A stretch of 64,000 nt of DNA. Origin: Pirellulales bacterium (GTDB lineage: Bacteria > Planctomycetota > Planctomycetia > Pirellulales > JALHPA01). The notes under the pieces were generated by a model, which worked only from the letters and a program-made list of their open reading frames with translations, had not been told where the DNA came from and did not search any database. The stretch covers positions 1-64,000 of the forward strand of contig JANRLT010000025.1 of the NCBI GenBank assembly GCA_033762255.1, written 5' to 3'. Both the position numbers and the translations under genes were made by a program. This document shows, piece by piece, positions 1 to 64,000 of the stretch. Position 1 is the first letter of the stretch, and each line of letters starts with the position of its first letter.

Positions 1-689
1 CGGAGGCAACTTCCCCAGAACCACCCCCTGCCGGCGAACCAGCGCCCGCCTTAGCAGCGCCCACGGAACCCAAACCGGCCGAGGCCCCCGAGGCTAGCAC
101 GGAGTCATCTCCCCCACCCTTGGAAAAGTCCGCAGACCCAACGGCTGAACAGCCCGTTGACAACACACTTTCCATTCCCCCCACAATTGCATCAACCCCT
201 CGTCTGCCGCAACTACCGAACTGGGCGACACAAGATCAAACCATCTTGGGAAAGAACATATACATCACAGTGAACACCGATCCGCATCAAAACCTGGGAT
301 CCTGCCGTGATGAGTTGGATCGCCGGGTTTGGAATAAAGCGATCGAGCGGGTGGAATTGGACTTGGGACAGCAACTGCCGCGGGGTGTGGGATTTGAACG
401 GACCTTGCCAGCGGACTTTTTGAATCAACTGATTGTGGAACGCTATTTGGAACAGCGCGAAACTGACAGCATTGGCCCGGTGTATATTTATCACGCCCGC
501 GTCCAATTTACCCCTGAACATCGGCAACGTATGGCAGAGGTGGGGAAGCAAATTGTGGTTGAACAACGGGTCACGGGCGTGGGGTTTGGCGTGGGAGCGG
601 GGTTGGCGCTCTTGTCGTTGGTGTATGGCGGATTAAAATGGCGCGAGCGGCGAAAACCGGCGCAACTGTTGGCCAAAGCCGCCTCCTAA
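1..689 (+). CDS. C-terminal part of a membrane-anchored protein (5' end outside window)
   Basis: The reading frame is open from the first bases of the window, so the start lies upstream; a TTG at 120 could serve as a start but the frame continues before it. The visible N-terminal part is a Pro/Ala/Glu-rich linker of about 60 residues. A folded region of about 110 residues with no motif I recognise follows. Near the C-terminus is one hydrophobic segment (about VGFGVGAGLALLSLVYGGL) followed by a basic tail RERRK, which suggests a single membrane anchor with a short cytoplasmic end. It lies 60 bp before a sigma factor gene on the same strand. Function unknown. Confidence 0.7.
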   Translation, partial: EATSPEPPPAGEPAPALAAPTEPKPAEAPEASTESSPPPLEKSADPTAEQPVDNTLSIPPTIASTPRLPQLPNWATQDQTILGKNIYITVNTDPHQNLGSCRDELDRRVWNKAIERVELDLGQQLPRGVGFERTLPADFLNQLIVERYLEQRETDSIGPVYIYHARVQFTPEHRQRMAEVGKQIVVEQRVTGVGFGVGAGLALLSLVYGGLKWRERRKPAQLLAKAAS

Positions 690-749
690 TCAGGCTTGTA
701 CCTATAGGGCCCCGACCCAGCGTTTTCTATTTTTTCCCTCGCGTGACTT

Positions 750-1385
750 GTGACGCTCGACGCCGAACAACTGCTGCTCCATCAAATTCAGGCGGGGGAT
801 GACGCCGCCTGGCAAGAGTTGATCACGCGGTATGAAGGGCGACTCTTGGGCTATGTCGAACAACGGCTCCGCAACCGGGCCGCCAGCGAAGACGTGGTGC
901 AAGAAACCCTGATTGGTTTTTTGACCAGCCTGCCCAACTTTGATCGCCGCCGCTCGCTAGAGAATTACCTGTTTTCCATTGCCGCCCACAAATTGACCGA
1001 TTATTTGCGGCGTCTGGGGCGCAGACCGACGCTGCCGCTCAGCGGTTCCTCGGACAGCAGCGGCGATTGGTCGTTACCGGGTAAGGAGCGTCCCGCCAGC
1101 GTCATCGCCCGCAGCGCGGAACGCCGCAACCTGGAATCCGGGGCGCTGCAAACCGCGCTGGAGACAATCCTTACCCGCTGGCAGGAAAAAGGGGAATGGA
1201 CCAAAATCCGCTGCGCGGAACTGTTGTTTGTGCTGGGCAAGCCAAATAAGGAAGTGGCCGAGTTGTTGAATATGTCCGAGCAAGCGGTTGCGAATCAAAA
1301 GTTTGACATGATCGAGCGGCTGCGCACGCATTTGCACCGGCAACAACTGGACGCGGATGTGTTTCCGGAATTGAGTAATTTGTAA
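750..1385 (+). CDS. ECF-type RNA polymerase sigma factor
   Basis: The 211-residue protein has the layout of extracytoplasmic-function sigma factors. Region 2 covers about residues 10-90, with the typical ASEDVVQETLIGFL core and a following basic DYLRRLGRR stretch. A linker of about 50 residues leads to a C-terminal region 4 helix-turn-helix (KEVAELLNMSEQAVANQKF). It should direct RNA polymerase to a small regulon. The start is a GTG with no clear Shine-Dalgarno sequence. The next gene, 55 bp downstream on the same strand, encodes a small protein with a CxxC motif, the usual place for a sigma regulator. The linker between regions 2 and 4 is longer than in most ECF factors. Confidence 0.85.
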   Translation: MTLDAEQLLLHQIQAGDDAAWQELITRYEGRLLGYVEQRLRNRAASEDVVQETLIGFLTSLPNFDRRRSLENYLFSIAAHKLTDYLRRLGRRPTLPLSGSSDSSGDWSLPGKERPASVIARSAERRNLESGALQTALETILTRWQEKGEWTKIRCAELLFVLGKPNKEVAELLNMSEQAVANQKFDMIERLRTHLHRQQLDADVFPELSNL

Positions 1386-1440
1386 ATAACCAACAGCTGA
1401 TCTCAAATTATTAATTTGAAATACCCCCCCTCAACACCCG

Positions 1441-1842
1441 ATGCAATTCACCACCGCCGAACTCGAAGGTTACCTGGACGAAACCTTGGCTCCGGAAAAA
1501 ATGGCCGCCATCGAACTGGCCCTGCGCGCCCAGCCCCACTGGCTGCCGGAACTGCAGCGCATTGTCCAGCGGCGCGACGCGGGGGTGCACTCCGTCGCCG
1601 AAATTTGGCGCCGCGCTCGTCTGACCTGTGCCAGCCGGGCGGACCTGAGCCAGTTGCTGCTCGGCATCTTGGATGAGGACCGGGCCGATTATCTGTGGTT
1701 TCATATTCAGACCATCGGTTGCCGGTACTGCGCGGCCAATCTGGCGGATCTGCAGTCCCAACAAGCCGAAGCCGTTGAACAAACCACGTTCCGCCGCCGC
1801 AAATACTACGAATCGAGCGCGGGCCTGCTGCGAAAGCGGTAA
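1441..1842 (+). CDS. small CxxC protein, possible regulator of the upstream sigma factor
   Basis: A 133-residue soluble protein that follows the sigma factor gene. Residues about 90-110 contain WFHIQTIGCRYCAANL, an H-x5-C-x2-C arrangement. This resembles the H-x3-C-x2-C zinc motif of ZAS anti-sigma factors but has two extra residues. No membrane segment is visible, so if it is an anti-sigma factor it would be a soluble one. The assignment rests on gene order and this motif; the fold is not recognised. The start codon follows a C-rich stretch (TACCCCCCCTCAACACCCG) rather than a Shine-Dalgarno sequence. A GT-rich simple sequence begins right after the stop codon. Confidence 0.6.
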   Translation: MQFTTAELEGYLDETLAPEKMAAIELALRAQPHWLPELQRIVQRRDAGVHSVAEIWRRARLTCASRADLSQLLLGILDEDRADYLWFHIQTIGCRYCAANLADLQSQQAEAVEQTTFRRRKYYESSAGLLRKR

Positions 1843-1884
1843 GTCGGTAGTGGTGGGTGGGTAGTGTGAAGTGCGAAGAATGAT

Positions 1885-2886
1885 TTATGCCCTGGTCGTT
1901 TGTAGCCAGGCTCTGAGCAGCCGCATTCCTTCGGGCATACTAATCCGCGGCTCGTAACCCAACTCTCGCCGCGCTCGAGTTATGTCAAAGTAATGCGACT
2001 TGCCCAGTTGCGCTGCCAAAAAACGCGTCATGCGCGGTTCACGGGCGTTCCCCGTCAGCCAGTGCCACGTCTCGAGCGCTCCACCAATCCTCCACGCCAG
2101 TCCCGTGGAGATGCCGCGCGTCACCGGCGGCAAATCAACGAGCGACAACACTTGGTTGATCCAGTCCCAGCAGTTAACGGGTTCTCCCTGGCTTAGAAAA
2201 TACGCCCGCCCCCCCGCCGGGCCATCCGCCGCCAGTTGGTCCAGCGCCAGCAGATGCGCTGTCGCGGCATTGTCGATATAAATCGTATCTATCAAATTCG
2301 TGCCATCCCCCACCCGCCGCAGTTGACCGGCCCTAGCACGGGCGATCAACCTTGGAATCAGATGCGGGTCTCCCGGCCCCCATATCAAATGCGGCCGCAG
2401 CGCGCAGGTCCGTAGCCCCTGCGGATCATGCCCCGCTAGAACCGCCTGTTCGGCCAGGGCCTTGGTCCGGGGATACGCGCAAAGCCATGTGTTCGGATAC
2501 GGCGCGCTTTCATCGACACCACACTGGTCACCACCGGCAAACGTCACGCTGGGGCTACTGGTAAAGACAAACCGCTCCACGCCAGCGCGCCGCGCCGCGC
2601 TTAGCAATAACTCTGTGCCGCGTGTGTTAATTTCGTGGTACTCTGGCCACTTTCCCCAAATGCCCGCCTTGGCCGCGGTGTGGATCACCGCGTCGCAACC
2701 CGCCACCGCGCGTTCGACCGCCTTGACATCCCGCACATCCCCGCTCACCACCTCCACGCCGTTTGCCGCCAGATCGGGGTAACTTCCCCGGCCCAGCACC
2801 TGTACCGCGTCCCCCCGCGCGCGCAGTTGTGCCACAATCGCCCGTCCCAAAAATCCCCCTCCGCCCGTGACCAAGGTTTTTGACAT
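1885..2886 (-). CDS. oleD: OleD-like NAD(P)-dependent 2-alkyl-3-ketoalkanoate reductase
   Basis: A 333-residue extended short-chain dehydrogenase. It has the Rossmann motif GGGGFLG (residues 8-14), FTSSPSVTF around 110, and the catalytic YPRTK (Tyr138, Lys142) after the DESAPYP motif common in the 3-beta-HSD/OleD group. In head-to-head hydrocarbon synthesis OleD reduces the beta-keto acid made by OleA to a beta-hydroxy acid, the substrate of OleC. The next gene upstream on the same strand, 43 bp away, is oleC, which strongly supports the name. Neither OleA (thiolase-like condensing enzyme) nor OleB (alpha/beta hydrolase) is encoded in this window, so the pathway must be completed elsewhere or act differently here. 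Confidence 0.85.
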   Translation of the reverse strand: MSKTLVTGGGGFLGRAIVAQLRARGDAVQVLGRGSYPDLAANGVEVVSGDVRDVKAVERAVAGCDAVIHTAAKAGIWGKWPEYHEINTRGTELLLSAARRAGVERFVFTSSPSVTFAGGDQCGVDESAPYPNTWLCAYPRTKALAEQAVLAGHDPQGLRTCALRPHLIWGPGDPHLIPRLIARARAGQLRRVGDGTNLIDTIYIDNAATAHLLALDQLAADGPAGGRAYFLSQGEPVNCWDWINQVLSLVDLPPVTRGISTGLAWRIGGALETWHWLTGNAREPRMTRFLAAQLGKSHYFDITRARRELGYEPRISMPEGMRLLRAWLQTTRA

Positions 2887-2929
2887 AAGTTGCCACGTTA
2901 GCTGGCTGTTACGGTTAACGCGTTGCGAT

Positions 2930-4804
2930 TTATTCTGGGACTTGGCCGCTCACCTGGCTACTGGCCCACACGGCCAATTTTTCGCGAAAGATTTTGGCAT
3001 TATGCCGAATATCCACGGGAAAATTGGGGTGGAATAAAATATCTCGCAGCTGCTCGGTTTGTGCAAATTGCGCCCCGCGCGCGAGGATCGCTTTTCGCAA
3101 AGTTTCCAGTGCCTTAGCGGGGGGCAATGTGGCTCTTCCCCGCCAATTTTTGCGTAGGGCGGCTGGCTCGACGATTAAAATAGCGCGCTGATGATCGATC
3201 GGCCCCACGCCGACGAGCGCCGTCCGCCGGACGCCTGGCACAACATTAAAAATTTCCTCGATCGGCGTGGAAAAGAGCGGTCCCCCGCTGGTCCAAACAA
3301 TATGCGCCACCCGCCCGCAAAACCAGAACCGTCCCAATTCGTCCAAATAACCCGCATCCCCCATCCGGTGCCATACGCGACCGTGATCATCCAGTATTTT
3401 TGCCAGGGCGTTGGCCTCGATGCGGGTAACGTATTCGGTGGTGACCACCGGCCCGGTCACAATCAGTTCGCCAATCTCTCCCGTGGGCAAGGTCGTGACC
3501 GTGGAAAGCCGCGGCACAGGCCCCGACACGATCGGAATCACCCTCCAGTCGATCCCGGCAAACTTGCGTCCCACGCAGACACCGGCGCCGATTTGGGTGC
3601 GCGGCCAAGTCTGGGCGAGAACTTCTCGGGCGCTTATCGTGGCGACGGGGAGAGCCTCGGTCGCGCCATAAGGCGTGTGAATTTCGGCATCTGGGGGAAG
3701 ACACTTTACCAGCTCTTGCAACAGGGTCCCCGCGATGGGCGCGCCGGCGGAAAGCACTCTTTTTAGCGTCGCGGGGGGTGATATGATTTCGCGGGTAGTT
3801 TCCGGCTTTGTCGCGTTCAATTCCCGCGCATATCGCGCCGCGATTTTTTGCCATACCGCGGGCGAGGCAAAGCTTTGTGTGGCGGCGTTATCGCCTATGG
3901 CGTCTCCCCAGATGCGCCGGGGATCACAGCTTGCCGGACGGGAAAAGTCCATCACGGGCAAAACCGTGGTCACGCCCAGAGCCGCGTTAAACAGTCCAAA
4001 CAGGGGAAAACAGGGGACGTCAATCTCGCCGGGTTGGATGTGATATTGGTTGCGCAGTTCGGCGACTTGCGCGGCAAAATTTCCCTGGCGATAGAGAACC
4101 CCCTTGGGCACGCCGGTGCTGCCGGTGGTAAAGATGATCGCTGCGGGATCCGTGGGCCGCATCCTAGGATGATCGTTAATATTGTTTACAGAGGACACCC
4201 CACCATCCACGCTGGCTGGGCCATCCCCCCCTACCCTTCCCTGTTGCAGTAGTTGCGCATAACTTTTAAAGCCCGTTAGCCACGACTTACCCACCACATA
4301 ATTCCAGCGCGCCTGCGGAAATTTCCGCTGATACCACCAGCGCACAGCGTGGCCCAGGGGGGTGGTAATAAATCCCGCGGGCTGGGCCTCGGCCAGACAG
4401 CGTATAAGGTTCTGGGGACCCATGCCCGGATCGATGAGAATTTGCGCCACCCCCGCGCGTAACAGGGCAAAAACCAGGGTGATAAATTCGATCGAGGGGG
4501 GGACCAAAAGTGCTAGTCGCGTCCCCGGAGTCACCCCTTCCTGGACTAGTCCCCGCGATAAATCCCGCACATTCGCGGCTAACTGGTCAAACGTGATTTC
4601 ACGGTACCTTTGGCGTAAGCGGCCCGTGGCCGTATCCCGGTAAAACCCCTGGCTGCGCGGATCGCGGATGGCGATTTGCTGCGGATAGCGCCGCGCCATT
4701 TCCGCCAGGCACTCACTCACCAGCGGGGCCGCGGATGTCGTCGTATCTATTGCCGGCGCGTCCTGGTAGCTTGGTGCGGCGGGGAGACTCTCGGGCGCAT
4801 TCAT
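2930..4804 (-). CDS. oleC: OleC-like beta-lactone synthetase (AMP-binding enzyme)
   Basis: A 624-residue member of the ANL adenylate-forming superfamily. The P-loop-like motif FTTGSTGVPKG is at residues 225-235, the YGATEALP motif at 379-386, a GDAGYLDELGRFWFCGR hinge region at about 495-510, and HNAKIFREKLA near the C-terminus. The TEALP motif and the PxFPLFGLFNAALGVTTVLP stretch are typical of OleC, which converts beta-hydroxy acids to beta-lactones, rather than of ordinary fatty acyl-CoA ligases. It lies between oleD and a glycosyltransferase gene; its ATG overlaps the glycosyltransferase stop codon as ATGA, so the two are probably translationally coupled. The N-terminus has about 25 extra residues before the family core. 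Confidence 0.87.
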   Translation of the reverse strand: MNAPESLPAAPSYQDAPAIDTTTSAAPLVSECLAEMARRYPQQIAIRDPRSQGFYRDTATGRLRQRYREITFDQLAANVRDLSRGLVQEGVTPGTRLALLVPPSIEFITLVFALLRAGVAQILIDPGMGPQNLIRCLAEAQPAGFITTPLGHAVRWWYQRKFPQARWNYVVGKSWLTGFKSYAQLLQQGRVGGDGPASVDGGVSSVNNINDHPRMRPTDPAAIIFTTGSTGVPKGVLYRQGNFAAQVAELRNQYHIQPGEIDVPCFPLFGLFNAALGVTTVLPVMDFSRPASCDPRRIWGDAIGDNAATQSFASPAVWQKIAARYARELNATKPETTREIISPPATLKRVLSAGAPIAGTLLQELVKCLPPDAEIHTPYGATEALPVATISAREVLAQTWPRTQIGAGVCVGRKFAGIDWRVIPIVSGPVPRLSTVTTLPTGEIGELIVTGPVVTTEYVTRIEANALAKILDDHGRVWHRMGDAGYLDELGRFWFCGRVAHIVWTSGGPLFSTPIEEIFNVVPGVRRTALVGVGPIDHQRAILIVEPAALRKNWRGRATLPPAKALETLRKAILARGAQFAQTEQLRDILFHPNFPVDIRHNAKIFREKLAVWASSQVSGQVPE

Positions 4805-5952
4805 GGCCGCGTCTCCGCCAGTAGCTTGCGCAGCACATCCAGGTAGGCTTCGCTTCGTTCGCCGGGTTCAGGAAAATTCTTGAGCCGCTCTTTTCCCGCC
4901 TGGACCAACGAATTCCACAGCGCCTCATCCCGTAGCAACTTTACAATTTGCCCCACCGCCGCGTTTGCATCACGGGGGGGAAAGTAAAGCGCGGCTGGCC
5001 CGCAAATATCGCGGGCAAAATCCAAATCCGAGGTGACAATCGGCAGGCCCATCGCCATGGACTCGGGATAGGTCGCGCTAAAGGTCTCGAGCACGGTCGG
5101 GAGGAGCAAGAAATCGCATTGTGAAAACAGTTCCGGTCCCTGGCTGACCGGAATCGGGCCATGATTGGTCAGCCGATCCGCCACATTGAGCGCGGCTGCG
5201 GCCGATTGCAGGTTTTGCCAGTCCGGCCCATCCGGCGGCAGCGTCAGGACAATTTCAAACGATCTCTCCGGCATGATCCGTTTTAGTTCCGCCGCGATCC
5301 GTGGCAGCACTTGTAAATTCTTATGCTTGTACGGCGCCGAAAAGCAAAAAATCCGCAACCGCCGGTCCGACCGGGGAAATGGCCGCGCCGCATCGCGGTG
5401 GGCATAATAAACCGCGCCACAACTGTTGCTGATCACATCAATTTTTTCCAGCGGTATCCCCAACCGCCGGTGCAGACCCTGGCGCGAGGCCTCGGTCTGC
5501 ATCACCCAACGATTCGCCCGCCGCACCCACCACATTTTGTACAGCGTGGTCAGGCCAAAGCTGAACCATTCGCGGGGAAAGTCCAAGCTGCGATAGGCGG
5601 CCAATCCCGCGTGTGTCACCCAGGGCTCGCTGCAACCCAGCAAATGCGGCTGGCCAAAGGCCACATACGCCGGACCGCTAAAGGTAAAGACCGCGTCCGG
5701 CCGCACTTCATCCGCAAAGGCGCGCAGGTCACGCCGGGCGGCGCTGTCGCGCGCGGGGGAATTGGCAAAGATCCGCGGTGATCGGGAAAAGGCCACCCCC
5801 AGGCTTTCAGCGGCGCTGGCAACCTGGGGAGAAAGAGCCAATTCCCATTCAAATTCGGTCGGTTGGCGGAGGATATACGCTAAAAAGTTGCTACTGGTCT
5901 GCAGCGCGCCCCCTTTGTTGATGACGGTCGTATTGAGTAAAATTCGGGGCAT
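4801..5952 (-). CDS. glycosyltransferase, GT4/GT1-like
   Basis: A glycosyltransferase of about 383 residues with the GT-B layout. The N-terminal domain starts PRILLNTTVINKGGALQ, and the C-terminal nucleotide-sugar domain carries an E-x7-E motif (ETFSATYPE) followed by SMAMGLPIVTSDLDFARDICG. I chose the ATG at 5952 because the family core begins right after it; the frame is open to a start at 6018 but those 22 residues look unlike the family. The stop overlaps the start of oleC (ATGA), which ties sugar transfer to the Ole genes in one transcript. The acceptor cannot be told from the sequence. Confidence 0.8.
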   Translation of the reverse strand: MPRILLNTTVINKGGALQTSSNFLAYILRQPTEFEWELALSPQVASAAESLGVAFSRSPRIFANSPARDSAARRDLRAFADEVRPDAVFTFSGPAYVAFGQPHLLGCSEPWVTHAGLAAYRSLDFPREWFSFGLTTLYKMWWVRRANRWVMQTEASRQGLHRRLGIPLEKIDVISNSCGAVYYAHRDAARPFPRSDRRLRIFCFSAPYKHKNLQVLPRIAAELKRIMPERSFEIVLTLPPDGPDWQNLQSAAAALNVADRLTNHGPIPVSQGPELFSQCDFLLLPTVLETFSATYPESMAMGLPIVTSDLDFARDICGPAALYFPPRDANAAVGQIVKLLRDEALWNSLVQAGKERLKNFPEPGERSEAYLDVLRKLLAETRP

Positions 5953-6216
5953 AGCTGGACAAATTATTTGTGAGACCGCGCGAAACGACTGCCGCTTGCT
6001 AAAATACCGATTTGTCAAAATCCCTCATTTGACACAAATGGCATCTTGGCCGACACCCCGCCGGAAGATATCGCCAGACGCGCGTCAAACAAGCTAGTAT
6101 AATCAAAGTGAGCCAGCGGAGCAGGGAGCGTCGGGCCCAAACCGCAAAAATGCCGCGCCTCGGTTGCGTGGGGAACCTATCCTTTCACGTGTTTTCCACA
6201 ACGATTCACTTGCCCC

Positions 6217-7734
6217 ATGAGCCACCTGCCGGACCTTGTCGCCGCAGCTTGTACCGCGCATGCGGATTATCCGCGCACTTCCCCGTATCATCCCAGCGAG
6301 TCTTATCCCGAATACCCCTACCGCCAAACGGAAGGCTCCGCTCCCCTCGGGGCGCTGCTGGGGACGGAACCCAACGAAATCTATGCCGCTGTGCGCGAAT
6401 CACTTCGCTTGGCGGGACTGGACGCGGCAAACTTTGGCACGTCGGCCTGGAATCCCCTGGGCCAGTTCATCCGCCCCGGTCAGTTTGTGCTGCTCAAACC
6501 CAACCTGGTCAAGGAATGGCACCCCCGTGATCCGGACGGCTGGATTTATGTCATCACGCATGGCAGCGTGATTCGCGCCGTGGCTGATTATGTGTGGATC
6601 GCGCTTGCGGGCCGGGGGCGGGTCATGGTGGCCGACGCTCCGCAAACGGATAGCAAATTCTCAGCGATGGTCAAATTGATGGAACTGGACCGGTTGGCGG
6701 ACTTTTACCGCGGCCAAGGACAAAACCTGGAGTTGGTCGATTTGCGCAAGGAAGAATGGGAAAATGTGGACGAGGTGATCGTCGAGCGGCGCAAACTGGC
6801 CGGCGATCCCTGCGGTTACCAAGCCTACGATCTGGCCGACCGCAGCGAATTTTTCCAACATGCCGGCGTGGGTCGGTATTACGGCGCGGATTATGACGAT
6901 GATGAACTCAATCGCCACCACACCGCCGACAAACACGAGTACCTGATCAGCGGATCGGCGGTCGCCTGCGATGTGTATATCAACCTGCCTAAACTGAAAA
7001 CCCATAAAAAAGCGGGAATCACGGTCAATCTAAAAAATCTGGTCGGCGTCAACGGCGACAAAAACTGGCTGCCGCACCATACCGTGGGGACCCCCGCTGA
7101 CGGCGGCGACCAATTTCCCAACCGCAGTTGGAAGACCTGGCTGGAACACACCGGGGCGCAGACCTTGCGCAAAACCGCGCTCGCGCTCCCCGGCGTGGGA
7201 ACCTGGCTGCTCAAGCGGGCCCGCCGCGCCGGTAAAAAAGCGTTTGGCGATGGAAATCAAACCATCCGCAGCGGTAACTGGCACGGCAACGATACCACAT
7301 GGCGAATGTGCCTGGATTTGAATAAAATCGTGCTCTATGGCCGCCCCGACGGCACTTTTCGCCCGGCGGAATTGCCCGCCGCCAAGCCCTATTTGTGCTT
7401 TGTCGACGGCGTCCTGGGGGGAGAAGGAAACGGCCCCATGGATCCCGATCCGCTGGCCTCCCGCTGCATCCTCTTTGGCAGTAATCCCGGTGTGGTGGAT
7501 GCGGCATCGGCCGTGATTTTAGGGTATGATGTCGATAAAATCCCCATTGTGCGGCAGGCCTTTCACGCACGTGGATTCCCCATTTCCACTGGCAACTGGC
7601 GGGAAAAACGTTTAGCCAGCAACCGGCCCGAGTGGAATGGCACGTTAGGAGAATTAACCGGTAGCGCGGCGACGCTGCACACCCGGCCCCACTTTGGCTG
7701 GGTGGGTCATATCGAGGCCGCACGCACCAAATAA
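6217..7734 (+). CDS. DUF362 domain protein
   Basis: A 505-residue protein with the DUF362 (PF04015) pattern: FVLLKPNLVKEW near residue 95, THGSVIRAVADYV, an ADAPQTDSKF segment near 145, and INLPKLKTHKKAGITVNLKN near 260 followed by the LVGVNGDK motif. DUF362 proteins are often fused to or associated with iron-sulphur domains, but no ferredoxin-type cysteine cluster is seen here. No signal peptide or membrane helix is obvious. The biochemical role is unknown. It is transcribed divergently from the glycosyltransferase-ole genes across a spacer of about 260 bp, and only 9 bp separate it from the DUF4129 gene, so it may be the first gene of the MoxR-type operon. Confidence 0.8.
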   Translation: MSHLPDLVAAACTAHADYPRTSPYHPSESYPEYPYRQTEGSAPLGALLGTEPNEIYAAVRESLRLAGLDAANFGTSAWNPLGQFIRPGQFVLLKPNLVKEWHPRDPDGWIYVITHGSVIRAVADYVWIALAGRGRVMVADAPQTDSKFSAMVKLMELDRLADFYRGQGQNLELVDLRKEEWENVDEVIVERRKLAGDPCGYQAYDLADRSEFFQHAGVGRYYGADYDDDELNRHHTADKHEYLISGSAVACDVYINLPKLKTHKKAGITVNLKNLVGVNGDKNWLPHHTVGTPADGGDQFPNRSWKTWLEHTGAQTLRKTALALPGVGTWLLKRARRAGKKAFGDGNQTIRSGNWHGNDTTWRMCLDLNKIVLYGRPDGTFRPAELPAAKPYLCFVDGVLGGEGNGPMDPDPLASRCILFGSNPGVVDAASAVILGYDVDKIPIVRQAFHARGFPISTGNWREKRLASNRPEWNGTLGELTGSAATLHTRPHFGWVGHIEAARTK

Positions 7735-7743
7735 GTCGACTTT

Positions 7744-8697
7744 ATGCAGGACATTCAGCCACCTCCGGCAAGATACCCCCAGTCCCTTGGTTGGCGCGCT
7801 ATTGCCTGCGTGGCGATCGGGGTGATGCTGGCTTGTTTTGATATGCCGGGCTCATGGGCGCCATTTTGGGGGAACTGCCTCGCCCAGGAAGCTGAGTTTC
7901 CCGAGGATTGGGATGAACCCCAATCCGCCATAGAAACACCGGCAGAGTCTCCGGCACCGTCCGGTCCCGAAATTGTCGAGTATGAAGGGGAAAAGATCGA
8001 CCCCGCCGAGGCGACCGCCGCGGGCAAGCAGGCATTCGCTGGCACGAGCAACTTTCCCTGGTATGATCGCGCGCGGGATGAGACGCGGGCGATTCGCATT
8101 CCTCCCCCGCGCACCAACTGGTCATCGCAGTCGCAACAACCGATTAATCCCGGCACGCCCCCCACGACCTCCGCGCTTGATATCATCCAGCTCTTTTTTT
8201 GGCTGGTGGTAGTGTTATTGCTGGCGGGAATCTTGTGGATTGTCATTCGCATGTTTTGGCGGGGGGACAACGACGGATTTACGCGGGTACGCGCGCCGGG
8301 TGGCGTCATCCGGGCCGCGCGGCTCGAGGAACTGCCAGTCGAGCTTAACCCCGCGGTGCGGGACTTATTGTCCGAGGCGGCCCGCTTGACCGAGGCGGGG
8401 GATACCCGGCTGGCCATTATCTATCTCTACAGCCATCTCTTGGTGACTTTGGATCAATATCAGCTCATTTACCTGTCCAAGGGCAAAACCAACCGCCAGT
8501 ATTACCGCGAGATCCGCCAATCCCCCGCGGCGCAGGCGCGGCCCGAATTAAGCGATTACTTTCATCGGGTCATGCTCGCCTTTGAAGAGAGCTTTTTTGG
8601 CGGGCATGAGTTACCCCCTTCTCTGCTGCGGGAATTTTTGGCCGCTTGGCCCAACGTCCCGCTGTGGCTGCGTCCCGGAGCGGAGGGTCAAGCATGA
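7744..8697 (+). CDS. DUF4129 membrane protein of the MoxR-DUF58 cluster
   Basis: A 317-residue protein with a hydrophobic N-terminal segment (residues 18-38, signal or anchor), an acidic and proline-rich region, one clear membrane helix near residues 150-170 (IIQLFFWLVVVLLLAGILWIV), and a C-terminal DUF4129 domain. The domain shows YLYSHLLVTLDQYQLIYL followed by KGKTNRQYYREI and FEESFFGGHELP. DUF4129 genes usually sit with moxR, DUF58 and transglutaminase or DUF4350 genes; a role in envelope protein maturation is suspected but not proven. Its stop codon overlaps the next start (ATGA), indicating an operon with the DUF4350 gene. Confidence 0.82.
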   Translation: MQDIQPPPARYPQSLGWRAIACVAIGVMLACFDMPGSWAPFWGNCLAQEAEFPEDWDEPQSAIETPAESPAPSGPEIVEYEGEKIDPAEATAAGKQAFAGTSNFPWYDRARDETRAIRIPPPRTNWSSQSQQPINPGTPPTTSALDIIQLFFWLVVVLLLAGILWIVIRMFWRGDNDGFTRVRAPGGVIRAARLEELPVELNPAVRDLLSEAARLTEAGDTRLAIIYLYSHLLVTLDQYQLIYLSKGKTNRQYYREIRQSPAAQARPELSDYFHRVMLAFEESFFGGHELPPSLLREFLAAWPNVPLWLRPGAEGQA

Positions 8698-10022
8698 GCG
8701 GTATATTTTCATCGCTGGACTCTTACCCCGTGGATCGTCAATCGTCCAAGAGTTGCTCCTCGGCTCTCCGAGGCTGGGTTGCCGCCTGGGGGCTATTGTT
8801 GTTGGCCTGCGCGGGCTGCGATGAAGAACTGGAAGTTCGCTATGGCCGGGCCTACGGCCCCAGCGTTAACGGTACCAGCGTCCTGCAGCAGATGTTTCGC
8901 GATGCCGGCCATACGGTAAACACCCGCAGCCAACTCACCCCGGAATTACAGCGAAATGGGGAGGTGCTGGTTTGGTTTCCCGATAACTTTAACCTGCCGG
9001 ATGACAAGGTGCGGGATTGGCTGGATAATTGGCTAACCGCCCAGCCCAATCGGATGCTTATTTACATTCACCGCGACTTTGACGCCGAGCCGCTGTATTG
9101 GCAGGAAGTCCAGTCCCGCAACCTCAGCAAGCAAACCGTGGAAGTGGCCCAGCGGTTGGGTGAGGCGGAGAACCGCTTTTTGCAAGAGCGAAATGGCAAT
9201 TTTATTTATAGCAATCGAAATTGGAGTGGTTATGGCAGACCGGGTATTAAGGACGCCATCTCAAAAAGCGATTTTCCCTGGCTGCAAATCGCCGAACTCC
9301 CCCAAAGTCATTCCCCTGGTCCGGTAAAAAGCGTCTCGGGCCCCTGGAGCGTCGGGCTGGATCAAACGAAGCTCGCCTTGCGGCAGAATAGCCAGTTGGT
9401 CCTGCCGACGGCCGCCGTGGAATTGACTCCCTTGTTGCGGGCGGATGGGCTCGATTTTGCTTTTTTAGAGCGCATCCCGCGCGGCAATTTTTCCCTGGGC
9501 CGTAACTCGCAGGATAGTTGGCGGCTTTGCGTCAACAATGGCTCGTTTTTGTTAAATTATCCCCTGATTAATCCCCAGCATCGCCAATTGGCCCTGCAGT
9601 TGATCAACCAAGTCGGTTCCGCGCGGCGGGTGGACTTTTTGGAAAGCGACTGGAATGGCCCCCGCATCCGCGACACCAATACCATCGACCAACGCCCTAA
9701 CGGCTGGGAATTCTTTACCATTCAGCCCTTGGGGATGATCTTGGGGCATTTGGCTTGGATCGGGATTATGTTTTGTTTTATACGCTGGCCCATCTTTGGT
9801 CGGCCTCGACCGCTCCCCCGGGTTTCGGCGTTCGATTTTGGTTTGCATCTTCAGGCCCTGGCCAATTTACTGGCCCGGACCAGACAACCCCAATTCGCCC
9901 GGGAAAAAATCGCCCAATACCGCCACCAAGCGGGCATAGTGGAAATACCCGGCGAGATTCCCACCCCGGACGCTCCGCGGGGCCAGGTGGTGGACACCAC
10001 GATTAAATTTCCCTCATCCTAA
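8694..10022 (+). CDS. DUF4350-type lipoprotein/membrane protein of the MoxR cluster
   Basis: A protein of about 442 residues. The N-terminus has a hydrophobic stretch WGLLLLACAGC with a possible lipobox (LLAC), suggesting a lipoprotein. The motif NGTSVLQQMFRDAGHTV near residue 55 and the VLVWFPDNFNLPDDKVRDWL segment fit DUF4350, whose members resemble an ABC-associated GATase-like fold. A membrane helix (FFTIQPLGMILGHLAWIGIMF) lies near residue 350. The ATG at 8694 is preferred over an in-frame one at 8646 because it forms ATGA with the upstream stop. Gene order DUF4129-DUF4350-MoxR-DUF58 supports the assignment. Confidence 0.75.
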   Translation: MSGIFSSLDSYPVDRQSSKSCSSALRGWVAAWGLLLLACAGCDEELEVRYGRAYGPSVNGTSVLQQMFRDAGHTVNTRSQLTPELQRNGEVLVWFPDNFNLPDDKVRDWLDNWLTAQPNRMLIYIHRDFDAEPLYWQEVQSRNLSKQTVEVAQRLGEAENRFLQERNGNFIYSNRNWSGYGRPGIKDAISKSDFPWLQIAELPQSHSPGPVKSVSGPWSVGLDQTKLALRQNSQLVLPTAAVELTPLLRADGLDFAFLERIPRGNFSLGRNSQDSWRLCVNNGSFLLNYPLINPQHRQLALQLINQVGSARRVDFLESDWNGPRIRDTNTIDQRPNGWEFFTIQPLGMILGHLAWIGIMFCFIRWPIFGRPRPLPRVSAFDFGLHLQALANLLARTRQPQFAREKIAQYRHQAGIVEIPGEIPTPDAPRGQVVDTTIKFPSS

Positions 10023-10291
10023 AATTGCCTGAATTCTTTTGTTTCCATTCCCCCACGGCGCGCGGCGGGGTGATTTTTGGAGATCAAACCCGCATAACCG
10101 GGCACGGCTGGGCCTTCAATTTTGGTCCGGGCTGCGCCTGAAATTCCCTTACAACGGATCACCGGCCCGATTACAATGCGGGCACCGCGCGGCTAATCAA
10201 TCAGTCCAGGGCCAAGGCCAGTCAAAGCCTGCGCTTTTATTATTGGCGCATTTTTTCCTACTGACGGGGGCGTGCTTCGCATCGCTGCAAC

Positions 10292-11854
10292 ATGCTGGAA
10301 TCGGAAGAAAACCGGACACGATGGCAAAACGGGATGGTGGAATTTTCCTGCCCGACCTGCCATAAAATGCTGCGGATCAAAGTCGAGCACGCCGGCCGAC
10401 AAGCCCAATGTCCCGGTTGCCGGGCGATCGTGGTGGTCCCCAGCCCGCCAGAAGATACCGTGCCGATCGAAACCGTGGGGGACCATTTTGACGCCAACAG
10501 CTTTGGTGGGCAAAATCCCGCCGCGGACACGCTGGATTACCGGGTCTCCCCTCCCCGGCCCAATGGCGCGACTGCGTCCAACTCCCCGACGCCATTTTCC
10601 CTTCCCCCCGCTCCGCCCCCCAACTCACGTCCGGCGGCTCCTCCCTCCTTTCCCCCGGTGAGCACTTTCTCTGGGGGTGGAACCGCTGGTTCCCCGGGGT
10701 TGGGACAGTTTCAACCCGGAAATTTAGCGGGGACGGTCCCTTATCAACCGGCCACCCCCGCCGGCCAACCCGCTTCCTCCTCCGCATCTAAGGCGTCCAA
10801 CGCCACCGATCTGCAAATGCCCGGCGGGGATCAGGCAACCACGACCGCTACGCGCATGCTGGCGGGCGCAAATCTGGGGGGCCAAGGCCGGGGGGGAGAT
10901 ATGTCCCCCACCATGCGCACGTTTCAAAGCATCGTCCAGGAACTGCGCAAAGTATACATCGGCCAGGATGAGTTGATCCTGGGAACCTTGATCGCCCTGT
11001 TTTCCAGCGGGCATGTCCTGATCGAAAGCGTCCCCGGACTAGGCAAGACGCTCTTTGTGCGGGCGCTGGGGCGCGTGCTGGGCTGCCAATTTGGCCGGAT
11101 TCAGTTTACCGCGGACTTGATGCCCTCCGACATCACCGGTTCGCCGATCTTTGATATGAAAACCCAAGAGTTCCGGTTTCATCCGGGGCCGGTTTTTACG
11201 CAGATCTTGCTGGCGGACGAGATCAACCGTTCTCCCGCCAAGACGCACGCGGCGCTGCTGGAGATCATGCAGGAATACCGGGTCACGATCGAACGGACCA
11301 GCCACCAAATCGCGCGTCCGTTCCTGGTGCTCGCGACGCAAAATCCCATTGAAAGCGAGGGAACTTATAACCTGCCCGAGGCCCAGCTTGACCGCTTTAT
11401 GTTTAAGCTGGCGGTCAACTATCCCACCGCCGCCGAGGAATTGACCGTTCTGCGGCTGCATGGGCAACAAGCCGACCTGGACGCGACACTGCGGGACGAA
11501 GTGAATGTGGTCAGTTCCCCCGCCGAAATCACCGCCCTGACCAAATCACACGCCAACGTGCGCATCGAGGATAAATTATTTGATTACATTAATAATATCG
11601 TGCGGTTGACGCGCTCTTGGCCGCAGTTTCATATGGGGGCTTCCCCCCGCGCGGGCCTGGCCCTGGTGCAGGGGGCCCGCACCTTGGCCGCTTTTCATGG
11701 GCGGGACTATGCGGTGCCTGACGATGTGATCCAGATTGTGCTCCCCGCACTGCGTCACCGGGTGGTCCTGACCGCCGAGGCCGATGTGGAAGGACACCAG
11801 GTGGACGACCAACTGCGACAACTGCTCAATACGATCGAAGTCCCGCGAATGTAA
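10292..11854 (+). CDS. MoxR-family AAA+ ATPase with N-terminal zinc ribbon
   Basis: A 520-residue protein in three parts. A CxxC...CxxC zinc ribbon comes first (Cys20, Cys23, Cys40, Cys43). A Pro/Ser/Ala-rich linker of about 150 residues follows. From about residue 205 there is a complete MoxR AAA+ domain: Walker A VPGLGKT (247-253), Walker B LLADEINR (306-313), sensor ATQNPIE, and the LDRFMFKL arginine-finger segment. MoxR ATPases act as chaperones for proteins with von Willebrand A-like domains, here most likely the DUF58 protein encoded next. A start at 10334 (MVEFSCPTC) is also plausible because the ribbon begins there. The ribbon-linker extension is unusual for MoxR, which normally starts at the ATPase domain. 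Confidence 0.9.
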   Translation: MLESEENRTRWQNGMVEFSCPTCHKMLRIKVEHAGRQAQCPGCRAIVVVPSPPEDTVPIETVGDHFDANSFGGQNPAADTLDYRVSPPRPNGATASNSPTPFSLPPAPPPNSRPAAPPSFPPVSTFSGGGTAGSPGLGQFQPGNLAGTVPYQPATPAGQPASSSASKASNATDLQMPGGDQATTTATRMLAGANLGGQGRGGDMSPTMRTFQSIVQELRKVYIGQDELILGTLIALFSSGHVLIESVPGLGKTLFVRALGRVLGCQFGRIQFTADLMPSDITGSPIFDMKTQEFRFHPGPVFTQILLADEINRSPAKTHAALLEIMQEYRVTIERTSHQIARPFLVLATQNPIESEGTYNLPEAQLDRFMFKLAVNYPTAAEELTVLRLHGQQADLDATLRDEVNVVSSPAEITALTKSHANVRIEDKLFDYINNIVRLTRSWPQFHMGASPRAGLALVQGARTLAAFHGRDYAVPDDVIQIVLPALRHRVVLTAEADVEGHQVDDQLRQLLNTIEVPRM

Positions 11855-11856
11855 TT

Positions 11857-11962
11857 AGCCCGCAGCGTCAGCAAGGGACACCATATATTTATCACGGAGC
11901 GACGGAGGAGACACCGAGGCGCAGGGAGAAAACATTTTGTAGGAGGCAACTCCGTTGCCGAG
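11857..11962 (+). repeat. composite interspersed repeat, copy A
   Basis: First of three copies of a composite element of about 105 bp. It begins AGCCCGCAGCGTCAGCAAGG, passes through an ATCACGGAG...GGAGGAGACAC block and ends with the hairpin GGCAAC-TCC-GTTGCC (11945-11959). The element starts 2 bp after the MoxR stop codon. Similarity to copy B extends further downstream through a TTGGGACCAGC stretch near 11990. The rest of the 284-bp spacer up to the DUF58 gene ends in a C-rich tract before the ATG and holds nothing else I recognise. Confidence 0.85.
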
Positions 11963-12138
11963 CAGTAGGTTATCAATACATCGTAGATTGGGACCAGCCG
12001 CCTACGAATTTTTTTTATATCGATGGAACCTCGACGGCGCTATCCAAAGATTTTTCAATTAGGAAGTACGAGGGAGCACAAAGACGCTTTCAACGGCCAA
12101 CCTCCAACCACTAGACTAGATTCAAACCTCCAATCTCC

Positions 12139-13560
12139 ATGCCTTCCCTGCCCCTCCTCTTTGCCGCGTGGCCGTGGGAAAATTTCAATCCCGTGATGTG
12201 GCTCTTGGCCAGTCTGCTGCCACTCTTGGGCCTGGCCGCTATTTATCGGGTTTATCCCCGTTGGCCGCAGTTGGGCTTTGCGTTGTTGGCCGCATGCGTA
12301 ACGCTTATTCTTATTATTTATCCGGGGGGCTTGTGGCTGGTGTTGCTGCTGGACGGGGCGTTGGTGTTAGCGGCCATGATAGACTTGTTTTCGTTGCCGC
12401 GGCGTTCCCACTTTGCCGTGCAGCGCGAAACCCAAAAAATCGCCTCCTTGCGCAAGCCGCAACACATCCGATTAGAGGTTCAAAACTATAGCCGCCGCGG
12501 CTATCTCGTGGAGATTCGTGATGACCTGCCCCCCGGCGCCATAGCCGAACCAGCTGAATTTCGCGCGGTCCTGTTTGCCCAAACCCGCTCCCTCATGGAA
12601 TATTCCCTCACCGCCAACCAGCGGGGAGAACTAACCCTTACAAAGGTTTATCTCCGTGTCCGCAGCCGCTGGGGATTGTGGCACCGCGACCTGGAATATC
12701 CCCTGCATACCCTCTTGCATGTCTATCCCGACATGAAGCAACTCGAGGAATACGCCATCCTGGCCCGCACCAACCGCCTCAGTCTACTGGGCGTGCGGCG
12801 CACCCGCAAAATTGGCCAGGATAACGAGTTTGAGCGGCTACGCGACTTTACCCGCGATGATTCTTACAAGCATCTGGACTGGCGCAGCACCGCCCGCCGA
12901 CGCAAGCTTACCGTGCGGGATTTTCAAGCCAATCAAAGCCAGCGCATCGTGTTTATGATCGATTGCGGACGCATGATGACCAACGAGGCCGCCGGGCTAA
13001 GCCTGCTGGATCACGCCCTTAATAGCATGCTGATGCTCAGCTATGTGGCCTTGCGGCAGGGGGACGCCGTGGGCATGCTGTGCTTTTCCAACGAAATCCA
13101 CAGTTACGTTCCCCCACGCTCGGGGGGAACGCAAATGAACCGCCTGCTGCATGCGGGGTTTAACCGCTTTCCCCGGCTGGTCGAATCCCGCTACGACGAG
13201 GCCTTTTTGTACTTGTCCGCCAATTGCCGCAAACGTTCGCTGGTGATTCTCTTGACCAATATCATCGACGAAGTCAACGCCCAGCAGGTGCAGCGGTATC
13301 TGGGGGCGATCGCGGGGCGGCACTTGTCGCTGGGGGTGTTATTACGGGACCGGACGCTGTTTGACGCGGTGGAAAACACCCCCCGCGGCGACCAAGAACT
13401 GTACGCCGCGGCCGCGGCGGCGGATTTGCTTCTGTGGCGGCGGCAGGTGATCACGCGGCTGGGTACATTGGGCGTGCGGTCGCTCGATCTTTTTCCCGAG
13501 GAAGTCACCGCCCCCCTGATTAACACGTACTTGGATATTAAGGCCCGGCATTTGCTATAA
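12139..13560 (+). CDS. DUF58 domain protein, likely MoxR partner
   Basis: A 473-residue protein. Two membrane helices lie at about residues 15-35 and 45-85. An immunoglobulin-like region follows, and the DUF58 signature RDFTRDDSYKHLDWRSTARR is at about residues 235-254. The C-terminal half has the look of a von Willebrand A-like fold (IVFMIDCGRMM near 275). DUF58 proteins are typical partners of MoxR ATPases and are thought to be placed at the membrane with the vWA-like domain exposed to the chaperone. It follows moxR by 284 bp of repeat sequence on the same strand. The ATG follows CAACCTCCAATCTCC with no Shine-Dalgarno sequence. Confidence 0.88.
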   Translation: MPSLPLLFAAWPWENFNPVMWLLASLLPLLGLAAIYRVYPRWPQLGFALLAACVTLILIIYPGGLWLVLLLDGALVLAAMIDLFSLPRRSHFAVQRETQKIASLRKPQHIRLEVQNYSRRGYLVEIRDDLPPGAIAEPAEFRAVLFAQTRSLMEYSLTANQRGELTLTKVYLRVRSRWGLWHRDLEYPLHTLLHVYPDMKQLEEYAILARTNRLSLLGVRRTRKIGQDNEFERLRDFTRDDSYKHLDWRSTARRRKLTVRDFQANQSQRIVFMIDCGRMMTNEAAGLSLLDHALNSMLMLSYVALRQGDAVGMLCFSNEIHSYVPPRSGGTQMNRLLHAGFNRFPRLVESRYDEAFLYLSANCRKRSLVILLTNIIDEVNAQQVQRYLGAIAGRHLSLGVLLRDRTLFDAVENTPRGDQELYAAAAAADLLLWRRQVITRLGTLGVRSLDLFPEEVTAPLINTYLDIKARHLL

Positions 13561-13595
13561 GTAATTACAAATTAAAAATTACGAATTACAAATTG
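13561..13595 (+). repeat. AT-rich module directly after the DUF58 stop codon
   Basis: The sequence GTAATTACAAATTAAAAATT starts on the very next base after the stop codon, followed by a second ACGAATTACAAATT half. Nearly the same module follows the stop codons of the genes ending at 19910 and (minus strand) 35320, and related ones follow those ending at 22465, 34096 and 52860. Confidence 0.85.
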
Positions 13596-13599
13596 ATTT

Positions 13600-13693
13600 A
13601 GCCCGCAGCGTGAGCAAGGGGTCAGTGGGTAGTGGATAGTGGATAGTGGATAGTGGATAGTGGATAGTGGAGACGCAGCGTTAGCCAGGGACA
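13600..13693 (+). repeat. partial composite repeats around a 7-bp tandem repeat
   Basis: Two short copies of the AGCCCGCAGCGTnAGCAAGGG core (13600-13620 and about 13671-13693, the second diverged) flank a tandem array of the heptamer AGTGGAT (13631-13670, five full units and a partial one). Together with copies B and C this fills most of the 618-bp spacer between two convergent genes. No gene is seen in that spacer. Confidence 0.8.
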
Positions 13694-13741
13694 GATTCAG
13701 CCAGACACGTAGCGGAATTCGCCAGAATTCCGATATCACTC

Positions 13742-13846
13742 AGCCCGCAGCGTCAGCAAGGGACAGAATACATCTATCACGGAGAAACGGAGGAGACACA
13801 GAGGCGCGCGGAGAAGACATATTGTAGGAGGCAACTCCGTTGCCGA
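13742..13846 (+). repeat. composite interspersed repeat, copy B
   Basis: Second copy of the composite element. It has the same order of blocks as copy A: AGCCCGCAGCGTCAGCAAGG, then ATCACGGAGAAACGGAGGAG, then the hairpin GGCAAC-TCC-GTTGCC at 13830-13844. It is almost identical to copy C, 250 bp downstream, and more diverged from copy A. Confidence 0.88.
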
Positions 13847-13992
13847 ATCTGCGCTATTGTTACCGAACTGAAGGTTGGGACCAGCTGCCAATAAAATCCT
13901 GTATACCGCTAGCACACTCCCGGCACGGTCCCAACATGATTGAACAAGTGGGAGGTATTTTGAACAAGAGGGAGCAGAGGAAACAGAGAACC

Positions 13993-14098
13993 AGCCCGCA
14001 GCGTCAGCAAGGGACAGAATACATCTATCACGGAGAAACGGAGGAGACACAGAGGCGCGCGGAGAAGACATGTTGTAGGAGGCAACTCCGTTACCGAA
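13993..14098 (+). repeat. composite interspersed repeat, copy C
   Basis: Third copy of the composite element, nearly identical to copy B. In its terminal hairpin (14081-14095) GTTGCC has become GTTACC, which breaks one pair of the stem. A stretch rich in AGAGGGAGCAGAGG precedes it. Confidence 0.88.
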
Positions 14099-14178
14099 CA
14101 ATAAGCGTCAAATTTGAGATTTCAGATTTCCATCACAAAAAACTGCCATCCGCAAACTTAAAAATAACAATCACCAGC

Positions 14179-15603
14179 TCAGATCCTCCCCTCCGGAATT
14201 TGCGAGACCACGAAACGTAATTTGCCGGTGGGGGTGCGGGCTAGTGCCGGGTGGTATTCCACCTGCAACTCCGCCTGATCGCCAACCCGCTGGCGAAATT
14301 CGCCCAGGAGTTGCGCCTCGTCGGCGGGTGTGTATCCCTGGCCGCGCACAATGCGAATACAAATTTTACCCGGCTCGTTCTGGTAGAGCTGCGCTTCCTG
14401 GATTCTCACCAAATCCTTAAAGATATGGTCCATCCGCCCCAGCTTGGCACCGTTTTTTAACACGATGTAATCCTCCAGCCGCCCATCAATTTCCGCGACC
14501 CTGCGCCCCGCTAGTTCTCCCCCGGTCGTATTTTTTTCGTCGTTCACGACTGGCGGCAATTGGGCGATATCCCCGACCTCGTAACGGACTAGCGGCAAGG
14601 CCAAATTGGCCAAATTTGTCCCAATGATGCGGTGGCCCTGATGTTGAGTTCCCGTGTCACCGGGGCTAGCTCCCCTGATTGCCGGCACAAACTCCACCGC
14701 GGCAAAGTCCTCATCCACGACCAGTTTGCCCGTGACAGTTTCTGAGATATTCGCCACTCCTTCGCTCATGCCGTAATGCTGGCGCGGACGCACGCCAAAG
14801 GCCGCCTCGATGAGCGCGGTTTGATTCGCCAGCAGATTTTCGGCACCGGTGGTGATCCATTGCGGCTGATAATCCAGCTTTTCCCCTTGATCCAGCAAAT
14901 ATCCCGCCACCACCGCCAGTAGTGATGGATACCCATGCAGCCACGGCGGCCGCAGGCGATTCAGCTGGGCCACGTAGGCGGGCAAGTTTGTCGGCGAGAC
15001 ATGGTATCCACTAAACATGATTTGCCGACCGGGATGATTCATCCGCCAAAACGGCGGCTGTCTCTGTCCCAGCGGCACCAGTGAACGCCCGCCAAAATAC
15101 CCGCACCAGGTGTCGGTCTGAATCCCATGCCACCGGCGGTACCGCCACCATACGGCCCATTGCTCGCGCTGAAATTCCCGCGTCACCGCAAATCGCAATC
15201 CCGCGCCGGTCGTGCCACTGGTATGGGCGATGACGCGGTCTTTTTCCGGCACGGCGGTGGAGAGCAGCTCCGCATAATTAGCACGGACGGTGGTTTTATC
15301 TAAAATGGGCCAAGCCGCCAGATCGGCCAAGGTTTGCACTTTTTGGTAATTTAACCCCAGACTGTCCCAGGTGCGGCGGTAATAGGGGACGGTTTCGTAA
15401 CAATGCCGCAAAAAACCCCGGAGGCGTTCATCGCGAAAGTTGGCCAGTTGGGCCGCCGGCCATCCCAGGCGTTCCTCCGACTCCGCCAATCGCCGCCAAA
15501 AGTCGGCGTTGTACCGGGCCCGCTGGATGCGCCAGCCTTCATAGCTGCAGGCCAAATTTTGCAGCCAGACGGGCAACCGCAGGTACAGGGCTTCTTGGTT
15601 CAT
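14179..15603 (-). CDS. PaaK/CapK-like adenylate-forming enzyme (phenylacetate-CoA ligase family)
   Basis: A 474-residue member of the PaaK/CapK branch of adenylate-forming enzymes. The nucleotide-binding motif HTSGTTGAGLRFAVT lies near residue 125, GYPSLLAVVAGYLL near 225, and YGMSEGVANISET near 275. The last part (LEDYIVLKNGAKLGRMDHIF) is the usual C-terminal hinge. Stand-alone CapK-like members are found in exopolysaccharide and other surface polymer loci; the acid substrate here cannot be predicted. It converges with the DUF58 gene across a repeat-filled spacer, and 62 bp separate it from the membrane protein gene upstream. Confidence 0.82.
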   Translation of the reverse strand: MNQEALYLRLPVWLQNLACSYEGWRIQRARYNADFWRRLAESEERLGWPAAQLANFRDERLRGFLRHCYETVPYYRRTWDSLGLNYQKVQTLADLAAWPILDKTTVRANYAELLSTAVPEKDRVIAHTSGTTGAGLRFAVTREFQREQWAVWWRYRRWHGIQTDTWCGYFGGRSLVPLGQRQPPFWRMNHPGRQIMFSGYHVSPTNLPAYVAQLNRLRPPWLHGYPSLLAVVAGYLLDQGEKLDYQPQWITTGAENLLANQTALIEAAFGVRPRQHYGMSEGVANISETVTGKLVVDEDFAAVEFVPAIRGASPGDTGTQHQGHRIIGTNLANLALPLVRYEVGDIAQLPPVVNDEKNTTGGELAGRRVAEIDGRLEDYIVLKNGAKLGRMDHIFKDLVRIQEAQLYQNEPGKICIRIVRGQGYTPADEAQLLGEFRQRVGDQAELQVEYHPALARTPTGKLRFVVSQIPEGRI

Positions 15604-15665
15604 GCGGCAAACAGGAGTTTTTTAGAACAAGGACAAGCCGATTTCACCCCGGCAAAATCTCCGCC

Positions 15666-16622
15666 TTAACCCGCGGGGGCGAATTTTGGGGGAGTTGATC
15701 CCGCTGGCGCTTGGGGGGGAAGGGGTTGGGGTGCGGCGGCGGTGGGGTGGGTCTCGATTGTTCCGCCCACGCGCAGCAATTGCTCGGCCGCGGCTCGCAG
15801 GGCCAGATCGACTTCCCAGCCCTCGCGGCGAATGCGCAGATCAAGATAGCACAAAAACCGCACAACCGTCAGGTAGAGCGCCACAAACCAAAACACGATG
15901 GGCAACAGCACCGTATGCAAGGAGGCGTCGATCACTAAATGCGTGCTAAATTGTCCGCGCACAAACCATAACCCCCATAACAACAAAAAAATCAGTTGCT
16001 GCTCGATCATCCACAGGGCAAAGACCCGGCCATAAATCATGCCCAGGTCGCCGGTATGGAGGGCGTTATTGCGCTGGCGGGTGGAGAGTTGTCCCACGCC
16101 ACCCCACCAGGGATTGCGCTCTAGCAAAATCACCTCATTCAAGTAGGCCCAACGCGTGGCTGGCCAAATCCAAAGCAATATAAGAAACATGAGCCAGCCA
16201 CGCCAGATATCATCGGCCACGCCCCATAATAGCCCCTGGGGAAAAAACAAAAAGCGGGCCACCACCTGATAGCCGATCAACTGCGGCAGCGACGCCGCCA
16301 GATCGCGCGCCGCGCGGCGATAGTCTAATTTCCGCTGAAACATCGCCTGGCCCAGGAGCAGCGTCACGGGGGCGGTGACCAGCGGAATCTGGTAATATCC
16401 CAGGCAAAAGAGTCGAAACCAATAGTCGTTGACTTCTTCGTTTAGCTCCAGGTAATTGCCGGATAAAAACCAATAATTAAAAAGGGCGGCGGGGATCATG
16501 GTCAGCGCCGCCGCGCATATCAACGGTCGAAACTGATCGCGCAGCACCTGCATCGCCAGGTCGCACAGCTCCCACAGCGTCCGCTCGCGAATGACCACCA
16601 GGGTATTATTCAGATCGGACAT
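15666..16622 (-). CDS. polytopic membrane protein of the SpoIIM-RDD group
   Basis: A protein of about 318 residues with four to six hydrophobic segments (for example RPLICAAALTMIPAALFNYW near residue 30 and GWLMFLILLWIWPATRW near 150) and a C-terminal Pro/Ala-rich tail. I do not recognise a named domain. The start at 16622 (MSDLNNTLVV) overlaps the end of the upstream SpoIIM-like gene by 17 bp, so the two are likely co-translated. In MoxR-type clusters a multi-TM protein often accompanies RDD and SpoIIM genes, which suggests a shared membrane complex. Function unknown. Confidence 0.72.
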   Translation of the reverse strand: MSDLNNTLVVIRERTLWELCDLAMQVLRDQFRPLICAAALTMIPAALFNYWFLSGNYLELNEEVNDYWFRLFCLGYYQIPLVTAPVTLLLGQAMFQRKLDYRRAARDLAASLPQLIGYQVVARFLFFPQGLLWGVADDIWRGWLMFLILLWIWPATRWAYLNEVILLERNPWWGGVGQLSTRQRNNALHTGDLGMIYGRVFALWMIEQQLIFLLLWGLWFVRGQFSTHLVIDASLHTVLLPIVFWFVALYLTVVRFLCYLDLRIRREGWEVDLALRAAAEQLLRVGGTIETHPTAAAPQPLPPQAPAGSTPPKFAPAG

Positions 16623-17586
16623 GCGCTTCCTTCCGGGGATAGCCCAAAACCACAAAGTAGTAAATCAACAGTCCGCTGGAAATGGCGGCGATCATCGCTT
16701 TGGACCAATAAGGCATGGCCGAGGGAGAGACAAACCCCTCGATACTGGCGGCCAAAATAAATAAAATCACCGCAGCGCAGGCCGTGGGAAAGGCCTCCTT
16801 TGCGCCTAATTCCAACGCGGCCGCCCGGGTCAGGCCGCGGGTGCTGATCAGCGAAAACCCCATCCGCATCCCCGCCGCGGCGGCCAGGATGATCGCCGTT
16901 AGTTCAAACGGCCCGTGCGCCGTGACAAATTCAAAAAAATGTTCTCTTTCCGGTCCCTCCAGGCTGGCCATATAACCAAACACTCCCCCCAGATAAGCCG
17001 CGTTATAGACCGTCTTAAATAATCCGCCAATCCCCAGCAGCAGACCCCAGGCAAAGCATTCCAGGCCGATGCCGGCGTTATGCATAATGTAAAACGTGAA
17101 CATTTCCATGTTTTGGTTGATATCGCGCCCCTGCGGCGGATCGCTGTACATATTGCGCATTTGCTCCATCATTTCGGGCTGCAGCAAATTCTCACAAAAA
17201 TCCGTTGAGTTGCGCGCTAAAAAAAACGCCGTGATAAACAACCCCCAAAACAGCACAAACGCCAACCGCAAATAACCATCCTGGAACAACCGTTGCGGCA
17301 CATGCACAAATATCTCGGTAATCCAGGCCCGCGGATCAAACCGCCGGCTGCGGTACAAATGGTTGTGCGCCCGGGCCACCAACTGGTGCAAATATGAGAT
17401 GGTGTTTGGCGGCAATTGATAAGCGTCCGCCAGCGCCAGATCCGCGCATGCCGCCCGGTATAGGGTTCCCAGTCGCAGCACGCTATCGGGGGACTTGGTC
17501 CCGTACGTTTTTTCTAACCGGGAGCACAGCTGTTCCAGCTCTCGCCAATAGAGCCGCCGCGCTTCCAGCAATTCCACGACTTTCAT
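16606..17586 (-). CDS. SpoIIM-like (stage II sporulation protein M family) membrane protein
   Basis: A protein of about 326 residues. The soluble N-terminal part is helical; from about residue 110 there are several membrane helices, with the SpoIIM-type stretch EMFTFYIMHNAGIGLECFAWG and HGPFELTAIILAAAAGMRMG. This family (PF01944) is widespread outside spore formers and is commonly coded beside RDD and MoxR/DUF58 genes. The ATG at 17586 (MKVVELLEARR) is chosen since the family starts there, although the frame is open to 17754. It lies 4 bp from the RDD gene and overlaps the next membrane gene. Confidence 0.85.
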   Translation of the reverse strand: MKVVELLEARRLYWRELEQLCSRLEKTYGTKSPDSVLRLGTLYRAACADLALADAYQLPPNTISYLHQLVARAHNHLYRSRRFDPRAWITEIFVHVPQRLFQDGYLRLAFVLFWGLFITAFFLARNSTDFCENLLQPEMMEQMRNMYSDPPQGRDINQNMEMFTFYIMHNAGIGLECFAWGLLLGIGGLFKTVYNAAYLGGVFGYMASLEGPEREHFFEFVTAHGPFELTAIILAAAAGMRMGFSLISTRGLTRAAALELGAKEAFPTACAAVILFILAASIEGFVSPSAMPYWSKAMIAAISSGLLIYYFVVLGYPRKEAHVRSE

Positions 17587-17590
17587 GGGA

Positions 17591-18532
17591 TCAGCTCCTC
17601 CCTTGTTGCCAGGGGGGGCCGCCAACCACCGGGGGATTGCGTTGTCCCGCCGCCGCCAGCCGCGCCGCCAATTGCAGTTGTTGCTGCGCTTGTTCCGCCC
17701 CGGCGGCGTCGGCGATAAACGTCCGGATGTACAGTCCGCAAAGCAATAGATCATCCGACAAATCGGGGCGTATCCGATTTCGCCAGCGCAGCGCGTCGGC
17801 CAGCCGCCGCGCCAGCTCCGCCCGCCGCGGCGGGGTAAACATGAGCCGCCGTTGCACGTACATGGCCAGCGTGCGCGCCAATTGGCGGGATACCCGAATA
17901 TTTGGCGGTAAATCCGCGGCCACGGCGAGCGCGGCGGGTTCCTTGAGCATGGTCAGGCCCGCCTGCATGCCAGCATCCTCGACAATCACGATCGTGCCGC
18001 TGGCCAAATCTCCCAGGCGCTGAAATTTACTGCTGAGCGCGCAGCAAAATATACCCACTAGCCCTAGTGGAAAAATCGGCGGCAACACGGTCCCTTCCGC
18101 CGCCAACTCTGTATACATTGGCAAAAACACCGGCGGTATCACCGGCAGCAGATCGACCTCGCGCAAGATATTCCGCAGCACCGCCTGCCAGGCCTGGATC
18201 GGTTGGCCCCGCACCCCCACCACGCGCAGCCCCCCCGCCCATTTGCCTGGCGTCTGGCCATTCCAATACGTTTCAAAAATTCCCCCGTAAAACCAGGAGA
18301 TACCAAACCAGCCCAAACATAAGAATGCGGCCACAAAGACGGGATTTTGCAAACCGATGGATAAAAAAAAGCCGCACAGCAAAATTCCCAAAAACAGCGA
18401 TAAGCGTATCAGCAGGTCCAGTTTAAACGCAAAAAAGCGACGAAAAGGTCCCGCCAGGCGATATTGAAAGGCAATATTCTCTGGTGTGATAATTTCGATC
18501 CGGCTATCGATTTGCAAAGTTTCCGCGGGCAT
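17591..18532 (-). CDS. RDD family membrane protein
   Basis: A 313-residue protein whose first half is an RDD domain (PF06271): FRRFFAFKLDLLIRLSLFLG near residue 30, two membrane helices, and the second motif YWNGQTPGKWAGGLRVVGVRG near 110. The C-terminal half is soluble and rich in Arg/Ala. It is the first gene of a three-gene minus-strand set RDD-SpoIIM-membrane protein. These families usually join MoxR, DUF58 and DUF4129 in one operon; here they lie on the opposite strand about 4 kb away from the DUF58 gene. Confidence 0.88.
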   Translation of the reverse strand: MPAETLQIDSRIEIITPENIAFQYRLAGPFRRFFAFKLDLLIRLSLFLGILLCGFFLSIGLQNPVFVAAFLCLGWFGISWFYGGIFETYWNGQTPGKWAGGLRVVGVRGQPIQAWQAVLRNILREVDLLPVIPPVFLPMYTELAAEGTVLPPIFPLGLVGIFCCALSSKFQRLGDLASGTIVIVEDAGMQAGLTMLKEPAALAVAADLPPNIRVSRQLARTLAMYVQRRLMFTPPRRAELARRLADALRWRNRIRPDLSDDLLLCGLYIRTFIADAAGAEQAQQQLQLAARLAAAGQRNPPVVGGPPWQQGRS

Positions 18533-18845
18533 GGATCACTTTGGGTAGGTCCCCTCGCCAAAAAATAAAACTTCGCCAACCCAAGCGCTTGGCGGTACCA
18601 TGGGTCATTTCCCTGGGGCGATTTCGCCATGTCAGCATAGCTCAACCGGGGCCAGGAGAAAGGCGGTTTCCTGATTTTACGGCATTTTCCCCGGCCTTGC
18701 CAATCCATCCGCCCCCGGGCAATTTCCCCCGCCACCGGTTGTTGCCGCTTGTCCCGGAGTGCTAAAATCAAATGGTAATCACCAAATCGGCGGGGTAAAT
18801 GACCAGCTCCGCTTTCCATAAAATTCATGTCGTTCAGGAACTTCC
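18533..18845. other. spacer between divergent genes
   Basis: A 313-bp region between the RDD gene (minus) and the secreted propeller gene (plus). It must hold promoters for both directions, but I could not pick out a convincing promoter, RNA gene or repeat. Confidence 0.4.
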
Positions 18846-19910
18846 ATGCGCGGATTTTTCGCTTTTTCTGTTCTACCCTGGTTTTGTCTTTTGTGGATCA
18901 TCGGGGCATCCGCGTCAGCAGCCGACGAAAAACCCCCCGCCGTCACGACCGAAGTCGTGCTGGATGGTCTGAGCAATCCCTTTGGCATGGCCCTGCGACC
19001 CGGTAAAGGGGAACTGTTTGTCAGCGATAGCGCGGCGGGCATGATTGTTTCGGTCGATCCCGCCCAACCCAACAAATCAACCCCCGTCATTACCGGCTAC
19101 AACCAAGATATCTATGGCAAAGGGCCAAAATACGCGATTGGCCCCTTGGGCCTGGCGTTTTTAAACGCCGACACGCTGGTCGTCGGGGATGGGAGCGCGG
19201 CGGGAGGAGCCGAAGTGGTGCAACTCTTTAAGCTCCCCACCGATGCGGCCAAATTACCGCTAACTGCCGACGCCCCCTCCCAAAAGCTGGGGCCGATCGC
19301 CGCAAATCCCGAAGTAAGTACACCCGGCGAAGGGAACTTCTTTGGCGTGGCCGCGACTCCCGCCGCAATTTTTGTCACCGCCCAGGGGGACGACGCCAAA
19401 GGTTGGATTCTCAAAGCTGACCTGAATGGCTCTACCGCGGGTCAGCTAAAACCGTTTATCAAAACTAAAATCGAAACCGGCGTCTCCACCCCCCTGGGCA
19501 TCACTATGAGTGAACGCGGCGAAGTGGTGGTCGGCCAAATGGGCGAATTGGACCAGCCCCGCGACAGCCAATTGACATTTTACAACCCCAAAGATGGTAA
19601 AAAACTGCTGAGTTTGCCCGCCCATCTGCACGACATCACGGCCCTGGCGTACAGCCCCAAGACAAAACGCCTGTACGCCTTGGATTTTTCTGGTAATGAC
19701 AGCCAGGCGGGGGGCCTATATCGGCTGGATTCGGCCATCGAAAATAATCAGCAAGTCATCAAACCCCTCAAAATCACCAGCCTGGAAAAACCCACCGCCA
19801 TGGTCTTTGATCCCGCCGGAGTCTTATACGTCACCGTGTTGGGCCAGGGAGGAAACCCGGAACAAGCGAATAAACAGGGGAAGTTGTTAAAGATCGTGGG
19901 AGAGCTGTGA
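18846..19910 (+). CDS. secreted beta-propeller-like protein (NHL/SMP-30-like)
   Basis: A 354-residue protein with a signal peptide (MRGFFAFSVLPWFCLLWIIG, cleavage probably after ASA near residue 25). The rest shows propeller-like repeats of the type DGLSNPFGMALRPGKGELFVSD, STPLGITMSERGEVVVGQMG and EKPTAMVFDPAGVLYVTVLG. These resemble NHL or SMP-30/gluconolactonase blades. No catalytic metal site could be confirmed, so an enzymatic role is uncertain. It is probably periplasmic or exported. The stop codon is followed with no gap by the GTAATTACAAATTA module. Confidence 0.7.
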   Translation: MRGFFAFSVLPWFCLLWIIGASASAADEKPPAVTTEVVLDGLSNPFGMALRPGKGELFVSDSAAGMIVSVDPAQPNKSTPVITGYNQDIYGKGPKYAIGPLGLAFLNADTLVVGDGSAAGGAEVVQLFKLPTDAAKLPLTADAPSQKLGPIAANPEVSTPGEGNFFGVAATPAAIFVTAQGDDAKGWILKADLNGSTAGQLKPFIKTKIETGVSTPLGITMSERGEVVVGQMGELDQPRDSQLTFYNPKDGKKLLSLPAHLHDITALAYSPKTKRLYALDFSGNDSQAGGLYRLDSAIENNQQVIKPLKITSLEKPTAMVFDPAGVLYVTVLGQGGNPEQANKQGKLLKIVGEL

Positions 19911-20036
19911 GTAATTACAAATTAAAAATTTCGAATTACAAATTAGGTACAGTTATTCTGCCTGCTTACTAGTTATGTAGCTTTCTCTTCCCCACTATCC
20001 ACTATCCACCATCCACCCCCCACTCCCCTCCCCCCG
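19911..20036 (+). repeat. spacer made of an AT-rich module and a C-rich start-proximal tract
   Basis: The 126-bp spacer starts directly at the stop codon with GTAATTACAAATTAAAAATT and a second half, and ends in a CCACTATCCACTATCCACC repeat that turns into CCCCCCACTCCCCTCCCCCC right before the next ATG. The C-rich tract is the reverse complement of the AGTGGAT heptamer array at 13631-13670. Confidence 0.8.
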
Positions 20037-20360
20037 ATGTCGCGTCGCGAACAAATTGAATCGATGCTGGCCGCTGATCCCCAGGATCAGTTTTTGCGCT
20101 ACGCGCTGGCAATGGAGTTTGATAAGGAGAGCCGGCACGAGGAAAGCCTGGCTTTATTGGCCGGTCTTCAAGCCGACCCAGTCCCTCATGTACCTGCGTA
20201 TTTTATGGCGGCCCAACAATTAGTCCGGCTGGACCGCTTGGCGGAAGCCCGCACCTTGCTCCGCTCGGGAATCTCCTTGGCGGATCAGGTTGGTAACACT
20301 CATGCCGCCGGAGAAATGCGCGAATTTTTGACCAGTTTGGGAAATTTAGGGGAAGCTTGA
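20037..20360 (+). CDS. small TPR-like protein
   Basis: A 107-residue all-helical protein made of about two to three tetratricopeptide-like helix pairs (DQFLRYALAMEFDKESRHEESLALLAGL and PAYFMAAQQLVRLDRLAEARTLLRSGI). No signal peptide or membrane segment. Such short TPR proteins usually act as protein-binding adaptors, but no partner is evident. The start codon follows a C-rich repeat and has no Shine-Dalgarno sequence. Confidence 0.7.
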   Translation: MSRREQIESMLAADPQDQFLRYALAMEFDKESRHEESLALLAGLQADPVPHVPAYFMAAQQLVRLDRLAEARTLLRSGISLADQVGNTHAAGEMREFLTSLGNLGEA

Positions 20361-20582
20361 GGCCCGCGATTGTTCATTTGAAATCTAACGGCCGCTTGCC
20401 GCTGGTGAATGGGACGGGTCTTCGATATGATGCTAAAATTTTTTGTATTTTGCGAAATCTGGGTGAAAATATAAAAAATGATTGTCCCCTGGGGAGAATC
20501 TTGGTAAGAATAAAGATGGGGTTAGTTGAGGCCTTATCCTTTCTCCAAATTGACAACCGCTTCTCCGGCGGTCGGCCTCGTT

Positions 20583-21740
20583 ATGAATTCGCGATTTTTT
20601 TTCTTCGGCGAACCGCCGCACCTGGGTGGGCAGGGTTTGCCACTGCATGCACCTCATTCAGGACCCGCGGCTTTCCGCGCGCGGGGCTTTACCATTGTCG
20701 AGCTCTTGGTCTGCATCGGCATTATTGGGTTGCTCATTGCGCTCCTCATGCCCGCCACACAAAAAGCACGGGAAGCGGGCCGTCGCGTGACCTGCCAAAA
20801 CAATATTCGGCAGGTCTCCCTGGGGATTAAGCTGTTTGAGGACTCACGCAAGCATTTGCCGTATTCGGGGCTGGTGGCGAATGCCGGCTTTTCAGGAGGT
20901 TACTACGAGCCAGAGTTACAATTTGACGGCCGTAGCGGCGTCATGCAAAGTTGGGTGGTCCAGATATTGCCATTTATCGAGGAAGGGACGCTGGCCAAGC
21001 AAATCGATCCCAAAATTTCCATTCTCAAACAGCCCAACGATCCCCAGGCCAAAGTGCTGCCAACGATGCTTTGCCCTAGCGAAACGGTCAATCGATCGTT
21101 GTTTCAACATCCCACGCTGACGAGGAACAAACCTTTTGCCAAGGGGAACTACGCCGCGTTTGTCAGTCCGGTTCATGTGGAATTTCAAAGCCATGAACCG
21201 GGCGCTTTGATTGCCGACCGCAAACATCGTTCTGGCAAATTTCCCGACGGGGCGGGCAAGACCATGTTTCTGTCCGAAGTCCGTACCCGCGATAATCCCC
21301 GCGATCAGCGCGGGGCTTGGGCTTTGCCCTGGGCGGGAAGCACCCTCTTGGCGTTTGATTTGCACAGCGAGAATACCTATTCCGGCGAATTTTGGGGCAA
21401 GGTGCCGCATATACGGGGTAGCTCTTATCGGCCCGTTAGTCACAGCAAAGGATATACGCAACTGCCCAATAATCCCGGACCAAACATGGACATGCTGTAT
21501 GATTGCGACAATTTAGCCGATGCGCAGCTCACCGGAATGCCCTGCGATAACTATAGCAGCAGCGGCGGTAATAACTTTCTATCCGCCGCTCCGCGCAGCA
21601 CGCATCCCGGCGGCGTGTTTGTGACCTTTGGGGATAACTCGGTTAAATTTTTGGTTGACGAAGTGGATGAATTCACGATGGGGTATTTGATCTCGATCAA
21701 TGACGGCCAAATAGTCAATCTGCAAAACGCCGTCCGTTAG
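20583..21740 (+). CDS. DUF1559 protein with type IV pilin-like leader
   Basis: A 385-residue protein of the planctomycete-typical DUF1559 group. About 35 residues precede a prepilin peptidase-type site G-FTIVELLVCIGIIGLLIAL, followed by the conserved QKAREAGRRVTCQNNIRQVSLGI. The rest is the DUF1559 domain, ending with a WGDNSVKFL-like pattern (FGDNSVKFLVDEVDE), typical of the H-x-G-DG/GDGS C-terminal motif. The protein is probably processed like a pseudopilin and placed in the envelope. The ATG at 20583 is chosen since the frame also allows 20526. Large DUF1559 families mark planctomycete genomes. Confidence 0.88.
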   Translation: MNSRFFFFGEPPHLGGQGLPLHAPHSGPAAFRARGFTIVELLVCIGIIGLLIALLMPATQKAREAGRRVTCQNNIRQVSLGIKLFEDSRKHLPYSGLVANAGFSGGYYEPELQFDGRSGVMQSWVVQILPFIEEGTLAKQIDPKISILKQPNDPQAKVLPTMLCPSETVNRSLFQHPTLTRNKPFAKGNYAAFVSPVHVEFQSHEPGALIADRKHRSGKFPDGAGKTMFLSEVRTRDNPRDQRGAWALPWAGSTLLAFDLHSENTYSGEFWGKVPHIRGSSYRPVSHSKGYTQLPNNPGPNMDMLYDCDNLADAQLTGMPCDNYSSSGGNNFLSAAPRSTHPGGVFVTFGDNSVKFLVDEVDEFTMGYLISINDGQIVNLQNAVR

Positions 21741-21771
21741 TCTTTTACCCAGAATTGAATCCCCCGTTATC

Positions 21772-22194
21772 ATGTCGCAGCGTTTGCCAGCATCGACCGC
21801 CGGTTGGGGAATATGGCGGCGCATCGTGTCGGCCTTGTTTATCCTGGGGGGAATTTCCGCCATCGCGCTCAATCTGCTTACTCCCGGCGTGGTCTCTAGC
21901 ACGGCCGTTTGGTCCGAGGAGCAGGCCCGCCAACATCAAGAGATTTCTTCCAAGGCCCACGCCGCGTTACAAAAGCTGAATCAGCATAAATTTAACAACA
22001 CACCCCAGGCGGCGGAGGCGGAAGAGGAATTTAACCATTGGCACAAAAAAAGTCAGGAATCACAGGCCCGACTGCAAGCGGCCAAGCAGGCCTACCGCGG
22101 TTATAATCATTTTTGGTTTTGGCTGGGCGTGGCGTTTACGGCGATTGGCGTCATCAGCCTGGTCGCGGGAATGAGCGCGGAGCAGAATTCATGA
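21772..22194 (+). CDS. small membrane protein with two TM helices and a coiled segment
   Basis: A 140-residue protein with an N-terminal helix (IVSALFILGGISAIALNLLT) and a C-terminal one (HFWFWLGVAFTAIGVISLVAG). The roughly 60-residue segment between is charged, Gln/Lys/Glu-rich and probably a helical hairpin or coiled coil facing one side of the membrane. No known family. It lies 31 bp after the DUF1559 gene and could be co-transcribed with it. Confidence 0.65.
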   Translation: MSQRLPASTAGWGIWRRIVSALFILGGISAIALNLLTPGVVSSTAVWSEEQARQHQEISSKAHAALQKLNQHKFNNTPQAAEAEEEFNHWHKKSQESQARLQAAKQAYRGYNHFWFWLGVAFTAIGVISLVAGMSAEQNS

Positions 22195-22200
22195 CAGGCC

Positions 22201-22464
22201 GGGTGGGTAGTGAGTAGTGAGTAGTGAGTAGTAGAGGGTTTTATTCTGGTCATTAATCTGAAATCTCAAATTTGCAATCTCAAATCCGCAATCCACGCCA
22301 AGGGTGTATGCCGCGAACTCTTTTACGTCAGTTCGTGAAGAATGCGCATTCTGTCCCTGGCTAACGCGGCTGGGTATCAGATGTCCCTTGCTAACGCGGC
22401 GGGCTGAGTAATATCCCGGACTAAGATGTTAACCCAAATTTGTCATTCGTAATTTGTAATTGTA
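22201..22464 (-). repeat. repeat-filled spacer
   Basis: The 264 bp hold a GTAGTGA heptamer array (22207-22234), AATCTCAAATTTGCAATCTC-type repeats, a 14-bp palindrome AGAATGCGCATTCT (22339-22352), two reversed copies of the composite-repeat core (22351-22373 and 22382-22406), and an AT-rich module next to the stop codon of the minus-strand gene at 22465 (read on the minus strand TACAATTACAAATTACGAAT). No gene is seen. Confidence 0.78.
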
Positions 22465-23019
22465 TCACGCCGCTTTGGCCCGTGCCGGCGGAGCGGCTAG
22501 GCGCTGCAGTTCCAGCACTGTCAACAACCGATAGCCCGTTTTAGCCGCTTGCTCATCGGCCAAGTATATCCGCGCGTCGGGGGCCAGCATCCGTGGCACA
22601 TAATACCAGGCCTGCGCTAGCGCCGGGCCAAGTTGATCCGCCGAGATAATCACTAACTCAAGCTGGCGGATGCCGTTGGCCGCGCGGGACAACGCGCTAT
22701 GCGGATCACCAGGCAAAAGCTGCGCCTTGACTCCCGCTTTTTTTAGGGCTTGATACGCGCTCTTATAGCTCCAATCGGTCTTGGCCTGATAGTTGGGCCG
22801 CCCCTCAAACAGGTCAATCCCATAAAAGTGCAAGTCGGCCTGGGGGAGCGTCTCCCGCACGAGTTCGATCAATTTGAGCGTGCGCTGGCCATTGCCTAAG
22901 CCAACTTCCAGCCACCGTTGTGGCGGCCGGTCGGTGACCTCGCGATACAGGATCCGCTCGCTGGCCGGTTGCCCAAAGCGCAACAACCAAGCCCGCGACA
23001 ATTTGGAAAAGAGCGACAC
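22465..23019 (-). CDS. SAM-dependent methyltransferase-like protein
   Basis: A protein of about 184 residues with a Rossmann-type SAM motif LEVGLGNGQRTLKLIE followed by an acidic strand end FYGIDLFEG. It lacks clear catalytic motifs for a specific substrate. The start is taken as the GTG at 23019 because AAGGAGGG lies 6-7 bases upstream of it, one of the few strong ribosome binding sites in the window; an upstream GTG at 23040 would place that site inside the gene. No partner gene is nearby. Substrate unknown. Confidence 0.7.
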   Translation of the reverse strand: MSLFSKLSRAWLLRFGQPASERILYREVTDRPPQRWLEVGLGNGQRTLKLIELVRETLPQADLHFYGIDLFEGRPNYQAKTDWSYKSAYQALKKAGVKAQLLPGDPHSALSRAANGIRQLELVIISADQLGPALAQAWYYVPRMLAPDARIYLADEQAAKTGYRLLTVLELQRLAAPPARAKAA

Positions 23020-23333
23020 CGTTTGCCCTCCTTGGCACACGGAATCCGGAAAATGGGGGGAGATTTGACACGTCCCGCGACGAATCTTTCGGCGGGGCGC
23101 TTTACACTCTTCGACTGCGGCGGGGTGCGAAATTCAGTGGATTTTTATTGGTCAAAACTAGGGTGCCGGTCATGTTTTCCCATCTTCCCCAGACCTGACA
23201 TTGGGCGGGAATTTTGCTTAAAATATGTCAAAGTCGATCATACCAACGCAATTTTTGCTAAAAATTGCCTTAAGTTTGCCGTCCGACGCCGATACACACT
23301 CATTACTTTACTTTTTTTGTCAGGTTTGCCGCC
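23020..23333. other. spacer upstream of leuC
   Basis: A 314-bp region between the divergent methyltransferase-like gene and leuC. An AT-rich stretch near 23210-23290 probably holds the leuC promoter. No leader peptide with a leucine codon run or other attenuator was found by eye. Confidence 0.4.
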
Positions 23334-24764
23334 ATGAGCAATGTTTCACCCCCCCAGCCGCGCACGATGTTTCAAAAGATATGGGACCGGCATGTGGTGC
23401 TGGCGGAACCGGGGAAGCAGGCGATTTTGTACATCGACTTGCATCTGGTGCATGAGGTGACCAGCCCCCAGGCGTTTGAAGGACTGCGTTTGGCGGGTCG
23501 CCGCGTCCGTCGTCCTGAACGGACGGTCGCCACGCCGGACCATAACGTCCCCACGTCCGACCGGCGGCTGCCGATCGCCGATCCCATTTCCAAACAGCAA
23601 ATCGACACTCTGCGCAACAATTGCCGGGAATTTGGCATCCGGCTATACGATCTGAATGATCCGCAGCAGGGAATTGTGCATATCATTGGGCCGGAACTGG
23701 GGTTGACCCAGCCTGGCATGACAATTGTCTGCGGCGATAGCCACACGGCCACGCACGGGGCGTTTGGCGCGTTGGCCTTTGGCATCGGCACGAGCGAAGT
23801 CGAGCATGTGCTGGCAACGCAAACACTGCTCCAGTCCCTGCCCAAGACGCTCGAACTGCGCGTGGATGGGCGACTGGCTCCCGGTGTCACGGCCAAGGAC
23901 CTCATTTTGTATCTCATTGGCCAGATCACCACCGACGGCGGTACCGGCTATGTCATTGAATACACGGGCGATGTTATCCGCAACCTGGGCATGGAGGAGC
24001 GCATGACCGTCTGCAATATGTCGATCGAGGCGGGAGCCCGCGCGGGTCTGATCGCCCCGGACGAAAAAACGTTTGCCTATGTGCGTGGACGGCAATTTGC
24101 CCCCAGCGGCGCGGATTTTGACGCGGCGGTGGCGCAGTGGCGCACGCTGCCCAGCGATCCCGGGGCGGGTTATGACAAATCGCTGGTTTTTCAGGGGGGG
24201 GATATTACGCCCCAAATCACCTGGGGGACCAATCCGGGCCAGGTCGTCCCGGTCACGGCCAAAGTCCCCGCCCCACAGGACTTTACCGACGAAACCGAAC
24301 GCAAAACCACCGCCCGCGCGCTCGAGTACATGGGCCTGAGCGCGGGGACGCCGATGACAGCGCTCGAACTGGACCGGGTGTTTATTGGTTCGTGCACCAA
24401 TGGCCGGATCGAGGATTTGCGCGCCGCGGCGGCGATTATCAAGGGTTATAAAGTGAGCGACCGGGTGAGCGCGATGGTGGTGCCGGGCAGTGGTACGGTC
24501 AAAAAGCAGGCGGAAGCGGAGGGACTGGACCGGATCTTTAAGGAAGCGGGCTTTGACTGGCGGGAGGCGGGGTGCAGCATGTGCCTGGGGATGAATCCGG
24601 ACATCTTGACGCCGGGTCAGCGCTGCGCGTCAACCAGCAACCGCAACTTTGAGGGTCGGCAGGGCAAAGGGGGCCGGACGCACCTGGTCAGTCCGGCAAT
24701 GGCCGCGGCGGCGGCGGTGCGGGGGCACTTTGTGGATATCCGGGAGTGGGAATATAGGGGGTAA
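23334..24764 (+). CDS. leuC: 3-isopropylmalate dehydratase large subunit
   Basis: A 476-residue aconitase-family protein. The 4Fe-4S ligands are Cys354 (GSCTNGR), Cys414 and Cys417 ([11 protein letters not shown]); [16 protein letters not shown] and [16 protein letters not shown] are also intact. It isomerises 2-isopropylmalate to 3-isopropylmalate in leucine synthesis together with LeuD in the cytoplasm. leuD lies on the same strand but is not adjacent: about 1.1 kb with a toxin-like gene and an unknown gene comes between them. The length and motifs are normal. Confidence 0.97.
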
Positions 24765-24775
24765 AGAGGGGGATA

Positions 24776-24826
24776 ATGAAGATAGCAAAAGTTACATTTG
24801 AAAAAGGGCTACTTGAATGCCGTTGA
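24776..24826 (+). CDS. possible 16-codon leader ORF
   Basis: A short frame that starts 11 bp after the leuC stop codon, with a good ribosome binding site (AGAGGGGG) about 4 bases before the ATG. It encodes MKIAKVTFEKGLLECR and its TGA overlaps a downstream ATG as TGATG (24824-24828). That ATG is the fourth codon of the toxin-like frame, so the short ORF could load ribosomes onto it. It could also be the displaced N-terminus of the toxin-like gene after a frameshift. Confidence 0.4.
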   Translation: MKIAKVTFEKGLLECR

Positions 24827-25257
24827 TGTATCGTTCTATGCTGGAAAATGGCGGAAAACCTGCTGTTGGCAGTTCAAAAAAGCATTTAGGAGTGATAACT
24901 CTTGGCAAATATGCTGATATTGAAGCTGATACCGCGGGTTGGGTCCATCCCCTTACAGGAGGTATGTCGGTAAGTCCCGATTTACAAAATTTACCCCAGC
25001 ATCGCGTCCCTATGAGATTGAAAAGACTTTTTTCAGCAGCGAGCGGAAAAAACAACTTGTATGTATGGTGCCTGGGGAGCGGTGATTTCAGCGATGCTGA
25101 AATTAGCAATAATTTAAGATTACGAGTGGACAAACCCGCAGAGCACGGGATCGTTTAACCAAGTCATTCCATGCCGCAAGTTGAATATGAACAGTCAATT
25201 GCAATCACTCGGCCACAATGGCGACTAGCCGATGAGGAAGAAGGGATTTTATCATGA
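24817..25257 (+). pseudogene. Tse2-like ADP-ribosyltransferase toxin homologue with a premature stop
   Basis: The frame reads 113 codons, meets TAA at 25156-25158, and then stays open in the same frame to a TGA at 25255-25257, which overlaps the next start as ATGA. The text before the stop (MYRSMLENGG, GWVHPLTGGMSV, NLPQHRVP, LRVDKPAEHGIV) and after it (PSHSMPQVEYEQSI, ATRPQW-like ITRPQW) together resemble the Tse2 toxin fold family as I remember it, in which a Glu-Pro follows the H-G-I-V position. A change GAA to TAA would explain the break. The family assignment is from memory. If the stop is real, the toxin probably lacks its C-terminal helix. Confidence 0.55.
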
Positions 25258-25745
25258 ATAATACCCAGTTCGTAACATCACCAAGCTTTGTGGAGTATGT
25301 TGAATTGCTTGTGCAATTGCACAGTATGATTAGCACCGGTAAAGGAGATGGTGAGGAGGCGGAGAATTTGCGTGATCAAATGGATGGACCCTGGGAAAGT
25401 TTGACTAAGGAGCAGATTGAAATCACCAACGGCCTCTCCGCCGATCTATACACGATCGACCAGGCCCCCCACCCTCCCGAGACTGAGACGGATAGCGACC
25501 GGTTATTGCCGCAGATTCAAGAACTGCACAAACAAGGCCAGAGGCTGGAGCTTTTGACATTCCTCCGCGCGCACCAAGCCGAGCTGAACGTCAATGTGCT
25601 GGATTACCTGCGGGCGGAATGCTGGTTGCATTTGGGCTTTCCGGCGGTGGCAGAGGAATTCACTCAGTCCCACGTGCGCCGCGGGACACTTGATTCCAGC
25701 TGGCTGGCCAGCATTTTGCCTGGGGAGCTTACGCAGCAACCGTAA
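25254..25745 (+). CDS. unknown protein coupled to the Tse2-like gene
   Basis: A 163-residue soluble protein. The N-terminal half contains FVEYVELLVQLHSMISTGKG, a DQMDGPWESLTKEQ segment and NGLSADLYTID, a pattern I associate with uncharacterised planctomycete proteins. The C-terminal half looks helical and TPR-like (LLTFLRAHQAELNVNVLDYLRAECWLHLG). Its ATG overlaps the TGA of the extended upstream frame (ATGA) and is preceded by AAGAAGGGA about 7 bases away, so it should be translated well. By position it could be an immunity or antitoxin protein, but related proteins may occur without a toxin, so this is only an inference. Confidence 0.65.
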   Translation: MNNTQFVTSPSFVEYVELLVQLHSMISTGKGDGEEAENLRDQMDGPWESLTKEQIEITNGLSADLYTIDQAPHPPETETDSDRLLPQIQELHKQGQRLELLTFLRAHQAELNVNVLDYLRAECWLHLGFPAVAEEFTQSHVRRGTLDSSWLASILPGELTQQP

Positions 25746-25769
25746 GTCTAGTTTTTAACTTTTATTTCT

Positions 25770-25857
25770 CCCGTCTCCCATCTCCCCCCTCCCGTCCCTC
25801 ATCTCCACCACCAACTCCTCACTACCCACTCCTCACTACCCACTCCCCCTGCCCCCC
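25770..25857 (+). repeat. C-rich simple repeat running into the leuD start codon
   Basis: A pyrimidine-rich tract of short units such as TCCCGTCTCCCATCTCCC and CTCCTCACTACCCA (twice) that ends CTGCCCCCC directly before the leuD ATG. It leaves no room for a Shine-Dalgarno sequence. The same unit types are found before the starts at 20037 and 38225, and inside the gene at 30895-32373. Confidence 0.8.
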
Positions 25858-26454
25858 ATGCAATCCTTCACCAAACACACCGGCTTGGTTGCCCCGATGG
25901 ACCGGGCCAATGTCGACACCGATCAGATCATCCCCAAGCAGTTCCTTAAACGGATCGAGCGGACCGGCTTTGGCCAGTACCTGTTTTTTGATTGGCGGTT
26001 CCATGATGACGGGACTGATAATCCCGACTTTGAACTCAATCGCCCCCAGTATCGTGGTGCCAGCGTGCTTCTCACCCGCCGCAATTTTGGCTGCGGTTCT
26101 AGTCGCGAACATGCCCCCTGGGCGCTTGCGGATTACGGCTTTCGCGTGTTGATTGCCCCCAGCTTTGCCGATATTTTTTATAACAACTGTTTTAAGAACG
26201 GCATTCTGCCCATTCGCCTGACCGAGGATCAGGTCGAGGATCTGTTTCAGCGGGGGGCCAAATTCGCGGGGTATGAGTTAACCGCCGATCTGGCGGAACA
26301 GACGCTGACCGACAATCACGGCTTGCTGATTTCATTTACGGTGGAGCCATTTCGGCGGCATTGCCTGCTGCATGGGCTGGACGATATCGGCCTGACATTG
26401 CAAAACGAGGCCGCCATCCGCGCTTATGAAACGGCGAACGGCATTGGCGTGTAA
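25858..26454 (+). CDS. leuD: 3-isopropylmalate dehydratase small subunit
   Basis: A 198-residue protein with the LeuD features [20 protein letters not shown] at the N-terminus, [15 protein letters not shown] near residue 80, and [20 protein letters not shown] near 105. It forms the substrate-binding swivel domain that completes LeuC. Length is normal for the bacterial family. It is separated from leuC by two other genes; translation must start without an obvious ribosome binding site because a C-rich repeat abuts the ATG. Confidence 0.97.
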
Positions 26455-26460
26455 ACAAAG

Positions 26461-26479
26461 CCGACGATGGTATCGTCGG
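26461..26479 (+). repeat. hairpin repeat CCGACGAT-GGT-ATCGTCGG
   Basis: A perfect 8-bp stem with a 3-base loop, 6 bp after the leuD stop codon. There is no T-run after it, so it is not a standard terminator. A sister copy at 41113-41131 has three stem or loop changes, two of which compensate each other. Confidence 0.75.
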
Positions 26480-26516
26480 TGCAATATGACTCGTTGCTTT
26501 TCATCGCGAGGAAATC

Positions 26517-26702
26517 ATGCAATTGAGTCTAGCCCAATTCGGTATCGAACAACTGAACCCGGACCAACGTCTGGAGCTTATTGAATTGATTTGGGATAGC
26601 CTTCCCGAAACCACACGAGATAATCCGCCCGCTTGGCATTTAGAGGTGCTGCAAGAACGCCTGGACGAAGCGGATGCAAAACCCAACGCGAGTGAGCCTT
26701 AA
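26517..26702 (+). CDS. putative addiction module component (TIGR02574-like antitoxin)
   Basis: A 61-residue protein with the pattern LNPDQRLELIELIWDSLPE and a C-terminal HLEVLQERLDEADAKP, as in the short antitoxin-like proteins of TIGR02574/PF09720. A GAGGAAATC ribosome binding site precedes the ATG. No RelE/ParE-type toxin gene follows: the next gene lies on the other strand and is a membrane-anchored protein. It is therefore an orphan unless a partner is coded elsewhere. Confidence 0.72.
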   Translation: MQLSLAQFGIEQLNPDQRLELIELIWDSLPETTRDNPPAWHLEVLQERLDEADAKPNASEP

Positions 26703-26776
26703 ATTTTCCTCCTCCCCATGTTTGATTTTGTGCCAAGACTTGTGCTAAGATCCCTGGTCTGTTTGCCCCATACCGT

Positions 26777-27481
26777 TCATTTCATAGGCGGTGTGGGTGC
26801 CGCCGCGGGCGAGGCCGCTTTATGATTCACGTCTCCACCATTTGCCGCCCCCCCGCTCCCGGTGACTTTGCGGTAATATTTGACAAAGCTCGCCCCCAAG
26901 GGGCCTAATGCCACACGTTGTCGCACATTGCCCCGCGCTGTAGGTACCGCATTTTCAGAATTAACACCTGCGGGGGCGTCCCGCGGCGTTAACTTGACGG
27001 CAGCCGTGTCCGCTGGTAACAGTGGTCCCGCCCAGGCATTTTGCAAATCAACCAGCACGATCAGTGCCGTGTCATGATCAGCAAAGCTGAGCGCATACTC
27101 CGGCGCGACAGGCCTGTTTGTTGCGTCGCTTTGCCAGTCAAACTGATCATCCACTAAAAACGCATTGCGTAAATGCACCAGCCCCGGAGCCGTGCTCAGG
27201 TCATGCCGCTGGACGATGCGATAATCCGCGTCATTAACCGAGAGCAGATTATTTACCGACGGGTTGTCATCCGCATTCCCATTTGCCACGCTCGCCGACA
27301 CGTTTACGGGCTCCAGCCGCCAAACTTCCACCCGCGGGGCGATGCGTATCATCCGACCCGCGGCCCCCCCCCAAAAGTTCATCGCTTGCCGACCCACCCA
27401 ACCGTTCCACCACACGCCGACGGTTCCGGCGATCATTCCCAAAAGGACAAAAGTGGCGATAATCCAGGGGCCGCGGGCCAT
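26777..27481 (-). CDS. membrane-anchored protein of unknown function
   Basis: A protein of about 234 residues that begins MARGPWIIATFVLLGMIAGT, a single N-terminal anchor, followed by a soluble region with strand-like segments (PEYALSFADHDTALIVLVDL) and an Ala/Pro-rich tail. A TTG eight codons upstream is possible but the ATG at 27481 fits better. No family is recognised. It converges with the small antitoxin gene and is transcribed divergently from the fused spermidine-synthase-like gene. Confidence 0.6.
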   Translation of the reverse strand: MARGPWIIATFVLLGMIAGTVGVWWNGWVGRQAMNFWGGAAGRMIRIAPRVEVWRLEPVNVSASVANGNADDNPSVNNLLSVNDADYRIVQRHDLSTAPGLVHLRNAFLVDDQFDWQSDATNRPVAPEYALSFADHDTALIVLVDLQNAWAGPLLPADTAAVKLTPRDAPAGVNSENAVPTARGNVRQRVALGPLGASFVKYYRKVTGSGGAANGGDVNHKAASPAAAPTPPMK

Positions 27482-27693
27482 AGTTAAAGTTTCCGTGTTA
27501 GGCAAGATTGGACGGGCAAGCTGGGCAAATAAAAACGCCAGTCAGCATTTGTATGTGAAAATTTGATGAAAATCGCCGTTAGTTGTTATCAAAGTGAGGG
27601 CAAGGGCGTCTAAAGTGTCCGCTTCCACGCCATGCGCTTTATAATGGCGGCTACACTTTTCATTCTAAGTCCTCCACGCAAAATAGTTGAGAC

Positions 27694-30195
27694 ATGGCAG
27701 AGTCAAAAACTGAGGAAAACAGAAAAACGGTTCCGCCTAGCCATCCAAAATCCGCTCACAAACAGACGGCACCGTCCCCCTCTCGTTTGCCTGCGAAACA
27801 CACGCAGCCCCCGGCCTGGACGCTCGTCTGGTGGTTGGCGGCTACAATTTTTGTTAGTGCGTTGTTGCTCTTTCAGGTTCAGCCGCTCATCAGCAAATTT
27901 ATCCTTCCCTGGTATGGCGGCAGTCCGGCGGTCTGGACTACGGCCATGCTGTTCTTTCAGTGCGTGCTGTTTTTGGGTTATTTATACGCACATCTGGCCG
28001 CCCGGCATCTTAGCCCGCGGCAGCAACTCTTGACGCAAGGGGGATTATTGCTTTTGGCCGCCGTGTTGGCCTGGTGGGTGGTGCCGCCGGACTCGCTCAA
28101 GCCCACGGGCGAAGAAAATCCCACCCTCAGCATCCTAGGCCTGCTATCGTTGAGCGTGGGCTTGCCTTATTTTTTGCTTTCCACCACGGGCCCCCTGGTT
28201 CAGACTTGGTTCAGCCGGGCCTATCCGGGGCAGTCACCCTATCGGCTGTTTGCGCTTTCCAACTTTGGGTCCCTGTTGGCGTTGTTGTCGTTTCCGTTCT
28301 TGTTTGAGCCGTATTGGGAACTGCCGACATTGGGCAGATTTTGGATGGTGGGGTTTTGGGTGTTTGTCGGCTTATGGCTCTGGACCGCCTGGCAAGTGGC
28401 AAAGCTGCGGACCGCGGGCGAAGCCCATCATTTCGCGGGACCTGAATCCGAGAAAGGGACGGACACGAGGGACGAAACGCGCACTCCTGGGTGGCGGCCC
28501 GCCGCTTGGCTGGCTTTGCCCGCGGTGGCGTCGCTGGTATTTATCGCCACTGCCAATGAGGTGAGCCACAATGTCGCGCCGACGCCATTTTTGTGGATCG
28601 TGCCGCTGGCCCTGTATTTGTTGACGTTTATTATCGCCTTTGACCATCCCGCCTGGTATGTCCGCGGGTGGTGGGCTCCGTTGTGCGCGGCGGCGATTAT
28701 GACCTTGGCCATTTATCAAAAGCTGGCGGATTGGCTCTGGCAAGCGGTGGTGTACGAAAGCGTCAGTTCCGCCGCGCAAGGCTGGTTTAAGCAACGGCCC
28801 GATGGCTGGCATTTGGATATGGAATTGACCTATGTGCCGCAGGTCGGTTTGATCTTTGCCACGATGTTTCTGATGTGCCTGGTTTGTCACGGAGAATTGG
28901 TCCGCCTCCGTCCCGCCAATCCCCGCGATTTGACCAAATTTTACCTGCTAATTTCCGCGGGAGGGGCGTGCGGGGGGTTGTTTATCAGCTTTGTGGCGAC
29001 AAATTTCTTTGATGATTACTACGAATGGCCGATCGGACTGGCGATCTGTTTGGGGATTGCCATTTTGGTTTGTTGGCGGGAATATGCCAATTGGCGGCCA
29101 GCAAATAATTCTAACCGCTGGCAAGGGGCGCTCGGTTTTGGCCTGGCCGCGTGTGTCGGTTGGGGTTTGCTGGCGTATGGCGTGGATCCGTGGAACTGGT
29201 TTGGCGGCGGTTCCACAAATAACGCGCATACGACCACGCAAACCCTTTTTAAAGCGCGAAATTTTTACGGGACTGTCGGTGTCTATGAGGATCTCTTTTT
29301 AGGTGAATTATCCCCCGAGCAAAATGGGGGCATTGCCCGCTCTCCCCGCGATAACAATCGCCGTTTTAAAAGCGGCGCGATCCTGCATGGCCAGCAGTTT
29401 ATGTCCCCCGACCGGCGGAACGAGCCGCTCACGTACTACGATCCCCAGTCGGGCGTGGGGCAGGCGCTAACGCATCTGTTGCGGTCAAATCCGCGGCGAC
29501 CCATCAAATTTGCGGTGATCGGCTTGGGGGTTGGCTCGTTGGCCGCCTATGCGCGGGGAGGGGAAACACTGCCGGATGGAGAGTCGCGCGGGGCGGATGA
29601 ATGCGTCATGTACGAAATTAATCCCTTGGTGGAACGGATCGCGCGGGAACATTTTTGGTATCTCGGCGATTATGCCCAGCGAACCGGTCGGCCGTTGGAG
29701 GTGCGGTTGGGAGACGCGCGGCTCACCATGGAACGAGAGGCCCCCCAGGGTTATGACCTGATTGTGCTCGATGCGTTTAGCGGCGATTCCATACCCGCCC
29801 ACTTGCTGACGCGCGAGGCGTTTGAGATTTATCGGCGGCATTTGCGAAAGGATGCCAATGGCCGTCCCGCGGGTTGCCTCGCGGTGCATATTACCAATAG
29901 CTACCTCAACCTTTATCCGGTGGCAAAGAACGCCGCGCGGGGAGTGTTGGATATGGACTATCGCAGCGTGTACCGCGAATCCCGGCGGCGGGATTATGTG
30001 CAGCGGAGCCACTATTTTATCATTAGCAATGACGCGGCGCTCTTGGCGGCGGTGCCAACCGTACCGCGCCGCCGCGCGCAGGTTGATCCGCGCACCGGAC
30101 AATTGGTTGAGGTGGTCGTGGATTACGATTGGCCGGAAATCCCCATCTGGACCGACCATTACAGCAACTTGTTTAAAATTTTGCTCGCGGACTGA
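27694..30195 (+). CDS. spermidine-synthase-like protein fused to a membrane domain
   Basis: An 833-residue protein. After a 40-residue polar N-terminus come about a dozen membrane helices (from FVSALLLFQVQPLISKFILP to WQGALGFGLAACVGWGLLAY). From about residue 590 there is a cytoplasmic Rossmann domain with AVIGLGVGSLAAYA, YEINPLVERIAREHFWYLGD, VRLGDARLTME and LIVLDAFSGDSIPAHLLTRE, as in spermidine synthases. The polyamine-binding residues are not conserved enough to claim that activity. Such fused membrane/spermidine synthase-like proteins are frequent in planctomycetes and their substrate is unknown. Confidence 0.82.
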   Translation: MAESKTEENRKTVPPSHPKSAHKQTAPSPSRLPAKHTQPPAWTLVWWLAATIFVSALLLFQVQPLISKFILPWYGGSPAVWTTAMLFFQCVLFLGYLYAHLAARHLSPRQQLLTQGGLLLLAAVLAWWVVPPDSLKPTGEENPTLSILGLLSLSVGLPYFLLSTTGPLVQTWFSRAYPGQSPYRLFALSNFGSLLALLSFPFLFEPYWELPTLGRFWMVGFWVFVGLWLWTAWQVAKLRTAGEAHHFAGPESEKGTDTRDETRTPGWRPAAWLALPAVASLVFIATANEVSHNVAPTPFLWIVPLALYLLTFIIAFDHPAWYVRGWWAPLCAAAIMTLAIYQKLADWLWQAVVYESVSSAAQGWFKQRPDGWHLDMELTYVPQVGLIFATMFLMCLVCHGELVRLRPANPRDLTKFYLLISAGGACGGLFISFVATNFFDDYYEWPIGLAICLGIAILVCWREYANWRPANNSNRWQGALGFGLAACVGWGLLAYGVDPWNWFGGGSTNNAHTTTQTLFKARNFYGTVGVYEDLFLGELSPEQNGGIARSPRDNNRRFKSGAILHGQQFMSPDRRNEPLTYYDPQSGVGQALTHLLRSNPRRPIKFAVIGLGVGSLAAYARGGETLPDGESRGADECVMYEINPLVERIAREHFWYLGDYAQRTGRPLEVRLGDARLTMEREAPQGYDLIVLDAFSGDSIPAHLLTREAFEIYRRHLRKDANGRPAGCLAVHITNSYLNLYPVAKNAARGVLDMDYRSVYRESRRRDYVQRSHYFIISNDAALLAAVPTVPRRRAQVDPRTGQLVEVVVDYDWPEIPIWTDHYSNLFKILLAD

Positions 30196-30314
30196 GAACC
30201 CACCAACGGCAGGCGGGGCGGTTTGGGCCAGTTACCGGCTACCCCCCCTCTGTGGGCCTGTATTAAACCGATTTGACGCTTGGTTTTTCTGGTTTGACAA
30301 CCTAAATTGGAACT

Positions 30315-30902
30315 ATGTCAAGGTTTCATTATTTACGCGTGGGGAATCTGGGCCATGTGGGCCGGTTTACCGCGGTGGACGCGGTGAGTTATCCACGCGG
30401 CAGCCGGGTCATTGCGCGCACGCGGCGGGGTTTAGAGGTGGCCGAGGTGCTGGCCCCCGCCCCGGACCTCTTTACAGCACATAGTGGCGAAAGTGCCACG
30501 GGGCATGGAAGTGATGGGTCGATCCTGCGCGGCGTAACCGTCGAAGATGAGTTGTTGATCGCGCGGCTGGAACGGCGGAAGCTGACCGCCATCGCCGAAT
30601 GCGAAAATCTGCTGCGGCAAGAACAACTCGATGCGACACTGATGGATGTCGAGGTGCTCTTTGACGGGAGCGCGATTTACTTTCACTTTTTGGGGGATGT
30701 CCCGGCATCCGTGGCGGACCTGACGGAAAAGCTGGCGGTGCAATACGATACGGTCGCCCAACTGACCCAATTTGGCGAGACACTGGCCGCGGGCTGCGGG
30801 CCGGATTGCGGAACGGAAGCCGCCGCTGGCCATGGCGGATGCGCAAGCTGCGCCACGGGTTGTGCCATTGCCAGTGCCTGTGATACGCGGCGGGCTAAGT
30901 AA
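30315..30902 (+). CDS. PSP1 (YaaT/RicT-like) protein with Cys-rich tail
   Basis: A 195-residue protein. Residues 1-165 form a PSP1 domain, recognisable by RGSRVIARTRRGLEVAEVL, the CENLLRQEQLDATLMDVEVLFDGS stretch and YFHFLGDVPASVADLTEKLA. The last 35 residues contain seven cysteines (CGPDCGTE, CASCATGCAIASAC), likely a metal or iron-sulphur site. The Bacillus homologue RicT belongs to an Fe-S-containing complex that affects RNA processing; a similar role is possible here. The gene overlaps the convergent methyltransferase gene by 8 bp. Confidence 0.82.
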   Translation: MSRFHYLRVGNLGHVGRFTAVDAVSYPRGSRVIARTRRGLEVAEVLAPAPDLFTAHSGESATGHGSDGSILRGVTVEDELLIARLERRKLTAIAECENLLRQEQLDATLMDVEVLFDGSAIYFHFLGDVPASVADLTEKLAVQYDTVAQLTQFGETLAAGCGPDCGTEAAAGHGGCASCATGCAIASACDTRRAK

Positions 30903-32373
30903 TTCTCTCGGCAATGATGGCCACAACGCGGTTATTCTGGCTAGTCAGCAACAGAACCACTGGTTGCAGATCCCCCGCGGCGCTCCCCGCCGCCAGCTGT
31001 TGACGCACATCCTCGGGGCGGAGTGGAACTCCCCGTTTTTTGATTTCCGCCACATATCGACGATTTTCCTTTAGCCAGGCTCGCACTGGACCGGCTCTCC
31101 AGGGTAGGACCGCTAACACGCCAAAGCAACTACAAAGGGGATGACGCCGAGACGTCGCTGCGCTGTAGTAGGCAACTTCCGGCACAACTTGTCCCCAATC
31201 CCATTGACGCGCGAACGCTCCGCCCAAGTCCGCGGCCAAGATCGCCGGATCAGGCTCGTATAAATAAGGCCCCCAGGTCTCTGATGGTGCCGCGCTCAAC
31301 CCCGGTTCACCCACAAATGAATACGCCGCATACCGACACCACGAATCGGCAAAGAAATTCGTTCGCATGCCTTGATTAGGGTGAAAAGCAGATTCCCCAT
31401 ATCCCAGTGCCTGCGTCTCTCGCCTCCCTTCTCCCGCCTCCCACCTCTCTTCTCCCGCCTCTCGCCTCCCATCTCCCGCCTCTCCCCGCTCCGCCACGAT
31501 CCGCGTTGCCACATGGTGACCGCTGGCGTAGCTCCAGTCGCCCAGCCAGACCAATTGTTGCCGGCATTCCCGCCGTGTGCTGATCCATTCCCGCGTTTGC
31601 GGCTCAGCTAACTCGGCTATCCGCGGCGCGGCGGGGGCTCCCTTGATCACGCCGGTGGGTGAGTTCGCCACCAACTGTTGCAAAAAGGCGCCATCCGGAC
31701 TGTGCCATTGCCACTCGGTGGTGCGGGAGCCTGCCGGTCGACGGTCGGGGTCAATATGCCAGTTCTGTATTTCGCCAAGGCAAATCCGTTCCACCGGCTG
31801 ATGCAGGATGGCAAGCCGTGACAAATTCAAAGTTGGTTCCTCCCGGCGCAGCAGTTCTACCCAGCGGACGGCGTTTTCACGGGCAATCAGGGCCGTCAGT
31901 TCATCCGCTTCGTACCCCGTCACCGAAAAATACCGGGCGAATCCCCAGGCATCCCCCCCCAGTCCACAGCAAAGATCATGCAAGGGTAAACTCGCCCCGC
32001 GCAATGGTTGCCATTCCGGCCCCATAGCGTTGTGCAAAGTTTCCGCCCCGCCGGCAAAAAAGGCAGCCGCGCGATACCCCTTATAGGCGGCAATGGCCGC
32101 GTCGCTGGCTTGCTCCAAGGCCCGGCGGGTCCAAAAAAGCTGGTCCCCCCAGGGAAATTTGCGCAAGGCGGTTTGCCGCAGCGTCATTTGCTCTAGAACT
32201 AAATTTGCCTGGGGAGGAGCCAGGTCTTTTCGCAGTTGGGAAAGCAGCCGGAGCGGTTCAACACCCGCCTGCGCCAAATTTTCCGCCCGCAGCAGGGCGG
32301 CCTCTCCCGCCGGTCCAAAAAGCCACCGCCATGTTGCCAAATCGCCACATTCCGCTGGAAATTGCATCGCCAT
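30895..32373 (-). CDS. THUMP-like class I SAM methyltransferase
   Basis: A 492-residue protein. The SAM-binding motif LHDLCCGLGGDAWGFAR lies near residue 130 and YEADELTALIARENA follows. The C-terminal half, ending RRYVAEIKKRGVPLRPEDVR, matches the THUMP-like domain found with the PG_1098-type N-terminal domain; family members are thought to act on RNA. Between about residues 290 and 320 there is an Arg/Glu/Gly-rich repeat (GDGRREAGEERWEAGEGRRE), encoded by a simple repeat that also occurs between genes. It converges with and overlaps the PSP1 gene by 8 bp. Confidence 0.78.
   Translation of the reverse strand: MAMQFPAECGDLATWRWLFGPAGEAALLRAENLAQAGVEPLRLLSQLRKDLAPPQANLVLEQMTLRQTALRKFPWGDQLFWTRRALEQASDAAIAAYKGYRAAAFFAGGAETLHNAMGPEWQPLRGASLPLHDLCCGLGGDAWGFARYFSVTGYEADELTALIARENAVRWVELLRREEPTLNLSRLAILHQPVERICLGEIQNWHIDPDRRPAGSRTTEWQWHSPDGAFLQQLVANSPTGVIKGAPAAPRIAELAEPQTREWISTRRECRQQLVWLGDWSYASGHHVATRIVAERGEAGDGRREAGEERWEAGEGRRETQALGYGESAFHPNQGMRTNFFADSWCRYAAYSFVGEPGLSAAPSETWGPYLYEPDPAILAADLGGAFARQWDWGQVVPEVAYYSAATSRRHPLCSCFGVLAVLPWRAGPVRAWLKENRRYVAEIKKRGVPLRPEDVRQQLAAGSAAGDLQPVVLLLTSQNNRVVAIIAERIT
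31412..31490 (-). repeat. intergenic-type simple repeat inside a coding sequence
   Basis: Units of the form GGGAGGCGGGAGAAG and GGAGGCGAGAG repeat five to six times on the minus strand within the THUMP-like methyltransferase gene. They keep the frame and give the Arg/Glu/Gly-rich stretch. Similar GAGGCGAGAGACGGGAGG sequence is seen at 40771-40790, and the complementary C-rich form at 25770-25857. Confidence 0.75.
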
Positions 32374-32668
32374 GACAAAAACGCCCGATTTCCCGCCGAG
32401 GGTGTGGCAAATTGTTTGACACGCCTCTAGCCGTCAAATTATGATAAAGGAATCTCTGCGAGGCGGGAAAGGTGGCGGCGGGCACAAAATTTGCGGACAT
32501 GTTTCCGCTCATTGCCCCTGTCATGCTTTACCCCCGCGGCGGACTTATCCTGTTTGTATCTACTGATTCTCTGGCACACCCCGGAACAAAACCTGTTGTG
32601 GACTCACAGCGGTTGGGTGGGCGAGCGGGTTACATAAAGCATCCCCAGCAATAAAAGAGGTACCGGTC

Positions 32669-34096
32669 ATGGCTGCCCGTGAAAATCAAGGTTTGCAAAT
32701 TGCGCTCATCATCTTTGTCATGCTGACAATTGTGCTAGCCGTCACCACGTACCTGGGCTTTGACAATTGGAAGCAAACCAAGGTCAGTCTGGAAGAGACC
32801 AACAAAAAAGCCGAGTTGGCTGAATCCCTGGCCGCTAAAAAGACCAGCGAGCGCAATGAACTAGTGGAATATCTGGGCCACAAAGCCGAGGACAAGCACG
32901 AAGACATCATGGCCAAGGTGGGTGAAGCGCTCAAGGCTTACAGCGCTTTTTCGGAAAAGAAGGTGCAGCAAACCATCACGGATTACAGCAAGCTGGCCGC
33001 GGAATTAAACAAGGCCCTCAAGGCCAAGGATGAAACCATCAACAGCCTCAACGATGACAATCTAAAGAAAGACGCCACCTATAAGGAAGAAGTGGGCAAG
33101 CTGGACGCCGCCAAAAAAGAAGTGGAAGCCAACTTTGCCACGTTGCAAAAGAAGTATACCGACAACGAGACCGAATATAAAACCAACCGTACCGAATGGG
33201 ACAAATATAAAACCGACACCAACACGCAGATCAATGAACTGCAGGCGCAACTTGTGGCGGCTAATGACAAGGTTACTAATTTACAAAAGCAGCTTGTCGC
33301 TAAAGACAAATTTTACCAGGACATTGTGAAACAGCAGCGCAAAGAAATAGAAAAAATTGCCGATCCCCGTCCGACATTGACCGATGGCAAGATCGTGTAT
33401 GTGGACGAGCGCTCGCACGAGGCGTACGTCAATATCGGCTTTGATGATAACTTGCAGCGCCGTGTCAGCTTTAGCGTCTATTCCAATGAGACCAACGACA
33501 CCGCCTCCGCCCAAAAGAAAGGGGCGATCGAGGTGATCGAGGTCATCGGCCCCAAATTTGCCAAGGCCCGCATCCTGGAAAATAGCGTCTCTGACCCGAT
33601 CATGCCGGGGGACTTTATCGATTCGCAGTTGTGGTATCCCGGCAAACAGCAAAAATTCGCGATCGCCGGACTGATCGACTTTGACAAGGATGGCGTCAGC
33701 GACCGGGCCCAACTGCGGGATATTATTTCCGCCAACGGCGGCGTGGTGGTGGCCGACGTCAACGAAAAGGGAGACTTCATCGGTCAGATCACCAGTGACA
33801 CGGCAAGCCTGATTCTGGGGACGCAACCCGATGATCGTTCCGATCCCAAGTTGGTAAAAGCCTGGGGCGATATCAAAAAAGATGCCCAGAAGTTTGGTAT
33901 TGGTGAAGTCAACCTGGATAAATTCCTGGATAGCGTGGGCTATACCCCGCAATCGCAAAGCGTGGCCACCCAGCCGCAATCGGGGGCGACACTGATTCCC
34001 GGCCGTCCCCGGTTAAAGGATGGTTCGCCGGACATCGTCAATCCGAACTTTCGCCCCCGCGTCCCCCCCGCCGCGGGCAAGAACGGAGCGTTTTAG
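32669..34096 (+). CDS. membrane-anchored coiled-coil protein with C-terminal domain
   Basis: A 475-residue protein. One membrane helix at residues 10-30 (IALIIFVMLTIVLAVTTYLG) is followed by a Lys/Glu-rich coiled coil to about residue 230. A beta-rich segment follows (DGKIVYVDERSHEAYVNIG), then a region FAIAGLIDFDKDGVSDRAQL with a following IISANGGVVVADV that looks like a BRCT-type fold. The tail is Pro-rich. An AGAGG ribosome binding site lies about 10 bases before the ATG. I know similar proteins only as hypothetical planctomycete proteins; function unknown. Confidence 0.72.
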   Translation: MAARENQGLQIALIIFVMLTIVLAVTTYLGFDNWKQTKVSLEETNKKAELAESLAAKKTSERNELVEYLGHKAEDKHEDIMAKVGEALKAYSAFSEKKVQQTITDYSKLAAELNKALKAKDETINSLNDDNLKKDATYKEEVGKLDAAKKEVEANFATLQKKYTDNETEYKTNRTEWDKYKTDTNTQINELQAQLVAANDKVTNLQKQLVAKDKFYQDIVKQQRKEIEKIADPRPTLTDGKIVYVDERSHEAYVNIGFDDNLQRRVSFSVYSNETNDTASAQKKGAIEVIEVIGPKFAKARILENSVSDPIMPGDFIDSQLWYPGKQQKFAIAGLIDFDKDGVSDRAQLRDIISANGGVVVADVNEKGDFIGQITSDTASLILGTQPDDRSDPKLVKAWGDIKKDAQKFGIGEVNLDKFLDSVGYTPQSQSVATQPQSGATLIPGRPRLKDGSPDIVNPNFRPRVPPAAGKNGAF

Positions 34097-34098
34097 TC

Positions 34099-34156
34099 AA
34101 TTAAGAATGAAAAATTAAGAATTTAATTCTTAATTTCTAATTTTTAATTCTTAATT
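34099..34156. repeat. AT-rich inverted repeat between convergent genes
   Basis: The arms are built of AATTAAGAATT units (left 34099-34123, right 34125-34156) and could fold into a long hairpin. It lies between the stop codons of the coiled-coil gene and dus and could act as a two-way terminator, though no GC-rich stem is present. The right arm runs into dus and encodes its last residues (KLIKN). Confidence 0.65.
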
Positions 34157-35172
34157 AATTTCACCCCAGCTTCCGTCCGCGGAAAGTATTCTTCTAGCAC
34201 GCCCAGGAATTCCTCCGCCGTTTCCACGCGGGAGATCCGTCCGCGAAATTCCCTCGCCCCGGCCCGCCCCTGAGCGTAGCACGTGGCGAATTTGCGCATC
34301 AGCATGGTTCCCCGCTCGTCGCCAAAGCGTTCCCGCACCAATTCATAGTGCCAGCGAATGAGGGCCCGTTCTTCTTCGGGCGTGGGGTCGGGTGGGATTG
34401 GTTCTCCCCGCAGGGCCGCCGCCGCCTGGGCGTACAGCCAGGGCTTGGCCAGGGCCGCGCGGGCGATCATCACGCCGTCCACGCCATAAGCGTCAAAGGC
34501 CCGCACCACGGCCTGGGGCGTGGCCAAGTCGCCATTGCCAATCAGCGGCATCCGCCGCAGGTGGGTCTTGATCTCAGCAATGCGGTCCCAATCGGCGGAA
34601 CCGGTAAAAAAGTCCGCTGCCACCCGCCCATGCACCGTCAGGGCGGCGGCGCCGGCCTGTTCGACAATTTGGGCCACTTCGCAGCCGACCAGCTTATCGC
34701 GCGTGCAGCCCAGACGGATTTTGGCGGTGACGGGGGTCGGAGCGCAGGCGGCTACGACCCGTTCAACGATCCGGCCAATCCGGTCCGGTTCTCGCAGCAG
34801 ATACGATCCGCTGTGCGCCTTGGCGGTCACTTGCTTGACCGGGCAACCAAAATTGATATCCACCACGCTGACCAAAAACTCGCGGGCCAGCTTTTGACCG
34901 ACGGCGGCCAGGGTTTCGGGGTCGTTATCCCAAATTTGCACGGCCAGGGGGCGGGGTTCATCGCGAATCCCCCACAAGCGGTCGGGATATTCGTTTTCAT
35001 GGGCTTCCAACCAGAGAAAACCCTGCGCGGCGATCATCTCGGTCGCTTGCAGGCCGACGCCGCCAAACTGCCGCACGATCTGGCGAAAGGCATAATTAGT
35101 AAAGCCCGCCATCGGAGCCTGAAGGATCGGCGGATCAACGATCAACGGGCCGATGTGCAGGGGAAGGGGCAT
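34144..35172 (-). CDS. tRNA-dihydrouridine synthase (DusB-like)
   Basis: A 342-residue flavoenzyme of the Dus family: QAPMAGFTNYAFRQIVRQFG near the N-terminus, INFGCPVKQVTAKAHSGSYL with the catalytic Cys (near residue 100), KIRLGCTRDK, LTVHGRVAADFFTGSADWD, and GNGDLATPQAVVRAFDAYGVDGVMIARAALAKPW. It reduces uridines in the D-loop of tRNA with FMN and NADPH. The ATG at 35172 is chosen because the upstream open frame reads through repeat sequence. The final codons come from an AT-rich repeat. Confidence 0.92.
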   Translation of the reverse strand: MPLPLHIGPLIVDPPILQAPMAGFTNYAFRQIVRQFGGVGLQATEMIAAQGFLWLEAHENEYPDRLWGIRDEPRPLAVQIWDNDPETLAAVGQKLAREFLVSVVDINFGCPVKQVTAKAHSGSYLLREPDRIGRIVERVVAACAPTPVTAKIRLGCTRDKLVGCEVAQIVEQAGAAALTVHGRVAADFFTGSADWDRIAEIKTHLRRMPLIGNGDLATPQAVVRAFDAYGVDGVMIARAALAKPWLYAQAAAALRGEPIPPDPTPEEERALIRWHYELVRERFGDERGTMLMRKFATCYAQGRAGAREFRGRISRVETAEEFLGVLEEYFPRTEAGVKLIKN

Positions 35173-35319
35173 GGGGAAATGCAGAATGATGAATGATGAA
35201 GTATGAATGCAGAATAGTGAATACAGAATGTTAATGTTCAATGCACTCGATGGAATGCTATCCTTAGTCGTAATCTCAAATCTCAAATCTGTAATTTGAA
35301 ATCTGTAATTTGTAATTAC
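35173..35319 (-). repeat. repeat-filled spacer between dus and its upstream neighbour
   Basis: The 147 bp are made of ATGAATGCAGAAT-type units near dus and AATCTCAAATCTGTAATTTG-type units near the other gene. On the minus strand the stop codon of the gene at 35320 is followed with no gap by GTAATTACAAATTACAG. Related GAATGCAGAAT units lie near 40875 and 45405. Confidence 0.8.
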
Positions 35320-37446
35320 CTATTTCTGTTTGAGGACGCTTTTCAGGTTGGCGCCGTTGCCGCTCCCCTCCACAAACGTCGTCCGCTGCACGGGATTTTC
35401 CGCCGGGGCGCTCTCCCCGCCGCTCCAGTCATCCGCCAAGGTCGGTTGGCGGGCGCTATAATTGACCCGGTCCAGACCCGCCGCCGCGTTTGACGCCGCC
35501 CGTAGTTGGGCTCGATTGGGCGTGCGCACCAGCCGCTGGGCCAGGTCCTCGGGCGTGATGCGGGTATCGATGACATTCATCGTGTAATCGGTAATGTCCC
35601 CGTTATAATCCCGCACCGCTGCCAAAAACGCCCGCCGCTGTTTTACCAATTGCTCATAGGCCAGCACCACAAACTGCGCATCGCCTTTGCGATCCTGGTA
35701 TTCCTTTAAAATTTGGTCAAACGCGTTCCAGTTCATTTTTATGGCAAACGCGCGAAAATTAATCGTGTCCCGCTTCAGATCGATCGTGCTGGCAATCGAT
35801 TGCAGCCGCGCTGGCGGCCGCCGATCAGAAAAAATCTCGTCAATCCGCGTGCGATAGGTCCCCACCAAGGGGACATCCACCGCTAACGGAAGTTCGCCCG
35901 GCCCGTTGCCCATGCCCATGAGCACCGCCAATTCATGCTGGGCCGAGATCGCGCTCGCCTTGGTCTCTAGCCGCCGGGCCAGGGCCGCGTTGATCGCCGC
36001 GGCCATGTACTGCTGCTGGGTCGGGTCCATCCCCGTCAAACCGGCGTTTTTTTGGGCCAAATCCGCGGCATGCCGTAATTGATAAAATTCTTCCGTCGCC
36101 CAGTGGTATTCGGCCATGGCGGCGGCCAAGGTCCAGTACCCCTTGAGCAGCTTGATCCGCCGCTCGCGATCGCCAGCCACGCGCAAGAGATCCTCAATGG
36201 CAACCAATTTGCCACTGAGGGCTTGGTCCTCGGGAAATGTCGCTTGCTGAAAGGCCAATTGCGCCCCGCGTAACAGCGTGTCGGAATCGCGCGAGGCGGC
36301 CTTGATTGACTCGGTATTGTTGGCGTCCGCGGCCAGTTGCGGATTGTCCGAAACTACGCCGTTTGACTGGGAAAACGTCGCTGTGGCCGGATTATCCCGG
36401 ACCAGGCCGTTATTTGCATCCCGCAAATTATTAAGGGGCCCGGTAGTCCCCGCGCCCCGATTGACAGGGCCGGCGGCATCCAGACTTATTCCATTAGGAT
36501 TCACATTCCGATTAAGCGGCCCGGGGGGAGTGGCTGCGGGATTATTATTAAGCGGATTTTGATTGTTGGCGTTGGCCCCCAAAACACCAGGATTGTTCGG
36601 TGGACCCGCGGGCGTGTTCAGGCCGCTATAATTTGTCCCAATTTGATACGCCGTCCATTCCATCGCCGTCCCGGGAAAGCGCAATTCTACCCGATCTGGC
36701 GGCAGCGGCCGCAGTACGGTAAAGCGTTCTTGCTCGGGTGTGACATCCGCAGCCAAGGTGGGCTGGGAGGGGGCAGGCTCGCGAGACTTGTTATTGTCTA
36801 AATTAGCGTTGTTTTTATTGGCCACCACTTCATTTTTTGTGGAATTGTCCGGCGAATCACTGTCGGTTGATTCATTGTCCGGCGAATCACTGTCTGTTGA
36901 TTCTTTTTCCGCCGTGGTCGCTGGTGGGGCCGTTGGAGATGTCGCGGCGCTTTTAGCTAATTCCGGGGACTGGGCCAAGGGTGAGGCGGTAATCTTGATT
37001 GCGTCATTTCGCGGGGCCACTCCTTCATGGGTGGGCGCTGGTTCGGCTGGCTGCTCGACGGTGGCGGCTTTGACCAGGTCTTTTTCCGGGGAATTGGCCG
37101 TCCCCGGAGAAACCGGCGACTTATTTGATTTATCGACTGCACTGGCGGCGACGGTCAGGTTCTCTGGCGCGGCTGGCTTTTGTCGAAACGCGGCAAATTC
37201 CGCTTCCAATTGCGCCTTGGTCTTTTTCTGGGTTCGCGGTTCCACCTGCGGCAAGTCATCATGACTAGGTTGGACCGCTTCCACATCCGAGGGGAGTTCG
37301 GGGTTCAAATTTGCCTGGGTGCCCGTGTTTGTCGTGGAGGGATTGCGGCGATAATACTCCATCACCCCCCCCGCCAAAACCGCCGCGCTAACCAACCCAC
37401 CCGCCAAATAATATCGAAGCATGGCCCACATCCCGGAAATTTGCAA
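35320..37446 (-). CDS. membrane-anchored protein with long disordered region
   Basis: A 708-residue protein. An N-terminal hydrophobic segment (YYLAGGLVSAAVLAGGVMEY) is followed by about 330 low-complexity residues with two tandem copies of ESTDSDSPDN and Asn/Pro-rich stretches. From about residue 390 the protein is helical (ALSGKLVAIEDLLRVAGDRERR to VVLAYEQLVKQRRAFLAAV). The helical part resembles the hairpins of outer membrane efflux proteins (TolC family), but this match is weak. Its stop codon abuts the GTAATTACAAATTA module. Confidence 0.65.
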   Translation of the reverse strand: MQISGMWAMLRYYLAGGLVSAAVLAGGVMEYYRRNPSTTNTGTQANLNPELPSDVEAVQPSHDDLPQVEPRTQKKTKAQLEAEFAAFRQKPAAPENLTVAASAVDKSNKSPVSPGTANSPEKDLVKAATVEQPAEPAPTHEGVAPRNDAIKITASPLAQSPELAKSAATSPTAPPATTAEKESTDSDSPDNESTDSDSPDNSTKNEVVANKNNANLDNNKSREPAPSQPTLAADVTPEQERFTVLRPLPPDRVELRFPGTAMEWTAYQIGTNYSGLNTPAGPPNNPGVLGANANNQNPLNNNPAATPPGPLNRNVNPNGISLDAAGPVNRGAGTTGPLNNLRDANNGLVRDNPATATFSQSNGVVSDNPQLAADANNTESIKAASRDSDTLLRGAQLAFQQATFPEDQALSGKLVAIEDLLRVAGDRERRIKLLKGYWTLAAAMAEYHWATEEFYQLRHAADLAQKNAGLTGMDPTQQQYMAAAINAALARRLETKASAISAQHELAVLMGMGNGPGELPLAVDVPLVGTYRTRIDEIFSDRRPPARLQSIASTIDLKRDTINFRAFAIKMNWNAFDQILKEYQDRKGDAQFVVLAYEQLVKQRRAFLAAVRDYNGDITDYTMNVIDTRITPEDLAQRLVRTPNRAQLRAASNAAAGLDRVNYSARQPTLADDWSGGESAPAENPVQRTTFVEGSGNGANLKSVLKQK

Positions 37447-37638
37447 AAGATTTGCCGCAACGCCTTATCTTTTGTTTTAATTGAGCTAAGCGGAATTTAA
37501 CAGTCATTTTCATTTTATCACTGGGGAAAATCCCGCGAGCTGGGGGGATTTTCCTGTTGATTTGGAGTAAGCTGGCAATTTTCCCCGGTTGTATTCCCAG
37601 CGGGATATTCGCCCGCCAAGGCCAAGAATTGCCCGCGA

Positions 37639-38133
37639 ATGACGACCGGGGATGATTCCATCATCACGAATTTTTCAATTTGGCAAAACAGGGCAAGTTG
37701 TATGGCTGGCGTTCCCAATGACAAACCCCCTTCCGCCGCGACCAGCCCCCCTGCCCCCAGCTTGGTGGAACTGTTGACGCTTTCTTCCGTCGGGCAGGCC
37801 TTTTTAACGGGATGCGTTGGCCTGGGCCTAATAGTAATGGCAGTCTGGGCTGTTTGGCGGCAAACCCAACCGGCGGGAGTGGTCGACCTGGACCAGCGGC
37901 CCAGCCGTCCCTTGCGGTTGCTGGTGGATGTGAATCAGGCGGACTGGGCAGAGTTAACACTATTGCCCGAGATTGGCCCCAAGACCGCGCGGGCGATTGT
38001 CACCGAACGAACCGAGCGGGGGCGATTTCGCGGACCAGCAGACTTTGACCGTCGAATCAAGGGAATTGGCCCCAAGACGATGACCAAACTACTGCCGTAT
38101 GTCACCGGATGGGAGGAAACGGAAAAAAACTAG
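37639..38133 (+). CDS. ComEA-like helix-hairpin-helix protein
   Basis: A 164-residue protein. One membrane helix near residues 55-75 (TGCVGLGLIVMAVWAVW) is followed by a helix-hairpin-helix domain: VDVNQADWAELTLLPEIGPKTARAIV, then FRGPADFDRRIKGIGPKTMTKL. This is the layout of ComEA, which binds incoming DNA at the membrane during uptake. A start at 37702 (MAGVPND) would also keep all domains. The stop codon is part of the repeat core TAGCCCGCAG. Confidence 0.8.
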   Translation: MTTGDDSIITNFSIWQNRASCMAGVPNDKPPSAATSPPAPSLVELLTLSSVGQAFLTGCVGLGLIVMAVWAVWRQTQPAGVVDLDQRPSRPLRLLVDVNQADWAELTLLPEIGPKTARAIVTERTERGRFRGPADFDRRIKGIGPKTMTKLLPYVTGWEETEKN

Positions 38134-38224
38134 CCCGCAGTGTCAACCATTTTATCCAAACACCAAAAACCATCATCCAAAAACCAAACTCCACTCCTCC
38201 AAACTCCACTCCTCCCCTCCCCCC
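38131..38224 (+). repeat. spacer of partial composite-repeat core and C-rich tract
   Basis: The ComEA-like stop codon TAG is the beginning of a partial core TAGCCCGCAGTGTCA. Two CAAACTCCACTCCTC units then lead into CCCCTCCCCCC directly before the thiolase ATG. Confidence 0.7.
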
Positions 38225-39391
38225 ATGTCCCCCAACACGCCCGTCATTATTGACGCTGTCCGTACGCCCCTCGGCCGGGCGCATCCCGACAAAGGCTGCT
38301 ACCGCCAGGTCAGCTCCCTCGAGTTGGGAACACGCGTTGTCCAGGGACTGCTCGTGCGCACGGGCATCCCCCCCGAAACGATCGAAGACCTCCTTTGCGG
38401 CTGTGCCCAACAAAGTGGCGAGCAAGGGGGCAACCTGGGCCGGGTACTCGCCCTGGCCGCGGGACTCCCTTTTTCTGTCGCCGGGGCGACCGTCAATCGC
38501 TGGTGCGGCTCCAGTCTAGAGGCCCTGGCTCAGGCGGCTTGGGCGATTCGTGCCGGCGACAAACAGGCCCAAATTGTCGCTGGCGTGGAACATATGCACC
38601 ATTGCCCCGTGGAAGGAAATTGGGACATCCCCCCCGAATTACTCCAGGTCACCAGCCGCGCCGCCCTGCACATGGGCCTGACGGCGGAGTTCTTGGCCGC
38701 TAGCCGAAACATTTCCCGCAACGCCCAGGATGAGTACGCGCTACAATCGCACCTACGGGGTGCGGCCGCGTATCAGGCGGGGCACTTTGCCGCGGAATTG
38801 GTCGCTGTGCCTGGACATGACGCCGCCGGTAACGCCCTGCAAATCGACCGTGACCAGGGGGTGCGCGCTCAAACCAGTCTGGACCAATTGGCGGCGTTGC
38901 CACCCGCGTTTCAACCCACGGGGGGAACGGTGACCGCGGGAAACAGCTCTCCCCGCAGTGACGGCGCGGCCGCGCTCCTGGTCATGTCGCTAGCGCAAGC
39001 GAGGGAACTAGGCCTGCGTCCGCTGGCGGCAATTATGGCGGCTAGTGTTGTCGGCGTTCCCCCCGCGCTCATGGGGACAGGTCCCGTTCCGGCGGTGGAA
39101 AAACTGCTCCAGAGGACGGGATTAGCGCTAGCCGACTTTGACCACATCGAACTCAACGAGGCGTTTGCCGCGCAGGCGTTGGCCTGTATCGCGGATTTGC
39201 GGTTGCCGGTGGAAAAAACCAATCCGCTGGGAGGGGCGATTGCGCTGGGCCACCCATTGGGGGCCTCTGGAGCGCGAATAGTCACCAGCTTGGTTCACGC
39301 CCTGCATCGGACCGACGGCCGCTATGGCCTGGCGACCATGTGCATCGGTCTAGGCCAAGGGATTGCCCTGGCCGTGGAGCGAATGGATTAG
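38225..39391 (+). CDS. acetyl-CoA acyltransferase (thiolase)
   Basis: A 388-residue thiolase. Active-site residues are intact: Cys94 in NRWCGSSLEAL, His in ALGHPLGASGARI near residue 345, and the second Cys in MCIGLGQG near 376. The conserved HIELNEAFAAQALA is also present. It cleaves or forms 3-ketoacyl-CoA in fatty acid degradation or related pathways; no companion hydratase/dehydrogenase gene is near. It is not an OleA, which belongs to the ketosynthase III group and has different motifs. The usual CIGGGQG is CIGLGQG here. Translation starts after a C-rich tract. Confidence 0.92.
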   Translation: MSPNTPVIIDAVRTPLGRAHPDKGCYRQVSSLELGTRVVQGLLVRTGIPPETIEDLLCGCAQQSGEQGGNLGRVLALAAGLPFSVAGATVNRWCGSSLEALAQAAWAIRAGDKQAQIVAGVEHMHHCPVEGNWDIPPELLQVTSRAALHMGLTAEFLAASRNISRNAQDEYALQSHLRGAAAYQAGHFAAELVAVPGHDAAGNALQIDRDQGVRAQTSLDQLAALPPAFQPTGGTVTAGNSSPRSDGAAALLVMSLAQARELGLRPLAAIMAASVVGVPPALMGTGPVPAVEKLLQRTGLALADFDHIELNEAFAAQALACIADLRLPVEKTNPLGGAIALGHPLGASGARIVTSLVHALHRTDGRYGLATMCIGLGQGIALAVERMD

Positions 39392-39509
39392 CTGGCGAGT
39401 GAAACGTCCCCGCTATGACGACCTTTGGCGACAATATACACCGCGTCACGCGACGGCAATTTATGGGAAGCTAAGCGCTATTCCCGATGCGCGTCCCCTT
39501 GCTTGTTGT

Positions 39510-40472
39510 CTAATATCGTAAAATGAGATCAAACGTAAAGCGGTTGTGCAGCAAATCCTCTTCGTCGGTTACAGGCAATTCATAGGCCACACCCAGTTCG
39601 TTATAAGAACCAAACCGTTTTTTGAGGCCGAACGCCATCGTTACGATATCCAACCCCGCGACATTGGCCGATCCCAGGTTATACAGGTCCAGGCCATTGA
39701 TCCCCGGCACCCCTCCCGCGGCCGTATCGCTCATGTAGTGATACCAGTTTAACTCGCCAAAGGCGTACCACGTCGGCGCAAACTGATAATCGATGTGGTG
39801 CGACCAATAGAAAACCTGGTTTTCCGATTGGCGATCGCCTGGCAAGCGTAAACCTGTCGCCGTGAGATAGTGCCAGTTACCCCAAAATTCTTGACCGGCG
39901 GTCAAAAACAGGTTGTACTCCCCATCGCCATTCCCCTGCAGCGCGCGGGTTGAACCGACGGGCAATTCCAAAGAGACCCCGCCGCTGACGATGGTTTGGG
40001 TCGTGGGATCTCCATAAATCAGATACTTTAAGCCCAACCCGACATCCGCCCAACCATCGTCGGCAAACCCCACGTCATCGCCATAAAAGATAAAACCATC
40101 CTTGTTGGCAATCAACGACAGCCGTTCGGTCAGTTTGGCGCGCAATTGCAAGGCGATCAGATCGACATCCCCTCCGCCCAGCAATTCCGGCAGCGTATGA
40201 TGTATATAAATCAGCCTGGCTTCGGTGAGCATGCGGGGGTCTTCAAAGAAGACCGGGTTGGTCATCGGACTAATAAAGTCCTGATAACAAACGTCGCTCG
40301 GTTGAATAAGATCACAGATCGACCAAGGCTGGGCGCATTCCGGGCACGCCTGGCAAGCCTCGCACACGTCGTATCCGCCGGGAACTTGGGCCGAAAGCGT
40401 GACTGCTCCCAGCGTCAACCCGCCCCCCAGGATCACTGCGGACAAAAGTTTATTTAGTAGACGTCGGGACAT
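39510..40472 (-). CDS. secreted, probably outer-membrane beta-barrel protein
   Basis: A 320-residue protein with a signal peptide (LLSAVILGGGLTLGAVTLSA, cleavage near residue 30). A short Cys-rich segment (CEACQACPECAQ) comes next, then strands with alternating residues that end in FTFDLILRY, a C-terminal aromatic typical of outer-membrane barrels. A clear GGAGGAG ribosome binding site lies about 8 bases before the ATG. Similar planctomycete proteins are often simply called transporters. Function unknown. Confidence 0.7.
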   Translation of the reverse strand: MSRRLLNKLLSAVILGGGLTLGAVTLSAQVPGGYDVCEACQACPECAQPWSICDLIQPSDVCYQDFISPMTNPVFFEDPRMLTEARLIYIHHTLPELLGGGDVDLIALQLRAKLTERLSLIANKDGFIFYGDDVGFADDGWADVGLGLKYLIYGDPTTQTIVSGGVSLELPVGSTRALQGNGDGEYNLFLTAGQEFWGNWHYLTATGLRLPGDRQSENQVFYWSHHIDYQFAPTWYAFGELNWYHYMSDTAAGGVPGINGLDLYNLGSANVAGLDIVTMAFGLKKRFGSYNELGVAYELPVTDEEDLLHNRFTFDLILRY

Positions 40473-40890
40473 ACGGCAAACTCCTCCGTGAAATGATTTT
40501 GCGCGCCTAATAGGCCGCCGCCATGATTTTCCGCCCCCGGGATCATCGCGGCTGCACCCGCCGCGCGGCGGCTATGGATGTATTTCGTCTCTGCTGGCTG
40601 CAATTTAAATAAAGAAAATATTGACCCGCAGAGTTTAACAGTCCGGCACATAACCCCATGCCAGATGCCATGTTACGAGCCTAAAGTGTGCCATAAAGCA
40701 CAGTTGCGAGGGAGATGACTGGGTGTGTCCGTCTGGGTGGCGGGAGTACGAGCACTGTGCGGAGAGAAGAGAGGCGAGAGACGGGAGGATGACGGGGGAA
40801 TATGACACGCCAAACCTGGAGGAGGCAACTCCGTTGCCGAAATGGGTTCGATTTATCTTAATTCTGACATCTGCATTCATCCTTCTGCAT
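40473..40890. other. repeat-rich spacer without genes
   Basis: The 418 bp contain the GAGGCGAGAGACGGGAGG-type repeat near 40771-40790, the hairpin GGCAAC-TCC-GTTGCC at 40824-40838 (the end block of the composite repeat, here without the rest) and GAATGCAGAAT-type units in reverse near 40865-40890. No RNA gene or ORF is supported. Confidence 0.65.
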
Positions 40891-41049
40891 TTACAAGCAC
40901 CAGTCCCCGCGCGCACAATTCCACTCCCGCGCCAACAGTGTCAGCTCTTCCCTGCTGGCTGGGCGTTGGTTTTCCTCCGCGCGGCCCACCGGCACGGGCG
41001 GGCCTAACTCCACCACCTGCGGCGCGGCGTAGGGGTTTTCGGGGGGCAT
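40891..41049 (-). pseudogene. truncated NPYxxP family member (52 codons)
   Basis: A short frame starting MPPENPYAAPQVVELGPP, with the same first 11 residues as the array genes upstream. It continues for about 40 polar residues and stops at TAA (40891-40893) before any membrane helix. At the DNA level its first 33 bases are almost identical to those of the genes starting at 41988, 44451 and 45381. It is best read as a remnant or as a copied 5' end, the distal one in the array. Confidence 0.6.
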
Positions 41050-41112
41050 GGGGAATCCGAATGGGAAAGGCGAAATTGAGAATTAGGAATCAGGGACAAC
41101 CAACATACAAAG

Positions 41113-41131
41113 CCGCCGATGGCATCGGCGG
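41113..41131 (-). repeat. hairpin repeat CCGCCGAT-GGC-ATCGGCGG
   Basis: A perfect 8-bp stem with a 3-base loop, preceded by ACAAAG as in the copy at 26461-26479. Compared with that copy an A-T stem pair has become C-G on both sides, so the stem is preserved. Confidence 0.75.
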
Positions 41132-41202
41132 ACGCCGTCGGGGAGTTGGCGGCATAACGGTAAAAAATTCCGCAATCAATTTGTCACTCAACGATTCAAC
41201 GC

Positions 41203-41988
41203 TTACTGCAAATTTTGCAAAAATGTCAGATTCACCGGCGGCGGTTGAACTTGCAGCATTTTCTGTATCCGGTCTTGCAGCATGTAAACGCATGATATTC
41301 TTAGAAAGAAATGGAGCGGGATCAAAATGAAGAGCATCACTAAACCGGCGTCAAAAATCCTTTCAATATATGCCTCAAAAAGATGATCTACATTTATAAA
41401 TATAGGAAATGCTAAGAGCATGGCCAGCAACGTGGCGGATAGGCCATACCTGGCCAACTGGATGCAAAGTTTGGCATTTTGGCACCGCAGGTGATCCGCA
41501 ACCCGCGACCAATAGACCAGTTCGCAACCGTTGGCAATCAAATAGCTGGCAATCAGCACGATGAACCAGAGAAGGAAATTCTGGCCGTGACTGTTTATTC
41601 GGGGTAATACGACTATCCCAGCGGCAAACCAAACAACCGGGCGCAGCAGAGTGGCAATGCCCAGCAGGCCCGCGCTGGAAAAATGCCGCGATCCCGCCCG
41701 GCACTGCCACCAGCCAGAAATCTGTAGAATCACCGGAGCAAACACCAATATCCCAATGCTAATGCCCCCCAGCCACTTAGCCCAAGCAGAAAAAATTACC
41801 GTGATAGGTAAGATCAACACTGGAATCAGTAAAACACTAGACATTCCCCACAGGCATAATTCGCACCCACGGGCCAGCTTCGCTAGTAACGGCCGCTCCT
41901 CCGGCGTCAAATCCCCCAGCGTCGCTACCCGCATGGGCGACTTCGTTTCCACAACCTGCGGCGCGGCGTAGGGATTTTCGGGGGGCAT
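41203..41988 (-). CDS. NPYxxP-array membrane protein 1
   Basis: A protein of about 261 residues starting MPPENPYAAPQ, then about 30 polar residues and six or so membrane helices. The shared motif appears as CELVYWSRVADHL in the second half. The soluble tail is short. The start at 41988 fits the family; upstream codons to 42027 do not. It is the last full member of a minus-strand array of seven related genes. No named domain is recognised. The order of genes and similar lengths (about 245-290 residues) suggest tandem duplication followed by strong divergence. Confidence 0.72.
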   Translation of the reverse strand: MPPENPYAAPQVVETKSPMRVATLGDLTPEERPLLAKLARGCELCLWGMSSVLLIPVLILPITVIFSAWAKWLGGISIGILVFAPVILQISGWWQCRAGSRHFSSAGLLGIATLLRPVVWFAAGIVVLPRINSHGQNFLLWFIVLIASYLIANGCELVYWSRVADHLRCQNAKLCIQLARYGLSATLLAMLLAFPIFINVDHLFEAYIERIFDAGLVMLFILIPLHFFLRISCVYMLQDRIQKMLQVQPPPVNLTFLQNLQ

Positions 41989-42044
41989 GGAAAAACCGAT
42001 AAGTTGAAATTTTGTTGAAACTACCAACGCATGATGTTTCCAAT

Positions 42045-42851
42045 CTACTGGTTGACGTTGCAGGTTGAGTGATCGGTTGGTGGCAATCCGTTAAGAATTT
42101 TCCACACTCCCGATTTGAGCCATAAACCTGCGACCAGCAGAAACAAAAAGGCAATGATATTACCAAATAGAAAAATTCCAAAGAGCGTTCTGAAGACATT
42201 GGTAATTGCAACCATAGGCGCATACAAGTTGCAAATTTCACAGCCCACAAATATCAGGCTTATCCCCAGCGAAATCCAGAACCAAATGGTCAAGTAAAAC
42301 AGAACCAGTCCCGATTCTCTTTGTCGCAAGGTCCGCGCTACTTGGTAATAAAAGCGAGTTTCCAGCAGATAGCTATAGACAAACACGACATAAGCCAAGA
42401 GTGCAAAAAGGTTAAAAGTGATGATTCCATTTCGCCTTAAATAATTATCCAGTATTATAACGCCCAGGCATGGAATAAATGAAAATGTTATGCACGCAAA
42501 CATGATGCCATAGACGTTTCTCAAATACGAAAATAACCGACCAAAGGGAACGTACATGAGCAATCCCACTCCACGCGGCAATTGTGTTGCAATTAAATGC
42601 ACTAGTGGGGCATAATCTTCTGCTCTGCGTGGACGTAAGATCAGAGAGATTGCATATTCAAATATGCCCCAGATCAAAAGACAAGGGATGCTTAGAAAAC
42701 AGAAAAATAATCCCCACGACAACAGTTTGAGCGATTCTGCGACTTCCGGTGTCATTACTAACTCTTTTGGCGCCTCGTCACTCAGCGAGACTGGCGATAG
42801 TTCCTCCAATGAAACTACCCGCGGCGATTCGTAAGGGTTATCGGGGGGCAT
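42045..42851 (-). CDS. NPYxxP-array membrane protein 2
   Basis: A 268-residue protein starting MPPDNPYESPR. After a polar acidic stretch to about residue 35 come hydrophobic segments (LLSWGLFFCFLSIPCLLIWG and others). It shares LPRGVGLLMYVPFG near residue 90 and the Glu-aromatic motif LETRFYYQVARTL (Glu164) with its neighbours. The gap to member 1 is 56 bp and to member 3 is 38 bp. Probably an inner membrane protein; no enzymatic motif is visible. Confidence 0.74.
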   Translation of the reverse strand: MPPDNPYESPRVVSLEELSPVSLSDEAPKELVMTPEVAESLKLLSWGLFFCFLSIPCLLIWGIFEYAISLILRPRRAEDYAPLVHLIATQLPRGVGLLMYVPFGRLFSYLRNVYGIMFACITFSFIPCLGVIILDNYLRRNGIITFNLFALLAYVVFVYSYLLETRFYYQVARTLRQRESGLVLFYLTIWFWISLGISLIFVGCEICNLYAPMVAITNVFRTLFGIFLFGNIIAFLFLLVAGLWLKSGVWKILNGLPPTDHSTCNVNQ

Positions 42852-42889
42852 TGTGTCAGTTCCAGCTATGAATAATGCGCCGGGTCAAA

Positions 42890-43678
42890 TCAATTCGGTT
42901 GGGCATCCACTTTTGCCCGGACGCCTTGACCCCGGAAATAGCCCAAGCGACTCTGTAACAAACATAACGTGACAAGCATGGCCAGCGAGCGTCCCGACCA
43001 GGCCAGCAACAAAGACAACTCTTGCTGGCGGTAGCTATCACCACGAAAGGAAAGTCCGCATCCTCCCATCACCAAAGGATGTTGATAAAGCTCAACAAAC
43101 ATAGTCCAGAGCGGGTAAATACTAGCGATCAGGGCCAACAGCGAACTGAATTCCGCTGTGGCATAACGCAACGATAAGCAAATTCGCCAAAAAAACCAAC
43201 TCTCGACGAACAAGGAAATCAGCAATAACAGAATTGGTATATGATAATAGGTTTTATAGAGCGTGATCACTTGATCCTGCATCTCCGTCAGTCCGGTAGA
43301 CATTACCACCAACCATATAACAATCAGAAACTGCGCGAACCACAGCAACCAAGCATAACCATGCAAGCTGGCCCAACGCAGGCAAAATGCCAAGCCAACT
43401 AGCCGGGAAAGCTGGAAGGTGTATAAGCTAGTTGCCCGCAAGTCGCCCCAGAATTCCCCTGAGAAAGGAAATCGCCGCGACTGCCAGAATTGGTTGAGCA
43501 AAATAATCGTTAGTAACAGCAGGCAACAATAAACCCCGCCCAACAGCCACATACCCCCTTGGGCGTGCCGCAAAATGGCTTTTTTCTGGTGAGAAAGCGT
43601 GGAATTGGCGGCTGCCGGTTCCTGGGCCTGGGTCGGCGAAATCACGGGAGGCGGGGTTGGGGTGGTGTATTCGCTCAT
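42890..43678 (-). CDS. array membrane protein 3, without the NPYxxP start
   Basis: A 262-residue protein that belongs by helix pattern and by the motif VESWFFWRICLSL, but starts MSEYTTPTPPPVISPTQ instead of MPPENPY. It also has LSRLVGLAFCLRWASL, matching the PRxVGL region of others. Its start overlaps the stop of member 4 (ATGA), so the pair is translationally coupled. It may have lost the N-terminal peptide or may never have gained it, which makes it useful for testing what the peptide does. Confidence 0.7.
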   Translation of the reverse strand: MSEYTTPTPPPVISPTQAQEPAAANSTLSHQKKAILRHAQGGMWLLGGVYCCLLLLTIILLNQFWQSRRFPFSGEFWGDLRATSLYTFQLSRLVGLAFCLRWASLHGYAWLLWFAQFLIVIWLVVMSTGLTEMQDQVITLYKTYYHIPILLLLISLFVESWFFWRICLSLRYATAEFSSLLALIASIYPLWTMFVELYQHPLVMGGCGLSFRGDSYRQQELSLLLAWSGRSLAMLVTLCLLQSRLGYFRGQGVRAKVDAQPN

Positions 43679-44451
43679 GGCTGGGACTGGTTATCGCGAG
43701 CTTGAATCATAAGCCGATACAGTTGACGATGAAGCTGCTGACCCAGGAGAGTCAGGCAAATGATGAAAATCCAGTACAAAAAGCCCAAAAACAAAACAAT
43801 CAGCATGTAGAAAATGGCGTCCTCAAGTCTATGTGATCTGTTTTTCAGGATGGGAGCGAACAATAAGCATCCAGTCAGCAAAAGTCCAAATACGAACAGG
43901 AGTGCGGAAAATTCTCGCAGTCCCGACTCTCGAGCGTGCTTGCCCGTGATTTTGAACAATTGCCCATAAACCCGCGATTCCATAAAATAAGAAACAATGA
44001 GGCAAATGAACCCTCCCATGAAGAGCAAATAACACCATTCGATTGCAATCCGGTTAAGAAGCGTCATCAATAAACTTATCGTAAAGCTGATTATCCCATA
44101 AATAGCCAAGAGCAAGCTGTGAGCAGTCCCCTGAATGCCAAAGCCGACACCAATAAGCACCATTTTTTTAACTCCGACGATTCTATGAATTTGGATGCCT
44201 AGAAAAATGACCAGGAGCATACTGCTGCGTACTTCCCATTTAAATGCCAAATACGAGAGCCCAGCCCATAACAATGCCGGGTACAGGACAATGCAAATCA
44301 AGCTAAACTGGCAAAATCTCATGCCTACTATCAAACCGGGCAATGCGTTAAGCTGCCGTGCGGCCAATTGCGACGTCTCCGGCTGTTTGCCCACGCGCGA
44401 TTCGGCACACGTTACTGTTTGCGGCGCGGCGTAGGGGTTTTCGGGGAGCAT
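43675..44451 (-). CDS. NPYxxP-array membrane protein 4
   Basis: A 258-residue protein starting MLPENPYAAPQTV. Membrane helices begin near residue 45, and IHRIVGVKKMVLIGVG and the motif MESRVYGQLFKIT (after LIVSYF) align with the other members. The tail ends with a basic amphipathic stretch LGQQLHRQLYRLMIQARD. Its stop overlaps the start of member 3. The first 33 coding bases are nearly identical to those of member 5 and the remnant at 40891-41049. Confidence 0.74.
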   Translation of the reverse strand: MLPENPYAAPQTVTCAESRVGKQPETSQLAARQLNALPGLIVGMRFCQFSLICIVLYPALLWAGLSYLAFKWEVRSSMLLVIFLGIQIHRIVGVKKMVLIGVGFGIQGTAHSLLLAIYGIISFTISLLMTLLNRIAIEWCYLLFMGGFICLIVSYFMESRVYGQLFKITGKHARESGLREFSALLFVFGLLLTGCLLFAPILKNRSHRLEDAIFYMLIVLFLGFLYWIFIICLTLLGQQLHRQLYRLMIQARDNQSQP

Positions 44452-44526
44452 GGTAGCCTCTGCTTCCTAGGTTCGTTCGGGGCGACCGGCCCAAATTATC
44501 TATACTGACTTATACGTCAGTCGGCG

Positions 44527-45381
44527 TTAAATTTTGATGCAGGGTAAAGATTCATCGTCCGCCCTCTCCGCTTGCGGCAGCACTTGGTCGGTTTGCGTTT
44601 CGAGTTGCTCGTGCCGCAAAAAATCCATGCTCTTTGCGGAAGGTCGCGGGGGGAGTAACAATGTTTTAATCCGCGCCTGGAGTGTGAGCATCACCATGAG
44701 GAAGAGGCCATAACAAAGGAATGCCGCTAACATCAACAGATAACTTAAGAGTATCTCCCGGTTGTGAACTAGCTGCGATATTATTGGCAAAAACCCTTCG
44801 TTGCTAATCAACCGCAACAAGACCACCAACCCCATCACCGCCAACGTATATTGCAGACTGTGGGCGTTACCCCCGGCCGACCGAGAGCCTACACTCACGG
44901 CTATCCGCGACCATACTCCCATCTCCAGGACAATCCCGACGATTGCCACAAACAGAATTCCATAGACTATTCTGATCAACTCAACCGATGTCCAAAGTGA
45001 CAGATTAAGACAGCCGAGGAATGACAAGCCCAAGAGTGTCACGCTTTTGAACAGTAATGCCGCACCGAGCAGTTGCTGGCATTGACGGCTTGACACTCCA
45101 CGACAGCAAGCGATGAGCCCCATGACCAGCATTATTTGCAACAAGACCACCACCACCAACAGTCCCGTCACGCCCAAGAGTGGAAGGGTTTTCATGATCA
45201 TTCGCGTGCATAAGACTGCCAGGGGAAATAAGAGAAAAATGGTTGTGCTGGCCATGTACAATTGCAATCCCTCACTCAGACTTTGGAGAGTGTGCCGTTG
45301 GTCATGAGTCATTGACAGCTGCATGTCCGGCTGTTGCTGCTGGACTGTCTGCGGCGCGGCGTAGGGGTTTTCGGGGAGCAT
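44527..45381 (-). CDS. NPYxxP-array membrane protein 5
   Basis: A 284-residue protein starting MLPENPYAAPQTVQQQQ. Helices run from about residue 40 to 245, with the motif LEMGVWSRIAVSV in the middle. A polar C-terminal tail of about 35 residues (KSMDFLRHEQLETQTDQ) is longer than in other members. The start at 45381 is chosen over upstream in-frame codons because the MLPENPY start recurs in the array. A CTGCATTCAGCATTCAT-type repeat precedes the start. Confidence 0.74.
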   Translation of the reverse strand: MLPENPYAAPQTVQQQQPDMQLSMTHDQRHTLQSLSEGLQLYMASTTIFLLFPLAVLCTRMIMKTLPLLGVTGLLVVVVLLQIMLVMGLIACCRGVSSRQCQQLLGAALLFKSVTLLGLSFLGCLNLSLWTSVELIRIVYGILFVAIVGIVLEMGVWSRIAVSVGSRSAGGNAHSLQYTLAVMGLVVLLRLISNEGFLPIISQLVHNREILLSYLLMLAAFLCYGLFLMVMLTLQARIKTLLLPPRPSAKSMDFLRHEQLETQTDQVLPQAERADDESLPCIKI

Positions 45382-45478
45382 GGGCAGGAGAATTCTGAAA
45401 TATGAATGCTGAATGCAGAATAGGGGGTGGGGAGTAAAGCGTCGGTACTTCAACTGTTGTTTAGCCAAGCCGAATATA

Positions 45479-46267
45479 TTATTGCAAACTGGGGCCAGGA
45501 TTTGCTGGCATGCGCGCGGTAATTTCAACAAGCCGGGACCGTAAGCGAATTCCCGCAATGACCATTAATAATACCACAATCCAACCACCGATCAGCAACG
45601 CAAAAATGCAACCAAATAGGGCATCACCCCGGCGTTCTATCGGGTGCCGCATGACTTCGCTATAAAAAGAAAAGTAGCCTGCTACCGGCAGGCAAAGGGC
45701 GACCAGCACGCAAACACAAAGGATGACATAATAAAAACGAATCTCCGAATTCAGCTTGAGTTTGATTGCCATTCCGCGATAAAAGCGCAGTTCCAGAAAA
45801 TACGAATACACAAGGCATATTACGGCACACGCCAAATAGAGTCCAGCCATGCTATCACGTGTACCAATCATGCTTACCATTTGCAGCCAGGGGACCGAAA
45901 AACAAACAATCGCAAATAAGACAAGATAAACTTGTCTTGCGCACGAAAGCTGCTGGCTATATGAAAAGTAGTATGAAAGCCCCACACAGCGTGGGACTTG
46001 TACGCCAGCCATCAGGACAATATGTAAGCCACTGATGGAATCACCCCTGCGGAAAAAGAGCACAATTATTAAGACCAGCAAAAATGGCCACAGCAACATA
46101 CCAATCATGCTTCCCAGGCAAAGCTTCATTCCCGCAATAACCGGATAAAGCGAAGCTACTTGTGTCGGCGTTAGATCGAGTTGATTCAATGTCGCATCCC
46201 CGCTGATAGTACCCCGCTGCGGTTTATCCACAACCTGCGGCGATTGATAGGGATTCTCGGGGGGCAT
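45479..46267 (-). CDS. NPYxxP-array membrane protein 6
   Basis: A 262-residue protein starting MPPENPYQSPQVV. It is the closest to member 2: VPRCVGLSYYFSYSQQLSCA near residue 91 and YSYFLELRFYRGMAIKL with Glu159. Six or so helices are visible. The start overlaps the stop codon of member 7 by one base (TAATG), so they are likely translated together. Confidence 0.75.
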   Translation of the reverse strand: MPPENPYQSPQVVDKPQRGTISGDATLNQLDLTPTQVASLYPVIAGMKLCLGSMIGMLLWPFLLVLIIVLFFRRGDSISGLHIVLMAGVQVPRCVGLSYYFSYSQQLSCARQVYLVLFAIVCFSVPWLQMVSMIGTRDSMAGLYLACAVICLVYSYFLELRFYRGMAIKLKLNSEIRFYYVILCVCVLVALCLPVAGYFSFYSEVMRHPIERRGDALFGCIFALLIGGWIVVLLMVIAGIRLRSRLVEITARMPANPGPSLQ

Positions 46268-47001
46268 TATCTTAACTCTGTTAGTGGCTCGACTTCCGCC
46301 GCCAGACGCCGCGCGAGCTCATTGCGGATCGCGACGAGCAAGACAATTGAGCCGATACCGCAGAAGAAAGTTAGGATCGTCAGTGCTAGTAAAATTGCTA
46401 AACCCGCATAGACAACGAATATCGCGGCATTTTCCGCCGTGAACATGGCTCCAATAAAGAACAAAGCATAAAAAAATCCGCAAACACAGGCAAAATAAGA
46501 AAGCCGTTGCGTTGTGCGGGGCGTCAGCCGTATTGCCTCCCGCAACCAAAAGCAGAACTCGACCACGATAGACAATGCAAGGCACCCGCAACCCAGGATT
46601 GCCCATACAATCGAACGATAATATAAGCTCGCATAATCGTTGAACTCGACACCCTCAATTACAATTGCCCGGAAAACAGCGAGAAATACCATTAGTAGAA
46701 GCCCCAAACTGGCAAGCCGAGTAACGATCACCAGCCAGTTGAGGGAGTTGCGCCAAAGGCCATCATGCGCGGCATTCCATTCCCGTAGACCTTTGCAAAT
46801 GAGCACACAATTGACCGCCCAACCAACCGGAAAAAGCGGATATAGCACCAGTGAACACCCCAGGATCATTAACGCAGCTAAGCAGACAGTGCTGCTTTGT
46901 CGCAGGCGGAAATCCAACAAGTCCCCGTCGGCGCTCAGGGGTGGCCGTTCCGCGGATAGCTGGAGCATCCGCGGCGATTCATAGGGGTTTATGGGGGGCA
47001 T
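46267..47001 (-). CDS. NPYxxP-array membrane protein 7 (first gene)
   Basis: A 244-residue protein starting MPPINPYESPRML. It has about 40 polar residues, then several membrane helices and the motif VEFCFWLREAIRL near residue 150. The soluble tail RNELARRLAAEVEPLTELR is charged. It is the most upstream gene of the array, so a promoter should lie in the 670 bp before it, which consist largely of hairpin repeats. Confidence 0.74.
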   Translation of the reverse strand: MPPINPYESPRMLQLSAERPPLSADGDLLDFRLRQSSTVCLAALMILGCSLVLYPLFPVGWAVNCVLICKGLREWNAAHDGLWRNSLNWLVIVTRLASLGLLLMVFLAVFRAIVIEGVEFNDYASLYYRSIVWAILGCGCLALSIVVEFCFWLREAIRLTPRTTQRLSYFACVCGFFYALFFIGAMFTAENAAIFVVYAGLAILLALTILTFFCGIGSIVLLVAIRNELARRLAAEVEPLTELR

Positions 47002-47099
47002 GGCAAATCAATTCTGCGAAATTATGATTTTGGTTACCCACCCGGAAATACTGGTTTTTCAACTGGCAAGTCTATCAAGCCGAATTCTATCCGGTAATC

Positions 47100-47212
47100 A
47101 TGAATCGGGCCGTTGGCCCTGCTCAAAATGATCATTTGGTTACTTAGGGCGACGCTGCGCTTGCCACAATTCCATGAAGCACGGCTGGGATGGATTGGGC
47201 CTTTGGCCCACA
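47100..47212 (+). repeat. modular hairpin repeat, copy 1
   Basis: Contains GGGCC-GTT-GGCCC (47107-47119), a GGGCGACGCTGCGCTTGCC block (about 47147-47165) and GGGCC-TTT-GGCCC (47197-47209) in the same order as the copy at 59774-59870. Both lie in spacers next to genes on the minus strand. Confidence 0.78.
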
Positions 47213-47424
47213 GGAAATTGTTTGGTTGTAGGCCAGCAGGTAAAGGCCGGACCGTTTGCCTACAAGGATACAGATGAAGCCGAACCGTAAGCTTTGCAAA
47301 GTCCATCCCACACGCTCCGCTGGTGTTGTCAAACTCTCGCGGGATTGATGTCATTTCAGCTTACCAAATTCCATCTCGAATTCCAAAAATCGACACATAA
47401 AAACTGCTTACCGCCACGTCCGTT

Positions 47425-47459
47425 AAATAAAAAACCCAGGAGCAAGAATGCTCCTGGGT
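47425..47459 (-). terminator. intrinsic terminator for the EF-G gene
   Basis: A perfect 11-bp stem ACCCAGGAGCA/TGCTCCTGGGT (47434-47444 and 47449-47459) with loop AGAA. On the minus strand it is followed by TTTTTTATTT. It lies about 215 bp after the EF-G stop codon, with hairpin repeats between. Confidence 0.85.
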
Positions 47460-47521
47460 GATAAATCTCATCAAGTGGCTATATGGCAATGGCTGAAGTT
47501 TTTAATAGAGTGTTTCGCTTT

Positions 47522-47578
47522 CCCAGGGTAGTTCGCTGCGCTCCAACCCTGGGCTATGTACTACAACCGCGTTGCGGT
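47522..47578. repeat. pair of short hairpins
   Basis: CCCAGGGT (47522-47529) pairs with ACCCTGGG (47546-47553), and ACCGC-GTT-GCGGT (47566-47578) follows. Both are in the spacer between the EF-G gene and its terminator and resemble the other repeats that have a short loop, often GTT. Confidence 0.6.
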
Positions 47579-47672
47579 AGGAAGACAAGAGCGAAATTTA
47601 CATTTACGTCTCGTCTCTACCCATGCCCTCGGTTGCCAGATGCGGTATTCAGCACTCTTGACTCTCAATTTA

Positions 47673-49772
47673 TCACTTCGCCCCGACCAGTTGGCCCTGC
47701 TGCTTCTTGCGGTCGGCGATGATCTCGGTCTGGACCGAGCCCGGCACTCGGGCGTATTTGGCGAATTCCATCGTGAATGTCCCCTGCCCCTGGGTCAGGC
47801 TGCGCAGGTCGGTCGAATAGCCGAACGTTTCGGCCAGCGGCACCTCGGCCTCAATCACCGAGGTATTCCCCTGGATTTCGCTGGCCACCACCATGCCGCG
47901 GCGGCTGGTCAGGTTCCCCGTGACCGGCCCCTGAAAGTTGCTGGGGCATTCGATTTCCATCTTCATGATCGGTTCCAGCAACACCGGCTTGGTCTTCATA
48001 AATGTCTCGCGGAAGCAATCCCGCGCGCAAATCTGAAACGCCATGTCGGAGCTATCCACATCGTGGTACGAACCGTCGCTCAAGGTTGTTTTGATCCCCA
48101 CGATGGGAAAACCCGCCACCGGACCCTTGCCCAATGACGCGCGGAATCCTTTTTCCACCGAGGGAATGTATTCCTTGGGAATGCGCCCCTGGCTCACTTC
48201 ATTGACAAATTCAAAATTTTCCTCGGTGCTGTCATCGGGCAAAATCTCAAATTTGCCCTTGATATGGGCGTACTGACCGGACCCGCCGGTTTGCTTTTTG
48301 TGCTTGTAGTCGTAATCGGCGGTCTGCGTGGGGGCCTCGCGGTAGCTCACCTTGGGCGCGCCAACGTCGACTTCCACCTTGTATTCGCGCTTAATGCGTT
48401 CCACGTAAATTTCCAGGTGCAGTTCGCCCATGCCCGCGATGACGGTCTCGCCGGTTTCTTCGTCGGTGAACATGCGGAAGGTGGGATCTTCGCGCGAGAA
48501 GCGTTGCAGGGCCTTGCTCAGCCGGTCGCCGCTGTCGCGGGTGGTCGGGCTGATCGCCATTTTAATAACCGGCTCCGGCACGAACATATTTTCCAGGGAG
48601 CAGTATTTAGGCTCCTGGGCGTAGGTATCACCGCTGGCCGCGTCGATGCCCATGATCGCGATGATGTCCCCTGCCTCGGCAAAGTCGATTTCCTCGCGCT
48701 TGTCGGCGTGCATCCGCACGATTCGGCTAAAGCGCTGCTTTTGGCCGGTGCGCTGGTTGTAATAGGTTTCGCCTTTGCGGGCGGTCCCCTGGTAAATGCG
48801 GGTGATCGTCAACTGGCCATAGGGGTCGTCCACGATCTTGAACGCCATGCCCACGTAGGGCTTGGCGGGATCGGCGACGAGGGGGAATTTTTCGGCGGGG
48901 TTGTCCCAGACCTTGGCCGAAATAGGTCGTTCCAGGGGGGAGGGCAAATAGCGGACGACGGCGTCCAGTAGTTTTTGGACCCCTTTATTTTTGAACGCGG
49001 TTCCCATGTACACAGGCGTAAAATCCTGTGTTTGGACGGCTTGCTTGATGATTTTGTGCAGTAGCTCCTCGGATGGTTCTTCCTCGGAGAGCATGATTTC
49101 CATCAGCTCGTCGCTGTACATGGCCAGTGCCTCGAGCATGGTGTGGCGGGCTTTTTTGCATTCTTCGAGGATATCCGCGGGAATGGCCTCTTCGCGGACT
49201 TTTTCCCCTTTTTCGCCGTCAAAGTAGTACGCCTTCATGGTCAAGAGGTCCACCACCCCTTGGTGCTTGTCCTCTAGCCCGATGGGGTACTGCATCATGA
49301 CGGCGTCGGAGCCCAGCTTTTCGCGGACCATATTGGTAACGCGGAAGGGATTTGCCCCCTGGCGGTCCAGCTTGTTAATAAAGGCCAACCGCGGCACATG
49401 ATAGCGCTTCATCTGCCGATCAACGGTCATCGACTGCGACTGCACCCCGCCAACCGCGCACAGGACCAGCACCGCCCCGTCCAACACGCGCAGGCTCCGT
49501 TCGACCTCGACGGTAAAGTCCACGTGACCCGGCGTATCGATCAGGTTGATCTTGTTGTCAGCCCATTCCACCGTGGTGGCGGCACTGGTGATGGTGATCC
49601 CTTTTTCCTTTTCCAATTCCATGTAATCCATGGTCGCGCCATCGCCATGCCCCTTCACTTCGCCAATTTTGTGAATGCGCCCGGCATAATATAAGATGCG
49701 CTCGCTCAAGGTCGTTTTGCCCGAGTCAATATGCGCGGAAATTCCGATGTTGCGTACCTTCGACAGATCCAT
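47673..49772 (-). CDS. fusA: elongation factor G, spdEFG1/mitochondrial type
   Basis: A 699-residue translation GTPase. G1 is AHIDSGKTT (bacterial EF-G usually has AHIDAGKTT), then MELEKEKGITITSAATTVEW, G3 DTPGHVDF and G4 NKLD. The Ser in G1 and the KGHGDGATMDYMELE segment fit the spdEFG1 group of spirochaetes, planctomycetes and delta-proteobacteria, close to mitochondrial EFG1. In those bacteria translocation and recycling are split between two EF-G proteins, so a second one is expected elsewhere. The ATG at 49772 is preferred over a TTG two codons upstream. It is alone, not beside rpsL/rpsG or tuf. Confidence 0.93.
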   Translation of the reverse strand: MDLSKVRNIGISAHIDSGKTTLSERILYYAGRIHKIGEVKGHGDGATMDYMELEKEKGITITSAATTVEWADNKINLIDTPGHVDFTVEVERSLRVLDGAVLVLCAVGGVQSQSMTVDRQMKRYHVPRLAFINKLDRQGANPFRVTNMVREKLGSDAVMMQYPIGLEDKHQGVVDLLTMKAYYFDGEKGEKVREEAIPADILEECKKARHTMLEALAMYSDELMEIMLSEEEPSEELLHKIIKQAVQTQDFTPVYMGTAFKNKGVQKLLDAVVRYLPSPLERPISAKVWDNPAEKFPLVADPAKPYVGMAFKIVDDPYGQLTITRIYQGTARKGETYYNQRTGQKQRFSRIVRMHADKREEIDFAEAGDIIAIMGIDAASGDTYAQEPKYCSLENMFVPEPVIKMAISPTTRDSGDRLSKALQRFSREDPTFRMFTDEETGETVIAGMGELHLEIYVERIKREYKVEVDVGAPKVSYREAPTQTADYDYKHKKQTGGSGQYAHIKGKFEILPDDSTEENFEFVNEVSQGRIPKEYIPSVEKGFRASLGKGPVAGFPIVGIKTTLSDGSYHDVDSSDMAFQICARDCFRETFMKTKPVLLEPIMKMEIECPSNFQGPVTGNLTSRRGMVVASEIQGNTSVIEAEVPLAETFGYSTDLRSLTQGQGTFTMEFAKYARVPGSVQTEIIADRKKQQGQLVGAK

Positions 49773-50176
49773 AACCAAGCCTCAAAAGGAAAAAAACACA
49801 CCCAGGCACGACCAGGGAAAATGCCCCGGTAATGCTAAATAGTCAAAATGCCGCCAAAAATCGAATAATCCTCTAAAATAACTTTTTGGGACAATTGCCG
49901 AAAGGGCAAATGCCCCTGGCAACCGCCGCTAGCCCCACTTAATTTAGTACGAAAAATTCCGCGCAAGGTTCACGGCCCCTTAGGTTTGCGACAGAATTAC
50001 GGTAAATACCAAGTAGACTACTGGTGTATGAGATTTTGATAAATCCCCGTCCTGCCCGCTAGTAATTGCTACCCCCTCCAGCGCAAAATTTGCTGTGACC
50101 ACCCCTTCATCTATGACCCAACAGATATAACCCACAACCAAACACCCCAAATTACCTATATTTACAGCAGGCTTGT
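49773..50176. other. spacer between EF-G and the CPBP protease
   Basis: A 404-bp region between divergent genes. A 79-codon minus-strand frame (49980-50219) covers part of it but overlaps the protease gene and has no recognisable family, so I do not annotate it. No RNA gene or repeat was found. Confidence 0.4.
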
Positions 50177-50902
50177 ATGGCACTTTTTCGCAATCCCTGG
50201 GTGGTGTTTCTCTTGCCATTCATCATTTATATGGTGGGGACGTCCAGCGAACCGAGCGCCGTGATGGAGGCCACCGCCGCGCCCCACTGGACGGGCCTAA
50301 CCGCTGCACACTACCCCTATGTCTATGCGGCAAAAATTGTGCTGACGCTGGCCTGCGTGGCGGCGGTTTGGGGGGGGTACCCGACATTGGGTAAAATATC
50401 GCCGTTGGCCTGGGGAGTGGGCGTGGTCGGCGTGGTGCTGTGGATTGCGCTGGCGCACCTGCAACGGGTGAGCGGGCTAAATGGCGTCCTCGCGGCAGTG
50501 GGCATGGGGGGGGAGCGCCCAGCATTTAACCCGTGGGAGCATTACGGCGATCAGCCGGCGCTATTGTATTGTTTTTTGGCGGTGCGATTTTTGGGTCTGG
50601 CGGCCGTGGTCCCCGTCATCGAAGAGATGTTTTTGCGCGGCTTTGTCATGCGGTATCCCATTCGCGAAGATTGGTGGGATGTCCCCTGGGGAACCTACGC
50701 GCCATCGGCCCTAGCGGCGGGCACGATATTGCCGATGCTGCTACATCCGGGCGAGATATTGGCCGCGGCGGCGTGGTTTGGCCTGGTGCACTGGCTGTAC
50801 TTTCGCACGCGCAACGTGTGGGACGCCGTCGTCGCGCATGGCGTGACGAATTTGCTGTTGGGGATTTACGTTTGCGCGCAGGGGGAATGGTGGCTGTGGT
50901 GA
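50177..50902 (+). CDS. CPBP-family intramembrane metalloprotease (CAAX protease-like)
   Basis: A 241-residue protein with several membrane helices. The CPBP/ABI motifs are present: EEMFLRGFVMR (Glu-Glu-x3-Arg) near residue 155, WFGLVHWLYFR with a His, and VVAHGVTNLLLGIY near the C-terminus. The protein fits the CAAX-protease-related group that is often linked to PEP-CTERM/exosortase systems. A PEP-CTERM protein gene lies about 2.5 kb downstream, but no exosortase is seen here. The substrate is not known. Confidence 0.85.
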   Translation: MALFRNPWVVFLLPFIIYMVGTSSEPSAVMEATAAPHWTGLTAAHYPYVYAAKIVLTLACVAAVWGGYPTLGKISPLAWGVGVVGVVLWIALAHLQRVSGLNGVLAAVGMGGERPAFNPWEHYGDQPALLYCFLAVRFLGLAAVVPVIEEMFLRGFVMRYPIREDWWDVPWGTYAPSALAAGTILPMLLHPGEILAAAAWFGLVHWLYFRTRNVWDAVVAHGVTNLLLGIYVCAQGEWWLW

Positions 50903-51055
50903 GGGTTGTTTACGAATTGCGGGACTGGTTGCGTGACAATTGACCATTAAGCGGTTAGTATAAAGTCATTTGGAAAAAATAAAGTTGTGCGGGGGGAAAG
51001 TCATCAAGTGATCGGTTGGCTTCCCGCCTAGCCTTATTTCAGAGTATTAAAGACA

Positions 51056-51310
51056 ATGCCTTCGTTCCCGCATACCGCATACTTTCTGCATATGCGACTA
51101 CGTCCTGATCGAGCGGTTATTCTTGACGAATGGATTATGAGAACCATAAATGCGCCGGAACATGAAGAAATACAAACAGATGGCCGGATTCGGCGTTGGG
51201 CGAGGATCACAGAATATGAAAACCGCGCGCTGAGAGTCATTCTCTTAGAGGATGGAAAAACAGTACACAATGCATTCTTCGACAGGGGCTTTGGAGAACA
51301 ACTAACATGA
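51056..51310 (+). CDS. DUF4258-like protein, toxin-like half of a pair
   Basis: An 84-residue protein with RPDRAVILDEWIMRTINAPEHEEIQTDG, RRWARITEYENRALRVILLEDG and the end VHNAFFDRGF, a pattern of small DUF4258-type proteins (RelE-like fold) coded next to DUF2283 proteins. Its stop overlaps the next start (ATGA). The start at 51056 keeps the HTAYFLHMRLRPDR segment of the family. Function in planctomycetes is untested. Confidence 0.75.
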   Translation: MPSFPHTAYFLHMRLRPDRAVILDEWIMRTINAPEHEEIQTDGRIRRWARITEYENRALRVILLEDGKTVHNAFFDRGFGEQLT

Positions 51311-51540
51311 AAATCAAATATTTTGAAGATACAGACACCGCGCTTTTGGAAATTGGTAGCGGCACGCCCGTCGAAACCCGGGAAATTTCGGAAGATATCT
51401 ATTTGGATTTAGATGCATTGGGAAATCTGGTCTCCATCACGCTGGAACATGCCAGTCAAAGAAGCGATTTGTCGGAATTCAGCTTTTTGAGGATCACAAA
51501 TACGAAGAATGGTTTGCGCTCCACGGCTATTCCCGGTTGA
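51307..51540 (+). CDS. DUF2283 protein, antitoxin-like half of the pair
   Basis: A 77-residue protein with MKIKYFEDTDTALLEIGSG, VETREISEDIYLDLDALGN and IEHAS-like ITLEHASQRSD, the DUF2283 pattern. It directly follows and overlaps the DUF4258-like gene. Most members are about 55-70 residues; the last 15 here (FLRITNTKNGLRSTAIPG) are an extension. Confidence 0.78.
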   Translation: MKIKYFEDTDTALLEIGSGTPVETREISEDIYLDLDALGNLVSITLEHASQRSDLSEFSFLRITNTKNGLRSTAIPG

Positions 51541-51677
51541 ATGTCGAAACAATCTGGTTGCCAGCATGTTTACTTCTCGTCGGTGATTAATATTCAATTT
51601 ACGAAGTCGCATATCCGGCATCAGGCGGTACGCCACTGTGCTGTAGTTTATTTCACGATTATTCCCGGGGAATTTCT

Positions 51678-52148
51678 ATGCACGAGAATGAGAACCCGTA
51701 CGCCGCGCCGCAAATATTACAAACGGCTAGTGCGGGCTATATCCAGGGGGAAGAGTTGCATGAAATCGTGCCAGCCGGCCAATGGCCGCGGTTGATGAAC
51801 TTTATTATTGATCAATTCGCCATCCTGGGATTGAATTTCATTGTGGCTCTGCTGATTTTATTTGTGGGTGGGGAGGAATCACTGGATAAAACCCCCGATG
51901 CCTTGGTTGGCCTGCCGAGTTTTTTGAGTTATTACATCCTGATGGAAGCGACGACCCAGCGGACGATTGGCAAATTCTTGACCGGCACGATTGTCGTGAA
52001 TGAGCAAGGGGGGAAACCCAGCTTGGGGCAGATACTCGGCCGCTCCTTTGCCCGCTTGATCCCGTTTGAGGCGTTTTCGTTCTTAGGTACTCCCACACGC
52101 GGCTGGCATGACAAGCTGCCCAAGACGTATGTTATCAAAGTGCGGTAA
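51678..52148 (+). CDS. RDD family protein with NPYAAPQ N-terminus
   Basis: A 156-residue protein starting MHENENPYAAPQILQ, followed by an RDD domain: WPRLMNFIIDQFAILGLNFIVAL, then a second helix region and the motif QRTIGKFLTGTIVVNEQGGKPS. It shares the NPYAAPQ peptide with the seven-gene array although the membrane domain is of a different family. A GGGGAA ribosome binding site precedes the start. Confidence 0.82.
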   Translation: MHENENPYAAPQILQTASAGYIQGEELHEIVPAGQWPRLMNFIIDQFAILGLNFIVALLILFVGGEESLDKTPDALVGLPSFLSYYILMEATTQRTIGKFLTGTIVVNEQGGKPSLGQILGRSFARLIPFEAFSFLGTPTRGWHDKLPKTYVIKVR

Positions 52149-52194
52149 GCCAAAAAGTCCGTTCCCGTCACAGCATTTTCATTAGCTGGCCCCG

Positions 52195-52860
52195 ATGCCC
52201 GCTACCCCCCCTCCCACCCTCGCCGATCCCGCTTATTTGCAAGCCGCGCTGCGGGCTCTCTCGCGGCGGTCGCCGGTTCTGCGCCGGTTGATTCGGCAGT
52301 GTCCCCGCCCCGAATTTGACTTCTTTGCCAAGCGCCGCAATCCCTTTGAAACGCTGGGCCGTGCCATCGCCCATCAACAACTTAACGGCACCGCGGCAAA
52401 GACAATTCTAGGCCGGTTGTGCGCCCCCTTTCTGCGGGGACGGTTTCCCCAGCCGGCGGAATTGCTCGACTTGCCCGACAAGACGATCCGCGCGGCGGGT
52501 TTTTCCACGGCCAAGGTCGCCGCGCTCCGCGATCTGGCGGTAAAAACCCTGGACGGCGTCGTCCCCCGGCGCTCCGTGCTCCTCAAGCTGTCCGATGAAG
52601 AAATCATCCAGCGGCTAACGGCGGTGCGGGGCATTGGCCGCTGGACCGTCGAGATGCTGTTAATTTTTGACCTCGGTAGGCCGGATGTCTGGCCGGTGGA
52701 CGATTTTGGCGTGCGAAATGGGTTTCGCATCGCGCATGCACTGGCGGAAATGCCCCGCCCCCGCGAGCTGCACGAGCCAGCCGAGGCGTGGCGACCGCAC
52801 CGCAGTTTGGCGGCATGGTACATGTGGCGGGCGGTGGAGTTGGGCAAAGGAGACGGATAG
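52195..52860 (+). CDS. HhH-GPD DNA glycosylase (AlkA/3-methyladenine type)
   Basis: A 221-residue protein. It has GRAIAHQQLNGTAAKTILGRL, the helix-hairpin-helix LTAVRGIGRWTVEMLLIF, and WPVDDFGVRNG with the catalytic Asp (residue 169 or 170). This is the core of 3-methyladenine DNA glycosylase II, which removes alkylated bases. The short length means it lacks the N-terminal domain of E. coli AlkA, as in many bacterial AlkA-like enzymes. The stop codon is directly followed by an AT-rich AATTAAGAATTAAAAATTAG module. Confidence 0.87.
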   Translation: MPATPPPTLADPAYLQAALRALSRRSPVLRRLIRQCPRPEFDFFAKRRNPFETLGRAIAHQQLNGTAAKTILGRLCAPFLRGRFPQPAELLDLPDKTIRAAGFSTAKVAALRDLAVKTLDGVVPRRSVLLKLSDEEIIQRLTAVRGIGRWTVEMLLIFDLGRPDVWPVDDFGVRNGFRIAHALAEMPRPRELHEPAEAWRPHRSLAAWYMWRAVELGKGDG

Positions 52861-52894
52861 AAATTAAGAATTAAAAATTAGGAATTAAGAATTG
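52861..52894 (+). repeat. AT-rich module directly after the glycosylase stop codon
   Basis: AAATTAAGAATTAAAAATTA followed by a GGAATTAAGAATTG half. It begins on the base after the stop codon and is of the same kind as the arms of the inverted repeat at 34099-34156. Confidence 0.8.
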
Positions 52895-53063
52895 AATGCC
52901 AAACATTCCGCCTGCTTCATTCTCACTTTTGACTAGGCCCATACACGCTTCGCGGCTATCCACCCCAGCCACCCCGCACCCTAGCTCCTCCTCACCCCTG
53001 CTCCCCCGCTCCTTTATAAACCGTCGATGCCAGCGGCGGCTTTGTATTTTAACCCGCGCAACT

Positions 53064-53097
53064 CAACAAAAAAACCCACGGGGAATGGCCCGTGGGT
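53064..53097 (-). terminator. intrinsic terminator for the PEP-CTERM nucleotidase gene
   Basis: A 9-bp stem ACCCACGGG/CCCGTGGGT (53074-53082 and 53089-53097) with loop GAATGG. On the minus strand a TTTTTTTGTT run follows. It lies 50 bp after the stop codon of the minus-strand gene. Confidence 0.85.
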
Positions 53098-53146
53098 GGG
53101 TGATGAATCCCAATCAATAACGGCTTGAGAGAACCAAATTTCCCCA

Positions 53147-55198
53147 CTAGGCCATCCGCCGACGTAACCCGATCAGTCCCGCCGCGCCGGCAAAGGCCAA
53201 TAGCATCCAGGTCCCCGGCTCCGGCACGGCGGAAATCCGCCCGCCAGAGAACCGCTGTTGAATGGCGTATTCCGGCTTAAATGTCGAGACATCAAAGCTG
53301 GCGTTCCCATTGGCCATGAATTCTATGTAGTCCTGCAGGGCGTTTTGATCGGTCACGCCCAGCGAGGTAAAGCCATAGAGTTGGGACATGTAGGTATTCA
53401 ATCCGCCGATGGAGGTGCGGAAGTATTGGTCGCCGCCGCCAGCGCTAAAGTTGAGCGTGGCCATATCCACGGTGGTGGCAAGGGGGTCCACCAGCCACAT
53501 GCCGTTTTGGAGCACGGGGATTCCACCAATTTCAATCTCCAGCACGCGCTGCGCGGGGGTGGTGACCACGCCAGCGCTATTAAACGCAAAGCCCGGCTTG
53601 GTAATGTCGTACACCACTTCCATCCCGGCCAGGTGGGCAAACCGTCCATCCGCGCCGACGGGGTCGATCCCGGGATTCGGTCCATCGGTCGTGCGCGAGT
53701 AGGCGTTTTCCAAAAGCAACTTTAGATCGGCCAGCTTGACGTCCTCCACCACCGACACAAAGTTGCCAAAGGGAGAAACGCTAAAGGTATTCAGTTGGGT
53801 GACATCTCCCGCGGCAATATTCGCCCGGATGCCGCCACCGTTGACGATGGCAATCGCAGGTAGATCCACGCCAAAGTCCACCGCTCGTTGTTGCGCGGCG
53901 CGCAGCAGGCCGTCCGCCACCACGTTCCCCAGATTGGTCTCGCGCGAGCGAATCGTGGGCGATCCACCATGCAACAGTTGAACGCTGGTATTGGCCAAGT
54001 CATTGGCCGCCAGACCCGCGACAAAGTTTTGCACGGGAGTTACCACTTCAGCCTGGACCAGCGGATCGGCGGCGACGCCATGGGTGGCGTCGACCACGGT
54101 ACTGGCGACACGTTGCGGGCCAGAGGAATTATCAATCCCGGTCAGGTTGCCGCTATTATCAAAATTGAGCGTCACCCGGCCCAAGTAGCCGTAATTACCG
54201 CCGGTGGTAACCAAGGGGATATTATTTCCGCCTAAATCCGTCACCGTGCTGGTGAGGGGGTAATTATTTGGGACGCCGGTCAAACTGCCGGATAACGTCA
54301 CCGGAGAATCCCCGGGAATCAGACCTGTATCCACAATGCTAGCCGGAGCACTAGGCGTATAAGCGACCTTAGGCGAGATGGCGGTGGGATTTCGCAAAAT
54401 TTCGTCCCCGCCGCCGGCAATGATGAGGTCAATGCCTGGGTTCAGGCTAGCCACCAGTGTGTTGTCCGTGCTGATCCCCTGCAGGTGCCCGGCGAGAATA
54501 ATGTGATCGGCGCCCGCCATTTGTAAATTTGCAATTTGAGTATTGACCGCGGCGGCGACCGGATTGACCACCACAGCGCCCGGCGAGGAAACAAAGCTAA
54601 GCGTCTCGGTCGTGGCCCCAATGATGCCTATCTTTTTTATCCCCGCGGCGGTCGTCACATTGAGCATCTTGGTCGGGGCAATCGTCCCGGCCGTCACCAA
54701 GGATTGTAATCCGGCTTCCGCCGCAAAATTGAGGTTGGAGCTTAGGTAGGTCGTGGCATTAGTCGTTTGGGCGTCGCCAATAAATTCGGCCAACACATCC
54801 GGGCCAAAGTCAAATTCGTGATTACCCAAAATCGAGGCGTCATAGCCCATGCGGCTAATCGCCAGGGCGTCATAAAAAGTCCGGCTGCCGGGCGCGCCGC
54901 TGTCCAGACTGGCCTGAAACTGCGGCCCGGCCAGGAAGGTATCCCCCGCATAGATCGACACAACGCCATGATTGAGCGACTGATAATAAGCGCGGGTCTG
55001 ATCAAGCTGGGTTTTAAAGCGGGCCGCTCCGCCGTACTGCGACAAGCTATCGGTATAGCTAATGAGGCGGGATTCGCCGTCATTATTATGCAGCACCGTC
55101 ACCGAATATTGGGCGTAAGCGGTCGACATGCTATCGGCCGCGCAAAATAAACCAATAGCCAGGGCGGCCAAAGAAAAACGTCCAAGATTCTGTGGCAT
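53147..55198 (-). CDS. 5'-nucleotidase/metallophosphatase with PEP-CTERM anchor
   Basis: A 683-residue exported protein. A signal peptide (residues 1-30) precedes a calcineurin-like phosphoesterase domain with VTVLHNNDGES, YAGDTF, ILGNHEFDFG and LAGHLQG metal-site motifs. A 5'-nucleotidase C-terminal domain follows (ETNLGNVVADGLLRAA, VNGGGIRANIAAGDVT, FSVSPFGNFVSVVE). The C-terminus is a PEP-CTERM sorting signal: AVPEPGTWMLLAFAGAAGLIGLRRR. The protein probably hydrolyses nucleotides or other phosphate esters at the cell surface. An exosortase should process it but is not in the window. In the first motif the usual Asp-x-His is Asp-Gly-Glu. Confidence 0.9.
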   Translation of the reverse strand: MPQNLGRFSLAALAIGLFCAADSMSTAYAQYSVTVLHNNDGESRLISYTDSLSQYGGAARFKTQLDQTRAYYQSLNHGVVSIYAGDTFLAGPQFQASLDSGAPGSRTFYDALAISRMGYDASILGNHEFDFGPDVLAEFIGDAQTTNATTYLSSNLNFAAEAGLQSLVTAGTIAPTKMLNVTTAAGIKKIGIIGATTETLSFVSSPGAVVVNPVAAAVNTQIANLQMAGADHIILAGHLQGISTDNTLVASLNPGIDLIIAGGGDEILRNPTAISPKVAYTPSAPASIVDTGLIPGDSPVTLSGSLTGVPNNYPLTSTVTDLGGNNIPLVTTGGNYGYLGRVTLNFDNSGNLTGIDNSSGPQRVASTVVDATHGVAADPLVQAEVVTPVQNFVAGLAANDLANTSVQLLHGGSPTIRSRETNLGNVVADGLLRAAQQRAVDFGVDLPAIAIVNGGGIRANIAAGDVTQLNTFSVSPFGNFVSVVEDVKLADLKLLLENAYSRTTDGPNPGIDPVGADGRFAHLAGMEVVYDITKPGFAFNSAGVVTTPAQRVLEIEIGGIPVLQNGMWLVDPLATTVDMATLNFSAGGGDQYFRTSIGGLNTYMSQLYGFTSLGVTDQNALQDYIEFMANGNASFDVSTFKPEYAIQQRFSGGRISAVPEPGTWMLLAFAGAAGLIGLRRRMA

Positions 55199-55468
55199 GA
55201 GCGACTCCCTCAGTAGATGGACAAGATGTATTCAAAATTACTCCAGACTCGAAGAGCCTAACGGACAATCATTAGAAATGCGTGTGCGGGTCGTGAGTTT
55301 TGCGCATGGGAGACTTTCCGCTTTAATTCCATATCTCCCTTGATAAAACCTAAGTGTGACGAATACGTGCACAAAAAAGTCTTGGAGTCGGTTCGCTGGT
55401 TATGCTAACCTAAAACGAAGAATTTCTTCATCATTATAAAATCAAACAAGAACCGAATTTGCTAATCC

Positions 55469-56791
55469 ATGTCACCACATCAAATTGCACCAGCGCTCTG
55501 GGCCGGCAGCCCTGACTGGCGGCGGCTCAATCTAATTTTTCTGCTGTTTTGTACCCTGAACTTTGGCGTCCCTGTGGTCCTCGCGCAGATCCGGGAGCTT
55601 ACGTTGACAGACAAAATCCCCCCGGCGGTGGCAGCCACCGCGGATTCCCCCCCGCATGCGGATCAATGGTCCGCTCCCGCATTGGCGGCACTGGCCACAG
55701 CGGGAAACAACCAAGCCAATTTACGTTTGGCCCTGGACAATGTCCCCCCCGCCCAGCGGCGGGGCTTGGAATTTTTGCTGGCAAATATGCCGCAACGTGA
55801 TTTGGAGTCGCTCTCGAGCGAGTTCTTGCTAACGAATGTCCGCTTGGCCTACGCAGCCCGCGACACCGCCCCCTGGGGCAAGGATCTGTCCGAGGAGCTT
55901 TTTTTTAACTATATCCTGCCGTATGCCAACCTGGACGAAAAACGGGAGGACTGGCGGACCGAGTTTCGGCAGTTGGCGTTCCCCTTAGTCAAAGAGTGCC
56001 GCACGCCCACCGAGGCCGCCATCCGCTTAAATCGCGAATTTTTTCCGCTGCTTAAAGTGCGTTATTCCACCAAGCGTAAGGCTCCCAACCAAAGCCCGTC
56101 CGAATCACGCGCGAGCGGTTATGCCACTTGCACCGGATTGGCCATCATCCTGGTTGATGTCTGCCGCGCGGTTGGCGTCCCCGCACGGGTGGTGGGGACG
56201 CCACGCTGGTCGGATAATAGCGGCAACCACACCTGGGTGGAAATCTGGGACCAGGGCTGGCATTTTACCGGGGCAAATGAACAGGATAATCGCGGGCTGG
56301 ATCATGGGTGGTTCACCGGTCGCGCCGCCCAGGCCAAAAGCGATCCGCCGCGGTACGCGATTTACGCGGCCAGCTTTGCCAGGACGGAGCGTTATTTTCC
56401 GCTGGTTTGGAATCGCGGCGACCGGACGGTTTTTGCCGAGGATGTGACGCGGCGGTATGTCCCGGCAGACCCATTGGCTGCGCCCGCGACCATGGCCACC
56501 GTGCGGGTGCGCGTGGTTAATGCCCGGGGCGAGCGGGTGGCGACAACAATCACCGTGGCACAGGAAGGTACGGACAAACCGGCCCTGCGGGGCCAAAGCC
56601 GGGATGAGACCGCGGACATCAATGATCATTTTACGTGCGAGCTAATACCCCATAACCGCTACACCGCGCAGGCGGAAATGGCCGCGATCTCCTTTACAAC
56701 CCCCGCCGCCGGAGCGGAACAGACCATCACCGTCGAACTACCCCAGACACAGCCCACCCCCGCTATCCAACCAGCCGTGGAAAAAAAATAG
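55469..56791 (+). CDS. exported transglutaminase-like protein
   Basis: A 440-residue protein with a signal peptide (LNLIFLLFCTLNFGVPVVLA). A transglutaminase-like core has the nucleophile Cys221 in GYATCTGLAIILVDVCRAVG followed by ARVVGTPRW, and His254 in GNHTWVEIWDQGWHFTG. The C-terminal part is beta-rich (VRVRVVNARGERVATTITVA) like an Ig or carboxypeptidase-regulatory domain. Transglutaminase-like proteins of this kind may be proteases or cross-linking enzymes. It is transcribed divergently from the PEP-CTERM gene. There is no operon partner. Confidence 0.82.
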   Translation: MSPHQIAPALWAGSPDWRRLNLIFLLFCTLNFGVPVVLAQIRELTLTDKIPPAVAATADSPPHADQWSAPALAALATAGNNQANLRLALDNVPPAQRRGLEFLLANMPQRDLESLSSEFLLTNVRLAYAARDTAPWGKDLSEELFFNYILPYANLDEKREDWRTEFRQLAFPLVKECRTPTEAAIRLNREFFPLLKVRYSTKRKAPNQSPSESRASGYATCTGLAIILVDVCRAVGVPARVVGTPRWSDNSGNHTWVEIWDQGWHFTGANEQDNRGLDHGWFTGRAAQAKSDPPRYAIYAASFARTERYFPLVWNRGDRTVFAEDVTRRYVPADPLAAPATMATVRVRVVNARGERVATTITVAQEGTDKPALRGQSRDETADINDHFTCELIPHNRYTAQAEMAAISFTTPAAGAEQTITVELPQTQPTPAIQPAVEKK

Positions 56792-56853
56792 GGCAGTCCG
56801 GGGGTATTTCCGCGAGCTACATCCAGCAACCAAAAACCATATTGCGAGAGACC

Positions 56854-58509
56854 CTACCCCAGCACGTACAATTCCCGGTTGCTCGCTGGCGTGACATGCC
56901 GCGTCACCACCGCCCCAAACAGCGTATGGGCGTTGCTGTCATAGATCGCCACGTCGACCCGCTGGCCGGTCAAACGTGGATTGCCGTCAAAGACCACGAT
57001 CCGATCGCAGGCGGTCCGGCCCACAAGTTGAACGGTAAATGGGCTGGCTGAAGGCAAATCTCCTTGCAAAACACTGCTGGACAAGCCACGCTCACTGCTG
57101 GACAAGGTAGCAGTGGCACCCAAAGAGCCAGCAGTGGCATCCTGATGGAAATCCCCTTCACGATGGATGTGGTGCAGGATTTCAGGCTCGGCGGCATGGC
57201 CCGGTTCACTGCTGGACGAGCCAGCAGTACTACTCGCTACGCCAGCAGTGCCACCAGTGCTGATTCCCTCTCCGTGTTCTTTTCGCGCTAGCTTGCTCGG
57301 CCCCTCGACCAGCACCTCGACCGCCTGGCCCAGAAAGCGCTCGTAGTCCGCCTCGCTAATTTCGTTTTGCAGGGCCAGCAGTTCATTATTGCGTCGCCGC
57401 TTCACATCGTCGGGAATGTCGTCGGCGTACAGTTCGGCCCCCTTGGTCCCGGGGCGTTCGCTATACTTAAAGATAAAGCTGTTCTTGAACCGCGACTCGC
57501 GGACCAGGTCCATTGTCAGTTGAAAATCCTCCTCGGTTTCGCCAGAAAAGCCCACGATAAAATCGCTGGTCACGGCGGCGGCGGGGATCGTCTGGCGGAT
57601 GCGAGCCAGCATCTCGCGGTACTGGCCGACCGTGTAGCCCCGCTTCATCCGCTTTAGCACGGCGTCGCTGCCGCTTTGCGCCGGCACATGCAGGTACGGC
57701 GAGCATTTGGGCAGGTCCCGCACCGCCGCCAGCAGGTCGTCCGTCATGTCCAGCGGATAATTGGTGACAAATTTGATTCGCCAGAGCCCCTCAATGTCGT
57801 TCAGTTGGGTCAGCAGGTCGGATAGCCGCGTCACCCGCCCATCGCCGTGGCGAAATTTGTAGCTATTGACCGTCTGGCCCAGCAGTGTGATCTCGCGGCA
57901 GCCTTCGGCGGTCAATTTGGCGGCTTCGGCCACGATATGCGCCGGATCGCGGCCTTGTTCCGGTCCGCGGACGCTGGGGACGATGCAATACGTGCAAAAT
58001 TTGTCGCAGCCGATTTGAATGCGCACAAACGCCTGAAACGGCGAGGGCCGCATCTCGGGATCGCGGGCGGGGTCGTAGCTTTCGAACGAACGCTCGATCT
58101 CGTCGCGGGAGCCTTCCTTGCGGCCGAGGGAGACCTCTAGCTTTTGGCCCCCGCCAGCGGAAATTTCCGCCAGCAGGCGGGGAATTTGGTGCAATTGGCC
58201 CGGACCGACCACCAGATCGACAAACGGAGCGCGGTCAAACACCAGTTGCTGGTGATTCTGGGCCATGCAGCCAATCACGCCGATAATTTTATCCGGGTTG
58301 TGCTTTTTGGCGTGTTTGAGGCGGCCCAGGGCGGAGTAGATTTTATCCTCGGCATGGGCGCGGACGCTACAGGTGTTAAACAGGATCGTGTCGGCCTGTT
58401 TGGGAGAGTCGGTCAGTTGGTAGCCATCCTTGCGCAGCGCGGCGACGACGAGCTCGCTATCGAGGACGTTCATCTGGCAGCCGACGGTTTCGATGTAAAG
58501 ATATTTCAT
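56854..58509 (-). CDS. miaB: tRNA-2-methylthio-N6-dimethylallyladenosine synthase with C-terminal insertion
   Basis: A 551-residue radical SAM methylthiotransferase. Fe-S ligands of the N-terminal domain are Cys11, Cys47 and Cys81; the radical SAM cluster is CDKFCTYC (Cys168, Cys172, Cys175). It adds the methylthio group to i6A37 of tRNA. From about residue 408 to 486 a Ser/Gly/Ala/Thr-rich stretch splits the expected TRAM domain (LVEGPSK before, FTVQLVGRT and GQRVDVAI after). The stretch is encoded by palindromic repeats. The ATG at 58509 is chosen; the open frame to 58587 is not family-like. C-rich ACCCCACTCCCC precedes the ATG. Confidence 0.92.
   Translation of the reverse strand: MKYLYIETVGCQMNVLDSELVVAALRKDGYQLTDSPKQADTILFNTCSVRAHAEDKIYSALGRLKHAKKHNPDKIIGVIGCMAQNHQQLVFDRAPFVDLVVGPGQLHQIPRLLAEISAGGGQKLEVSLGRKEGSRDEIERSFESYDPARDPEMRPSPFQAFVRIQIGCDKFCTYCIVPSVRGPEQGRDPAHIVAEAAKLTAEGCREITLLGQTVNSYKFRHGDGRVTRLSDLLTQLNDIEGLWRIKFVTNYPLDMTDDLLAAVRDLPKCSPYLHVPAQSGSDAVLKRMKRGYTVGQYREMLARIRQTIPAAAVTSDFIVGFSGETEEDFQLTMDLVRESRFKNSFIFKYSERPGTKGAELYADDIPDDVKRRRNNELLALQNEISEADYERFLGQAVEVLVEGPSKLARKEHGEGISTGGTAGVASSTAGSSSSEPGHAAEPEILHHIHREGDFHQDATAGSLGATATLSSSERGLSSSVLQGDLPSASPFTVQLVGRTACDRIVVFDGNPRLTGQRVDVAIYDSNAHTLFGAVVTRHVTPASNRELYVLG
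57072..57250 (-). repeat. palindromic repeat cluster inside miaB
   Basis: Half-sites CACTGCTGG (57072-57080, 57093-57101, 57207-57215) and CCAGCAGTG (57128-57136, 57242-57250; CCAGCAGTA at 57221-57229) form several possible hairpins, for example 57207-57229. The cluster keeps the miaB reading frame and codes the low-complexity insert. Confidence 0.8.
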
Positions 58510-58669
58510 GGGGAGTGGGGTTCGATATTTATGAATATGATTAGCACGGAGGAAATGCGGGAGATTCACAGAGCAGATGCTTAACAATGTTGCTTGGAAC
58601 CAGGTTGGTTTTCACAAACTTCTGATCCGTGGGAATGAGTCAAATCCGCGCCATCTGTGTTTTATGGCA

Positions 58670-58828
58670 TTATGATTTCTTGGCCGTTTTTTGTTCCCGC
58701 GCGATGTCTTGTTCTAACTCGCGCAGCAGCGTTTCCCGCCGGGCGGCGACCAGCTTGAGCAGGGCAAACACCGCCACGTAGGCCGCGGCGGCGAACAGTA
58801 AAATGTCAAACGGGGTCCAGGGGGACAT
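58670..58828 (-). CDS. small single-TM protein
   Basis: A protein of about 52 residues: MSPWTPFDILLFAAAAYVAV, with one membrane helix running to about residue 28, then a charged helix RRETLLRELEQDIAREQKTAKKS. The start at 58828 gives a compact anchor-plus-coil layout; upstream codons to 58888 look random. It may be a helper of a membrane complex, but nothing in the context tells which. Confidence is limited by its size. Confidence 0.55.
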   Translation of the reverse strand: MSPWTPFDILLFAAAAYVAVFALLKLVAARRETLLRELEQDIAREQKTAKKS

Positions 58829-58936
58829 GGGGGCAACATTTGGTCGAGAGGATGGGCAGCAAACTTTGGATACCTGGCATAGGCCCAACGCGAAACATGA
58901 TCATACCATAAGGAATCCGATATGGGAAAACGACAG

Positions 58937-59599
58937 CTATGGCGGGGATTGCCTGGTTTCCTCCAGTGTCCTTTGAATGCCCGCTAATGTGTAGGCAATA
59001 TGAAATAGCACAATCGCCGACTCCAATAGCACCCGGATATACAAGAGTGTAAAACTAAGTATCAATAATTGTGTGGCCCGACGGTACGCATAGTTAAAGT
59101 ACTCTTGTAAGTATTCGGGAATTCGCAGAGATGTGGTAACTCGTTGCTCCGGTTCCTTCGGGGAAAGAACCCTCACCTGCACAAAATCTCCCTTGGAATT
59201 ACCACGATCATCGTCGTGGGTCAACGATACCAAGTCGGCCAACAACATGTATAGCAATAGGCCAAATGCGATGACTAATACAAAAATCCAAGTCAAGCGA
59301 ATGATCCAAGGGGTCAAATATTTCTTAAACTTCCAATCAAAAATATCGAATATCGAGTTGGAAGGTTCAAAACGCTTGCTCACGATGGACTGAAAAAATT
59401 CGTGATAGGCTCTTTTGGCGATTTGATCGAACGATGTGTTTAATCTCGCTTGCTTAATTTCCGAACCCAGCGGGGGAACCGCGATGTAGATCGGCATCTG
59501 GATCATTTGCCCGCATGCTGGACAAGCTTTGGCTAGACCACTGGAAGCCTCGTCCAGTGCTATTTCCCGATTACATGAGGGGCAGTTCACGGTTGACAT
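58937..59599 (-). CDS. zinc-ribbon membrane protein, DUF4282-like
   Basis: A 220-residue protein. A CxxC...CxxC ribbon (CPSCNREI, CPACGQMI) occupies the first 35 residues. A helical linker precedes FDIFDWKFKKYLTPWIIRLTW with a membrane helix, and a second long helix LLILSFTLLYIRVLLESAIVLFHIA near residue 185. The order FDFxFxxYLTP and RxxLE fits DUF4282. A HDDDRGN loop lies between the helices. The role is unknown. Confidence 0.75.
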   Translation of the reverse strand: MSTVNCPSCNREIALDEASSGLAKACPACGQMIQMPIYIAVPPLGSEIKQARLNTSFDQIAKRAYHEFFQSIVSKRFEPSNSIFDIFDWKFKKYLTPWIIRLTWIFVLVIAFGLLLYMLLADLVSLTHDDDRGNSKGDFVQVRVLSPKEPEQRVTTSLRIPEYLQEYFNYAYRRATQLLILSFTLLYIRVLLESAIVLFHIAYTLAGIQRTLEETRQSPP

Positions 59600-59720
59600 T
59601 TTTTACTTCGCTGGAAAAATGATTTTCTACGATTAAGACTCGCCGTGTTCAGTGTAAATCGCTGGATATTCGTCGAATGTATATTAAAATCTTACCCGAC
59701 CTGAACCTGATGAATCGTAG

Positions 59721-59870
59721 TTCGAGCTTTAGCCCGAAACCCAAGGAACTGTTGAATCTTTGGTCAAAGCGGATAAATCGGGCCGTTGGCCCTTCCATTT
59801 TTCATTTCCCATTTACCTAGGGCGACGCTGCGCTTGCCCTAGGCTGGGATAGGTCGAGCCTTTGGCCCGC
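59721..59870 (+). repeat. modular hairpin repeat, copy 2, plus a related hairpin
   Basis: TTCGAGC-TTTA-GCCCGAA (59721-59738, one mismatch), GGGCC-GTT-GGCCC (59780-59792), CCTAGGGC/GCCCTAGG (59816-59823 and 59836-59843) and AGCC-TTT-GGCCC near 59858-59867. The last three are in the same order as in copy 1 at 47100-47212. They fill much of the 349-bp spacer at 59600-59948, where no gene is seen. Confidence 0.78.
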
Positions 59871-59948
59871 AAATGTTTAGTCAACGAATTATCTTTGCAC
59901 CTTGCGAAGATTTGAAAGGTTAGTAGTCCTGATAGCATCGCGGAAAAC

Positions 59949-60155
59949 TTATTGGATAAAGTCCTGGCCAGACACGGCGGGGACCTTGCCGGAAATAAGA
60001 TCCGCGTAACGCGCATCAATTTCCGTAAGCCATTCGTCGGAAAGTCGCGGGGGAACCTCCTCGGGAAAACTCGCCGCCAGTTCATCCAGCAGTCGCTGGC
60101 GATCGGCGAGGGGCAATTGCACGGCCGCATTGAAGATCGAATCGTATGTTTGCAT
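59949..60155 (-). CDS. putative addiction module component (TIGR02574-like)
   Basis: A 68-residue protein with IFNAAVQLPLADRQRLLDELAASFPEE and LSDEWLTEIDARYADLISGK, similar in layout to short antitoxins of TIGR02574. No toxin gene follows; repeats come next. It lies 32 bp after a broken DUF29 gene on the same strand. Confidence 0.68.
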   Translation of the reverse strand: MQTYDSIFNAAVQLPLADRQRLLDELAASFPEEVPPRLSDEWLTEIDARYADLISGKVPAVSGQDFIQ

Positions 60156-60187
60156 GGATTTTGTAAGTTGCAGTACTTTTCAAATAG

Positions 60188-60642
60188 TTACATCTCGACC
60201 GTACCCGCCAACAATTCGTCCAGGGTGTACCGGCAATTTGACGGAAAAACTCCCGCGGGCAGACCCGTTTCCGCCGCGACACGCTCAAGCGCCTTGGCAT
60301 AACTTTCCGCCAAGACATGTTGGGCGTGGTTGTAAAGCACTCCTTGCCCACCCCACACAGGCTTTCCAATTCTTGGCGTTGTTCTACCAGCGTGGCCCGC
60401 CAACTGGCCGAACGCTTATTCGGTTGTTGTTCCCACTTTAACAGATAGGTCAATAATACAGTGAGCCGGCTATCCACCTCGCGGCGATCGCGTCGTGCTA
60501 TATCGAGCAAATACTCCGCAAGATTTTGGCTTTCTATTTGGTCCCAGCGTCCCTGCCGCACCAGACTGGCTGTTGCCTCTAGCCATGCCGTCTCGTCAGC
60601 GATCAATAATCCCGCCGCCATTTGTCGAGGATCGAGAATCAT
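60188..60642 (-). pseudogene. DUF29 protein broken by a frameshift
   Basis: The N-terminal half, from 60642, reads ETAWLEATASLVRQGRWDQI and LLKWEQQPNKRSASWRATLV, typical of DUF29. After about VEQRQELESL (near 60365) the frame runs into unrelated sequence, while the next frame continues with YNHAQHVLAESYAKALERVA and VFPSNCRYTLDELLAG, the expected DUF29 end, to a stop at 60188. One indel between about 60340 and 60370 explains it. A sequencing error cannot be excluded. Confidence 0.75.
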
Positions 60643-60870
60643 CGTTTTCCTTCCCCGCGTTTATCAGAGACTTTGGCTGCATGAAATTGCCTGCAAACCT
60701 GGGCAAAACCACAACCTCATGGGAAAAACCACTGTGGTGAATAATAATACCGGGTGATCTTAGTCGTTAAATAGCTTATTATGACTATTATAAATTGCGC
60801 TAAAGAGCATTCCAAGCCCATTCTCCATGTTGTCCGACTGCGGCCAGCCAGCCTCATATCCATTCCGCCC

Positions 60871-61908
60871 ATGTCTAGCCTCTTTCTTAGCGCCTGCCGT
60901 CGGCAGCCCACGCCGCGAACACCCATCTGGCTCATGCGGCAGGCGGGTCGGTACCTGCCTTGCTATCGCCAGATTCGCGAAAAGACCACGTTTCTGGAAC
61001 TGTGCAAAAATGCCGAGCTGTGCGCCGAAGTGATGCTGCTAACAGTGGAGGAACTGCAAGTCGACGCCGCGATTATCTTTGCCGACCTGCTTCCCATCTT
61101 GGAGCCGCTCGGTTTTGAACTGGAATTTACCCCCGGCGAAGGACCGATCATTCATAACCCGGTGCGCACGGGGGCCGACCTGGCCCGCTTGCGTGAATTG
61201 GAAAATCTCGCCGCGCTCGAGTTTGTGCCAGAGACCGTCCGCCTGACCAAGGCGGGCCTACCACCCCACATCCCGGTCATCGGGTTTGCGGGAGCTCCCT
61301 TTACCCTGGCCAGCTACGCCATCGAAGGGAGCGGCAGCCGCCAATACCCCCATACCAAGCGGCTCATGTATACCGACCCCGGCGCCTGGCACGCCCTGTG
61401 TCAATTGCTGACCCGCGCGATTGTCCGTTACCTGAACGGCCAGATCGCCGCCGGGGCCGACTGCGTGCAAATTTTTGACAGTTGGGTGGGCTGTCTCTCC
61501 CCCGCCGATTATCGCCACTATGTGCTACCACACATGCAGAGCCTGTTCGCGGGCCTGACCCCCAGCGCGCCAGTGATTCATTTTGGCGCGGGAAATCCGG
61601 CGCTCTTGCCGCTGATTGCCGAGGCCGGGGGAGATGTCATCGGCCTGGACTGGCGGACGGAATTTGCCACGGGCTGGCAAGCCGTGGGCCACGCGCGAGC
61701 GGTGCAAGGAAATCTGGACCCGTTGGTGCTCTTGGGCAGTTCCGGGGAACTGCGGCGGCAAGCAAGGGCCATTTTGGAAGCGGCGGGATCGCGCCCCGGA
61801 CACATCTTTAACCTGGGGCACGGCATCGTCCCCCAAACCGACCCCGCGCGGGTGCGGGAACTGATCGCGATTGTTAAGGAAGAATCGGCAAAAATCCGCG
61901 GCGGGTGA
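60871..61908 (+). CDS. hemE: uroporphyrinogen decarboxylase
   Basis: A 345-residue HemE. PIWLMRQAGRYLPCYRQIRE near residue 18 carries the substrate-binding arginines; FADLLPILEPLGFELEF, GFAGAPFTLASYAIEG, FDSWVGCLSPADYRHYVLPH and FNLGHGIVPQTDPA are all intact. It decarboxylates uroporphyrinogen III to coproporphyrinogen III in heme synthesis. The ATG at 60871 follows CATTCCGCCC; an earlier in-frame start at 60781 would add 30 unlikely residues. No other heme gene is adjacent. Confidence 0.96.
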   Translation: MSSLFLSACRRQPTPRTPIWLMRQAGRYLPCYRQIREKTTFLELCKNAELCAEVMLLTVEELQVDAAIIFADLLPILEPLGFELEFTPGEGPIIHNPVRTGADLARLRELENLAALEFVPETVRLTKAGLPPHIPVIGFAGAPFTLASYAIEGSGSRQYPHTKRLMYTDPGAWHALCQLLTRAIVRYLNGQIAAGADCVQIFDSWVGCLSPADYRHYVLPHMQSLFAGLTPSAPVIHFGAGNPALLPLIAEAGGDVIGLDWRTEFATGWQAVGHARAVQGNLDPLVLLGSSGELRRQARAILEAAGSRPGHIFNLGHGIVPQTDPARVRELIAIVKEESAKIRGG

Positions 61909-61952
61909 GGGGGACCCCCGCAGCCCGAATCCTCAATTTCAAAGAAAACATT

Positions 61953-61983
61953 CGCTATTTTTCTAAGAAAAAGCGTTTTTTTG
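61953..61983 (+). terminator. intrinsic terminator after hemE
   Basis: CGCTATTTTTC pairs imperfectly with GAAAAAGCG across a 3-base loop and is followed by TTTTTTT. It lies 44 bp after the hemE stop codon. Confidence 0.75.
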
Positions 61984-62070
61984 AATCCGCATTCTTGATT
62001 TCAGCGAATTCTTGGTGGTAACCCACTTCCGGGTTCAAACAGAGATGCGGAACAACCATACGGAACCACA

Positions 62071-64000
62071 ATGATGAAAACATTCCTGAAAACAGTCGCT
62101 GTCATCGTTGCCATGGCAAGCCTGGCAACGGCAGAAGAAACACCATCCAAGTCACTGGTCGTCGCTACCCCCCTTGCCCCTAGTGAAGAGGCTTACGCAA
62201 AGCTCAGGGGTAGCCGTGCGGGTGAGGAGCGTGAGTTCGAGATCGCGCCCGGCGTGAAGATGACCTTCTGCTGGTGCCCGGCGGGTGAGTTTATCATGGG
62301 GAGCCCCCCATCCGAGCAGGGCCGAGAAGGCACACGCGAAGATCAGGCCAAAGTCACCCTCAGCAAGGGCTTCTGGGTCTCAAAAACCGAAGTGACCCAG
62401 TCGCAGTGGGTAGCAGTGATGGCGAGCAATCCACTGAAAGATCGAGGCCCCTACGGCTTGCCTTTCTCCGATAAGAACAAAGGCCCGAATCACCCCATCG
62501 TGGGCGTCAGTTGGGACGATGCCCAGAAGTTTATGGAAAAGGTCAATTCCACTCTTGGGAGCGAGGATGGCGGAAAGATGTCTTTGCCGACCGAAGCGCA
62601 GTATGAATACGCGGCGCGAGCGGGTGAGGCAGGAATGTACCCCGGCGGCAATCTGGATGAGGTGGCGTGGCACGATGGAAACAGCGGCGGTTATCTGAAG
62701 CCGGTTGGCACCAAGACGGCGAATGCCTGGGGCCTGCACGACATGAACGGGAGTACCTGGGAGTGGGTTCAGGATTGTTATTACGTGGAATTGCCGGGCG
62801 GAACGGATCCGATTGCGAAGGAAATCGGTCTCGACCGGGTGATCCGGGGCGGCTGCTGGTTCAAGGAAGCCGCCCGCTGCCGGCTGGCGACCCGCAGTTA
62901 TCGGTGGCAGGGGGCGAGTCAATGCTTCAGCATCGGGTTCCGGATGGTCCGCAATAGTTGGCCGGCAGAGGTTTCGAAGCCAGCCATCGACCCCGATATC
63001 AATGGTCAGACCGTGACAAAGATATCCTATCAGGGCACCGACATCGAGAAGTCGTTCGTACAGACCGGCCCGAACACCTGGATGAGCGGTGGTGTTGCCT
63101 ACACCGAGGTGAAGCGGACCGAGGGGAGCGTTCACCTCCGACAGGCCGGCAAGGTCGACGCGCGAGTGCAAATCGACCTCTCGGAAAAAACCATTATCTT
63201 TCGCGGCCAAGAGCCTAAAGAGGTTCAGCCCATCTCGAGCGCATCCAAGCATCTTCCCGACGATGTGAAGGCTGCGCTTGAGAAAGCCCGTCTGAGCAGT
63301 GCTGAAGCTGCCAAGGCACAAGCGGACAAGGCAATCACCAACAGCGTTGGCATGAAGCTGATGCCGATCCCCAAGGGGCAGCTTCAGATGGGCTCGGGGG
63401 GTTCAAGCCGATTTAAGGAGGCCCGGCACGAAGTCACAATCACTCGGGACTACTACATGGGCGCTTTTGAGGTCACTCAGGGCCAATATTTGAAGCTGAT
63501 AGGCAACAACCCGAGTCACTTTCAAGGTTATCAGGTCGGTGATAGCTCCAATCATCCCGTCGATCAAGTTTCGTGGGAGGACGCTGTCGAATTCTGCAAG
63601 AAACTGTCGGAGTTGCCCGAGGAGAAGGCGGCTGGTCGGGTGTACCGCCTGCCGACGGAGGCGGAGTGGGAGCACGCCTGCCGGGCTGGCAGTAACGCTC
63701 CGTTCTCGTTTGGCGGGTTGGAACTAGCCGATGACCACGGTTGGTTCAGTTCGAACAGTCAAGGCAAAACGCATCCGGTCGGCAAGAAGGATCCGAACGC
63801 CTGGGGTCTGCATGATATGCATGGCAATGTGAATGAGTGGTGCAGCGACTGGGCCGGTGATTACCCGGAGGGTGCGGTCACCGATCCCACTGGCCCACAG
63901 AAGGGCGATTTCCGAATCTTCCGTGGTGGCAATTGGATGTTTGATGCCGTGATCTTCAAATCGGGGGTCCGGAGCAGTTTCCCACCGAGTGTTCGCTCCG
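62071..64000 (+). CDS. exported protein with two SUMF1 (FGE-sulfatase) domains, 3' end outside window
   Basis: The frame is open from the ATG at 62071 to the end of the window (643 codons). A signal peptide (FLKTVAVIVAMASLATA) is followed by a first SUMF1 domain, about residues 60-295: MTFCWCPAGEFIMGSP, VSWDDAQKFMEKVN, LPTEAQYEYAARAG, NAWGLHDMNGSTWEWVQD and VIRGGCWF. A linker with a helical part leads to a second one from about residue 430: MKLMPIPKGQLQMGS, VSWEDAVEFCKKLS, RLPTEAEWEHACRAG, WGLHDMHGNVNEWCSD and FRGGNWM. The family includes formylglycine-generating enzymes, but many planctomycete members lack that activity; the catalytic cysteines cannot be confirmed here. Confidence 0.9.
   Translation, partial: MMKTFLKTVAVIVAMASLATAEETPSKSLVVATPLAPSEEAYAKLRGSRAGEEREFEIAPGVKMTFCWCPAGEFIMGSPPSEQGREGTREDQAKVTLSKGFWVSKTEVTQSQWVAVMASNPLKDRGPYGLPFSDKNKGPNHPIVGVSWDDAQKFMEKVNSTLGSEDGGKMSLPTEAQYEYAARAGEAGMYPGGNLDEVAWHDGNSGGYLKPVGTKTANAWGLHDMNGSTWEWVQDCYYVELPGGTDPIAKEIGLDRVIRGGCWFKEAARCRLATRSYRWQGASQCFSIGFRMVRNSWPAEVSKPAIDPDINGQTVTKISYQGTDIEKSFVQTGPNTWMSGGVAYTEVKRTEGSVHLRQAGKVDARVQIDLSEKTIIFRGQEPKEVQPISSASKHLPDDVKAALEKARLSSAEAAKAQADKAITNSVGMKLMPIPKGQLQMGSGGSSRFKEARHEVTITRDYYMGAFEVTQGQYLKLIGNNPSHFQGYQVGDSSNHPVDQVSWEDAVEFCKKLSELPEEKAAGRVYRLPTEAEWEHACRAGSNAPFSFGGLELADDHGWFSSNSQGKTHPVGKKDPNAWGLHDMHGNVNEWCSDWAGDYPEGAVTDPTGPQKGDFRIFRGGNWMFDAVIFKSGVRSSFPPSVRS

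Follow-up and report, generated by a model that had tools for sequence, protein, structure and literature searches.

The window, a 64,000-nucleotide stretch of DNA from a Pirellulales bacterium, carries on the minus strand (41203–47001) an array of seven intact open reading frames in a row, each encoding 244–284 aa with 5–6 predicted helices. This agrees with the original prediction of seven consecutive minus-strand genes of about 245–285 residues and about six helices, and the overlaps it noted between some of them are found at g7/g6 (1 base, TAATG) and g4/g3 (4 bases, ATGA). The seven genes had been placed from position 40891 onward; seven intact genes are indeed present, but that start takes in a truncated eighth start, g0, at the array end. 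The start of g0 matches the array profile with E 5.8e-4, and GC by codon position in the array ORFs is coding-like. The features are:

46267–47001, minus strand: g7, 244 aa with about six helices, starts MPPINPYESPR, no relation detected between its core and the rest; NPYxxP tag at 46973–46989
45479–46267, minus strand: g6, 262 aa, an orphan membrane protein with six helices, starts MPPENPYQSPQ, most central of the paralogues; NPYxxP tag at 46239–46255
44527–45381, minus strand: g5, 284 aa counted from ATG (the ORF list has a TTG further upstream), starts MLPENPYAAPQ, probable paralogue; NPYxxP tag at 45353–45369, codons CCC TAC GCC GCG
43675–44451, minus strand: g4, 258 aa, starts MLPENPYAAPQ, clear paralogue; NPYxxP tag at 44423–44439, codons CCC TAC GCC GCG
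42890–43678, minus strand: g3, 262 aa, starts MSEYTTPTPPP, without NPYxxP, probable paralogue
42045–42851, minus strand: g2, 268 aa, starts MPPDNPYESPR, clear paralogue; NPYxxP tag at 42823–42839
41203–41988, minus strand: g1, 261 aa, starts MPPENPYAAPQ, clear paralogue; NPYxxP tag at 41960–41976, codons CCC TAC GCC GCG
40891–41049, minus strand: g0, truncated copy of 52 aa, the tag and about 40 residues followed by a stop, without a helix; NPYxxP tag at 41021–41037, codons CCC TAC GCC GCG
51678–52148, plus strand: RDD-family membrane protein with the same tag (MHENENPYAAPQ), unrelated to the array

When the protein cores were compared pairwise with the N-terminal tail removed, significant pairs were g6–g2 (Z 16), g6–g4 (Z 12), g2–g4 (Z 5.7) and g1–g6 (Z 5.7), and the leave-one-out scores of g1, g2, g4 and g6 exceeded 300 of 300 shuffles. 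Judged from sequence similarity these four cores are clearly paralogous. The g3–g6 pair reached Z 4.5, with the leave-one-out score of g3 attained by 4 of 300 shuffles, while g1–g5 and g4–g5 both gave Z 3.2 and the leave-one-out score of g5 fell below that of one unrelated protein; g3 and g5 are probably members of the same core family. The g7 core did not match any other array core (best Z 1.0), and g7 appears to share only the N-terminal tail with its neighbours. The seven paralogues proposed originally are thus four clear and two probable ones, with g7 set apart, and tandem expansion with fast divergence holds for four genes as a minimum and probably for six. No full-length homologue of the array proteins was found in 39 relatives or in 297 genomes of the order, and the one partial match, in relative genome G003, had E 8.1e-4. 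The proteins also have no match in Pfam or NCBIfam, as expected from the proposal that they belong to no known family. Locally, tagged proteins have expanded into this array, which can in part be shown to have arisen by tandem expansion of a six-helix orphan family restricted to the lineage. Most members of that family are tagged, and the array also holds the tagged g7, whose core has no detectable relation to theirs.

The genes had been described as mostly starting MPPENPYxxPQ, and this start was read as the mark of one paralogous family. NPYxxP is present in six of the seven intact genes, g3 being the exception, but it is not specific to the array. Its consensus is NPYx[SAP]P, located at the N-terminus 1–9 residues past the start Met and ahead of the first membrane helix, usually at a distance of 15–30 residues. 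In the source genome an in-frame N-terminal tag is found on MFS, POT, Nuc_H_symport and RDD proteins and on many orphan membrane proteins, and carriers in named genomes include MatE, MFS, POT, RDD and DUF805 proteins, so that the N-terminal sequence does not mark a single family. Among 40 genomes of the order the pattern M-x-x-NPYx[ASTP]P had 107 matches versus 1 for the reversed control, and reversed-pattern controls rule out chance or composition as the cause of the motif. Asn was favoured as the first motif residue (69 of 143 matches), the other 74 matches being near the control's 53. Membrane helices were found in 69 of 77 examined tagged ORFs, and these 69 proteins of relatives formed 66 mutually BLAST-unrelated groups which, like the unrelated core of g7, speaks against a single paralogous family carrying MPPENPYxxPQ. 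In the tagged ORFs of relatives, residue conservation declines downstream of the motif. Within this planctomycete order NPYx[SAP]P is thus shown to be a modular tag, placed N-terminally on many integral membrane proteins that have no relation to one another. No description of the motif was found in the literature searched.

The distribution of the tag is patchy. About half of the sampled relatives are without an M-x-x-NPY copy, counted for this spacing only, and in sampled genomes outside the order the motif frequency is near background, which argues that the tag does not serve a general bacterial need. Tagged proteins are also found in Duganella, Massilia, Pseudomonas and acidobacterial genomes, and the tag recurs in other phyla, less often than in this order. 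Matches in Bacillota, Bacteroidota and archaea were out of frame, short or soluble and were read as chance. Among POT and nucleoside-symporter homologues the tag is mostly absent, but several have it in front of their conserved domain. When a tagged POT protein is aligned with its PDB relatives, nearly all of them match only from about residue 18–20 onward. Between orthologous transporters the tag is gained or lost.

Taken together the tag points to a putative, so far unrecognised docking or sorting signal. The most likely explanation, to which we would give an even chance, is that the tag faces the cytosol and is recognised by a putative factor for docking or sorting. The tail would lie on the cytosolic side of the membrane and serve as a short linear motif. 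A reader, either cytosolic or peripheral to the membrane, would bind it and in this way place, cluster or control the tagged proteins. New or duplicated membrane proteins would enter the system once they acquire a tag, in some cases perhaps through copying of another gene's 5′ end. The N-termini of MFS and POT proteins are cytosolic, and the charge distribution favours an N-in orientation in the array (K+R 69 versus 38), the count covering the array only; extended to all tagged proteins, positive-inside counts were uninformative. GYF_2 (PF14237) was considered as the reader and rejected, as GYF_2 counts do not track tag counts; at E 0.001 no GYF_2 domain was found in the tagged Duganella, Massilia, Pseudomonas and acidobacterial genomes. 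The failure of GYF_2 as reader and the patchiness of the tag count against the docking or sorting reading. It is possible, although on the doubtful side, that NPYxxP is the recognition element of a so far undescribed bacterial system. Dozens of inner-membrane proteins without mutual relation would be recruited by a putative cytosolic reader, and the tag would itself spread between genes as a small DNA cassette through which new orphan membrane proteins join.

Conservation of the tag is in favour of the docking or sorting reading and also bears on the alternatives. In three same-genus orthologue pairs all 18 of 18 tag residues are conserved versus 40 of 51 in the linker; the pairs are few, and the figure is biased by their having been picked because both members were tagged. 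In G021 and in G005/G023 the amino acids of the tag are strict and the codons free, with no excess synonymous identity; the tag is therefore not an mRNA element in these genomes, and an mRNA-level element is unsupported wherever tag codons vary. This also counts against the idea that the tag acts solely in biogenesis, i.e., in insertion, topology or early translation, without a later docking role. A helix following soon after the tag in almost all tagged ORFs, and the location of the tag at the very start of translation, are what such a role would suggest. On the other hand orthologous transporters are made without the tag, and in a few source-genome proteins the motif lies 60–145 residues in, with a helix still downstream. 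We consider a biogenesis role unlikely.

The codons of the source genome tell a different story from those of G021 and G005/G023. All nine N-terminal NPYAAP starts use TAC GCC GCG, and these nine genes are spread over three contigs and are mostly unrelated. In G031 synonymous identity within the motif was 0.609 versus 0.362 expected (0 of 1000), with no excess after the motif. The synonymous codons in these two genomes suggest that the tag is copied between genes as DNA. It is conceivable that a start+tag 5′ cassette was copied before new ORFs and that the tag is a functionless hitch-hiker of gene birth, and two same-genus genomes with only 3 of about 20 tagged orthologues in common would fit such turnover. 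However, old conserved transporters carry the tag, it recurs in other phyla, and in G021 and G005/G023 its amino acids are kept with synonymous identity showing no excess. We regard a functionless by-product as decidedly unlikely.

The array might also be a variable membrane system for transport, sensing, immunity or phage defence in which the tag is incidental, as the original prediction suggested in part. Strongly diverged tandem copies with one truncated copy, and the lack of homologues in the order, are in line with this, but we rate it as very unlikely. The neighbours scanned were housekeeping or unrelated genes, with no recognisable toxin, transposon or defence gene among them. A Foldseek search with an array-protein model (pLDDT 69) gave no match (best E 0.23 in the PDB and 0.56 among viral models), so no fold shared with known transporters or phage-defence effectors was seen there; g7 modelled from its sequence alone gave only low quality (pLDDT 59), and that model was set aside. 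Pfam and NCBIfam profiles and the fold search gave no match to a known transporter, protease or defence family, and no positive evidence for the suggested roles was obtained. The tag might instead mark proteins for degradation or quality control by a membrane AAA+ protease, FtsH being an example. A short, probably unstructured cytosolic tail on membrane proteins would suit this, as would one helix-less tagged protein with a zinc finger that looks ClpX-like by eye. The tag is patchy, however, whereas FtsH is near-universal in bacteria, and we give this reading an equally low probability.

The membranes of planctomycetes are unusual, and many of their membrane proteins lack annotation. A cytosolic docking or sorting tag common to such proteins, if true, would bring dozens of orphans in each genome together in a single system, would explain the family-like look of unrelated genes, and would offer a direct handle on the placement or control of tagged proteins. 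Several small RDD (PF06271) and DUF805 (PF05656) membrane proteins are tagged, and the array proteins match neither profile. A eukaryotic NPY tail motif is found in Sso2, where it is reported to be bound by Sec3 (PMC9427108). There too a peripheral partner binds Asn-Pro-Tyr near the N-terminus of a membrane protein, on its cytosolic side; the bacterial tag differs in its second conserved proline, and the likeness is one of analogy only. The planctomycete surface signal PF07595 (RRLxxExLExRxLLA; PMC8567305) is similarly N-terminal, planctomycete-rich and associated with varied domain content, but has another sequence and is thought to export surface proteins; its profile had no match in the array or any tagged protein scanned. 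The Pfam PEP-CTERM model matches in the window only the gene at 53147–55198, which is unrelated to the array. PEP-CTERM, whose members were likewise initially listed within the paralogous families of a planctomycete and which is linked to EpsH (exosortase) (PMC1569441), GlyGly-CTERM (PMC3237569) and MYXO-CTERM (PMC11980579) resemble NPYxxP in being short, near-invariant motifs beside a membrane helix, on otherwise unrelated carriers, in many copies per genome and with a patchy distribution. NPYxxP is not itself a PEP-CTERM signal, which combines a C-terminal PEP motif, a helix and a basic cluster; it is found at the N-terminus, before the helix, in carriers with several helices and on the side predicted to be cytosolic, and no processing enzyme is known for it. 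In the cases of PEP-CTERM and MYXO-CTERM, the similar tag led to a dedicated machinery.

The ORF list of the window contains the seven consecutive minus-strand genes of the original prediction between 41203 and 47001 (g1 to g7), together with a partial eighth copy (g0).

46267-47001, minus strand, g7
45479-46267, minus strand, g6
44527-45381, minus strand, g5 (ATG start)
43675-44451, minus strand, g4
42890-43678, minus strand, g3
42045-42851, minus strand, g2
41203-41988, minus strand, g1
40891-41049, minus strand, g0, truncated start: tag and about 40 residues, then a stop; 52 aa, no helix

As predicted, some genes overlap (g7 and g6 by 1 base, g4 and g3 by 4 bases); the remaining intergenic gaps are 38-153 bases. 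The expected six or so membrane helices are also found, as hydropathy gives five or six for each protein from g1 to g7. The proteins were said to match no known family, and Pfam and NCBIfam searches were indeed empty. Modeling and a search for tandem copies elsewhere had been suggested. AlphaFold predicts g6 to be entirely helical (pLDDT 69, pTM 0.65), and with this moderate-confidence model a fold search of the PDB and viral structure libraries gave no match. No other array was found: a profile of the array matched only the host's own array in 39 relatives, and among 297 genomes from the order it matched only this array, apart from one partial match (E 8.1e-4). The family may be wider than these searches show, because the genomes searched include a single other one of the same family, which is 73% complete.

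Paralogy was assessed on the cores, i.e., with the first 30 residues cut off, by Smith-Waterman Z-scores against window-shuffles. The scores were 16.0 (g2-g6), 12.1 (g4-g6), 5.7 (g2-g4 and g1-g6), 4.5 (g3-g6), and 3.2 (g1-g5 and g4-g5). Leave-one-out profiles agreed for g1, g2, g4, and g6, were marginal for g5, and did not recover g3 and g7. Based on these core scores and profiles, at least four of the seven genes are paralogues by sequence, and probably six. The prediction of seven paralogues therefore stands for g1, g2, g4, and g6, likely extends to six, and fails for g7, the core of which reached a best Z of 1.0 against the other array cores and which is linked to the rest by tail and position only. 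A glutamate in the region of the fourth helix is invariant in an alignment including g7; the sequences are few and divergent and it carries no argument.

The MPPENPYxxPQ start, noted for most of the array, does not mark the family, since the same tail is found on unrelated membrane proteins throughout the genome. Searched as DNA in the whole host genome, NPYxxP is at background overall (53 sites vs. 60 in the reversed control). Of these sites 27 lie 1-9 codons past the ATG of an ORF with 30 codons or more, nearly all with helices downstream of the tag. Tagged host proteins include two MFS proteins, one POT peptide transporter, one nucleoside symporter, one RDD protein, and many orphans. The tagged RDD-family protein of the window (51678-52148, plus strand) starts with NPYAAPQ, encoded by DNA near-identical to that of the array tags, and is otherwise unrelated. 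A few proteins have the motif farther from the start, such as one resembling O-antigen ligases (Wzy_C; at 21 residues) and another whose N-terminal region is long and rich in proline. Two tagged ORFs, g0 and one of 34 aa (L041 1728-1832), end before any helix and appear to be truncated tagged genes.

Among 40 genomes of the order M-x-x-NPYx[ASTP]P gave 107 matches against one when reversed, was present in 20 genomes and reached 23 in one of them. With the first residue left free it is N in 69 of 143 matches, and the remaining 74 lie near the level of the control (53). Apart from the positions that the pattern fixes, D/E is favored ahead of the motif and E/Q/K/R and S/A inside it, and information content drops past the last P. 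At least one helix is predicted in 69 of 77 distinct tagged ORFs, with a median first-helix start at residue 32, and past residue 18 the tagged ORFs form 66 BLAST groups. Within the order, most homologues of POT and of nucleoside symporters lack the tag. It precedes the conserved domain in a few POT proteins (L318 of the host, L341, and, from a named Pirellula, L271) and nucleoside symporters (L050 of the host, L289, and L315), and two POT homologues carry an SPYxxP variant (MSDSPYDPPQ in L331 of relative G024, MSDSPYTSPE in L335 of relative G007). Solved POT structures align to the tagged POT protein only from about residue 18-20 onward (one exception at 10), so that the tag is an extension. 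NPYxxP is shown to be a modular N-terminal motif placed before the first helix of unrelated membrane proteins. The most obvious soluble exception is a helix-free tagged protein of relative G023 (L252 1298-1552), which seems to contain a ClpX-like zinc finger with four cysteines.

In 118 genomes sampled from the whole phylum, few of which belong to the order, M-x-NPY stays close to background: 14 matches, four of which come from the host, against three for the control. Among the matches listed from other phyla, in-frame tagged membrane proteins occur in beta- and gamma-proteobacteria (Massilia, Duganella, Formosimonas, Pseudomonas, Pseudoxanthomonas, and Rhodanobacter), Verrucomicrobiota, Myxococcota, and Acidobacteriota, at one to a few per genome outside planctomycetes; those listed from Bacillota, Bacteroidota, and archaea seem to be chance matches or unrelated proteins. 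In the named genomes, those of planctomycetes among them, the tag is carried by RDD, DUF805, MatE, MFS, and POT proteins.

The nine N-terminal NPYAAP starts of the host are spread over three contigs, most of them on genes with unrelated cores, and all nine share the codons TAC GCC GCG. Some belong to array paralogues, so that the nine are not all independent; the codon background in the same genes is 0.30 for TAC and 0.35/0.36 for GCC/GCG. None of 1000 simulations reached the overall excess of synonymous identity seen in the host motif, and right after the motif there is no such excess. A second tagged cluster, on host contig C49 (L039 2696-4050), holds three adjacent small membrane proteins that are unrelated in their cores and have the same tag DNA. 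The same synonymous excess is found in relative G031 (0.609 vs. 0.362), it is weak in G002 and was not seen at all in G021 and G005/G023. Our interpretation is that 5' ends were copied recently in some lineages, with selection acting on the protein in general; a codon preference local to those same lineages may also be a source of the excess. The same-genus drafts G015 and G031 (L198-L217, L386-L401) have 19 and 22 tagged small membrane proteins and share only three orthologues, counting those tagged in both, which suggests fast turnover. Identity in these three pairs is 18/18 in the tag, biased upward as pairs were picked by both being tagged, 40/51 in the linker and 126/163 in the core.

N-termini of MFS and POT proteins are cytosolic, and positive charges favor the same orientation in six of seven array proteins (K+R total 69 vs. 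38), from which we infer that the tag faces the cytosol. It would then act as a short linear motif recognized by a putative cytosolic or peripheral factor. Rivals to such docking are that the tag aids biogenesis, that it is a start cassette which hitch-hikes, or that it is a degron. The GYF_2 domain, eukaryotic relatives of which bind proline-rich peptides, was considered as reader and rejected, as it is missing from several tagged genomes and its count does not follow tag count; NPYxxP was not present in the GYF_2 proteins inspected.

An open-access literature search did not find the motif, which is no proof of novelty. The window also encodes a 5'-nucleotidase-like protein that ends in a PEP-CTERM sorting tag (53147-55198, minus strand). 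The nearest precedents for NPYxxP are PEP-CTERM/EpsH (PMC1569441), GlyGly-CTERM (PMC3237569), MYXO-CTERM (PMC11980579), and the planctomycete surface signal PF07595 (PMC8567305), from all of which it differs in both place and sequence.
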